Virus record (IMG/VR): IMGVR_UViG_3300043640_000033
Coordinates: 1-36,514 of that record
Length of the DNA stretch: 36,514 bases
Reading direction: 5' to 3' (one strand)
Source: a virus
Shown here: in pieces, positions 1 through 36,514 of the stretch
Numbering within the stretch: the stretch's first letter is position 1
How the letters are laid out: each line of letters starts with the position of its first letter
Program-made: the position numbers and the translations under genes
The notes under the pieces: model-generated
Told to the model about the DNA's origin: nothing
Databases searched by the model: none
What the model saw: only the letters and a program-made list of their open reading frames with translations

Positions 1-703
1 CCCATAGCGTGGCGAAGTTCCGGTTCCCCTCCGCCGCGTACGCCACAGCATCCACGAGCCCGGAGAACGACGCCGAGCCCGGCTGGCGGATGATGTCCCG
101 GGGCTGCTCGATCCTCGGGGGCTCGGTAACCAGGGCCACCAGCCATGACGGGGCGGCGAGCACCGGCACGTCCAGCTCAACCGCGTACGGCCCCTTGCTG
201 CTCTGTGAGCCCGCGCCGAGCACGTACCCGCCCTTCTGTCCACCGTTGGTCCGTACGTCCACCAGAGGGGCGATGCTGGCCTGTGACGCCTTGATGCTGG
301 GCGGCCAGCGGTAGTACAGATGCACACCGCCGGACCCGGTACGGACCGTGTACGTCTCCCAAGCCTCATAGGCCCTGGACCCACCGTACTTGTCACATAT
401 CGCCGCGTACTGCTCCCCGCCGTCACCCTCGGGCTTCACGTCGCAGTCAACGACCAGAAGATTGGATTGCAGGCACGCAACACCTATGTTCGCGAAGGGG
501 TCTTCACCCCACCAGGCGAGGCACTGGTTCACGTCGTTCGTTGCCACCTCCGACCACTTCAGCTTCCACGGCTTGCCGGGAGTGGTGAGGTGGGCGACCT
601 TCTCTATGTTGTTGCCGTCCGGGTCCACCGCACCCCGGGCGTTGCACGGGAAAACGTGGAACCCCTGTTGCAGCGCCCGGAGTACGTGTGGAAGGAGGGT
701 CAT
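1..703 (-). CDS. Bifunctional DNA primase/polymerase, N-terminal part (partial)
   Basis: N-terminal 234 residues of a prim-pol type (archaeo-eukaryotic primase fold) replication protein; the gene runs off the left edge, so any helicase or C-terminal domain is not visible. Translation shows the family landmarks: a VVDCDVKPEG segment (acidic metal-binding residues, near residues 84-93), then VRTGSGGVHLYYRWP and VDVRTNGGQKGGYVLGAGS, the RTGSGGxH-type nucleotide-binding and glycine-rich strands of this family. The ATG at 703 shares an ATGA with the stop of the upstream gene, which fixes the start and suggests coupling. It is the last gene of the leftward early operon in this window and probably primes phage DNA synthesis. 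Confidence 0.88.
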   Translation of the reverse strand, partial: MTLLPHVLRALQQGFHVFPCNARGAVDPDGNNIEKVAHLTTPGKPWKLKWSEVATNDVNQCLAWWGEDPFANIGVACLQSNLLVVDCDVKPEGDGGEQYAAICDKYGGSRAYEAWETYTVRTGSGGVHLYYRWPPSIKASQASIAPLVDVRTNGGQKGGYVLGAGSQSSKGPYAVELDVPVLAAPSWLVALVTEPPRIEQPRDIIRQPGSASFSGLVDAVAYAAEGNRNFATLW

Positions 704-912
704 CGTCCGGTAGCCACCCGGACCCGGACGAGGGTGCCCTTGACATGCGCGTCGAACTCGACACCGGCGGCCGCGTACGCCGGGTATGCCCCTGTCCTGA
801 TCCTGGACGCCATGGTGAGCGCGGACTTCTCGTTCGAGTACTCCCGAACCTTCACCCAACTGCCGGGCTTGGCCATCGCCTTGATCGCGATGTCCGGGTG
901 TGAAACGCTCAT
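700..912 (-). CDS. Conserved small phage protein of unknown function
   Basis: A 70-residue soluble protein with no domain I recognise. It is rich in Val, Ala and basic residues and has a beta-strand-like C terminus (GTLVRVRVATGR). It is tied by ATGA overlaps to the WhiB gene upstream and the primase-polymerase downstream, so it is very probably translated in series with them. The codon pattern and tight packing support a real gene. A replication accessory role is possible from position only. Confidence 0.7.
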   Translation of the reverse strand: MSVSHPDIAIKAMAKPGSWVKVREYSNEKSALTMASRIRTGAYPAYAAAGVEFDAHVKGTLVRVRVATGR

Positions 913-1208
913 GCTGCTGTCTCCTTCTTCGGGGGGATCTTACGGGGGGGTTTGCGTCCTGCGTTGCCGTGACCGTCGTGCGATGCCTGCCACACGTAAC
1001 CACCGGCGATGCCGGAGAACGTGGTTTCGTCCTTCGCCCAGAGCGAGCACTGGACGCGGACAGGGCAGGGGCCGCAGTACCGGGCGTTGAGGTCTATGGC
1101 GATGGGCCCGGATGCGGGGGTGATGGCGGCGCCTACGGTGAACGCCTGTATGTCTTCTTCGGGGGCGTGGTAGCAGGCTGCCTGCTCCCGCCAGTTACCC
1201 CACTTCAC
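909..1208 (-). CDS. WhiB-family iron-sulfur transcriptional regulator
   Basis: A 99-residue WhiB-like (Wbl) protein. The four cluster-ligand cysteines are C12, C45, C48 and C54 (C-x32-C-x2-C-x5-C), followed by GIAGGYVW, a variant of the G[VI]WGG turn, and a basic KPPRKIPPKK tail suited to DNA or sigma-factor contact. Wbl proteins hold a 4Fe-4S cluster and act on the principal sigma factor; phage versions can redirect or inhibit host regulators. The GTG start at 1208 overlaps the end of the upstream gene by 14 bases and the stop overlaps the next ATG. The second residue of the usual WGG is replaced by Ala, so activity may differ from host WhiB. Confidence 0.88.
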   Translation of the reverse strand: MKWGNWREQAACYHAPEEDIQAFTVGAAITPASGPIAIDLNARYCGPCPVRVQCSLWAKDETTFSGIAGGYVWQASHDGHGNAGRKPPRKIPPKKETAA

Positions 1209-1611
1209 GTGTGAAGCTCTCGGTAAACAGGCCGATCTTGGACGCGTATTTCACCGGGTACGTTTCACCGTCGCCGCGCAGGTTATCCCAGACAACGTAC
1301 TTCGGGCCAACTTCCCGGATGCAGACCCTGAGCTGGCGTGGCAGAGCATACTCCGGTCCGTAGTCTCCGGGATTCACGCGGGCCGCGCGGGGCGCCCATA
1401 TCTCGCCTGCTACCGGGATTCGCTGCACTTCCTCGTACCGATCGAACGGCGAGGGGTCTTCATTGGCGCGAATCCAAGGCTTTCCGTTGTCCTCATAGCT
1501 CCCGGCGGCGAACTTATTCTCGTTACCGTCCGACCATACGTGGACCACCTGAACTACCCTGATAGAACTGAGGGGAGCGTACCGCCTGCCAGCCTTGAAC
1601 CAGTCGGACAT
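1195..1611 (-). CDS. Unknown phage protein
   Basis: A 138-residue protein with no recognised family. It alternates beta-like stretches (IRVVQVVHVWSDG, YVVWDNLRGDGETYPVKY) and is mostly soluble and mixed charge. The ATG at 1611 (MSDWFKAG) is preferred over the GTG at 1626 because AAAGG lies about 8 bases upstream of it and a strong hairpin ends just before the GTG. Its end overlaps the WhiB start, so the two are probably co-expressed. Confidence 0.7.
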   Translation of the reverse strand: MSDWFKAGRRYAPLSSIRVVQVVHVWSDGNENKFAAGSYEDNGKPWIRANEDPSPFDRYEEVQRIPVAGEIWAPRAARVNPGDYGPEYALPRQLRVCIREVGPKYVVWDNLRGDGETYPVKYASKIGLFTESFTREVG

Positions 1612-1634
1612 GCGTTGACCTTTCACGGGTTGGT

Positions 1635-1670
1635 GGGGGCGGTGCCGGTTGTCTGCACGGCACCGCCCCC
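1635..1670 (-). terminator. 13-bp perfect stem-loop between early genes
   Basis: Positions 1635-1647 and 1658-1670 are perfectly complementary (13 bp, almost all G-C) with a 10-base loop. It sits immediately after the stop codon of the gene ending at 1685, on the transcribed strand. No U-tract follows on the minus strand, so it may act as a partial (attenuating) or factor-assisted terminator or as an mRNA-stabilising end. WhiB and the primase-polymerase lie beyond it, so it would lower their expression. Confidence 0.6.
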
Positions 1671-1684
1671 GGTTCAGCGGCGGG

Positions 1685-1996
1685 TCAGATGTGCTTCTGC
1701 ACCTCAGCCTTGGCCTTCTCGTATGCCTTCTCGGCGAACTCGACTGCTTCGTGCACGGCCTTGACCTTCTCGGCGCGCTTCACGGCAGCGTCCAGAACCT
1801 TCTTGGCCTTCGTAAGCTCACGGGTGGCGAGGACGAGCGGGGACACGTTGCGGACCTTCGGCTCCTCTACCGGAACCTCGCCGATCGGCTCGGCGACAGC
1901 TTCGGGGGTGGTGTCAGTCACGGGTTCCTCGGTTTCCGCCGCTGCTGCGGCATCGAATACTGCTTTGGATACGAACTTGCCGTTGAGTCGGGGCAT
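1685..1996 (-). CDS. Small coiled-coil acidic/alanine-rich protein, unknown
   Basis: 103 residues: a short N terminus (MPRLNGKFVSK), an acidic Glu/Pro/Thr-rich linker (about residues 20-48), then a long helical, probably coiled-coil segment rich in Ala, Lys and Glu (about residues 55-102). The ATG is preceded by GGGAGCT, a fair ribosome site. It lies 5 bases after the stop of the 233-residue gene, in the same leftward operon, and is followed by the 1635-1670 hairpin. No enzyme motifs are visible. Confidence 0.68.
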   Translation of the reverse strand: MPRLNGKFVSKAVFDAAAAAETEEPVTDTTPEAVAEPIGEVPVEEPKVRNVSPLVLATRELTKAKKVLDAAVKRAEKVKAVHEAVEFAEKAYEKAKAEVQKHI

Positions 1997-2001
1997 GTTG
2001 A

Positions 2002-2703
2002 TCAGCTCCCGTATGAAGCGGCGACCATGCGGGCCGTGTTCTCGTCGGGGATCTTGCTGATGTCCACGCCCTTACTGACAAGGAAGTCAGCGAGACCGGG
2101 CGCCCAGTCAGGCGCCGTGGGCGCTACAGGAGGAGTCGGAGCAGTCGCACCCCAACTCTGCTGCTGCGGGCCAGGGGCAGCCGCAGCCGGGGTAGCCGGG
2201 GCACCCCATGCAGTCGGAGCAGGCGTCGAAGGGGCCGGAGCAGCCGCATTCACGCCCGCCCACGGGTCCTCGGTCGGCGCCGCACCCACCGGAGCAGCCT
2301 GCGCGTTCGTCGGCTGCTTCACGATCGGGTTCAGAGCCAGGTACTGCGTTGCCACAGCCGCATCCTGCGGAGAGTGGTCCGACAGTTCCCACGGCGGGTT
2401 CCCCTTCGTGTTCGCCCCCTGGCCGAGCCGACCGAGGACCATGCCCCCGACGGAACCCTTGGTCTGGCCGACAAGCTTGCCAGCGAAGATCATGGACCCG
2501 TTCAGCTTGAACGGCTGCCCGTCCGGGGTCAGATGGTCCAGAAACACGATGTCGGCACGGACCGCATCCTTGTCCCCGAACTTCGTCGGGATCTCCGTCA
2601 CGTACTCCAGCGGGAGAACGAGAAGGAGTTTGTTCGCCCATTCCGGGTGAGCGGCGGGCTCGAAAGCATCCCCACCGGCCCCGGGCTGACGGAACTCTGT
2701 CAC
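2002..2703 (-). CDS. Unknown phage DNA-metabolism-region protein with Pro/Ala-rich linker
   Basis: 233 residues. The N-terminal half (about 1-125) is a compact, beta-rich domain (LLLVLPLEYVTEIP, AVRADIVFLDHLTPDG, GSMIFAGKLVGQTKG). This is followed by a long low-complexity Ala/Pro/Thr/Gln linker (about 135-195) and a short C-terminal helical segment (DWAPGLADFLVSKGVD). An OB-like domain plus disordered linker plus short tail is reminiscent of single-stranded-DNA-binding proteins, but I see no diagnostic motif and the assignment is a guess. The GTG start follows GAAGGGA; a candidate promoter lies upstream. Confidence 0.72.
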   Translation of the reverse strand: MTEFRQPGAGGDAFEPAAHPEWANKLLLVLPLEYVTEIPTKFGDKDAVRADIVFLDHLTPDGQPFKLNGSMIFAGKLVGQTKGSVGGMVLGRLGQGANTKGNPPWELSDHSPQDAAVATQYLALNPIVKQPTNAQAAPVGAAPTEDPWAGVNAAAPAPSTPAPTAWGAPATPAAAAPGPQQQSWGATAPTPPVAPTAPDWAPGLADFLVSKGVDISKIPDENTARMVAASYGS

Positions 2704-2733
2704 GGGTTGTTCCCTTCAGTTGATTGCATGCTG

Positions 2734-2762
2734 ATCCTACCGTGAAACCCGCCTGGTGACTA
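2734..2762 (-). promoter_or_regulatory. Candidate leftward promoter upstream of the 233-residue gene
   Basis: On the minus strand TAGTCA (2762-2757) and TAGGAT (2739-2734) are separated by 17 bases, with TAGGAT fitting the actinobacterial TANNNT -10 pattern. The -35 box matches TTGACA only partly. It sits in a rare ~60-base gap in the operon, and its -35 region overlaps the CTAGTCACCA element also found in two other gaps. Confidence 0.3.
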
Positions 2763-2765
2763 GGG

Positions 2766-3161
2766 TCAACGGCGCGAATTTCGCAGGTTGTTGCACGGCT
2801 TACACAGGCGCCCACCGTTCTTTCTCGTGTAGTAGTTCGCGGGGTCCTCCAGATCGTGACCGCGCTTGCATTCGCGGTACGCCCGGCGGATGTTGACGGA
2901 GCGGGGAACGGCTTGGAGGTGCATCGGGGCGACGCACCAACGCAGGCGGCACAAGTGATCAACGTCGAACCCAAACGGTATGGGCCCGTTGTACAGCTCA
3001 CAAGAGAAGCGATGCGCGTAATGCTTCTCTCCGTCGAAGCAAATCGACGCGTAGCCTTCGCTGTTGACTTGTAGCCCGTAGCGCCAGTGCCCGGACGGCT
3101 GAACTATCAAGCCGCCTAGGAAGTGCGCAACGGGATCAACTACCGTTATCCCTTTTACCAT
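2766..3161 (-). CDS. HNH endonuclease
   Basis: About 131 residues. It has an AHRFSCELYNG stretch, then DVDHLCRLRWCVAPMHLQAV followed by an N a few residues on, which is the D-H...C..P.HL...N arrangement of HNH_3-type homing-like endonucleases. The C-terminal part adds a second Cys set (ECKRGHD ... LCKPCNN) for zinc binding. Such free-standing HNH genes are common, often mobile, insertions in phage genomes. ATG codons exist at 3170 and 3161; the second has better spacing from GGAG and is used here. The 5' end overlaps the end of the Cas4-like gene. Confidence 0.85.
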   Translation of the reverse strand: MVKGITVVDPVAHFLGGLIVQPSGHWRYGLQVNSEGYASICFDGEKHYAHRFSCELYNGPIPFGFDVDHLCRLRWCVAPMHLQAVPRSVNIRRAYRECKRGHDLEDPANYYTRKNGGRLCKPCNNLRNSRR

Positions 3162-3951
3162 TGCACCCATGCTCCAAGCTTTTGGACCCTCTTAGGAAAT
3201 GAGGGCAATATCTACAGTCGTCCGCCGTATCGAACTGGGCGCCGACCTCGGCCACGGTCTCCGAAGTCTCTTCCTGGCGCTTCAACGCCCGCTTGTTCAG
3301 ACGTTCTACGCGCTTCAGGGCATCCTGTCCCACCTTGCGGGAGAACGGCTCCGTCCACACGTACAGGTCGTCCAGGGTGGCGGCCGTCCGGGGCCATCCC
3401 ACGATGGCGACGTTCCGCACCCTCTCGCCCCGCATCGAGTCCCCAAGCCCGTAGAGGTGGGCCTGTATGCGGTACGTCTCCGAAGGGCCGGACGACCGGA
3501 GCTTCTTCAGGGACCAGTCCCCCATCCCCTTGTGGTCCACGACCGCGAACAGGACCCGGTCGAGTAGGTCACGGGTACCTCGGGGAACCAGGGCCGACGG
3601 GAGCTGTAGGGAGGTTTCCACCGAGAACCGGCCGGAGTCAGCGGATGCCCACTCGAACATCTCGGCAAGCCCGGTGTGCATCTGTGTGCCCATCCATGCC
3701 GCCCAGCCGTCCCCGCCCGGGTTGACCGGCTTGGCCCCGAGCAGGGACATAACCAGCCGCCGGTCACAGGGGGTTCCGATCTCGGATGGGCCGAGCGTCT
3801 TCTGGGCGGATCGGTTCTCGGTGCTGTCCCGGTTGTTCCAGGCGTAGAACAGTTCCTTGTACCGGGCCGCCATTTCCGCCGCCAGCCCTTCCATGGGCAC
3901 CGCCTTCGACGGCTCCACCTTGCCCGGCTGGTTGAACACGGGGATGGTCAC
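3136..3951 (-). CDS. Cas4-family RecB-like exonuclease
   Basis: 271 residues of a PD-(D/E)xK nuclease with an iron-sulfur cluster. One cysteine lies early (C62 in IGTPCDRRLVM) and three lie late (C246, C249, C263 in DDCRYCPHF and HGCNG), the Cas4/AddB cluster layout. The nuclease core shows H92, GTRDLLDRV (D128/D131), VVDHKG (D139, K141) and the QAHLYG helix (Q163). It probably resects DNA ends for phage recombination or replication; no CRISPR genes are near. The GTG start at 3951 is fixed by a GTGA overlap with the stop of the paralogue upstream. Confidence 0.87.
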   Translation of the reverse strand: MTIPVFNQPGKVEPSKAVPMEGLAAEMAARYKELFYAWNNRDSTENRSAQKTLGPSEIGTPCDRRLVMSLLGAKPVNPGGDGWAAWMGTQMHTGLAEMFEWASADSGRFSVETSLQLPSALVPRGTRDLLDRVLFAVVDHKGMGDWSLKKLRSSGPSETYRIQAHLYGLGDSMRGERVRNVAIVGWPRTAATLDDLYVWTEPFSRKVGQDALKRVERLNKRALKRQEETSETVAEVGAQFDTADDCRYCPHFLRGSKSLEHGCNGKRDNGS

Positions 3952-4343
3952 AGTTGCGCCGCCGCTTCTCGGAGGCCGTCCACCACGGTAGTAACGCTGT
4001 TCCTGTCGGACCAGTTCGCAACAACGTCCCGTGCGTCGGGCGCTGTGGTGGTGTTGATGCCTATCTGAAGGGTAAGTGCGCCAATCGCTTCAAGCTCTAC
4101 GATGTCCACGTAGATCCCTTGAACCGGGCGGCCGTTCGTCTTGTACGAGATGGCGCCCAGTGCACACATTGGGACATTGGCCCATTCGATCCGGCGCGGC
4201 GCCCAGTCTATGGGGTTGCGGCCGGGGTCATGGAAGTAGGTCCCGACCGACTTCCCGTTCCGTTCGATGTGGTCGGCCGCCTCGTTGAGCACCTGCTTCG
4301 CGGTCTTTCCGATGGGGGCGTTGGTTGCGGCGCGTACGATCAC
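3948..4343 (-). CDS. Unknown protein, downstream member of a tandem paralogous pair
   Basis: 131 residues, GTG start at 4343 in a GTGA overlap with the previous gene. It shares with its upstream neighbour an N-terminal segment (KTAKQVLNEAADHIERNGK), a central CALGAISY and a C-terminal WSD...V..LREAAAQL pattern, so the two arose by duplication. The central Cys and short helices do not match a family I can name with certainty; the ends look helical with a small alpha/beta middle. It has diverged in the middle (about residues 35-110) relative to its copy. It is also coupled by GTGA to the Cas4-like gene. Confidence 0.78.
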   Translation of the reverse strand: MIVRAATNAPIGKTAKQVLNEAADHIERNGKSVGTYFHDPGRNPIDWAPRRIEWANVPMCALGAISYKTNGRPVQGIYVDIVELEAIGALTLQIGINTTTAPDARDVVANWSDRNSVTTVVDGLREAAAQL

Positions 4344-4720
4344 AGTGTTGCCGCCACTTCTCGGAGTATGGCAACCACCGTTTCCGCATCGGAGGAGTCC
4401 GACCAATCGGCAATCCCCAACTCGTCAATCCCCACCAGTGTGCTGCCAAACGCCCCCGCCCGGGGCGTGTTGCCAAGCGCCCGGAGCGCTTGGCGCTCTT
4501 CTGGGGGCACGGGGAAGGTTCCGTTCGGGTTGCCCCCGGCCGCGTACGAGATGGCGCCCAGCGCGCACATCTTCGACCGCTTCCAGACGTCGGCGATGTC
4601 TGGGAACGAGATGGCGCCCGGCGTGTCCTGCGCCGTAGCGGCGAACGAACCTTTTGCCTTCCCGTTCCGTTCGATATGGTTGGCCGCCTCGTTGAGTACC
4701 TGCTTCGCGGTCTTGCTCAC
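4340..4720 (-). CDS. Unknown protein, upstream member of a tandem paralogous pair
   Basis: 126 residues, GTG start at 4720 in a GTGA overlap with the small zinc protein upstream. The N terminus SKTAKQVLNEAANHIERNGK, the CALGAISYAAGG centre and the C-terminal WSDSSDAETVVAILREVAATL mirror the next gene. A short loop rich in Pro, Gly and Arg (about residues 65-90) differs. At DNA level the two starts are nearly identical over some 40 bases, so the duplication is recent or under constraint. No function is recognised. Confidence 0.8.
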   Translation of the reverse strand: MSKTAKQVLNEAANHIERNGKAKGSFAATAQDTPGAISFPDIADVWKRSKMCALGAISYAAGGNPNGTFPVPPEERQALRALGNTPRAGAFGSTLVGIDELGIADWSDSSDAETVVAILREVAATL

Positions 4721-4926
4721 CAGTCCTCATCCTCCATGTCTTCGCTGTCCGGCTCGGGTTCACGGTCGTCGTTCTCTTCGGGCTCGGGCAGAGCGTCCAC
4801 GCATACCAGACACATGATGTCGCCGTTGATCCGGGCTACGGGGTCCATGGCGCCTATGTCCCCGTCGCAATCCGCGCAGATACGGAACTGTCCAGCGTCG
4901 AACACCTCGGTTGGGTCAATCCTCAT
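4717..4926 (-). CDS. Small acidic zinc-ribbon-like protein
   Basis: 69 residues starting MRIDPTEVFDAG. A CADC (about residues 17-20) and CLVC (about 38-41) pair form a probable single-zinc ribbon, followed by a strongly acidic tail ending DSEDMEDEDW. The ATG lies inside the last codons of the endonuclease VII gene in another frame, an 11-base overlap, and the stop overlaps the next GTG. The acidic tail could mimic DNA or contact a basic partner; that is speculation. Confidence 0.72.
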   Translation of the reverse strand: MRIDPTEVFDAGQFRICADCDGDIGAMDPVARINGDIMCLVCVDALPEPEENDDREPEPDSEDMEDEDW

Positions 4927-5365
4927 TCTGGTTCTGCCATTCTTCGAAGGGGGGTGATTCCAGGTAGTTGACGGCTCGGGCGAAAAACTCGGGGTCGTCC
5001 CTGCCGTGTCCCAGCATCGTGTTACAGGGGCGGCACAGCAACCCCCGCACCTTGTCGGTCTTGTGGTCGTGGTCAACGGACAGGCGACGTGAAGCCCCGG
5101 TGGCCCGGAGGCAGATCGGGCACTTGCTGCCCTGGAACTTGTACAAGCCCCAGTAGTCGTCTAGCCCATACGTGGACTTCGAGCGCCGTTCATGGCTGGC
5201 CGCTGAACGCCGCTTCTTCTCGACCCGCCAGTGTGTCGCGCACCGGCGCCCGGACTCGGGCACGATGGGGCGGAGCTTCAAGGACTGGGCTAGGTGTTCG
5301 GCGAGCCCTTCTGGAAAGCAGTCCTTACAGGCGGACTTAGAGAACTTCACCGACGGGGACGACAT
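4916..5365 (-). CDS. Recombination endonuclease VII-like nuclease
   Basis: 149 residues. The core at about 80-135 reads CPIC (C82, C85), DHDH (D98-H101), GLLCRPCN (C111, C114, N115) and a helix DPEFFARAVNYLE, the zinc-binding beta-beta-alpha fold of the phage T4 endonuclease VII family, which resolves branched DNA. An extra N-terminal part has three further Cys (C13, C16, C42). The ATG at 5365 follows GGAAG with short spacing. It sits next to Cas4-like and HNH nuclease genes, consistent with a recombination/packaging-preparation role. Confidence 0.88.
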   Translation of the reverse strand: MSSPSVKFSKSACKDCFPEGLAEHLAQSLKLRPIVPESGRRCATHWRVEKKRRSAASHERRSKSTYGLDDYWGLYKFQGSKCPICLRATGASRRLSVDHDHKTDKVRGLLCRPCNTMLGHGRDDPEFFARAVNYLESPPFEEWQNQNED

Positions 5366-5516
5366 CTTCCACTTCCCTTACCTTCCCGTTGATTACCATG
5401 CCGCTCCTTGCTTCGACGGCTCCCACCCCGCATCTGACACACCAATCGTCCACCGTGGACGGTGTTTTCATCAGGTGGCAGTACCAGAGATGCGGGGGGC
5501 AGTCACTCCGTGCCAT
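5337..5516 (-). CDS. Small zinc-ribbon protein, overlapping endonuclease VII start
   Basis: A 59-residue reading frame translated by hand, MARSDCPPHLWYCH... with CVRCG further on (C6, C13, C27, C30), a likely zinc site, then a beta-like MVINGKVREVEDVV tail. Its start overlaps the end of the small membrane protein by 14 bases and its end overlaps the endonuclease VII start by 29 bases, in keeping with the dense packing here. It is unrecognised and short, so it could be spurious, but it fills an otherwise empty gap and has four well-spaced cysteines. Confidence 0.52.
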   Translation of the reverse strand: MARSDCPPHLWYCHLMKTPSTVDDWCVRCGVGAVEARSGMVINGKVREVEDVVPVGEVL

Positions 5517-5643
5517 CCCCCCGCCGCCTCTTGCAGTAGGGGCATAGCCACTTGTGCATTGGGTCTGATTCCAGGGTCAGTACGGCAATCGCCAGAGCCC
5601 CGAAGGCCACCACGGCCAGTAGGCACATGATTGGGATGATCAC
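5503..5643 (-). CDS. Micro-protein with one membrane segment and CxxC
   Basis: 46 residues. The GTG start at 5643 forms a GTGA overlap with the stop of the preceding gene. Residues 2-24 are a hydrophobic helix (IIPIMCLLAVVAFGALAIAV), followed by a short tail with CPYC and basic residues. It is probably a small inner-membrane protein with a cytoplasmic metal-binding or redox-type tail. No family is recognised. It was too short to be found by a simple long-frame scan. Confidence 0.6.
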   Translation of the reverse strand: MIIPIMCLLAVVAFGALAIAVLTLESDPMHKWLCPYCKRRRGDGTE

Positions 5644-5975
5644 GGGTGCCTCACCTCCGGCCCCAGTTCTTCTCCCCACTCCGCCTCCGCCCCGTAGAAC
5701 TCCTCAAGCCATCCCGGCCCGTAGGAAACCAGGCCGCTGCCACTACATTTGGTCACCCCGCGCTCTCGGAGCTGCGCCAGCCCCCAGGCGCCGCCATGGT
5801 AGCGGTATACGACCCCCTCGTCTTCACATAGGCACGCGTCCGACTTGATTCTTATCATGCCGTAATCGTGTGCGGATACGTACGTGGGACGCGTGGGACG
5901 CCACCCGTCCGCATCCATGTAGCCATAGTCGGCTTCCAGCCACTCTATGGCCCACAGTTCAGCCTTGGTTGCCAC
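5640..5975 (-). CDS. Unknown protein
   Basis: 111 residues starting (GTG)ATKAELWAIEWLEADYG. It is rich in Tyr, Trp, Glu and Gly with two cysteines (DACLCED), acidic overall, and shows no recognised motif. The GTG at 5975 shares one base with the TAG of the previous gene (TAGTG), and the stop shares GTGA with the next gene, so the start is well constrained. A longer frame extends upstream but reads through another gene out of frame and looks non-coding there. Confidence 0.7.
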   Translation of the reverse strand: MATKAELWAIEWLEADYGYMDADGWRPTRPTYVSAHDYGMIRIKSDACLCEDEGVVYRYHGGAWGLAQLRERGVTKCSGSGLVSYGPGWLEEFYGAEAEWGEELGPEVRHP

Positions 5976-6130
5976 TACTCCCCCTGTCGTGGCTCGGGAA
6001 CCATGAACCCGAACATTCGGGCCAGCTCCCTCTGCTCCTGCGCTTGCTGCTCGGTGTGCCACTGGGCGCGCTCGTCTACATCTAGGGTCTTGGGGTCCGG
6101 GTCGGAAGCCCATACTTCGAAGTAGCTCAT
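5975..6130 (-). CDS. Micro-protein, helical, unknown
   Basis: 51 residues (MSYFEVWASDPDPKTLDVDE...), with a Gln/Glu-rich helix (about residues 22-40). The ATG at 6130 is in an ATGA overlap with the DUF7455-like gene and its TAG overlaps the GTG of the next gene by one base. Both junctions support that it is translated. No function is assignable. Confidence 0.62.
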   Translation of the reverse strand: MSYFEVWASDPDPKTLDVDERAQWHTEQQAQEQRELARMFGFMVPEPRQGE

Positions 6131-6309
6131 GCGGGTTGCCCTTCTCGGTCGTCTACTGCGAGGTTCCAGCCTTGCCCGCCCAGCTCAGCGGCGAACTTAT
6201 CGGAGTGGTGTCCGCAGAACATCAGTTCCTGTTTCTTGCCGTTCTCCCACCAGGTCAGTGCGGCGGCCGGGCAGAAGTCGCAGCGATCAGCGAGAGTCAG
6301 GGCCGTCAC
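6127..6309 (-). CDS. DUF7455-like small zinc protein
   Basis: 60 residues starting (GTG)TALTLADRCDFCPAAA. The layout DRCDxC ... ELMFCGHH (about residues 9-12 and 31-34) matches the small actinobacterial DUF7455 proteins (typically DRCDRCGAQA...GELLFCAHH), seen widely in Streptomyces and their phages. The Cys2-Cys-His-His set probably binds one zinc; the function is unknown. The start is fixed by a GTGA overlap and the stop by ATGA. In-frame sequence upstream is Arg/Pro-rich and is a shadow of other genes. Confidence 0.78.
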   Translation of the reverse strand: MTALTLADRCDFCPAAALTWWENGKKQELMFCGHHSDKFAAELGGQGWNLAVDDREGQPA

Positions 6310-6476
6310 CGGGTCTCTACCCCGAAGCGGCCCTGCTCCCGGCGGATGAGGACCGAGAGGCGCATCGGGGACGAGTTCTCCTGGGCCTTCTTGTTCCCGA
6401 GGACTTCGACCAGGGTGGACAGCTCGGCGGACTCTCGGCGACGGTCGGCCCAGCGGTCGGCGGTGGGATAGGTCAT
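6306..6476 (-). CDS. Small unknown protein
   Basis: 56 residues, MTYPTADRWADRRRES..., highly charged and probably helical, ending with LSVLIRREQGRFGVETR. It is joined by ATGA at its start and GTGA at its end to its neighbours. No motif is seen. The Arg-rich helical make-up could suit nucleic-acid contact, which is only a guess. Confidence 0.65.
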   Translation of the reverse strand: MTYPTADRWADRRRESAELSTLVEVLGNKKAQENSSPMRLSVLIRREQGRFGVETR

Positions 6477-6763
6477 GACGTGTTCTCCTTCGTGGTGGTG
6501 GCCATCTTGGCCCGGCGGCGGGTCTGGGCGGCGCGCCACTGCTGACGCTTCCGAGTGGTGGCGGTGTCGTGCCCGGGGTCCGGCACACGGCCCTGAGCGG
6601 CATCCTCCTGGGCGCGGGCGGCATCGGCGGCCACCAGTAGCTCAGTGACGAGATCGTGCGCCTGCGAGGCTGTCATGACGTACGCGCCGAGGATTTCCTC
6701 GTCGTCGTAGATCGGGATCATTACCTTGCCCGATGTGGCGGCGGCCCTGCGGATCGTGGTCAC
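6473..6763 (-). CDS. Small unknown protein
   Basis: 96 residues with the GTG start at 6763 directly after the stop of the transglycosylase gene. The N-terminal half has a beta-type VMIPIYDDEEILGAYV followed by a helix (TASQAHDLVTELLVAADAARAQ); the C-terminal third is basic and disordered-looking (TRKRQQWRAAQTRRRAK). No family is recognised. It is coupled downstream by ATGA. Confidence 0.68.
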   Translation of the reverse strand: MTTIRRAAATSGKVMIPIYDDEEILGAYVMTASQAHDLVTELLVAADAARAQEDAAQGRVPDPGHDTATTRKRQQWRAAQTRRRAKMATTTKENTS

Positions 6764-7414
6764 TCAGTACCCCATCGGCGGGAGGTTCGGGTTCGCCTGC
6801 TGGACGTTGAAGATGCTGCCGTATCGGCCCTGTATGTAGTTGACGGCGGCGGCGCAGTTCGCTACCGGGTCCAGGATGTTCCAAGAAGTACCCTTGGCAT
6901 GGTTCGCACGGAACGTCGGTCCGATGGTCTGCATGAGCCCCTTGGAGCGCATGTCCGCCCCTTGAGCGGCGTTGGAGTCCCACTTGTTCACGGCGGCGGG
7001 CCGGTTGCTGGACTCACGCTTCATGATGGTACGCACGCCGGGCTTCCAGGACTTCGGGGCGTGCGCCTTCTTCAGGCACTCGTACACAACGGAGTTGGGG
7101 TTGATCAGGTGGCCGTTCTTGGTCCGCGTGTCCACCTTCGCGGGCTTGGCCTTCTTGATTGCCTTGGTTATGTGCTTAGCTTCCGGCTTCACCTTGACGG
7201 GCGGCGGCTTGGGCTTCGGCTTGGGTTTCACGGGTACGGTGAAGTGCTTCACCGTGGGCTTCGGGGGTGCGTGCACGGCCCCGAAGGACTTCGGTACGGC
7301 CTTTACGGGGGGCGTCCAGTGGGGTCCGTCGTTCGCCGTAGCAGCGAAGGCAGTTGCGGGTACGGCGGTAGCCGCAACCACCGTTGCGGTGACAAGCCCA
7401 GTCAATTTCCGCAT
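6764..7414 (-). CDS. Secreted lytic transglycosylase (SLT domain)
   Basis: 216 residues in three parts. A Sec-type signal peptide covers about 1-25 (MRKLTGL, hydrophobic Ala/Val core, AFA-type cleavage site). A Lys-Pro-rich spacer follows (about 50-95, VPVKPKPKPKPPPVKVKP). The SLT fold covers about 125-200, with catalytic-type Glu in MKRESS (E134), the GLMQ signature (159-162) and a LDPVANCAAAVNYIQGRYG helix. It would cleave peptidoglycan outside the membrane. The gene lies in the early operon, not with the lysis genes, next to the DNA methyltransferase, which is unusual and suggests a job other than final lysis. Confidence 0.86.
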   Translation of the reverse strand: MRKLTGLVTATVVAATAVPATAFAATANDGPHWTPPVKAVPKSFGAVHAPPKPTVKHFTVPVKPKPKPKPPPVKVKPEAKHITKAIKKAKPAKVDTRTKNGHLINPNSVVYECLKKAHAPKSWKPGVRTIMKRESSNRPAAVNKWDSNAAQGADMRSKGLMQTIGPTFRANHAKGTSWNILDPVANCAAAVNYIQGRYGSIFNVQQANPNLPPMGY

Positions 7415-7420
7415 CAGGCG

Positions 7421-8089
7421 TCATCCTTCCAGGGAGTGTGTCATGGCACGGCCGACATGCCGGGTGAAGGCGGGGGGTATTGACTCGTTCAGTTCGGGAG
7501 TCGTCATCCAATCGATTCCCATAGCCACCGATCGGTAGAAGTGACCGTTGCCACCAACGACGTTGCCGCCGCCGTAGACCGGTATCACGCCTGACTCTCG
7601 GTAGCCCAGGCCGTTCGTCCGTTCCTTGCCGACGTACTGGCGATACGGCTTGTGCCGATTCTGCCAATCGTGGTCACAGTCAAGGCCGTTGATAGGGTCG
7701 CTCATCTCGAACAGCCGGTGCCGCTGGACGCGTAGGCCGAAAGTGGACCCGCACAACAGTATGGGTTCCTCCATGAACGGCCGAGCATCTTCGACGTTTT
7801 CCATCACGTACGGGCGGCCGTTGCTCTTTAGCCGCTCTCGCATCGGAGCGATGAGCAACGGGTGCCCGGCGTCGGGCCAACGCTTCCGAAGCCGCGTGTA
7901 GCCCTGACAAGGTGGGGATGCGTGTATTGCGTCGAACCCTTCCAGGGGGTACGTGAGTGCGTCGGCCTGGTGGAACTCGAACGGGAAATTAGGCTGCGGA
8001 GCTATGTCTACGCCTACGACTTCCCATCCGGCCATGTGGTAGCCCATGGCGGCCCCCCCGGCGCCGCAGAACAAGTCAAGCAGCCTCAT
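7421..8089 (-). CDS. DNA (cytosine-5) methyltransferase
   Basis: 222 residues. Motif I is LLDLFCGAGGAAMGY (residues 3-17), motif IV is ASPPCQGYT with catalytic C61, motif VI is MENV (96-99), and motif VIII is QRHRLFE (122-128). The C-terminal part is short, so the target-recognition domain is small compared with typical ~350-residue enzymes. No partner restriction gene is visible, so it is an orphan methylase that most likely protects phage DNA from host restriction. The ATG at 8089 sits in an ATGA overlap with the previous gene. Confidence 0.9.
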   Translation of the reverse strand: MRLLDLFCGAGGAAMGYHMAGWEVVGVDIAPQPNFPFEFHQADALTYPLEGFDAIHASPPCQGYTRLRKRWPDAGHPLLIAPMRERLKSNGRPYVMENVEDARPFMEEPILLCGSTFGLRVQRHRLFEMSDPINGLDCDHDWQNRHKPYRQYVGKERTNGLGYRESGVIPVYGGGNVVGGNGHFYRSVAMGIDWMTTPELNESIPPAFTRHVGRAMTHSLEG

Positions 8090-8262
8090 GCGATCTTGGC
8101 TCCGGCGCGGCGCATGGCAGCTTCCGCATCGGGCGTGTTCACCCGCCAGTGCGCACCACCCTCGGTGCCAAGGTAGGTAACTCCGTTGGTGCGCTCAAGC
8201 TTTGCCGCAACGTTCATGATGCGGGTAAGGCGAGCGTCAGTCAGGTAGGCAACCTTCCGCAT
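8086..8262 (-). CDS. Small unknown protein
   Basis: 58 residues (MRKVAYLTDARLTRIM...), translated by hand; alpha/beta pattern with a helix ending in AEAAMRRAGAKIA. The ATG at 8262 overlaps the preceding stop (TAATG) and the stop shares ATGA with the methyltransferase start. Both junctions and the good codon pattern support it. The tight coupling makes an accessory role to the methylase possible, but nothing in the sequence shows this. Confidence 0.66.
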   Translation of the reverse strand: MRKVAYLTDARLTRIMNVAAKLERTNGVTYLGTEGGAHWRVNTPDAEAAMRRAGAKIA

Positions 8263-8456
8263 TAGGCATCATCCTTCCAGGAGTCCTTGGGGGTGGTGTC
8301 CATCAGAAGTTCCTCTTGCGGCGTGTAGTTCGCGTTGATCATCAGCGTGAACTGCTCGAAGGTGCGGACGAGCATGCGGTGGGGAAGTTCACCCTTCCGC
8401 AGCCTCTCGGCCACCGGCCCCCGGTTTGTCGCGGGATACAAGCGCATACGTGCCAT
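8262..8456 (-). CDS. Small unknown protein
   Basis: 64 residues (MARMRLYPATNRGPVAERL...), basic N terminus and acidic C terminus, helical in the middle (HRMLVRTFEQFTLMINA). It has a good ribosome site (AGGAG, 6 bases before the ATG), which marks a fresh initiation after a 45-base gap. No family is recognised. Confidence 0.66.
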   Translation of the reverse strand: MARMRLYPATNRGPVAERLRKGELPHRMLVRTFEQFTLMINANYTPQEELLMDTTPKDSWKDDA

Positions 8457-8501
8457 GTCAACTCCTAGGGGGAAGTGAGGGCTTGACCCAAACGTCCGTG
8501 A

Positions 8502-8699
8502 TCACTTGTCGTACTCCACACTCTGGACGTTGACGAACACGGCGTCTTCCGGGTTGCCCGTCCGACGACAGGCGATGATCTTGGGGATGTCGGCTTCGGT
8601 GGAGTAGCCGTCGATGATCTGAACCCTCTGCGTGCGCAGTTGGTCATCCTCATGGCCGATGGTGAAGTAAGCAGTAGCGGTACGCACAGCGGCGTTCAC
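8502..8699 (-). CDS. Small unknown protein
   Basis: 65 residues from the GTG at 8699 (NAAVRTATAYFTIGHEDDQ...), which is in a GTGA overlap with the previous gene. The pattern TAYFTIGHEDDQLRTQRVQIIDGYS... DAVFVNVQSVEYDK suggests an all-beta or alpha/beta mini-domain. No motif is recognised. Confidence 0.66.
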   Translation of the reverse strand: MNAAVRTATAYFTIGHEDDQLRTQRVQIIDGYSTEADIPKIIACRRTGNPEDAVFVNVQSVEYDK

Positions 8700-8911
8700 T
8701 TGGGCTCCCACAGATACATGGACGAGTAGCGGTTGTCGGGGTCAAAAGCCCCGTAGCGGCGGCGACTGCGCTCCAGCGGAGAGTTGTACGCTGCGATGCG
8801 GCGAGCCCCGTGGCGACCCCCTACAGCCCCTGCGACGTGACTGGGGGAGTAGACGGCCGGGCGGCCAGTGTACTGACGGACACGGTTTCGGGCTGCTGTG
8901 ACAGTGAACAT
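8696..8911 (-). CDS. Small basic unknown protein
   Basis: 71 residues, MFTVTAARNRVRQYTG..., Arg/Tyr/Ser-rich and strongly basic, so possibly nucleic-acid-binding. The ATG at 8911 is favoured over the in-frame ATG at 8959 because GAGGGG lies 5-6 bases upstream of it. The stop overlaps the next GTG (GTGA). Confidence 0.6.
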   Translation of the reverse strand: MFTVTAARNRVRQYTGRPAVYSPSHVAGAVGGRHGARRIAAYNSPLERSRRRYGAFDPDNRYSSMYLWEPK

Positions 8912-8971
8912 TTCTGCCCCTCGTATACCTTGCACGGTACGGGTGAATGGTCGGTGCATGTCTGGTACATG

Positions 8972-9274
8972 TCAGTGTCCCGGGGTGACGTATGCGGGCC
9001 GGAGGTTGTTGACGTGGACGATGCGCGCCGGAGCGTCGGGATTACCCAACGGCCTCACGGTCACGTCGTCGCCGTCGCGGTCGGTCACGACCATGAGGCG
9101 ACCCTCGTACCGGCACTGCTGCTCAACGGCCCTCTCGCCCAGCTTCTGCATCCGGTAGGGCTGGGGGTTGAACTCCGGCAGCCCCGCCGTGCACTTCGGG
9201 CAGAAGTAGATTTCGTTCCGGTTGTCGCCGAGAAACGATCCTCCGCAACCGCCGCAGCTCCGCAGACTGTTCAT
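8972..9274 (-). CDS. Zinc-ribbon protein with C-terminal SH3-like part
   Basis: 100 residues starting MNSLRSCGGCGGSF. CGGC (about residues 7-10) and CPKC (about 25-28) form a zinc ribbon. The C-terminal half (RLMVVTDRDGDDVTVRPLG...RIVHVNNLRPAYV) has the short strand pattern of an SH3/KOW-like barrel. The ATG at 9274 lies two bases after the preceding stop. It is the second gene of the leftward operon; a transcription or RNA-binding role would fit a ribbon-plus-barrel protein but is inference. Confidence 0.7.
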   Translation of the reverse strand: MNSLRSCGGCGGSFLGDNRNEIYFCPKCTAGLPEFNPQPYRMQKLGERAVEQQCRYEGRLMVVTDRDGDDVTVRPLGNPDAPARIVHVNNLRPAYVTPGH

Positions 9275-9276
9275 GG

Positions 9277-9432
9277 TCAGTGCCTCGCCGCAGCGTACTG
9301 GGCGTGCGAGTCGGCATGGACGTTCATCGCCGTTTCGTGGACTTCCGCGTGATCCTTGAACCACTGGGCGTCGGCCTCACGGGCGGCGGCATCTTCGGTG
9401 CTAGCGGTAGGAACGTAAACCATTCTGATCAT
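9277..9432 (-). CDS. Small first gene of the leftward operon
   Basis: 51 residues if started at the ATG at 9432 (MIRMVYVPTASTEDAAARE...), or 48 from the ATG at 9423. The body is Ala/His/Glu-rich and helical (ADAQWFKDHAEVHETAMNVHADSHAQYAAARH). GAGAAG precedes the first ATG closely. It follows a ~220-nt untranslated leader. No family is recognised. Confidence 0.6.
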   Translation of the reverse strand: MIRMVYVPTASTEDAAAREADAQWFKDHAEVHETAMNVHADSHAQYAAARH

Positions 9433-9438
9433 CTTCTC

Positions 9439-9448
9439 TGATGACTAG
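9439..9448 (-). promoter_or_regulatory. CTAGTCAYCA element
   Basis: The minus strand reads CTAGTCATCA just upstream of the first leftward gene. Nearly the same ten bases (CTAGTCACCA) occur before the 233-residue gene (2763-2754, minus) and before the gene at 11064 (11039-11048, plus), each in a rare intergenic gap. It may be a phage regulatory site or start-associated sequence. Confidence 0.3.
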
Positions 9449-9483
9449 TAGGGATCGTGCGGACGACGTGTCCTGCCGTCCAG

Positions 9484-9550
9484 TACCAGCGTCGGGAGTC
9501 GAACCCGACCGGGGACATGATGCCCATGAACCGTCTGTGTATTGCCGGTA
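9484..9550 (-). ncRNA. tRNA-like fold in the leader (possible degenerate tRNA)
   Basis: Minus-strand bases 9550-9544 (TACCGGC) pair with 9490-9484 (GCTGGTA), 7 bp with one G-U. Directly inside the 3' side is a T-arm-like hairpin (9509-9491) with a 6-bp stem and the canonical loop TTCGACT. Only 34 bases remain between acceptor and T-arm, too few for normal D and anticodon arms, and no clear anticodon loop forms. It may be a decayed or D-armless tRNA, a tRNA mimic, or a chance fold. Confidence 0.3.
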
Positions 9551-9556
9551 TGTGGT

Positions 9557-9581
9557 GCGGGGTTGGGGGTACCAACCCCGC
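9557..9581. terminator. 10-bp perfect hairpin in the leader
   Basis: Positions 9557-9566 and 9572-9581 are perfectly complementary with a 5-base loop. On the plus strand it is followed six bases later by TTTT, so it could stop rightward transcription. On the minus strand it lies in the 5' leader of the early operon, where it could attenuate or protect the transcript. Confidence 0.45.
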
Positions 9582-9658
9582 TGAAACTTTTGGGGTGTTG
9601 CTTGTGTGTGATCCGATGGGATTGAGCCCCTTGCGCCGCGCCCTGTGACGTTTGCGGA

Positions 9659-9688
9659 CATTTAGGAGTCGGAAACCCCTTGCGTCAA
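9659..9688 (-). promoter_or_regulatory. Candidate promoter of the leftward early operon
   Basis: On the minus strand TTGACG (9688-9683) and TAAATG (9664-9659) are separated by 18 bases, a sigma-70-like -35/-10 pair. Transcription would start near 9652 and give a leader of about 220 bases before the first ATG. Confidence 0.45.
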
Positions 9689-10018
9689 GCTCTCTGTTGA
9701 GTTGTCAGTTGAGGAGATTGCAGGGGAACTTCTGTCTTCACTTAGTCCGTTGCTTGCTTCCGGCCCCAAGGTCTGAGGAACGTACTCGCTCCGGCTGGAA
9801 CCTCTCGGTCCCGTTCAAGCCTTTCGGCGGCTGGTACGTCTGCGCGGTGCTAGGGGTACGCGGATCGGTCCGTGAACTTGCTTCCCTTGCAAACCCTCTG
9901 TGCTGTTGTTTTTGCCTACACCTCAAGACTGCTCCGTGATGGCGGTCACGTCAAGCTTCTTGGGCACGCAAGTTTGCGCGGATCACACGCCGGGGCTCTG
10001 ACCTGCGATGACGCAAAC

Positions 10019-10034
10019 AAAGTCGTATGACTTT
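10019..10034. promoter_or_regulatory. Palindrome upstream of the rightward promoter
   Basis: AAAGTC-GTAT-GACTTT is a perfect 6-bp inverted repeat with a 4-base centre, placed 3 bases before the putative -35 box. It is a candidate operator for the adjacent XRE-type regulator. Confidence 0.4.
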
Positions 10035-10037
10035 TAT

Positions 10038-10066
10038 TTGGATCATGTTCCGGGCCTAGTTAAATT
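10038..10066 (+). promoter_or_regulatory. Candidate rightward promoter with operator-like -10
   Basis: TTGGAT (10038-10043) and TAAATT (10061-10066) are separated by exactly 17 bases. The -10 lies inside the near-palindrome GTTAAATTTGAC (10059-10070, one mismatch pair). Such overlap would allow a DNA-binding protein, plausibly the regulator encoded downstream, to block its own promoter. Confidence 0.5.
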
Positions 10067-10146
10067 TGACTACGCGCACCCACTTCCCTCACGCTTGCAG
10101 TGGTGCCACACGGGCGCCCAAGGAGTAGGAAGGAGGTACGGACCTC

Positions 10147-10530
10147 ATGGCGACTAAGGGGAGCACTTTCGGGGCATGGCTGGACGCCACGCTCTCCAAC
10201 AAGCGCATCATGAGCCGGACCCTGGCCGAATCGGTTGGAGTACACGACTCGGCAGTTAGCCGATGGAGGGCGGGCGCAGGACTCCCCACCGCCGAAGCCG
10301 TACAGGGAATCGCCCGAGTGTTGGACGTAGACCCCCTGCGGCTGATGGTGACCGCCGGTCTGGTTCCGGAGAGGGTTGCAGGCGTCAAGCCGCTGCCCGC
10401 ACCTGAGCCGACCGCCCGAAGGGAACGCGTCCGGAAGCAACTGGGTAAGGTCAAGGGGCTGACGGACAAGGAACGTTCGGCCCTGCTGGAAGCGTACGAG
10501 GATATTGCGATGGGAGACGAGAAGAAGTGA
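10147..10530 (+). CDS. XRE/Cro-family DNA-binding regulator
   Basis: 127 residues. A helix-turn-helix lies at about residues 24-43 (RTLAESVGVHDSAVSRWRAG) within a five-helix XRE fold (to about residue 72, GIARVLDVDPLRLMVTAGL). A Pro-rich linker and a basic-then-acidic helical tail follow. There is a very strong ribosome site (GGAAGGAGGT, about 9 bases before ATG). It is the first gene of the only plus-strand operon, divergent from the early operon, the classical place for a phage repressor or Cro-like switch. Temperate lifestyle cannot be concluded because no integrase is in view. Confidence 0.85.
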   Translation: MATKGSTFGAWLDATLSNKRIMSRTLAESVGVHDSAVSRWRAGAGLPTAEAVQGIARVLDVDPLRLMVTAGLVPERVAGVKPLPAPEPTARRERVRKQLGKVKGLTDKERSALLEAYEDIAMGDEKK

Positions 10531-10799
10531 CCAGTACCGAGAAGAACCGACGGATAGCGTCCGCTGTTCTGATGTGGGGCGGGTGGGCGACGTCAATAAC
10601 GCTGGCCCTACTGCGAGTTGGCGACACCGTAGACGCCCAGTGGGGCAGCGTGATCACGATAGTGGTTGCTATCAGCGTCGCCGCCTCTGTGGTGCGCTCC
10701 CGGTACCGCCTGCAAGAGGCGGTCATAGGGGCCCTGCGGGTCGGCATGACCTACCGGGACGAGAAGGACAAGGAGAGCGACGATGACGGCGAGCAGTGA
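10527..10799 (+). CDS. Small two-helix membrane protein
   Basis: 90 residues, GTG start in a GTGA overlap with the regulator. There are two hydrophobic segments, about residues 12-29 (SAVLMWGGWATSITLALL) and 39-56 (WGSVITIVVAISVAASVV), then a charged cytoplasmic-type tail ending DEKDKESDDDGEQ. No family is recognised. Co-expression with a repressor-like gene is typical of superinfection-exclusion membrane proteins, but this is inference. Confidence 0.7.
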   Translation: MTSTEKNRRIASAVLMWGGWATSITLALLRVGDTVDAQWGSVITIVVAISVAASVVRSRYRLQEAVIGALRVGMTYRDEKDKESDDDGEQ

Positions 10800-11022
10800 G
10801 GGCATCCGCTGGGGTGACACCGTGGATGTTTACTACTTCACGCACGGGGGGAACGTGTCGCAGCTTCGAGGCGTCCTCCTGCGGGTGCCTACGGACAACG
10901 GGACGACGATCGAGGCCACCAATACCGGGAACGTCGAATGGTTCCCGCACACGGCCGTACAGCGGCTCGTACTGCACGCACGGGCCCCCGGCCATGTGAC
11001 CGTCGCGCCGGAGCTGAAGTAG
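10783..11022 (+). CDS. Small beta-rich unknown protein
   Basis: 79 residues; the ATG follows AGGAG by about 7 bases and overlaps the membrane-protein gene by 17 bases. The sequence RWGDTVDVYYFTHGG...LRGVLLRVPTDNGTTIEA... has the strand pattern of an SH3-like barrel. No catalytic motif is visible; function unknown. Confidence 0.68.
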   Translation: MTASSEGIRWGDTVDVYYFTHGGNVSQLRGVLLRVPTDNGTTIEATNTGNVEWFPHTAVQRLVLHARAPGHVTVAPELK

Positions 11023-11038
11023 GTGTAAGTTTGATGTC

Positions 11039-11048
11039 CTAGTCACCA
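11039..11048 (+). promoter_or_regulatory. CTAGTCACCA element before the coiled-coil gene
   Basis: The ten-base element also found (minus strand) at 2763-2754 and, with one change, at 9448-9439. Here it lies 15 bases before the GTG at 11064, between it and a GTTTGATG stretch, in a 41-base gap of the plus-strand operon. Confidence 0.3.
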
Positions 11049-11063
11049 CACCAGGGAGAAGCC

Positions 11064-11498
11064 GTGAAGTCCACCGTTGAAATGATCGAGTCGCGCATAG
11101 CCAAGCTCGAAGCGAAGGGCGGCAACGAGACGAAGGTCGCGAAGCTTCATGAGCGGATAGCGAAGGTACTCGACAAGCAGGCGGCCACGAACGAGCAGAA
11201 GCAGAGCAGGGCCGACCGCAAGGAGATCAAGAAGGAACTGTCCGATGTTCCGGTCCCGCCCGAGTTCGCCGCCCGCTACCAGATCGATGTCACGGAGAAC
11301 ATCGCCGTTGCCGGTAACCACTTCACGGGGTTCAACAACAACAACTACAAGTACCGGTACGTCATCAAGGAGACCGCCACCGGCCGCCCGCTGAAGGTTG
11401 GCTACCAGTACACGTACATGAGCGCATATGCCGCCGCCGAGCGGTACGTCCGGAAACAGTTCATAGCCGCCGGTTCCGGCGCCCTGGTCATCCGTTGA
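11064..11498 (+). CDS. Coiled-coil plus globular domain protein, unknown
   Basis: 144 residues from a GTG preceded by GGGAG. Residues 1-62 are a charged helix or coiled coil (IESRIAKLEAKGG...LHERIAKVLDKQ...). Residues about 63-144 look globular (DVTENIAVAGNHFTGF, then Asn/Tyr-rich NNNNYKYRYVIKETATGRP, and a helix SAYAAAERYVRKQFIAAG). No family is recognised. It ends in a TTGA overlap with the next gene. Confidence 0.72.
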   Translation: MKSTVEMIESRIAKLEAKGGNETKVAKLHERIAKVLDKQAATNEQKQSRADRKEIKKELSDVPVPPEFAARYQIDVTENIAVAGNHFTGFNNNNYKYRYVIKETATGRPLKVGYQYTYMSAYAAAERYVRKQFIAAGSGALVIR

Positions 11499-11716
11499 CG
11501 TACCACATCGGGGACACGGTGACCCTGGACCGGGACATATACCCACACCTTGTCGGCGTCACGTTCACCGTCTCCAGCGAGCCCCGCACGGACACCGTTG
11601 CCAACCCCCCGCGCCCGTACGTGGAACTCTGGCACCGGCCCCGGCGGAAGCGGGTCTACGCCAACGTGGCCGTAGCCGACCTCATCCCCCAGACTCTGGC
11701 AAGGAACAGCCCGTGA
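11495..11716 (+). CDS. Small SH3-like unknown protein
   Basis: 73 residues from a TTG start in a TTGA overlap. The sequence HIGDTVTLDRDIYPHLVGVTFTV... YVELWHRPRRKRVYANVAVADLIP fits a small barrel of the KOW/SH3 kind and resembles in pattern the C-terminal half of the zinc protein at 8972-9274. Function unknown. Confidence 0.62.
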   Translation: MTYHIGDTVTLDRDIYPHLVGVTFTVSSEPRTDTVANPPRPYVELWHRPRRKRVYANVAVADLIPQTLARNSP

Positions 11717-11829
11717 TCGTTGCATCGTTCGTGATAAGCGGACTGTCAATCGTGCTGACTGGCATGTCGGTTCACTACTCATGCAAGGCTCGGCGCATCA
11801 GGCGAGAGATCGAAAAGATGTACCGGTGA
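11713..11829 (+). CDS. Micro-protein with one membrane helix
   Basis: 38 residues, translated by hand, GTG start in a GTGA overlap. There is one hydrophobic helix (IVASFVISGLSIVLTGMSV) followed by a basic tail (KARRIRREIEKMYR), so the C terminus probably stays in the cytoplasm. It is the last gene of the plus-strand operon, 11 bases before a strong terminator. Function unknown. Confidence 0.55.
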   Translation: MIVASFVISGLSIVLTGMSVHYSCKARRIRREIEKMYR

Positions 11830-11840
11830 ACAAACGAAAA

Positions 11841-11878
11841 GAAGCCCCCTGCTCCCGGGATTGGGAGCAGGGGGCTTC
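11841..11878. terminator. Bidirectional terminator between convergent operons
   Basis: A perfect 16-bp inverted repeat, 11841-11856 with 11863-11878, and a 6-base loop. The flanking run of A on the left supplies U residues for leftward transcripts. It separates the rightward regulator operon from the leftward late operon and can stop both. Confidence 0.85.
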
Positions 11879-11909
11879 TAGCGTCCAGCGAGACGTGAGC
11901 TGGACTGTA

Positions 11910-12182
11910 TCAGACGACGACGGTGGGCGGTACCTCGGTGGCCGGTGCGGGCTCCACGGGGGCGGCCGGGGGAAGCTCGGTGTGCCGGGAGACGTAGCCG
12001 ACCGCGAACGCGCCCAGGACGGCTACGGAGAGGTTCACGAACGCCACCACGGGCTGAGCGGTGGCCGCTCCGGCGCTGGCGTACGTGCCCAGCACCCAGA
12101 GCACGAAGTTGGCGACGACGACAGCGCCGCCAGCGCCGGACACGGCGCCGATGACCTTGTTTTCGATCGGACCAAGAGACAC
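11910..12182 (-). CDS. Holin-like two-helix membrane protein
   Basis: 90 residues; GTG at 12182 with AGGAG 7 bases upstream. Two hydrophobic segments (about 12-32, GAVSGAGGAVVVANFVLWVLG; about 42-63, AQPVVAFVNLSVAVLGAFAVGY) are followed by a Pro/Glu/Thr-rich tail. Size, topology and position directly after the lysin gene at the end of the late operon match a class II holin that permeabilises the membrane at lysis time. Confidence 0.78.
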   Translation of the reverse strand: MSLGPIENKVIGAVSGAGGAVVVANFVLWVLGTYASAGAATAQPVVAFVNLSVAVLGAFAVGYVSRHTELPPAAPVEPAPATEVPPTVVV

Positions 12183-12219
12183 GGTTTGACTCCTAATTCT
12201 GTTCGGACTGGTAGATGGC

Positions 12220-14061
12220 TCAGTAACCGGCGGGGGACCGGTTCGGGTCGAACTGCTGCACCTTGCTGGCCAGGTCGTGCCCGTCGTCGGACACGTTGTA
12301 GTTGTCGGCGACGTAGCCCATGGACGAAGCGATGTTAGCCACCGGGTCGTAGATCATGTTCGACGCGCCGGGACAGTGCCAGTTCGCGAAGGTCTGGGGA
12401 ATGCACTGGGCGACCCCGCGAGAGCACTGGTAGTTCACGAGCTGGCCGCCCAGGTTGCCCGACGGCGAACCGTAGCCGGTACCGTAGTCCGCCACCCGCG
12501 AGAAGCCCGAAGGCGTGGTGTTGTTGCTGTCGTTCGTGTTGCACGCGTTCGCGTCGCCCGAGGACTCCCGGGAGATGGCGGTCTGGTAGCCACGCGTCCA
12601 GTTGGCGACAGCCGTAGCGCCCGTGATGCCTCGCAGCGCGCACGCCGCAGCAATCCAGGATGCGACGTTGCCGCCACCCGAGTAGCGGGCGTACGAGACG
12701 CCCGTCTTGTTGTTGATCGCCACGGAGTTGACCCAGCCGCCCGTAGCCGGAGGCGGGGTCACGGTGCCACCATCGCCACCGGCCGGGGGATTGGTGCCCG
12801 AGTCGGGGCCGTCGCCGTCGCCGGAAGCGGTGAAGTTGTAGCCGCCCGGGGAAGCCTTCACGTCGAACGTGTACTTCTCCGCCAGCTTGGTCAGGGAGTC
12901 CTGTCCGGCGCGGCCGTTCGCGTCGCTGTTCTTCTGCGACGGGGAACCCGTGTAGCCCAGCTTCACCTGCCACTTCGAATACGCGGCGAGGGACTGAGTC
13001 TTCCACTTACCGGCGTCGGCAGTGAACGACGTGCCGGGGAACTCCTTGGCAAGAGCAGCCTGGACGACGCTTACCGAACCTGTGTAGCCGCTGCCGTCCT
13101 TCGCCGAGAACGACGACCAGGCATAGGGGCGCTCGGCGGGCGGGGTGTCGCCGCCACCGTCGGCCGGAGGGGTCGTGGTCCCGAAGTCGCGGACCTGGAA
13201 CAGGTTCGACTTCGAGCCGACCAGGGTGATCGTGGTCGGGCCGGGGTTGCCGTCGGCGTCGTCGCCCGTCCAGCCTTGGGCGAGCTGGAACGTCTTCGTC
13301 GCGGCGTGCGTGAGGGGCCCGAAGGTGCCGGGGCCGGAGCTGTAGTCGTAGCTGCCGTCGAGCTTCTTGAGGCCCTTCTGGTAGTTCAGCACGTCGTCCG
13401 TGGACGAGGAACCTCCGACCGTGGCCTTACCGCTGCTGGAAGCTGCGGCGGCGGCGATGGCGAGGTAGGACACCCAGGGCAGTCCGGAGGCCGGAGGCGG
13501 GGTCGTGGTGCCCCCACCGTCGGTCGGAGGGGTCGTGGTGCCGGTCTTGTTCACGGACGCCGTAGCGGCGTACACAGAGCCAGGGGTCGCGTGGTCGGGG
13601 TCTGCGGTGACGACGCCTTCAGCGAAGTTCGGGTACCCGTACATGAAGATGTCGAGACCGTTGAGGGCCTCGCGGCGGGGCCGCTTCATGGTGGTGACCT
13701 GATCGTCCCAGTTGCCCTCGATGGTGTAGATGTAGTCGGCGTCGTACGCGTAGACCCATCCGGTGTGCTCGTTGCCGCCGGGGCCGTACCAGACAACAGC
13801 ACCGACAGCCGGGTAACCGTTGGCACGGCCACGGGAGTTGAACCAGTTATACTGGTCCACGGAGTAGTCAGACATCAGACACAGGGACTTGTACCCTGCG
13901 GTGAGGAACAGCCACGATGCGAACGTGGTGCACCATGCGTCGTTGTTCGGGACGCCGACGGGACCGGCGTACTTGTTCTGGTTGTTGCTGCCTTCGTGGT
14001 AGCCGAGTTCACCCTTGGCTATCTGGTAGATCTTGTCTGCGCTCGGTGTCGTCTGAGTCAT
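12220..14061 (-). CDS. Multidomain endolysin: CHAP, two peptidoglycan-binding domains, SLT
   Basis: 613 residues. CHAP amidase/endopeptidase domain at about 1-145, with catalytic C44 (DAWCTTF) and H99 (GNEHTGWVY). A Thr/Pro/Gly linker (about 155-195) leads to a peptidoglycan-binding-like domain (about 225-290, FGPLTHAATKTFQLAQGW). A second linker and a second such domain (about 310-405) follow, then a third linker. The C-terminal transglycosylase-like domain (about 450-613) has E499 in SRESSGD and GVAQCIPQTF. Two different cell-wall activities in one protein and no signal peptide fit a holin-released lysin; the ATG shares ATGA with the preceding gene. Confidence 0.85.
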   Translation of the reverse strand: MTQTTPSADKIYQIAKGELGYHEGSNNQNKYAGPVGVPNNDAWCTTFASWLFLTAGYKSLCLMSDYSVDQYNWFNSRGRANGYPAVGAVVWYGPGGNEHTGWVYAYDADYIYTIEGNWDDQVTTMKRPRREALNGLDIFMYGYPNFAEGVVTADPDHATPGSVYAATASVNKTGTTTPPTDGGGTTTPPPASGLPWVSYLAIAAAAASSSGKATVGGSSSTDDVLNYQKGLKKLDGSYDYSSGPGTFGPLTHAATKTFQLAQGWTGDDADGNPGPTTITLVGSKSNLFQVRDFGTTTPPADGGGDTPPAERPYAWSSFSAKDGSGYTGSVSVVQAALAKEFPGTSFTADAGKWKTQSLAAYSKWQVKLGYTGSPSQKNSDANGRAGQDSLTKLAEKYTFDVKASPGGYNFTASGDGDGPDSGTNPPAGGDGGTVTPPPATGGWVNSVAINNKTGVSYARYSGGGNVASWIAAACALRGITGATAVANWTRGYQTAISRESSGDANACNTNDSNNTTPSGFSRVADYGTGYGSPSGNLGGQLVNYQCSRGVAQCIPQTFANWHCPGASNMIYDPVANIASSMGYVADNYNVSDDGHDLASKVQQFDPNRSPAGY

Positions 14062-14180
14062 CGCGTACCGCTCCTAACGGGCTGTCGCTGTACTTCCTTG
14101 CGCAACTCTTCTGCTTTGCGCTGAAGTTCTTCCGCCTCTGCCCTGATACGGGCGAGACGTTCCTTAAGGTATCCGTTCAC
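14058..14180 (-). CDS. Micro-protein, coiled coil
   Basis: 40 residues, translated by hand (GTG start, NGYLKERLARIRAEAEELQ...). It is almost wholly a charged amphipathic helix ending QRQPVRSGTR. A GGAGGGG ribosome site lies about 6 bases upstream, overlapping the end of the previous gene, and the stop shares ATGA with the lysin start. It may regulate lysin or holin, or simply couple translation. Confidence 0.6.
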   Translation of the reverse strand: MNGYLKERLARIRAEAEELQRKAEELRKEVQRQPVRSGTR

Positions 14181-14182
14181 AT

Positions 14183-14449
14183 CTAACCCCTCCGCACGGC
14201 GGCAAGAGCATCCCCGATGGCTCGGTTAGCATCTGAAATTGCTGCGGAAGCGTGTGAGATCGTGGTCACGTAATCGTTCCTTACTGTCTCGTTCAGCTTC
14301 CGAAGTTCTTCCTCAAGTCGGTCTGCCCGTTCCTTCTGGTCGTCGCGGTCTTTGGTGAGTCGGCCGAACATGATCTTAACCGACCAGAGAGCACACATGG
14401 TGATCGCGCCCAGGGCGCCATACTGCAAGAAAACGTCCGACGCGTCCAC
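14183..14449 (-). CDS. Membrane-anchored coiled-coil protein of the lysis cassette
   Basis: 88 residues from the GTG at 14449 (GAGGGG upstream, spacing 6). One membrane helix at about 10-31 (YGALGAITMCALWSVKIMFG) is followed by a long coiled coil (KDRDDQKERADRLEEELRKLNE) and a helical C terminus. Position just before the lysin, with the typical holin/antiholin single-helix design, suggests a second holin-type or lysis-timing protein. In-frame sequence upstream belongs to the preceding gene's region and is not used. Confidence 0.65.
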   Translation of the reverse strand: MDASDVFLQYGALGAITMCALWSVKIMFGRLTKDRDDQKERADRLEEELRKLNETVRNDYVTTISHASAAISDANRAIGDALAAVRRG

Positions 14450-14459
14450 CGTGCACCCC

Positions 14460-15257
14460 TCACAAATAGATGGAGAGCCCGTCGAACCAGATGGTATTGC
14501 CCAGTTCAAGCGGAAGCCCATGGAAATGGTCCGTCATCCAATGACGGTGCCCGATCTCATGCTGATGACCGGTAACGCCGTTGTTCGCGTTGCCCGACAA
14601 CAGGTGAGGGTCAGAGTTCGCACCCGTAGGCGCAGGGTCGGATGTCTGGTTGACCCCGTTTTCGGTATCCGTGATCGCCAGAGCCTGTTGCAGCACAACC
14701 GTTCCGTTGGTGTTGAAGATCAGCCGGGAAGCGGCGTTCGTACCGAAAGCCACCGTCAACACCCGTTGGGCAGAAGGACGATAGTTCACCGGCGTTGCTG
14801 GCAGCGTGAACAGCGCAGTACCCGAAGCGAACCCCGACCCCTTGAACTCAAGCTTCAGCGAACCGTTGGACACAATCCGCCGGTACCAGATCGAAGCAAC
14901 CGGGTTTATCCACCCGTTCTCCGCATCCGTGCCGCCGTCATGCTTCCGCCCGATGACCATCAGGGCCGTACCCTGCTTCATGATGTCCACGGTGTCGCCC
15001 ACCACGGGGGAGTATCCGCCCTGGTAGCGGACCCCGGGGATGTCCGTGGTGTCCCCGGACAGATTAATGGTGACCGAGGGCGGGGTGCCAGTGGCGTCCC
15101 ATGCGGTGACAGTGCCCTTGACGAGCGTCACCCGGGACACGGGGTCCGACAGGCTAGACGTCAACTCCGTTACCAGCTCACGCACCTGGTCGTCTATGCC
15201 GATCATCTTAGTGGGGACCGGGATACCCTGCGGACCGGAAGGAGTAGGGGTCGTCAT
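14460..15257 (-). CDS. Minor tail protein with triple HxH motif
   Basis: 265 residues from the ATG at 15257, in an ATGA overlap with the DUF5047-like gene. The N-terminal third has a helix (DQVRELVTELTSSL) and an OB-like section (VTINLSGDTTDIPGV...VVGDTVDIMKQGTALMVIG). The middle is beta-rich, and the C terminus holds three HxH pairs (H231/H233, H237/H239, H244/H246). HxH pairs bind metal along the axis of some phage fibre and spike trimers, so this is likely a tail-tip or baseplate component. The longer in-frame extension upstream is Arg-rich shadow sequence. Confidence 0.75.
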   Translation of the reverse strand: MTTPTPSGPQGIPVPTKMIGIDDQVRELVTELTSSLSDPVSRVTLVKGTVTAWDATGTPPSVTINLSGDTTDIPGVRYQGGYSPVVGDTVDIMKQGTALMVIGRKHDGGTDAENGWINPVASIWYRRIVSNGSLKLEFKGSGFASGTALFTLPATPVNYRPSAQRVLTVAFGTNAASRLIFNTNGTVVLQQALAITDTENGVNQTSDPAPTGANSDPHLLSGNANNGVTGHQHEIGHRHWMTDHFHGLPLELGNTIWFDGLSIYL

Positions 15258-16375
15258 GTGTTCCTCTTTTGCCGCAAGGTGATCGGCTGCGTAGCCGTGG
15301 TGGCCAGCGGGATAGTCAGCCCGTCGATGGCGTACAGGTCGTTGATATTCGACCTCTGCCTTACTACCTGAACCACGTCCCCGGCGTCCAGGGCTGAGTT
15401 GGGCCATGCCGTGAGGGAGAGCTGCGACGAGAACCCGAGCTGCCCGGCCAGGAGGGCGGCGGCGGCGGCATCCGCCTCGTCCTGAGTCTTCACGTTCTGG
15501 TCCGTAACGAACATAGGCACCTCGCCGTACTCGCCGAGATGGTACGTAGCGGACGAGGGTTCCTCGTCCCATACCACGGAGCGGACCGGGGCGGTTTCGT
15601 CGGCCGGGGACTCACCGGTGAGCACGACCCCGTTGTAACCGGACTCGACTGTGCGCACGTTCGACAGGTCAATCATGGAACACTGCTGGCCTTCGATGTA
15701 CGTGAACGCCGGTGCGGGCAGGGAGTCTATGTCTGTGGGCGGTGCGATGACCACGCGGCCTGTTGCTGAGAAGAACAGTTCGCAACCGGCAGAGGTGGCA
15801 AGATCCGATGCCGCGTCCCACGGGTCGTCGGCAACATCGTAGACGAGCGGTGCGGTCGTCTTCACCGTGGTGGAGATGGCGTCGTATGTGAGGTTGTCGA
15901 ACGTTCGCGTCAGGATTGCCTTGATGGCGTCAATCACGTTCGTGCCAGCAGCCACCGTGTACGGGGATATGAACTTGTCCCGGGATACGACCCAAGAACT
16001 GTCGTAGCACTCCAGGGAGTACGAGGGGGCTCCGCCCACCTGATCAGTGAGCGTGACCTTGGAGAGCCGGAACACCCCCAGGGGCATCACCTCTGTGGTC
16101 TTGTCGCTGTACACGATGCCCCGATACGGGCGTAGTTCGGTCACTCCGGCGACCAGGAGGGCACTGACAGACCCAGGGCCCGAGAGCCCCCCCGGGTCCA
16201 CACAGGTGGCCGTACAGCGCCGACGGGTGGCGGCCGTCCTATCAATCTGGACGTCACCACCCGTCGCAAAGAGCCTGGCAGGCTGCGCGTTGGGGCCGAT
16301 GATGTCAATGTAAGACAGCACCTGATGCGAAGCCCTCACAGCGGCGAGGAACTTAGCGGAAGCCTGTTGCATCAT
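15254..16375 (-). CDS. DUF5047-like tail protein
   Basis: 373 residues. It starts MMQQASAKFLAAVRASHQVLSY, includes VQIDRTAATRRRCTAT and the PLGVFRLSKVTLTD region, and ends in a beta-rich part with WPNSALDAGDVVQVV. This is the pattern of DUF5047 proteins of Streptomyces siphoviruses, which sit after the tape measure and form part of the tail tip or hub. There is a strong ribosome site (AGGAAAGGGG). Gene order between the LysM protein and the HxH protein supports the assignment. Confidence 0.78.
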   Translation of the reverse strand: MMQQASAKFLAAVRASHQVLSYIDIIGPNAQPARLFATGGDVQIDRTAATRRRCTATCVDPGGLSGPGSVSALLVAGVTELRPYRGIVYSDKTTEVMPLGVFRLSKVTLTDQVGGAPSYSLECYDSSWVVSRDKFISPYTVAAGTNVIDAIKAILTRTFDNLTYDAISTTVKTTAPLVYDVADDPWDAASDLATSAGCELFFSATGRVVIAPPTDIDSLPAPAFTYIEGQQCSMIDLSNVRTVESGYNGVVLTGESPADETAPVRSVVWDEEPSSATYHLGEYGEVPMFVTDQNVKTQDEADAAAAALLAGQLGFSSQLSLTAWPNSALDAGDVVQVVRQRSNINDLYAIDGLTIPLATTATQPITLRQKRNT

Positions 16376-16386
16376 CGACCCCTTTC

Positions 16387-19300
16387 CTAGAACTGAACCG
16401 AATCGACCTGTACGAACAGAAGCTTGATGAACCTCAGCGGGTCCTCATGCATCTTGCCCGTAATCTGAACCGAGTGATCCAGATCGTTCACCGGCCGGAC
16501 CCACCAGGCGGAGTCAAGGTCGGATTGCAGGAACAGAGTCCGCCCGCCCGAGAGCAGGTTTCGCAGTTTCAGGAAGTCCTCGCGGTACGCCTGAACCGTG
16601 ATCGGAATCTGATCACCCTTATACCCCTCGGTGAGAACTACCGGGTACTGCTCGCCCAGACCTTGGAAGATGGCCGACGTGTTCGACGTGCTGATATCCA
16701 GCGCCTCGGCCTTCACGTTGATAGCCATCGACAAGTCCGGGTTCAGCGGGTCCTTGAGCCACCACTGACGTGCGACTAGCCGCACCTCCTGCGACTCCGG
16801 ACCGTACGGCGAGATGAAGATGTCGCCCGCCAGGCCGTAGCTCACGGTCCGCGCCCGGTACTTCCGGCTGCTGAGCGGGGTCGCCATCTGATCGATGAAC
16901 GACACCAGACCCGTCAACTGATCGTACTTCAGCAACGCGTGATCGAGACCGGGCAGTGCGGCCCAGTCCCCGTATCCGTCTCCGAGGTCTTCCGCGTACT
17001 GGATATCCGGCACGTTGAAGATCGGGTGCGTGTCCCTGCCCGTTCCGCGACGCCACACTGTGTCCGTGCCGAGCGCCAGAGACACCCGGTCGAACAGCAC
17101 GTAGTCGTCAACCTGCCTGTCCGCAGCGGCAACGCCCAGAGAGACCCTGGTCGTACCGTCGGGGATCGGGAACGAGGTGGCCGCCTTGGTCCACGTCGCC
17201 GTGTTGAACGAGGCGCCCTCGGCGACCTGGGTGGATACCAGCTCGTTGCCGACATAGAAGAACGCCCGAAGGTACGGCGTGCCCGAGGTGGACCCGAGGA
17301 ACGAGGCTTGCACCACGACGTGCCCGGAAGCCCGGTCTATGACCGCCTGATCGATCGAGGTGATGTCAACGTATCCGTCCAGGGTGCAGCCGACTTCGCC
17401 GCCCACAGTGGCAGCCAGGGGCTTCAGGAACCCTATCCAGGCGGTGGACGAAACCCCGGTTGCGCCGGAGAAGCTTCCGTACACCTGCTGGGCGCCCGTC
17501 GTAGCGACCGTGTTGGAGTCGAACACACCCAGAGTCACCCAGGGGTTCGAGGTTCCGGCGGTGCTGTCGGCACGCTGGGTTTCGTCGGCAACCGCGCTGG
17601 GGCCGGTGGTTATCGGCTTGATTATGCCGATCCATGAGGCCGTTGCGTAGGGACTGTCGTTGAGGTACCCGGACCGCGAGTGGTTGCCGGTGGACACCGG
17701 ACCGTTCGAGTCGTAGATAGCCAGCGACGCATCCGGGAAGTTGTTCAGCGAGGTGGAGTTGTCCACACGCTCAATAGCCTCATTGGATGAACTACCGGCA
17801 CCGTACGGGGTCGTCGCCCCGAAGATGCTGATACGCCACGCCTTCGAGTTGCTGTTCGTGACGGTCGGGGTGTTCATGTTCGAGGAACCGCCGTACTGGC
17901 CATCCTCGTCAATGAACTGATTCGCCGCCGTGTCCGCGTTCCGGTAGGCCACGCACTGTGTGACCTTCGGCTGGCCCGTGGAACCGTTCGTGCCCGTCCA
18001 GGAGGACGGCTCAGAACCACCGGCGGTCCGCTTCAGGATCGCCGTGGTGATCGCGCCGGAGTGCTCGTCGCCGAGCCCCGCGTAGTGCGCCTGAACCGTA
18101 CGAACCAGCGTCCAGCCAGAAGGCGCGGTAACCGACACGTAACCCGACAGGGTGATACCGGCAATCATCAGGTCCCCGGAGATCACACCCGAAGGACGGT
18201 TGATCGTGTATGAGTTGCTTGACGAAGTGCTCTGCCAGTTAGACCCGTAGCCCACGAACGCAATAGGCGGAGCACCCGTCGGAGGAAGGGTGTTCGCCGT
18301 CAACGAACCGCCGGTCACATCATCCCGGAAGACGAATGCCGACAGACGCCACGCGCCCGGGTCTGAGTTGCTGACCACGGCAGTGGAGAGAACCGAACCC
18401 TGAGTCGGCGACTTGGACACGTTCTCATCATCGAACTGAGAAGCAACCGGAGCAGCACCCCGGTAGCAGACTACAACAGCCTTCTTGCGGCTGGTGTTCG
18501 TCTCGTTCACGTCGGAGACCCACGTACTGGGGTCCGCCGCCAAGCCGTCCTTCATGAGTACCGTGAGCGAGGTTGACTGGAAGTTGGCGACGTAGTCCAC
18601 GATGGTCCAGCCGACCGGGGGGTTAGCCTCTCCACCCAGGTCTGTTGCCACGAACGCCACCAGCAGGTCACCATCGGCGACCGACGCGGGCTTGTTCAGC
18701 GTGTACCCGCCGCCGTTGCTGACATCCGTGAACACGGCGCCAGTGGACACGTACGAGATCGTAGGAGAAATCCCGTCGTACGTCATCTTGAAAGCCTTCA
18801 GGCCCTCTGCACCGTTGCCCGAGGTCGCCACCCGCGCGTACGTGGACGACAGGGACTCAACCCACGGCTCGTCCGTGATCGGCTCGTCGGCGTCCGAAGC
18901 GGCTGAGGAAAGCAGGTTCCGCGACATGTGACCGCCGTGGGACCAGGCCGAGCCGTCGCCGTACATCAGGCCGATGTCGTCCGCGTTGTGCTGCTCGGCG
19001 TTCGCCGGGGAAGCAACCCCGATGTCCACCGTGGCGTACACGGCATCGTCGGGGGTCATCCCGGAGCACACAAGCTCCGTGAACGAACCCACCGTGTCAG
19101 CACCCGAGATGCTGATAGTACCGGCGCCGGAATTCAGCTCCATGAACGCGAAGTCGTAGAACCGGACCGACAGCGAGCATGTGCGGGCGGTAGCAACCGC
19201 CTGAAGCTGCACCCGGGCGGTAACCTCCGTCTGCGGTGCGATCTCCAGGAACGAAGACGTAGCCGACATGGCAGCCGCAGAAGCGGCCACCATCTTCATA

Positions 19301-20523
19301 CTGCCAGAGCCCGTGTTGTAAGCAACGGCCGTATCCTGCGACAGCGTTGCATTGGCGCCGACAAACCCGAGACTGTCGGTCGTCGTCTCAAAGTCCGCTT
19401 GCTGGACGCTGAGCAGGTTCGAACCGTCCCGCAGCGTAAGGAAGATGTTCGAGGACTCGGCGTCGGCGATGACGGACTCGAAGCCCGAACCACCGCCGGT
19501 GCCGACGCCACCGAACGAGCCTCCGGGGACGCCTGGGCTGGCAGCGTTGCCGACCGTGAACGCGCGGCCCGTCCAGGGAGAACGGGACTCGAACTGTGAA
19601 GTTACGCGGATGTACACGTAGTACGTATCCTGCGCCAGCGCGAACGGCAGGGTGAACGAGGTGATGTCACCGTGGATGAACGCCACCGAAGGGATGGTGA
19701 CTACCTCGCCCGGGTAGATCAGGTCGGGGTCGCCGGACCGCAGCGAGGAAGCCGCGTAGATGTCCGGCCACCTCGTCGCGTCGCCGAGCTTCTTGGCGGC
19801 GATACCCCAGAGGGTGTCACCGGGCTTCACCGTGTACGTGGCCGATTCCGGGTACAGGGCAGGGGACGTATCCGGGTTGAAGGATACGGCCTGCTGCTGC
19901 ACCGCACTGAAGATCTTGTATTCGGCGGTGGCCTGCTGGTCGCCGTCTGCCTGGCTGTACGTCCAGGACACGACGGGCGACGGAGTGTTGACCGTGCCCG
20001 TCGGGTTCTGGATCGTGATGGACGGCCGCACCCGGTAGTTGATCCGGGCATACAGCTCGTACACGCGGACCTTGTTCGACGTACCGGCGGACGAGCTGAC
20101 CTGAAGAACCATGCGGTTCAGGCGGTCCTTCGTCCAGTGGTGGTCTGGGATCGGGTCACGAGTGTACGAGCCGACCTCTATCGTCGTGATAGTGGACGGC
20201 ACTTGGATGGTCCGGGTCGTGTAGCACGCGGTGTTGTCCGTAGAGAACATGTTCACCGTGACGCTGCGGGACGAGGAATCCGTCTTGTTCACCCGCATGA
20301 AGACGGTAACCGAGGTGATTACCGCCCCATCCGGGATGTTGCTGGAACTGATGTCCTGCGGGAAGCGGATAGCCGCCCGGCCGCGCGACGACGGGTTGTA
20401 GATGTACTTACTATCGTCGCCCGTCGCCTGCAACGCGTCATCGACCGCAGACACGCCGGAACCAACCAGACCCCAACCCTCGTTACGATAGGTTGAGTTA
20501 CTGATCAGGTTATAGCTACCCAT
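16387..20523 (-). CDS. Large minor tail protein with LysM and repeated beta modules
   Basis: 1378 residues, the protein after the tape measure, so part of the tail tip. Residues 1-165 form a beta-sandwich-like domain. Residues about 168-325 are fibronectin-like and contain an inserted LysM (about 229-279, TYTVKPGDTLWGIAAKKLG... YPGEVVTIP), which should bind peptidoglycan. The middle and later parts hold at least two copies of a module marked by ...GDL..., PxGWT(I/L)V, SxW and A/CYRxA. The C-terminal ~190 residues resemble the tail-protein end that contacts the hub. The ATG overlaps the end of the tape measure gene by 8 bases. It is probably an adsorption protein. Confidence 0.83.
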   Translation of the reverse strand: MGSYNLISNSTYRNEGWGLVGSGVSAVDDALQATGDDSKYIYNPSSRGRAAIRFPQDISSSNIPDGAVITSVTVFMRVNKTDSSSRSVTVNMFSTDNTACYTTRTIQVPSTITTIEVGSYTRDPIPDHHWTKDRLNRMVLQVSSSAGTSNKVRVYELYARINYRVRPSITIQNPTGTVNTPSPVVSWTYSQADGDQQATAEYKIFSAVQQQAVSFNPDTSPALYPESATYTVKPGDTLWGIAAKKLGDATRWPDIYAASSLRSGDPDLIYPGEVVTIPSVAFIHGDITSFTLPFALAQDTYYVYIRVTSQFESRSPWTGRAFTVGNAASPGVPGGSFGGVGTGGGSGFESVIADAESSNIFLTLRDGSNLLSVQQADFETTTDSLGFVGANATLSQDTAVAYNTGSGSMKMVAASAAAMSATSSFLEIAPQTEVTARVQLQAVATARTCSLSVRFYDFAFMELNSGAGTISISGADTVGSFTELVCSGMTPDDAVYATVDIGVASPANAEQHNADDIGLMYGDGSAWSHGGHMSRNLLSSAASDADEPITDEPWVESLSSTYARVATSGNGAEGLKAFKMTYDGISPTISYVSTGAVFTDVSNGGGYTLNKPASVADGDLLVAFVATDLGGEANPPVGWTIVDYVANFQSTSLTVLMKDGLAADPSTWVSDVNETNTSRKKAVVVCYRGAAPVASQFDDENVSKSPTQGSVLSTAVVSNSDPGAWRLSAFVFRDDVTGGSLTANTLPPTGAPPIAFVGYGSNWQSTSSSNSYTINRPSGVISGDLMIAGITLSGYVSVTAPSGWTLVRTVQAHYAGLGDEHSGAITTAILKRTAGGSEPSSWTGTNGSTGQPKVTQCVAYRNADTAANQFIDEDGQYGGSSNMNTPTVTNSNSKAWRISIFGATTPYGAGSSSNEAIERVDNSTSLNNFPDASLAIYDSNGPVSTGNHSRSGYLNDSPYATASWIGIIKPITTGPSAVADETQRADSTAGTSNPWVTLGVFDSNTVATTGAQQVYGSFSGATGVSSTAWIGFLKPLAATVGGEVGCTLDGYVDITSIDQAVIDRASGHVVVQASFLGSTSGTPYLRAFFYVGNELVSTQVAEGASFNTATWTKAATSFPIPDGTTRVSLGVAAADRQVDDYVLFDRVSLALGTDTVWRRGTGRDTHPIFNVPDIQYAEDLGDGYGDWAALPGLDHALLKYDQLTGLVSFIDQMATPLSSRKYRARTVSYGLAGDIFISPYGPESQEVRLVARQWWLKDPLNPDLSMAINVKAEALDISTSNTSAIFQGLGEQYPVVLTEGYKGDQIPITVQAYREDFLKLRNLLSGGRTLFLQSDLDSAWWVRPVNDLDHSVQITGKMHEDPLRFIKLLFVQVDSVQF

Positions 20524-23500
20524 TGCCGCCTCGCTTCCCTACTCCGGCTGCTACAGCCATCTTGAGCTTAGGCAGAGTGTCATTCTCCAACTGATCCAGC
20601 GTCGCCTGATCTACAGCGCCGGTGAACTTGAACTGGAACGCACCGTCGTGGAACTCGATGTGATCCCCGCCGCCGGACCCGCCGCCCATACCAGCACGGA
20701 ACTTCGCGGTCTTCTTGGCATCCCATACTTTCTCGCCACCCTCAAACCACATCTCAGGGCCGCGCTCACCCATGCGGTGCCACCCAGCCTTAGCCGACTG
20801 CGTACCGATCGCGTACGGGCTACCGGGGATGACCCCGCCGTATTGGTGCTTGATGTAGTTCAGTGCTGCGGCGATGTTCGCCAGCGGGTCAAGGAGGTTG
20901 TTCGACGTACCGGCCACGTGGTACGCGGCAAAGGTAGGCGGAATGACCTGCATAAGACCCTGCGACGGAACGCCGTTCTGTGCGTTGATGTCGTAGTTGT
21001 TGATCGCGTTCGGATTGCCGCCCGACTCGGCGTTCATCAGACCCTCAACATCGCCCAGCAGGCCGGGACTCATACCGTTGAGCGCCAGAGCCTGAAGGAT
21101 GACCGGCGCCCACGCCTGAACAGACTGGCTACCGGCTACCGACATGCTCTCAACGGTCGTCTTCTGCTTGTCCTCGAAGAACTTCAAGGCCCCATCCATC
21201 AGGGTCTTGATTCCCGCGTGAGCCAGGCTACCGGCGGGCTTCGGAGTGCCCGGAGGGGCAGGGTCCGGAACCTTGTCAACGATGCCATTCAGCAGCGGCT
21301 TCAAAGCGTCAAAGATGTTGAATCCGAAGACGCTTGACAGGAACCCGAGGTCACCGGCGATGATCGAACCACCGGCACCTATTATGCTTCCGATGTTGCC
21401 GGAGATGTAACCAGCGATGTCGGAAATGACGCCACCGACCGCGCCAGCCGCACCGCCCAGAGCGTCGCCGATGGAGTCGAGCACGCCGTTGCCGACCTTG
21501 TGGATACCAGCGGCATCTACGATGGCCTTCTGTTGGGCCGTGAGGGCCTTGTATTGGTCATCCCCTATGCGCTGCTCGCTGCCCTTCCAGTAGGTGTTAG
21601 GAACGCCATCTGCGGCCCGCTGGGCTGAAGTCTCGTTCGCCGGGCCACCGTCCGCCAGGCGGCGGATCGAACCGCCGTCGGCATAGCGCCCCGCGTTGAT
21701 CTGATTCAGGGTGCTTACGCCGTACTTCCGGACGGAGGACGCCTTGACCACGTACTCACCGGCCGAGAGCAGCGCGGGGATCTTGTCGTTCCTCTGCGTG
21801 CCGGGAAGGCCGTTCGACAGGTGACCGCCACCGGCGAACGCCGTTGCGCCACCGCCGCCACTCGTCGGGCCCGTTACCGAACCTCCGGATGCCAGCTTGA
21901 TAGAGTCCAGACCGACCGCGCCAGCCACCTTGTTCCAGATGGTGACTACAGCGTTGATCGGGGTCTTGAACACGTCAACGATCTTGTTCCAGATGGTCTT
22001 TGCTGCGGAAACCAGACCAGAAAGAACCGACTGGACGCCAGAGCTGAACGACTTGAAACCCGAAGTGATCGAAGACCATATGGTAGTTGCCGTGGTCTTG
22101 ATCGCGTTCCACATTCCAGACCAAGCGGTCTTCATGGCACTGGAGAACGTGCCGAACGCCGAGCTGAGTGCCGACCACAAGCCGGACCAAGCGGTCTTCA
22201 TGGCGGAGGAGAAGGACGCCCACGCGGACGAGAGCGCCGACCAGATGCCAGACCAAGCCGTCTTCATGGCACTGGAGAACGTGGCCCACGCCGAGCTGAG
22301 CGCCGACCACAGACCCGACCAAGCCGTCTTCATGGCGCTTGAGAAAGCCGCCCACGCGGAGGACAGGGCCGCCCAGATGCCGGACCAAGCCGTCTTCATG
22401 GCCGAACTGAAAGTCGCCCACGCGGCGGACAGGGCCGTCCACAGACCCGACCAAGCCGTCTTCATGGCGGAGGAGAAGGACGCCCACGCGGTGGACAGGG
22501 CTGCGGTGAAGGCGGACCAGGCAACTTGCAGCGCCGTCCATACTGCCTTCGCTGAAGTGGCGAGACCGGTCCACACGGTGTTCCAGGCGACAACGAGCGC
22601 CCCTGAAACGGTAGTCCAGACCAGGGCCATTGCGTTGATGAACGCCGACCATGCGATCTGCATAGCAGCCCATATGGTCTGGGCTGCGATCTGCAACCCG
22701 GTCCACACGGTGTTCCAGGCGACAACCAGGGCACCGGAAACGGTAGTCCACACCAGGGCCATGGAATTGATGAACGCCGACCAGGCTATCTGGAGAGCGT
22801 TCCATACGGTCTGGGCGGCAATCTGAATGCCGGTCCATACGGTCTGCCAGTTGGCTGCCAGGAGGATTAGCCATCCCACCGGCCCGAGCGCCAGAACGAG
22901 AAGGCCCCACTTGGACTGAAGGAACGTCACGACAAGGTCGAACACCGCCTTCATGCCGTTCCACACGGTGTTCCATGTGGACACCAGGGCAGTCTTTACG
23001 GTGTTCCAGTGATCCACCAGGAAGAACAGGCCAACGCCGAGCGCGATTACCGCGAGGGTGACCAGCACGATCGGGTTGGCATCCATGGCTGCATTGAAGA
23101 GCCAAGTTGCCGCAGTGGCGACACCGGACGCGGCTGCCATCAGAAGTTCTTGCACCTTCAGGGCGGCCAGCTCTATGCGCGTAAGGAGACACGCGTCACG
23201 GATGGCGGTGAACGCGGCGGCCATACCAGTCAGACCGGCGGTAATGCCGCTCACCACGGCCACACCGGCCATGGCAACCTTCCATGCGACGAAGGCGACG
23301 GCGATAGCGTCAATAACCTTCGGCGGCATGGCAGCTATCAGCTTCGCCATGTATACCGACACCTGCAAGGCTATCGGGGACATGTCGAACATCGACTTGG
23401 ACACGTTGCCCAAGATCTGGGCAAGGCTGGACAAGAGCTGCTTGATCTGTGGTGAGTTGGACTTGATATAGGCCAGGAAGTCCTGGAATCCGCCACCCTC

Positions 23501-24196
23501 AGCCCAGCCCTTCAGCTTGGCCGACAGAACAGCTAGACCGTTGGACATCTGTATGGCCATGGGCCCGAACGCCTTCAGCATGTCCCCGAACACAACACCC
23601 AGGTTCTTGCCTATGGTGATGAAGTTCGAGAGGATCGGCCCACCGGTGGCAACGATCCAATTCAGCCAACCCTGGAGCTTGTTGTCAGTCCAGGACTTGA
23701 ACCCCTGAGCCACGGAGTCGAGTTGCGGGCGCAGTGCAATGATGGGCCCGGCCAGCTCGCCGATAATCTTGGTGAGCGAAGCAATCATCGAGTACATAGG
23801 CTGGAACAGCGCGGGAGCAACCTTGTTGCCAAGGCTTATGAAAGTCCCCTTTATGGAGATGATCTCATTGTTAAGAATCTTGCCCTGCTTGGTGGTGGAC
23901 GCCAAAGCAGCGGCGATGCCGATGCCCAGAAGACCGAACGCGGCGCCACCGGCGGTGGCCATGGTGACCAGACCGGCGCCGGTGGCAACCGCAGCCGCAC
24001 CAATGGGGATGATGGCCGGAGCAAGCCCTATGGCCGCCTGCGTCATCGCTTTGAACGCAGATGTAGACGTTGAAATACTCGCACTCGACTGTTTTACACT
24101 ACCGTCGAGACTGTTCAAGTCCCGCCTGGCCGCCGCAGTTCCCGCACCGTTGTAGGTTGAGAAAATGCTGAAACCAAGGGTCGTGATCGTAGCCAC
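20516..24196 (-). CDS. Tape measure protein with C-terminal transglycosylase domain
   Basis: 1226 residues from the GTG at 24196, two bases after the chaperone frame stops. The N-terminal region is Ala/Gly-rich and hydrophobic. The centre has Trp/Phe-marked helical repeats: two units of 44 residues (WNTVWTGLQIAAQT... type), then six occurrences of MKTAWSG(L/I/M)W at 22-residue spacing. The C-terminal part holds a soluble SLT domain (about 1045-1115, E1057 in MNAESGG, QGLMQVIPPTF). Tape measure length sets tail length at roughly 0.15 nm per residue, so a tail of under about 185 nm is expected. The SLT domain would open peptidoglycan during DNA entry. Confidence 0.93.
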   Translation of the reverse strand: MATITTLGFSIFSTYNGAGTAAARRDLNSLDGSVKQSSASISTSTSAFKAMTQAAIGLAPAIIPIGAAAVATGAGLVTMATAGGAAFGLLGIGIAAALASTTKQGKILNNEIISIKGTFISLGNKVAPALFQPMYSMIASLTKIIGELAGPIIALRPQLDSVAQGFKSWTDNKLQGWLNWIVATGGPILSNFITIGKNLGVVFGDMLKAFGPMAIQMSNGLAVLSAKLKGWAEGGGFQDFLAYIKSNSPQIKQLLSSLAQILGNVSKSMFDMSPIALQVSVYMAKLIAAMPPKVIDAIAVAFVAWKVAMAGVAVVSGITAGLTGMAAAFTAIRDACLLTRIELAALKVQELLMAAASGVATAATWLFNAAMDANPIVLVTLAVIALGVGLFFLVDHWNTVKTALVSTWNTVWNGMKAVFDLVVTFLQSKWGLLVLALGPVGWLILLAANWQTVWTGIQIAAQTVWNALQIAWSAFINSMALVWTTVSGALVVAWNTVWTGLQIAAQTIWAAMQIAWSAFINAMALVWTTVSGALVVAWNTVWTGLATSAKAVWTALQVAWSAFTAALSTAWASFSSAMKTAWSGLWTALSAAWATFSSAMKTAWSGIWAALSSAWAAFSSAMKTAWSGLWSALSSAWATFSSAMKTAWSGIWSALSSAWASFSSAMKTAWSGLWSALSSAFGTFSSAMKTAWSGMWNAIKTTATTIWSSITSGFKSFSSGVQSVLSGLVSAAKTIWNKIVDVFKTPINAVVTIWNKVAGAVGLDSIKLASGGSVTGPTSGGGGATAFAGGGHLSNGLPGTQRNDKIPALLSAGEYVVKASSVRKYGVSTLNQINAGRYADGGSIRRLADGGPANETSAQRAADGVPNTYWKGSEQRIGDDQYKALTAQQKAIVDAAGIHKVGNGVLDSIGDALGGAAGAVGGVISDIAGYISGNIGSIIGAGGSIIAGDLGFLSSVFGFNIFDALKPLLNGIVDKVPDPAPPGTPKPAGSLAHAGIKTLMDGALKFFEDKQKTTVESMSVAGSQSVQAWAPVILQALALNGMSPGLLGDVEGLMNAESGGNPNAINNYDINAQNGVPSQGLMQVIPPTFAAYHVAGTSNNLLDPLANIAAALNYIKHQYGGVIPGSPYAIGTQSAKAGWHRMGERGPEMWFEGGEKVWDAKKTAKFRAGMGGGSGGGDHIEFHDGAFQFKFTGAVDQATLDQLENDTLPKLKMAVAAGVGKRGGNG
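22121..22516 (-). repeat. Tandem 66-bp repeats in the tape measure gene
   Basis: The plus-strand string CCAAGC(G/C)GTCTTCATGGC recurs at 22121, 22187, 22253, 22319, 22385 and 22451, exactly every 66 bases, encoding a 22-residue helical unit. Units vary mainly at third positions and a few residues. Directly upstream in the gene (towards 22830) is a related 132-bp (44-residue) repeat present twice, with GGTCCACACGGTGTTCCAGG at 22568 and 22700. Confidence 0.92.
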
Positions 24197-24198
24197 AG

Positions 24199-24501
24199 TT
24201 ACTCCCCTTCGTCTTCCTCAAGTCCAAACTCACCGGGTCGCGGGTAGTGAATTACCGGGGGAGCCTCTTCGGGGTCCTTCATGTTCACAGCCATGAGAAC
24301 TTGCTTCAACGACTGCAACTCTTCATGGATGTTGGCGAGTGCTTCCTCGCTGTACCGACTGCCGATCGGACCGGCAACAAGCTCGTAAGCCTGGTACTCG
24401 GTAAGTTGACGAGCGCTCATTGTGTCAAGCAGCTCGTCAACTGTCAGACCAAGCGTCAGAGAGAGTCGGAAGTAGAACTCTCGTTCTGGTCGGAATCGGA
24501 G
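24199..24501 (-). CDS. Tail assembly chaperone, -1 frameshift extension (gpT part)
   Basis: 100 residues appended to the first 123 residues of the upstream chaperone when ribosomes slip -1 at 24507-24501, giving a 223-residue fusion. After the slip the frame reads RPEREFYFRLSLTLGLTVDELLDTMSARQ in short pieces (RPEREFYFRL, LGLTVDELL, MSARQLTEYQAYE), the usual gpT-like pattern in siphoviruses. It is open with no stop until 24199. The internal ATG at 24420 could be mistaken for a start but has no ribosome site. gpG/gpGT act with the tape measure during tail assembly and are absent from the virion. Confidence 0.85.
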   Translation of the reverse strand, partial: LRFRPEREFYFRLSLTLGLTVDELLDTMSARQLTEYQAYELVAGPIGSRYSEEALANIHEELQSLKQVLMAVNMKDPEEAPPVIHYPRPGEFGLEEDEGE

Positions 24502-24869
24502 TTTCCCGCCAGTTCCTCCACGTCAGCCGGAGACAGACCCGACAGCTTCTGAGCTGCGTCCGCTACCCGGTCAAGGGCCTTGGCGGACTTGTCGCCGAGC
24601 TGCTTGATGTCCGGGTTGGAGAACTGAACTTCGCCATCCTCGTCAACGATGGACAGGGCGACCAGGCGGGCGCGAAGGTTCTCGACATTCCGCTTCTGCT
24701 CGCCCTTCCTGTTGACGTCCACCATGGAAGCCTCGAAGGCGTCGCGCTCCTTGCCGGACAGGGAGCGGATACGAACCTCGTCGTCCCCGTCGGTCGCCCA
24801 CTCGGGGACCTTCACGATTTCGTAGCGACGGTCGTCGGCTGCCAGAATCTGACCACGTTTCAATGCCAT
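24456..24869 (-). CDS. Tail assembly chaperone (gpG-like)
   Basis: 137 residues, MALKRGQILAADDRRYEIVKVPEW..., acidic, with the KERDAFEASMV helix common in this family and ending in a Ser/Asp-rich disordered tail (DSDQNESSTSDSL). It lies between the tail tube region and the tape measure, the usual place. The zero-frame product is made most of the time; part of the ribosomes shift at G GGA AAC (residues 122-123) to give the longer form. An intercistronic hairpin lies just upstream of the gene. Confidence 0.87.
   Translation of the reverse strand: MALKRGQILAADDRRYEIVKVPEWATDGDDEVRIRSLSGKERDAFEASMVDVNRKGEQKRNVENLRARLVALSIVDEDGEVQFSNPDIKQLGDKSAKALDRVADAAQKLSGLSPADVEELAGNSDSDQNESSTSDSL
24501..24507 (-). 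promoter_or_regulatory. Programmed -1 ribosomal frameshift site G GGA AAC
   Basis: The minus strand reads GCG GGA AAC in the zero frame, so the heptamer G GGA AAC fits the X XXY YYZ rule exactly. It is 45 bases before the zero-frame stop, and the -1 frame stays open from here for 100 codons that look like a chaperone extension. This is the position where siphoviruses place their G-GT frameshift. Confidence 0.88.
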
Positions 24870-24911
24870 TGCGGGTTCCTTCTTTCAGGGGTGCGGGTTA
24901 CGGAAATGAAC

Positions 24912-24943
24912 GGCGCCGGAGGGACCCGCGACCCTCCGGCGCC
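24912..24943 (-). terminator. 12-bp hairpin between tail tube and chaperone genes
   Basis: 24912-24923 pair perfectly with 24932-24943 around an 8-base loop, in the 82-base gap between two late genes. On the minus strand it is followed by GTTCATTTCC, only a weak U-rich stretch, so it is likely a leaky terminator or an mRNA 3'-end protector. Confidence 0.6.
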
Positions 24944-24951
24944 AGCTTGTG

Positions 24952-25446
24952 TCAGAGATGATTGCCACCGGCAGCGGCTATCTGGTCTCTTGCATCCTGA
25001 AGAACCTGGTTCACGCGCTCTTCAAGGAAGTCCTGATCATCTGCGATGGTCTCGCGGAACCACGAACCACCGGCCTGATTCACCCAGTTGTCCGTGTTGC
25101 CGAACACCGGATGTCGCCAGCCCTGCGCGCCCGAGTCTTCACCACGAGGCAACGCTTCCTCACCGGCTGGCATCTTCGTGACGATGCGCATCCGGGCCGA
25201 CTTGCCGACACCGGCCTGAACACCAACACCCTTAGCGAGGCGGGTGCGCAGACCGGTGTGTTTGCCCTTCCGGGCCGGTAGCGCGAGGGCCGCCGCGCGC
25301 ACGTCTTGGACGATGGGCGTAGCGGCCTTCTTGAGAGCTGCGCGAAACCTACTGGGCGCTTTGGTGTCCATGTCACGAAGGGCATTAGCTACCCGCGTGA
25401 ATTCCGGACCAGCCTCCACCCATACGTTTACACCGTCGCGCGCCAT
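24952..25446 (-). CDS. Putative tail-completion/connector protein (HK97 gp10-like)
   Basis: 164 residues. The N-terminal half has a helix with APSRFRAALKKAATPIVQDVRAAA followed by a basic loop (KGKHTGLRTRLAKGV). The C-terminal half has a short strand region ending WRHPVFGNTDNWVNQ and a long helix (ERVNQVLQDARDQI). This order, with HPVFGN before W, is typical of HK97 gp10-like head-tail connector proteins. It lies after the tail tube gene here instead of before the terminator gene, a small departure from common order. Confidence 0.6.
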   Translation of the reverse strand: MARDGVNVWVEAGPEFTRVANALRDMDTKAPSRFRAALKKAATPIVQDVRAAALALPARKGKHTGLRTRLAKGVGVQAGVGKSARMRIVTKMPAGEEALPRGEDSGAQGWRHPVFGNTDNWVNQAGGSWFRETIADDQDFLEERVNQVLQDARDQIAAAGGNHL

Positions 25447-25449
25447 TGG

Positions 25450-25866
25450 TTACGCCGTTGCCCGGGTGATGCCGGTCCGCTGGGTCGGGAACTTGACCTT
25501 CGTTTCGGACAGGTCGCCAACCTTGCCGTCCAGCGGGGAGTACTCGAACAGCACGCACGTGGCGGTGTACGAAGGGTTGTTCTCAGACACGGCGTTCGAG
25601 GTGGGGCGGACCTCGATCTCGAACTCGGTCTCGTTGTCGTACAGGGGGTACAGAACGGCGTCGGTAGAGCCGTCGGCGTAGTCCTGCTGAAGGTTGATCT
25701 CGAAGGAGTCGTCCTTCAGACCGGCGACGCGCTCACGGCCCGCGCCGGAGAACGAGGTAGTCTCGACATCGTCCTTGGTCAGGTTCAGTGTGACCTCGGA
25801 GGCGTGGTCGCTGAAGTTGGTACCGTTGATGCTGATGAAGCAGTCTTTCAGCACGATCTTGGGCAT
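25450..25866 (-). CDS. Major tail (tube) protein
   Basis: 138 residues, beta-rich: IVLKDCFISINGTNFSDHASEVTLNLTKD..VETTSFSGAGRERVAGLKDDSFEINLQQDY in consecutive pieces, the pattern of actinophage tail tube subunits, including the conserved ..T.FSG.G...GLKD.S... segment. It polymerises as the hollow tail tube around the tape measure. It is expected to be one of the most abundant virion proteins; a hairpin lies a gene downstream. Confidence 0.83.
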   Translation of the reverse strand: MPKIVLKDCFISINGTNFSDHASEVTLNLTKDDVETTSFSGAGRERVAGLKDDSFEINLQQDYADGSTDAVLYPLYDNETEFEIEVRPTSNAVSENNPSYTATCVLFEYSPLDGKVGDLSETKVKFPTQRTGITRATA

Positions 25867-25871
25867 GTCGC

Positions 25872-26117
25872 TTACTTCCCTTCGGAGTTGGCCGGGTCCG
25901 GCCGAGTGAGGCTGACCGGTACAGTGACCGGGGTTTCAGCGGCACGCTTGAGCGTGCGCGCCTGCAAGAGCGAAAGCTCCTGGTTGTCCGTGATGCGTAG
26001 CTTGACGATGTCGCCACGCTTGCCGCCCACGTAGTTCTTGACGAGCACTTCGTACGACCGTTCCGGAAGCTCTTCCGGATCGGGGCGAGGGGCGGCCGGT
26101 ACCGCGCGGCCCGCCAT
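25872..26117 (-). CDS. Small head-tail region protein, unknown
   Basis: 81 residues from the ATG at 26117 (TGATG overlap with the previous stop). MAGRAVPAAPRPDPEELPE precedes a compact middle (YEVLVKNYVGGKRGDIVKLRI) and a basic helix (LLQARTLKRAAETP). Gene position between two structural genes suggests a virion or assembly role. No family is recognised. The longer in-frame extension upstream is Arg-rich shadow sequence. Confidence 0.68.
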   Translation of the reverse strand: MAGRAVPAAPRPDPEELPERSYEVLVKNYVGGKRGDIVKLRITDNQELSLLQARTLKRAAETPVTVPVSLTRPDPANSEGK

Positions 26118-26452
26118 CAGCCGACCTGAACCACGGCGTACGTGAACGTGCCAACGGCGCTGGTCACCTTCGCGCGGCCTACACCGGCGGTGGAGTCCTG
26201 GAACTCCTTGCGAAGGGGAATCCATGCCTCGCCGGTCGTGGCGGCAACCGTGGTGACGCTGGACGGGTTCAGCTCGCCGTACGAGGTGTTGCCCGGAACC
26301 GGGATGGTGACGGTACCTTCGGCGCCGGAGTTCTTGACGACGAGGAACGTGTTCTTGCCGTTGCCAACCTCCACAGTGTCAGCGGCAGTTGCGGCTACGA
26401 ACGTGGGCGCGGTACCCTCGGCCACTACGAACTGAGTAGCATGAGCGGTCAT
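26117..26452 (-). CDS. Small beta-rich structural protein
   Basis: 111 residues, Thr/Val/Ala-rich strands throughout (TFVAATAADTVEVGNGKNTFLVVKNSG..., FTYAVVQVG end), probably an immunoglobulin-like beta sandwich. It lies between the putative tail terminator and the tail tube gene. It may decorate the head or neck. No catalytic motifs. Confidence 0.7.
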   Translation of the reverse strand: MTAHATQFVVAEGTAPTFVAATAADTVEVGNGKNTFLVVKNSGAEGTVTIPVPGNTSYGELNPSSVTTVAATTGEAWIPLRKEFQDSTAGVGRAKVTSAVGTFTYAVVQVG

Positions 26453-26468
26453 TTTCTGTCCTTCCTTG

Positions 26469-26879
26469 TCACGTGACAGTGACGCAAAGGCGCAATGCCG
26501 CGCCTACGAAGTTGGTAGTTGCCGTGTCGAACTTGCCGTCATAGCCCCACATCTTTTCTACGATGCTGTCTACGTCGTCAAGCCCTAGTGCCGAGTTGCG
26601 GAAGATGAACTCTCGCACGCTCTTGGGGCCCTGCCCAGTGATGTACTGGGAGAGGTTCTTCTGGGCGGATGCGGTGTCGGTCCGGGCGACCAAGATAAAG
26701 ATGTCGAACCGGTACTTGTCACCGCCCATCCGCATAGCCACCTGATAGTTAGCGTCGAACGGCTTCACTACGGCGGCCGGGGTGTTCACTACGTCGCGCT
26801 CGGATTCGTACACGTTGAGCCCGGCTTGAGCGATGGTCTTGCCGACGGCTTCCTGAATGGTCCACATGTCAGAAGTCAC
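26469..26879 (-). CDS. Putative tail terminator protein
   Basis: 136 residues, MTSDMWTIQEAVGKTIAQAG..., alpha/beta with a conserved-looking YRFDIFILVARTDTASAQKNLSQY segment (T-x-S-x(1,4)-L-x(2)-Y before the helix) and a C-terminal VGAALRLCVTVT strand. Size and position between the head-tail adaptor and the tail tube gene fit a terminator that caps the tail tube. The GTG start is in a GTGA overlap with the adaptor gene. Confidence 0.6.
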   Translation of the reverse strand: MTSDMWTIQEAVGKTIAQAGLNVYESERDVVNTPAAVVKPFDANYQVAMRMGGDKYRFDIFILVARTDTASAQKNLSQYITGQGPKSVREFIFRNSALGLDDVDSIVEKMWGYDGKFDTATTNFVGAALRLCVTVT

Positions 26880-27481
26880 GCGACGTACGCCTTTCCTCGA
26901 ACGAACCGGTCAAGCTTGTTCTTCGCCATCATGTTGTCCCGCACGCGGACGATCTGCCCGAACGTGTCCGAACCGGCGATTCCCATACGGGAGTCCTTGA
27001 GTTGGAACGTGTCCGAAGCCATGATCTTGAACGCCTGTATCACACCGGCCGGTACGGACGTCCAGCCCCAACGGGCGGTGACACGTATCTGGTCGGAGAA
27101 CCAGAAGTGGCTGTACAGGGTCGGCACGATTTTGGTGTAGGGGTAGCCGGGCTTGCCGTTGTGCATACCGCCGTACGGGTGCACCTCGTACGAGGTGGCA
27201 TCCATGACGGTCCACTCGGTGTCGTCCCAGCGCCTGGTCTCGACCACTAGGCCGTCAAGCGTAGAGAAGTCGTCCACCGCGAGAAGCTTCGAGCTTTGCG
27301 ACTTGTACAGGCGGGGAGTTGCCGCGCCCGAGTCGTTGAACTGCCTGTGACAGTAGTCATCGATCTCGTCCTGAGTGGCGGCAAGCACATCAGGAATAAT
27401 GCTGGTGTACATGGTGATGTCCTTAACATCCATGTACGAGCGGAACTCTTCCTCGCTCACATAGGGATCTCCGATAGGCAT
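26876..27481 (-). CDS. Head-tail adaptor (connector) protein
   Basis: 201 residues. The N-terminal helices (VSEEEFRSYMDVKD, YTSIIPDVLAATQDEIDDYCHRQF) and a strand-turn middle with WGWTSVPAGVIQAFKIMASDTFQLK match the HK97 gp6-like connector family that docks on the portal. The order portal, protease, capsid, small head genes, adaptor, terminator, tube is canonical. Its stop overlaps the next gene. Confidence 0.78.
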   Translation of the reverse strand: MPIGDPYVSEEEFRSYMDVKDITMYTSIIPDVLAATQDEIDDYCHRQFNDSGAATPRLYKSQSSKLLAVDDFSTLDGLVVETRRWDDTEWTVMDATSYEVHPYGGMHNGKPGYPYTKIVPTLYSHFWFSDQIRVTARWGWTSVPAGVIQAFKIMASDTFQLKDSRMGIAGSDTFGQIVRVRDNMMAKNKLDRFVRGKAYVA

Positions 27482-27492
27482 GCCGCACCTCC

Positions 27493-27753
27493 CTAGGAAC
27501 TGACGACGAGAACGCCAACGGCTATGGTTCCGGTAGCCGCAGCGGCGTAAAGAACCTGCCCGCCGGGGACTTGGAGATTGACGGTCGTGCTCACGGGGAG
27601 CGGGAAACCGGTAGTGCCGGTAACGTCCGATCCACCGACATGCAGAACTCCGGTGGCGGGGTTCGAGATGGTCACATACGCGCCACCCGTACCCGCTTCA
27701 TACAGAGCTGTTGCGGTAGTGGTCACAGTGACCGTTCCGCCTTCGATGGCCAC
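27493..27753 (-). CDS. Small beta-sandwich head protein, unknown
   Basis: 86 residues, GTG start with GAAAGGGG upstream. Almost all Thr/Val/Gly/Ala beta strands (TVTVTTTATALYEAGTGGAY, QVLYAAAATGTIAVGVLVVSS). The style resembles capsid decoration or Ig-like proteins, and the same style is seen in the 111-residue gene further along. Function unknown. Confidence 0.7.
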   Translation of the reverse strand: MAIEGGTVTVTTTATALYEAGTGGAYVTISNPATGVLHVGGSDVTGTTGFPLPVSTTVNLQVPGGQVLYAAAATGTIAVGVLVVSS

Positions 27754-27774
27754 GTGTGACCCCTTTCAGAGAAG

Positions 27775-27800
27775 GGGCGGGGGCCGCGAAGCCCCCGCCC
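27775..27800 (-). terminator. 10-bp GC hairpin after the capsid-proximal genes
   Basis: 27775-27784 pairs perfectly with 27791-27800 around CGCGAA, in the 59-base gap below the gene ending at 27813. There is no U-tract on the minus strand. It probably lowers read-through from the highly expressed capsid segment into the connector and tail genes, or stabilises the capsid mRNA end. Confidence 0.55.
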
Positions 27801-27812
27801 GAACTTGCGTGC

Positions 27813-28028
27813 TTACGGCGCGTCTACGGCCGGACCGACCAGGACAAAAGTCGTGGCCGCCGCCGTACCGGTGTTGATGTACAGGTTCGCGTTCGTGTAA
27901 TCGATCAGAAGCGAACCCTTGACGGCAACTCCGTTGAAGTCGCCGTTGGCCGGGGCGCCAGCCTTGACCAGCGGGCGCATGAGCGCAACTTCGGTCTCGT
28001 TGGCCGGGTTGTGCACGGACTGAGGCAT
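27813..28028 (-). CDS. Small head protein, possibly decoration
   Basis: 71 residues, MPQSVHNPANETEVALMRP..., beta-type with LLIDYTNANLYINTGTAAATTFVLV. It follows the capsid gene by 34 bases with a strong ribosome site (GAAGGGAGG). Location right after major capsid and high initiation strength are typical of a capsid-associated protein, but no family match is evident. Confidence 0.68.
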   Translation of the reverse strand: MPQSVHNPANETEVALMRPLVKAGAPANGDFNGVAVKGSLLIDYTNANLYINTGTAAATTFVLVGPAVDAP

Positions 28029-28062
28029 GTCTGCCTCCCTTCAGTTACCTAGGAGGAAAGAC

Positions 28063-29289
28063 TTACGCAGTCAGGTCAATGACGCCGAACGCGGTGGGGC
28101 GGATGTGCACCATGACCAGGCGAGTGTCAACCCGGATCGCCTGCTTGCCATGAATGAAGTCGTCCGCGTTGGTGTTGGTCACCTGCACGTCAACGCCGCG
28201 CTTCACACCGAGGAAGGCGTAGTTGGCGTAGTCACCAGTGATGAACGAACCCGCAACGGCTGCCTGAGTCTGCACGACCGGGACGCCCCACAGCACCGAC
28301 GGAGCACCCGAGGTCGGGTTGCCGTAGATGTAGATGCCGTCAGTGGTCTTCAGCAGCGCAACCGGCTGCCAGTCAGCGGCGGTCACGAAGCCGACCGACG
28401 GCTCGGCGAAGCCGACCGTTCGGATCGTGGTGAACATCTTGTAGGCCGCGTCAATCAGGGTGTCAGCGCCCTTGTCCTGGGTGTTGATGCCGTCACGGTT
28501 GACCGTGCCGTTCAACTGGGGAGCGGTGCCGTTGCCCTGAAGGACCTGCTGATCGATCTTCTGCGCGAGCATGTTGCGGAGACGCGCGTTGACGTACGCC
28601 TCAGCGCCCGCCTCGTCCTCAAGCTGCTCGTCGGTGACGGGGAGCCAGGTGCCGACCTTCTGGACCAGTTCGGAACGCTCGGCCAGCGCGAGGGCAGACT
28701 CGGCGTACAGTCCACCTTCAAGGATGCCTGCGGCCGCGTTCGTGTACGTGGTCTCTTCCATGTACTTGTACGCAACCTGAGTCACCGGAAGGGTCACCAG
28801 GTGGTCGGTCACGGACGGAGCCGGAACCATCGGCTTGAGAGTCACCAGGCCCGAGCGGGTGGACTCAGGGGCCCAACCGGCGGTGGTCTGGAACAGCGTC
28901 TTGGTGTCAACGTCCAGGTGGGAGACGTGGCCCTTACGCGAACGCGAAGCGGACTTCGCGAACAGCGCGCCGATGCTCTGGTCACCCTTGACGATATGGC
29001 CGCTCTCGGCGCCCTTGCGCTCGGCGTCCTCTGCGGCGTACTCGTCGGCGACGGCAGCGGCGTTGCCGAGAGCCTTCATGGCCTCAACGTCGGCCTTGAG
29101 GGGCGCAAGCTCCTCGTTGCGGGCGCGAATCCACTCCAGCTTGTCGGCCTTGCTGCCGGACACGGACTTGATCCGGTCCATGTCGTACACGCCACCGTCG
29201 GCCTTGGCTTCCTGCATGACGGCGAACAGTTCCTTGCGCTTGGCGTCAAGCTTGCCTTGCGCGTCCTTCAGTCCGGGGAAATCAGTCAT
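28063..29289 (-). CDS. Major capsid protein, HK97 fold
   Basis: 408 residues from the ATG at 29289, 5 bases after the protease stop, with GGAG inside the end of the protease gene. About 110 N-terminal residues are charged and helical (LKDAQGKLDAKRKELFAVMQEA...), a delta-type scaffolding domain likely removed by the protease. The rest is the shell domain with ETTYTNAAAGILEGGLYAES, IDQQVLQGNGTAPQLNG and WGVPVVQTQAAVAGSFITGD, all typical of HK97-like capsids. The frame continues further upstream, but that part is inside the protease gene. Confidence 0.93.
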   Translation of the reverse strand: MTDFPGLKDAQGKLDAKRKELFAVMQEAKADGGVYDMDRIKSVSGSKADKLEWIRARNEELAPLKADVEAMKALGNAAAVADEYAAEDAERKGAESGHIVKGDQSIGALFAKSASRSRKGHVSHLDVDTKTLFQTTAGWAPESTRSGLVTLKPMVPAPSVTDHLVTLPVTQVAYKYMEETTYTNAAAGILEGGLYAESALALAERSELVQKVGTWLPVTDEQLEDEAGAEAYVNARLRNMLAQKIDQQVLQGNGTAPQLNGTVNRDGINTQDKGADTLIDAAYKMFTTIRTVGFAEPSVGFVTAADWQPVALLKTTDGIYIYGNPTSGAPSVLWGVPVVQTQAAVAGSFITGDYANYAFLGVKRGVDVQVTNTNADDFIHGKQAIRVDTRLVMVHIRPTAFGVIDLTA

Positions 29290-29293
29290 TGCC

Positions 29294-30016
29294 CTACTCC
29301 GTTTCGAGTGTTTCGGCGAGGCTCGACAGCCACATGGCGTCAAGCTCTTCGCCATCGGCGTCGGCCTCTTCGACCTTGCCAGCGATGATGGTTGCCAGAG
29401 CTTCAGCGGATGCCTTCAGCTCTGTGAGAGCGTCGGCGTTCACCTTCGAGAGGGAATCGCCGTTCTCGGCGCGTAGGGCAACTACCCGTTCGGCGCTCTT
29501 TACTGCACCCCTCACCGCAACTACGGCGAGAGAAATCTCTTCGTTCAGTGTCGGACCTGAACCCTTCGCGGATACCGTTCGAGTACCCTCACCCGCTCCG
29601 CGAAGAACGGGTGACACCTCATGTACGGACATGGACTTGAGGACTCGAACCGACTTGCCCTCATGCTCACCAGGTGAAGAATCGAGTACGTCGAAGCCGT
29701 ATGACCACTCCCCCTTGGAGCCAAGAGCCTTGACAACTTCGAAGGTGTCCCTTCCGCCCGTGGTGTTCATGAAGAACTGACCCTTCATGACTACCTTGTC
29801 GCCCACTTCATGGATAGTGCCCTTGCCGACCGGCAGCGCACCCTCCCACGACTTGTGACCGTAGGCGGAGATAACAACCTCGGCGCCCTCTGTGAACGCA
29901 CCCTTCACGGTTACGTCGTCGTCCTTGTCCTTGACGTTCAACGTAGCGAAGACCGCTTCAACTTCGCCCTTCGTCTCGTCCTTGATTTCGACCTGGCCGA
30001 GCGTCTTCTTATCCAC
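29294..30016 (-). CDS. Prohead protease (S78 family)
   Basis: 240 residues from the GTG at 30016, preceded by GGAGG. Catalytic-type residues are H54 (GHKSWEGALPVG), S105 (GEWSYGF) and E133 (VHEVSPVLRGAG), the His-Ser-Glu arrangement of HK97-type proteases. The C-terminal ~90 residues form a long charged helical region (VRGAVKSAERVVALRAENG..., LKASAEALATIIAGKVEEADAD) that could act as a fused scaffolding segment. The gene lies between portal and capsid as usual and overlaps the portal stop. Confidence 0.9.
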   Translation of the reverse strand: MDKKTLGQVEIKDETKGEVEAVFATLNVKDKDDDVTVKGAFTEGAEVVISAYGHKSWEGALPVGKGTIHEVGDKVVMKGQFFMNTTGGRDTFEVVKALGSKGEWSYGFDVLDSSPGEHEGKSVRVLKSMSVHEVSPVLRGAGEGTRTVSAKGSGPTLNEEISLAVVAVRGAVKSAERVVALRAENGDSLSKVNADALTELKASAEALATIIAGKVEEADADGEELDAMWLSSLAETLETE

Positions 30017-31679
30017 CTGAGCCACCTCCGGGCTTCGGTTTGCCCGATGCGGGCTTCGGTACGGGCGGCTTTGCCGCTGCGGCGGGCTTCGGTGGGGCCG
30101 CTGGCGGCTTGCCAGCACCGGCCGGGGCAGGAGTGCCACCCGACCCGGGAGCGGCCATCAGAGGCTGACCCGTGGGGGACCAGTCGGTGACAGGCTGGTC
30201 CGGCGTGACGACCAGCTTTGCGAGGTCGTTCTTCTCGACCGCATCGCGCGCCGATTCCTCGGTGAACCCTGCGGACACAAGTGCCTGCATGGTCTGAGCC
30301 TGAAGCTGAATGATCCGGGCCATGCCTTCGGTCTCTTCCAGCTCGTTCTCGGGGTCAACCGGCGGTTGCATCTGCACGGACACAAGGCCGGTGTGCTGGC
30401 CGAGCAGCTTCCGGATGTCGTTGGAGAACACGGCGTCAACGGCGGCATCGGGCTTGTAGCCGGACTTGATTGCGCTGTCGACACTATTCATGTCGATACG
30501 CATGATGTTCGCGCGGTCTTCCTGGTCCTCGCGGAGGAACGCTATGCCGTCTTCGTCCCACCAGAGGACGGAGTCGGATGGCACGTCCACCAGGACGGCC
30601 AGCGAGGAAGCGGCGTTGCGCCACAGGTAGCGGATCGTCCCGTCGGCGAACCGGCGCCGATTGGCTGCCATGTTGCCGGAGTTGAGCGCCGAGCCCTGCA
30701 TGCCTTCGGAGAACCCGACCCAGGAGGCGGGGACACCGGCGGCGGACGCTATCCGGGACTCGCCCTTACCGATGACGGCCGAGAAGTCCATGGACTTGAA
30801 GTCGTGGGACAGGGGCGTCACATCGGCGCCGCCCATGAGGAACAGCGTCTTGTAAGCATTCCACGCGCCCTGATGGGACCCGTTGAACTTCTCCACGAAT
30901 TCCGCGAAGTCCTCGGGGTTCGTGTCCTTGTCGAACGTGACCGCCATGTTGGGGACAGCGGCGTTGTCGAAGAACGCGCCCTTGTGCTTCGTGGCCGACT
31001 TGTCCGCCTCCACCTCTCGGAGGATCGGGGTCAGCCACGACATGCCACGGAACCGTGCGATGGGGTCGGGTACGGGCGCGTAGTGGACGATCTCGTTCGT
31101 CGCCAACAGCACCTTGTCCGGGGCGTTGTCGCCCTGCGGCTGGTAGGTGATGCCCATGAGCTTCGCGTCGGCAGCCCGGATGTTCCCGGACTTGGAGCCG
31201 ATGATCATGGTCACCCAGTCCGGACGAAGCCGCACAAGCCGTTCTCCAGGCTTCCCCTTCGCGGCATTACCAAGACGCCCGGCGTCGTCCGCCCGGGTCC
31301 ACCAGGAGTTGCCAGCGAGGCTTGCGTCCTGCTCCATGCGGGACAGGAGGTCGCCGGTCGTGCCACCCTCCCACGGGGTCTCCAGGAGGTTCAGGGCCTG
31401 GCTCCCGTGCAGCTTCCCCGACGCCTTGTTCTTGAACGTGAACACGGCTTCGGAGAACACGAACTGCCTGGCCTGTACGCACGCGAAGACCGGCCCGGAC
31501 GCCTTGAACGCGCCCATCACGTAGCCCTCGAAGTCGTTCCCGATCATCTCGCGGTCGGTCCACGCGGTTCCGCCGAACGGCTCGAACCTGTTGAGCGGAT
31601 GTTCCGGCGAGAACATAGACGGCATGCGGCCGTCCCAACCGCCGGAGCGGAAGTTCTTCAGGAAGGATCGAACTCCCAT
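30009..31679 (-). CDS. Portal protein (HK97 family)
   Basis: 556 residues from the ATG at 31679 (MGVRSFLKNF), with GGGGAG about 9 bases upstream. It contains the family stretch HKGAFFDNAAVPNMAV, the ...NGSHQGAWNAYKTLFLMGG segment, GVPASWVGFSEGMQGS and NMAANRRRFADGTIRYLW, all usual in phage_portal (PF04860) proteins. The C-terminal ~45 residues are low complexity Pro/Lys/Ala/Gly. It forms the dodecameric DNA gate at the vertex and connects to the terminase. Confidence 0.93.
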   Translation of the reverse strand: MGVRSFLKNFRSGGWDGRMPSMFSPEHPLNRFEPFGGTAWTDREMIGNDFEGYVMGAFKASGPVFACVQARQFVFSEAVFTFKNKASGKLHGSQALNLLETPWEGGTTGDLLSRMEQDASLAGNSWWTRADDAGRLGNAAKGKPGERLVRLRPDWVTMIIGSKSGNIRAADAKLMGITYQPQGDNAPDKVLLATNEIVHYAPVPDPIARFRGMSWLTPILREVEADKSATKHKGAFFDNAAVPNMAVTFDKDTNPEDFAEFVEKFNGSHQGAWNAYKTLFLMGGADVTPLSHDFKSMDFSAVIGKGESRIASAAGVPASWVGFSEGMQGSALNSGNMAANRRRFADGTIRYLWRNAASSLAVLVDVPSDSVLWWDEDGIAFLREDQEDRANIMRIDMNSVDSAIKSGYKPDAAVDAVFSNDIRKLLGQHTGLVSVQMQPPVDPENELEETEGMARIIQLQAQTMQALVSAGFTEESARDAVEKNDLAKLVVTPDQPVTDWSPTGQPLMAAPGSGGTPAPAGAGKPPAAPPKPAAAAKPPVPKPASGKPKPGGGSGG

Positions 31680-31683
31680 ATCA

Positions 31684-33222
31684 TCACGCTCCCCATGCTG
31701 CCATCGGTTTCGGTCGCTTCTTGTGTGAAAGTCGCTTGTGGCCCCAGAACGCATTGGTTGCGGCGACCAGGGGGCAGATATCCGCCGCCGGGTTCCGCTT
31801 GTCCCATGCCCAAAGGTCCGCGATATCCCGCTTGTCGGCGTTCGCTACAGCGGTATTCAGGTCGGCTTGCGCCATGTGGACGAGGTACGGGGGCGGGCCG
31901 TCCTTCTGCGGGATCACAGCGGAGTAGAAGTCGCCGCACGCGCCCGCGTGTTCACGCATCAGCGGGTGGATCATCTTGACGTGCGCCTTTTCCAGCTCGT
32001 CAACGTAGGTCACCGCTTGGGTTCCCTTGTCGATGACGAACGTCGAGTTGCGGTAGCGGTCGGCGAGTTGCTTGATTCTCGGAACCACCCAGTTGGTACC
32101 CGGGCGGTAGTCGAGGATGTCGTCCGCGTTGCCGGTGATCTCGACGTGCGTCTTACCTTCGCCATTGTCACCGGCGACGGCGATGCACGAATACCGGCGG
32201 TCCGGGGTGGTGTCCACGGAGAACGTATACTGCCCCTGGATCTTGGACAGAGGGTCGGTGCGGGCCATCCACGGGTCCTTGCCGATGATCCGCCAAGCCT
32301 CGCCCTCAACGGGCCAGTCACCTATGGACAGTCGCTCCTGATTGAACACATCCGGGTCCATGCCGGTGAACTCGGAGCGGATGTTCTCCTCTTCGAGCCG
32401 GATGCCTAGCCCGGGGTTCGCCTTCGCCCACGCCAACAGGCTGCCCCTGTCGTCGTGGTCGGTGCAGCCCTTGTAGCACATCACGTTGTGGCCGTTCGCG
32501 GACCACTCGGCGAACAGCAGCCGGGGGTCAGAGCCTGCGATGCCACGATCTCGGGCTCGCCCGAAGTGCTCCGACTCGCGGTCACCGGCCGAACCGGCGT
32601 ACATGATCTGGACGTCGGGCCTGGCGGCCGTGGCGGGGAGCATGGCGCCTACCATCTCCTTTTTCAGGATCATGGCTTCGTCCATCACAAGCTTGTCGAT
32701 GGAGAAGCCACGGGCGGCGCCCTTGGTCCTGGTCTTGAAGATGAGCCGCTGGCCGCTGACCAGGGTCACGGACTCGTCACCGTGGGACCACTTGATGCCG
32801 CCCCGGGCCAGCTCGCCTTTCAGCTCGTCGGTCCCGGAGATCAGGGACTCGATCCTCTGGAAGTGCTCCTTGGATGTGGCGAATTCGTGCGCCGAGTGAC
32901 AGATGACCTTCGCACCGAGGATGTACAACCAGGCAAGTTCCAGGGCTTCCATGATGGAACCCTTGCCGTTCTGCCTCGCCACAATGAGCGCGATCTCGTA
33001 CGCGGACGAGCGGCGCATCATCTTGTCAAGGATCTCGTTGTAGTACCAGCCTTCGGGCTTCTCGGCCAGCACCTTTTCCACAACCCACTGTTGCCAGGGA
33101 TCGAGGAACAGACCGGCCATTTCAGCCAGCTGAATAGCGGCCGCCCCCGGGCTTGCGATTCCCAGCTCGCCGTACCGCAGACTTTCCGGACAGTGGGACA
33201 GGCGGGGCGTCTGAACCCCCAT
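31684..33222 (-). CDS. terL: Terminase large subunit
   Basis: 512 residues from the ATG at 33222 (AGGA 8-9 bases upstream); a TTG at 33246 is an alternative. ATPase part: Walker A-like VARQNGKG (residues 81-88) and Walker B LVMDEA (D181, E182). Nuclease part: SVDTTPDRR (D337) and later acidic residues, the RNase-H-like metal site. Other family marks are the DPWQQ helix near residue 41 and SAHEFATSKEHFQR. It packages DNA into proheads using the small subunit and portal. The first 101 bases overlap the small-subunit frame. Confidence 0.94.
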   Translation of the reverse strand: MGVQTPRLSHCPESLRYGELGIASPGAAAIQLAEMAGLFLDPWQQWVVEKVLAEKPEGWYYNEILDKMMRRSSAYEIALIVARQNGKGSIMEALELAWLYILGAKVICHSAHEFATSKEHFQRIESLISGTDELKGELARGGIKWSHGDESVTLVSGQRLIFKTRTKGAARGFSIDKLVMDEAMILKKEMVGAMLPATAARPDVQIMYAGSAGDRESEHFGRARDRGIAGSDPRLLFAEWSANGHNVMCYKGCTDHDDRGSLLAWAKANPGLGIRLEEENIRSEFTGMDPDVFNQERLSIGDWPVEGEAWRIIGKDPWMARTDPLSKIQGQYTFSVDTTPDRRYSCIAVAGDNGEGKTHVEITGNADDILDYRPGTNWVVPRIKQLADRYRNSTFVIDKGTQAVTYVDELEKAHVKMIHPLMREHAGACGDFYSAVIPQKDGPPPYLVHMAQADLNTAVANADKRDIADLWAWDKRNPAADICPLVAATNAFWGHKRLSHKKRPKPMAAWGA

Positions 33223-33478
33223 CAAGGATTCCTGTGATGCTGGCAAGACGATTCACCTTCCCCTCTTCAGGCAGCGCTTCGATCTCGGCGAGTACCGTCT
33301 GAAGACGCAGGATGAGCGAAGCCTGATCACCGGTCCGCAGCCTTGAATTCTCGCACGTCTTACACAAGTTGGCTTCGAGTTCGTGGGCGATGTGATCCCG
33401 GATGGCTTCGAGCTGCGTACGCCGGTCGCCCTTGACCGCCTCCGACAGGGGCACGCGGCTCGTCTCGTCTATGGTCAC
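33122..33478 (-). CDS. Putative terminase small subunit
   Basis: 118 residues, GTG start in a GTGA overlap with the preceding gene. Helical N-terminal two-thirds (RTQLEAIRDHIAHELEANL, SLILRLQTVLAEIEALPEEGKVNRL) have the look of actinophage small terminases placed directly before the large subunit; a CKTC pair sits at 39-42. The C-terminal ~33 residues (Gly/Pro/Arg-rich) are encoded inside the start of the large-subunit gene, a 101-base overlap. Function is inferred mostly from place and helical pattern. Confidence 0.62.
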   Translation of the reverse strand: MTIDETSRVPLSEAVKGDRRTQLEAIRDHIAHELEANLCKTCENSRLRTGDQASLILRLQTVLAEIEALPEEGKVNRLASITGILDGGSDAPPVPLSGKSAVRRAGNRKPGGGRYSAG

Positions 33479-35301
33479 GTCGCCCCCTTCCAGCGGATCT
33501 CTGTAGGCACCGCCACGGCGCGAACCTCCCGGGCCACATCCTTGCCGCGCACCTCGGGTTCCACGATGATCAACCGTTGCCGGGGCGCACCGAAGTAGAT
33601 GCCCTTCTGCCCGGCGTGGCCGGTGGCATGAGCAGTCTCCGGGCGCACGGTGATCCGCACGGTGGCGGAGTAGGCGTGCCCGATGGCTGAACCCTTGCCG
33701 GTGGTCTGCAAGTTGATCGAGTTCGGGGCGTACGAGGTTCCCGTGCCGTGCACGGTGGCCGGTAGCACGGTGATCCGCACGGTGGCGGAGTAGGCGTGGC
33801 CGGTGGAGGCAGCATGCCCAGGGAAGCCCTGTACGGTCGTACCGGCCGTTGAGGGCTGCGGTACGGCCGTGGTGGCGTGCGCGGTGTCGGTGGTCGCCGA
33901 GACGCGCACAGAGGGGCTGTGAGCGACGCCCAGCGCTGTTGCGTTACCGGCTGGCGCCAATGTCGTCGGCGCGCTGCCCTTGATTGCGAACGTGATCAGC
34001 GCTTGCCGCATGGCCGTCTGGAGAGTTCCAGACATGCCAGTTGACGCACCCGCCGTAAGCTTCACACCGTCCAGGATGGTGATTCCGCCACCCTGAGACC
34101 CGCCCGTAGTCGTTCCAACGATTCCCCGGTTAGAGGAGCGCCTAGTTACGCCTTGCAGGCTGGCGCTGGTGATGTTTCCAGAATCCGGGGGCTGTATGCC
34201 ACTCTGGTCTGTGGTCATCACGGTTACTACCATCTGCTTTGTATCAGTGGTGGTAACCCCCGGTGCAGACACCGTAGTTGTAGCAGTTCCTGCCACAGAT
34301 CCAGCAGTGGCAGCGAACGGACTCGAAGGGTCCGTGTTCCTGTACGCATGAATAATTGCGCACGTATGGTCACCGGTATCAGCTACCGTAGGATCGGAAT
34401 CACTACCCGTAGCATACTTGTAGAAGACCGTATTCCTGGTGCCGTTGGTGCCGCCAGAGTCCTGCGCCGTCGCGGCAAGGGTCCAACCCGAAGGCGCCGT
34501 TGCCGCCTGCCCCGTGTTCGACTCGACCAGGAGGAGCAGAAGGTCACCCGAGAGAACAGCGTCCGGGATAGTGGGAGTTACCGTGCTCGCACTGGACATG
34601 AAGCCCGAAGCGCTGAAGCCCATCCACGTGGGCGCGGGGGTAACCGTACCAACGTTCAGCTCGATCGTACGAGAAACGCTCTCGGACGGCGTAGCAGACG
34701 AACTAGTCGATATGCCCACATCCGAACCAGGTCCAGCGAACGGGGAGTCAACCGCGTCGTAGAGCTGAATCGCGTGCGAAACTGCGCCGCCAGAAAAGAA
34801 GTTGGCGTCATACCGCTCAGTTGCACCGGAAGACGTAGAACCCGTAATGGACGACGTTGCGCGGGTGTTCCTCGTATACACGGTGAACACGTTCGTTCCA
34901 GTGAACGTAGACGTAGGGCCCGTTACAGTGGTCGTGGCGCCATCCGAATGCTCAGCATGACCGCTAATAGGCGTGGCGTTGTCCACACCCCGGTAGGCCG
35001 AGATGCCCGCAACGGCGGCGCTTGACCCACCAGTCCAAGCGAGCGTGTAGTTGGCGCCGTCTCCGGACACCACCTTGTACCAGCAGCCTGCCTGCATGCC
35101 GCTGGTCGTCTCTACGGTGAGCAACGTCCAGCCTGAAGGCGTCGTGTATACCGGAGAGCCGATGGTGCCTACCGAAGCCGTCATGATCAATACGTCGCCG
35201 TCAGCGACGCTTGCAGGCTTCGGAACGGAAAGGCTATTGACCGCAGCGCCCGTACCCGTAGAAGCGGTAGCCGAGCCGACGAAAGTAGGTACGAAAGTCA
35301 C
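33475..35301 (-). CDS. Structural protein with two beta modules and repeated C-terminal strands
   Basis: 608 residues from a GTG. Two modules (about 1-200 and 205-430) share a pattern (P..V.DGDVL, then TPSGWTLL, later A.I.AYRG.D) with those in the large tail-tip protein. The C-terminal part (about 430-575) has repeated ~40-residue units marked by HAYSATVRITV, with a 34-bp exact DNA repeat, and ends in a charged strand-rich tail (RQRLIIVEPEVRGKDVAREV). It is probably a virion surface protein (head fibre or appendage). It sits upstream of the terminase genes, as in some actinophages. Confidence 0.78.
   Translation of the reverse strand: MTFVPTFVGSATASTGTGAAVNSLSVPKPASVADGDVLIMTASVGTIGSPVYTTPSGWTLLTVETTSGMQAGCWYKVVSGDGANYTLAWTGGSSAAVAGISAYRGVDNATPISGHAEHSDGATTTVTGPTSTFTGTNVFTVYTRNTRATSSITGSTSSGATERYDANFFSGGAVSHAIQLYDAVDSPFAGPGSDVGISTSSSATPSESVSRTIELNVGTVTPAPTWMGFSASGFMSSASTVTPTIPDAVLSGDLLLLLVESNTGQAATAPSGWTLAATAQDSGGTNGTRNTVFYKYATGSDSDPTVADTGDHTCAIIHAYRNTDPSSPFAATAGSVAGTATTTVSAPGVTTTDTKQMVVTVMTTDQSGIQPPDSGNITSASLQGVTRRSSNRGIVGTTTGGSQGGGITILDGVKLTAGASTGMSGTLQTAMRQALITFAIKGSAPTTLAPAGNATALGVAHSPSVRVSATTDTAHATTAVPQPSTAGTTVQGFPGHAASTGHAYSATVRITVLPATVHGTGTSYAPNSINLQTTGKGSAIGHAYSATVRITVRPETAHATGHAGQKGIYFGAPRQRLIIVEPEVRGKDVAREVRAVAVPTEIRWKGAT
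33645..33678. repeat. 34-bp direct repeat, copy 1
   Basis: The 34 bases here recur exactly at 33765-33798, offset 120 bp (40 codons). They encode the HAYSATVRITV segment of the surface protein's C-terminal repeats. Confidence 0.88.
33765..33798. repeat. 34-bp direct repeat, copy 2
   Basis: Exact second copy of the 33645-33678 repeat, 120 bp away and in the same reading frame. An older, diverged third unit (VAHSPSVRVSATT) follows at protein level. Confidence 0.88.
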
Positions 35302-35326
35302 GTCGGCTCAACCCCCATCACCTTAA

Positions 35327-35367
35327 AAGTTGTACGTTGCGGTCTGAGAAACCGTACCGTACAACTT
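35327..35367 (-). terminator. Nested stem-loop with U-tract in the late operon
   Basis: 35327-35336 pair with 35358-35367 (10 bp), and inside CGGT and ACCG form a second short stem. On the minus strand the structure is followed by CTTTTAAGG, a short U-run, so it looks like an intrinsic terminator in the 76-base gap between two structural genes. It may be partial, since essential late genes lie downstream. Confidence 0.6.
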
Positions 35368-35377
35368 CGGCAGCCTC

Positions 35378-35851
35378 TTACACGGTTATGTCGAAGATGC
35401 CCGACGCGTTCCACACGATGGTGAACGTGCCAGCCGTGACCGACTGCGAGCCACCAAAGTAGTGGTAGGAGATGCCCTGATCGGCGACCGTGCCAGCTGT
35501 GATCGCATCGTCGTACACCAGGCACCCGAACACCGCAGCAAGCGTTGCCGCCGTCGTGTTCGACAGGTCGTCCGCGTCGAACTTGATGACGCCCGCCGAA
35601 ACCGTGGCCGTCTTGTTCGACAACGCAAGCCCCACCGCAGGCCAGTTGGCATGCGTAACCTGGTTCGCCGTGACCCACTGGCCAGCGTTGTAGCCCTGGT
35701 TCGCCAACGTATCGGACTTGTTCGGCGTCGGAGTCGTGCCATACAGGGCCACCATGACCGAATCGGTGGTCAGCCCGGCGAAACCGGTGCCGCTCTTCTT
35801 CACCATCTGCAATGGCCACTGGTCGAGAATTGCGCTAGTGCTCCAAGTCAT
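35378..35851 (-). CDS. Phage structural protein, unknown
   Basis: 157 residues, MTWSTSAILDQWPLQMVKK..., Thr/Ala/Val/Gly-rich and mostly beta (TVSAGVIKFDADDLSN, VTAGTFTIVWNASGIFDITV). It looks like a virion surface protein of the type that precedes the terminase in actinophages. The ATG shares ATGA with the previous stop; the hairpin at 35327-35367 follows. No catalytic motif. Confidence 0.72.
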   Translation of the reverse strand: MTWSTSAILDQWPLQMVKKSGTGFAGLTTDSVMVALYGTTPTPNKSDTLANQGYNAGQWVTANQVTHANWPAVGLALSNKTATVSAGVIKFDADDLSNTTAATLAAVFGCLVYDDAITAGTVADQGISYHYFGGSQSVTAGTFTIVWNASGIFDITV

Positions 35852-36174
35852 GAGCGCACACCGCCTTTCGCTTGCGCCTTCGGGGCCAACACGGCCAGGT
35901 CGTTGGAACCATCCGGCCGCCGGGTCTCCACAGCCATCACGGGGCGGCCGGAGTCGTCCAAGGAGACCTTCTCAGTGCCTACGTAGTCCTCACGGAGCAC
36001 CGCCCGAACCTCTACGGCCCCGACATCCTTAGCGGGCACCATGGGGGCCGTCAGGCCGCTCAGCCCCCCGCACGCGTGCATGCGGGAATGCGGCCGAGAC
36101 TCCGTAGTCGTATCCGTCGCCGGGCAATTCGGACACGCCCAGCGATGTTGCGGGTTCAGGATAGGAATGTTCAC
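35848..36174 (-). CDS. Zinc-ribbon-containing late protein, unknown
   Basis: 108 residues. An N-terminal WACPNCPATDTTTESRPHSRM HACG region (C14, C17, H29/H33 and C35) looks like a small zinc site. The rest is alpha/beta (VRAVLREDYVGTEKVSLDDSGRPVMAVETRRPDGS). GTG start in GTGA overlap, stop in ATGA overlap. Function unknown; probably structural or assembly by position. Confidence 0.7.
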   Translation of the reverse strand: MNIPILNPQHRWACPNCPATDTTTESRPHSRMHACGGLSGLTAPMVPAKDVGAVEVRAVLREDYVGTEKVSLDDSGRPVMAVETRRPDGSNDLAVLAPKAQAKGGVRS

Positions 36175-36449
36175 TTCTCAGCCACCACCCGGATGGTAAA
36201 CGTGCGCTCGGCCGTGCGGCCACTGGTAGTCGTGATCGTATTCGTAACCGTAAACGGGCGCCCGGCAATGCCAGCCGACAGCCACACGGTGGTAACGGTC
36301 TGATCGAACACGTCAGAATCCTTGGTAAGACCAGCCGAAAGGGTCCAAGTAGACGATGCGATCGTTTCCTCGCCCGTGAGGTACTTAGTCCACCGGAACT
36401 GGTAGTCAAGCACCTCGCCGGGTGTCTTCTCGAAGTCGTAGACAGCCAT
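36171..36449 (-). CDS. Small Ig-like structural protein
   Basis: 92 residues from the ATG at 36449 (MAVYDFEKTPGE..., GAGG five bases upstream); an in-frame ATG at 36482 exists but has no ribosome site. The pattern YDFEKTPGEVLDYQFRWTKYL... TVWLSAGIAGRPFTVTNTIT... RTFTIRVVAEK is a beta-sandwich with late-strand TNTIT, common in phage head- or fibre-associated proteins. It is the first gene of the late operon seen here. Confidence 0.72.
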   Translation of the reverse strand: MAVYDFEKTPGEVLDYQFRWTKYLTGEETIASSTWTLSAGLTKDSDVFDQTVTTVWLSAGIAGRPFTVTNTITTTSGRTAERTFTIRVVAEK

Positions 36450-36514
36450 CGTCGCCTCATCCCTCCTGACCTGGGGTTTCATGCAAGCTGAAAATAGAGA
36501 GAGAAAAGGTTCCG

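Follow-up and report, generated by a model that had tools for sequence, protein, structure and literature searches.

The DNA analysed here (the window, a 36,514-nucleotide stretch from a virus) carries on its minus strand a set of tail genes whose order, namely major tail protein, one small gene, G, T and tape measure, is that usual for phage tail operons. The major tail protein (25450..25866) has 138 aa and matches PHROG 4574 (E=5e-29), while the tape measure protein (20516..24196) has 1226 aa, matches PHROG 167 (E=2e-50) and contains an SLT domain (PF01464). Between them lie a protein of 164 aa (24952-25446) from a phage family without a name, phrog_11991, and, adjoining the tape measure gene, a pair of overlapping frames that encode a G-type tail assembly chaperone (24456..24869) and its T extension (24199..24501). 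The Rhodococcus relatives, too, have an unnamed gene ahead of G, and the Streptomyces relatives have none there. On the 3' side of the tape measure gene, and overlapping its end by 8 nt, lies the gene for a 1378-aa protein (16387-20523, minus strand) with a LysM domain (PF01476, E=2.5e-8).

The zero-frame G protein starts at ATG 24869, ends at TGA 24458-24456 and comprises 137 aa. Close to the end of G the minus strand reads GTG GAG GAA CTG GCG GGA AAC TCC GAT, and a slippery heptamer of the form X_XXY_YYZ, GGGAAAC, occupies 24507-24501; as its position and phase were determined by script to be offset 362 (phase 2) in the frame opened by ATG 24869, it is read G_GGA_AAC, and it is the sole GGGAAAN on the minus strand of the window. 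The second frame is displaced by -1 from the first, is open from 24522 (with a TGA upstream at 24525-24523) to TAA 24201-24199, and supplies 100 codons past the slip site, with no stop between 24501 and 24420. Two bases separate this TAA from the GTG start of the tape measure gene at 24196. An earlier note on this DNA, prepared from the letters alone, had placed the heptamer here in the correct phase, and had described a 100-codon extension ending two bases before the tape measure start, a 137-residue product and a 223-residue fusion; all of its coordinates hold, and both lengths were reproduced by our reconstruction, in which a fusion spanning 24199..24869 is made of 123+100 = 223 aa.

Both parts of this fusion are homologous to tail chaperones. 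Searches against PHROG linked the zero-frame protein to family 344, tail assembly chaperone (E=7e-28), and the extension to phrog_32980 (E=1e-15) and also to phrog_337, tail protein (E=2e-9). In Pfam, the zero-frame protein gave a sub-threshold match to Phage_TAC_13 (16.8 bits, where 28.8 are required), and the extension gave no match. In tblastn searches the G half and the T half, used separately, found the same 19 phage records, with hosts in Streptomyces, Rhodococcus and Thermobifida, and the two matches were adjacent to one another; identity in the G half ranged from 37 to 53% across these actinophages, and a conserved core was visible in the alignments of each half. The PHROG tail families and the tblastn relatives agree with the chaperone-like character that had been proposed for the extension.

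Annotation was compared in 12 of the 19 records. A two-piece joined CDS is annotated in three (Jflix2, phiSASD1 and Dubu), and a separate downstream CDS was deposited in nine. GGGAAAC stands at the junction in all seven Streptomyces records among those compared, including phiSASD1 and Dubu, which resemble the window in their G part (47-49% identity), in the matched part of T (53-55%) and in the identical heptamer; in these two phages, however, the zero-frame stop follows directly after the heptamer, whereas in the window G runs 14 residues further. The closest G parts (45-53% identity) belong to the Rhodococcus phages REQ1, Madraxi, Jflix2 and Shagrat, which share the layout of the window, including the extra small gene ahead of G, but differ from it in the heptamer, which is GGGTTTC in Jflix2 and the non-canonical ATCTTTC, GTCTTTC or GGATTTC elsewhere. 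The alignment with related phage chaperones that had been put forward as a check bears out the proposal: both halves are homologous, T is in the -1 frame in all loci that could be analysed, and a heptamer is kept at most of the joins.

To these phage records we added 164 IMG/VR loci, for 177 loci in all, the window and duplicates included. Of the 177, 173 yielded a G and T pair, and every one of these (173/173) has T in the -1 frame relative to G. The join bears a canonical heptamer in 111 of the 138 distinct loci, again with the window included; since many loci are close relatives of one another, these conservation counts do not represent independent events. AAAAAAC accounts for 47 of the 111, GGGAAAC for 26 (the window and 25 others), GGGTTTC for 16, AAATTTC for 13, and other heptamers for the remaining 9. 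The phase of these motifs is strongly biased: of the slippery heptamers in the last 120 nt of the 138 genes, 112 are in the -1 phase against 11 and 0 in the other two, while the preceding 240 nt of the same genes contain 2, 6 and 0, respectively. The amino acids read in the zero frame at the site vary with the motif (GN, KN, GF or NF), so selection appears to act on slipperiness rather than on the peptide encoded at the slip site. The joining of two tail assembly chaperone frames by a -1 shift, as the earlier note had it, is accordingly supported, as far as sequence comparison can speak to it, by homology, by the invariant -1 relation and by the conserved heptamer at the junction.

The 27 of 138 loci that are without a canonical heptamer mostly have G_GAT_TTC or N_TCT_TTC in the equivalent position, which suggests that a non-canonical slip site recurs in this family of chaperones. 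Re-pairing at such sites is possible in the A-site (UUC to UUU) and poorer in the P-site. GGATTTC (14 loci), GTCTTTC and ATCTTTC were all seen at the slip position, for instance at offset 359 of the G frame in Shagrat and at offset 353 in P1312. Among annotated phage frameshifts, a 2024 study likewise describes many that are without the canonical motif (PMC10885494).

Folding of the RNA around the slip site revealed a hairpin with a perfect 11-bp stem, an inverted repeat within the coding part of T (24404..24442, minus strand), whose loop holds ATG 24420. It lies 58 nt past the slip site, beyond the usual distance of a stimulator; the element expected in that role is a conserved stem-loop or pseudoknot 5-10 nt past the heptamer. 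The 100 nt past the slip site fold with -36.7 kcal/mol (z=-4.0 against shuffled sequences), mainly owing to this hairpin, and the first 60 nt have weak structure (z=-0.9). No counterpart of the hairpin at a fixed place was found in the relatives, and among 110 loci searched for perfect stems there was no conserved downstream stem at a common position, the stems being scattered and the median z being -1.0; Rfam gave no match. A Shine-Dalgarno-like element upstream of the slip site, GGAGGA at 24519-24514, was considered as a stimulator and is not put forward as one, for its recurrence in many relatives is explicable by the conserved VEEL codons together with a general preference for GAG. One might further propose that the distal hairpin is active, whether in suppressing internal starts at ATG 24420 or in slowing ribosomes and so tuning the G:G-T ratio, and that sites with non-standard re-pairing in the P-site (mainly G_GAT_TTC, also N_TCT_TTC) do the same job in most relatives lacking the canonical heptamer; we regard this combined proposal as rather unlikely.

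We consider the locus to be, almost certainly, a programmed -1 ribosomal frameshift of the lambda G/GT type, as found in the tail operon of long-tailed phages. An annotator could nonetheless read the downstream part as a gene of its own, since an in-frame ATG at 24420 would yield a protein of 73 aa with no frameshift, and a separate CDS is the form deposited for nine of the twelve relatives compared. However, the most conserved segment of T (RPEREFYFRLSLTLGLTVDELLDT), which partly overlaps the end of G, lies upstream of ATG 24420 and would therefore go untranslated if the gene began there. ATG 24420 is moreover unlikely as a start codon, as the sequence ahead of it (GACGAGCTGCTTGACACA) contains no Shine-Dalgarno sequence and the codon itself is placed in the loop of the 11-bp hairpin. 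With the conserved upstream residues, the missing Shine-Dalgarno sequence and the hairpin loop all opposed to it, we rule out a separate gene from ATG 24420 as exceedingly improbable.

Ribosomal frameshifting might also be replaced as an explanation by transcriptional slippage, or the -1 join might be merely apparent and due to a sequencing error. The runs at the slip site are just GGG and AAA, and runs as short as these are too short for typical polymerase slippage; furthermore, the same -1 relation recurs in 173 loci, most of which come from independent sequencing, and we give an origin of either kind scarcely any credence. As for mere coincidence, each feature taken singly is infrequent without being extraordinary: in shuffled sequences the extension stays open over its 100 codons in about 1.4% of cases (69 of 5000), and dinucleotide shuffling of the 64-nt overlap produces a slippery heptamer that is in phase and has an A/T A-site about 1.5% of the time. 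Chance is nevertheless untenable given the conservation of the heptamer in one phase across 138 genes, and the homology of the -1 product speaks against it as well, such that its probability is vanishingly small.

In the programmed frameshift that we favour, most ribosomes would complete the 137-aa G protein, and a minority would slip back one base on G_GGA_AAC, their tRNAs re-pairing with GGG and AAA, to produce the 223-aa G-T. In lambda many copies of gpG bind to the tape measure protein, and gpGT, the rarer of the two, binds the major tail protein through its T part; the gpG:gpGT ratio, about 30:1, is important for assembly (PMC5009743, an account of the lambda frameshift that cites Levin 1993 and Xu 2004, 2013 and 2014). 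Gene order, homology and the frame relation support the same scheme here, and we infer from them the occurrence of the shift, its rate and the roles of the proteins in the window phage. By analogy with lambda, G would coat the tape measure protein in many copies, the less abundant G-T would recruit the major tail protein through its T domain, and the ratio of G to G-T would control tail assembly.

Judged from its sequence, the locus adds a new and well-supported case, clear but ordinary, to the known class of lambda-type G/GT -1 frameshifts. The annotation of the two products is settled for the window phage, and the call of a false small gene, against which the earlier note had warned, is prevented. 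The alignment of 138 junctions, in which the type of slip site changes and the frame relation stays fixed, makes a useful comparative set and introduces no new principle.

Two forms of a tail-building helper protein are made from one message in lambda and in most long-tailed phages, where a one-base backward slip by part of the ribosomes close to the gene's end gives the second form. The window shares with lambda the position of the two frames, after the major tail gene and before that of the tape measure, the -1 direction of the shift, a heptamer near the 3' end of G, and a short protein accompanied by a longer fusion. It differs from lambda in that its proteins have diverged, in that one additional small gene separates the major tail protein from G, and in the slip site, which is G_GGA_AAC in the window and G_GGA_AAG in lambda. 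The heptamer of the window is itself listed as the g-t site of another phage, HCTV-1 (PMC5009743).
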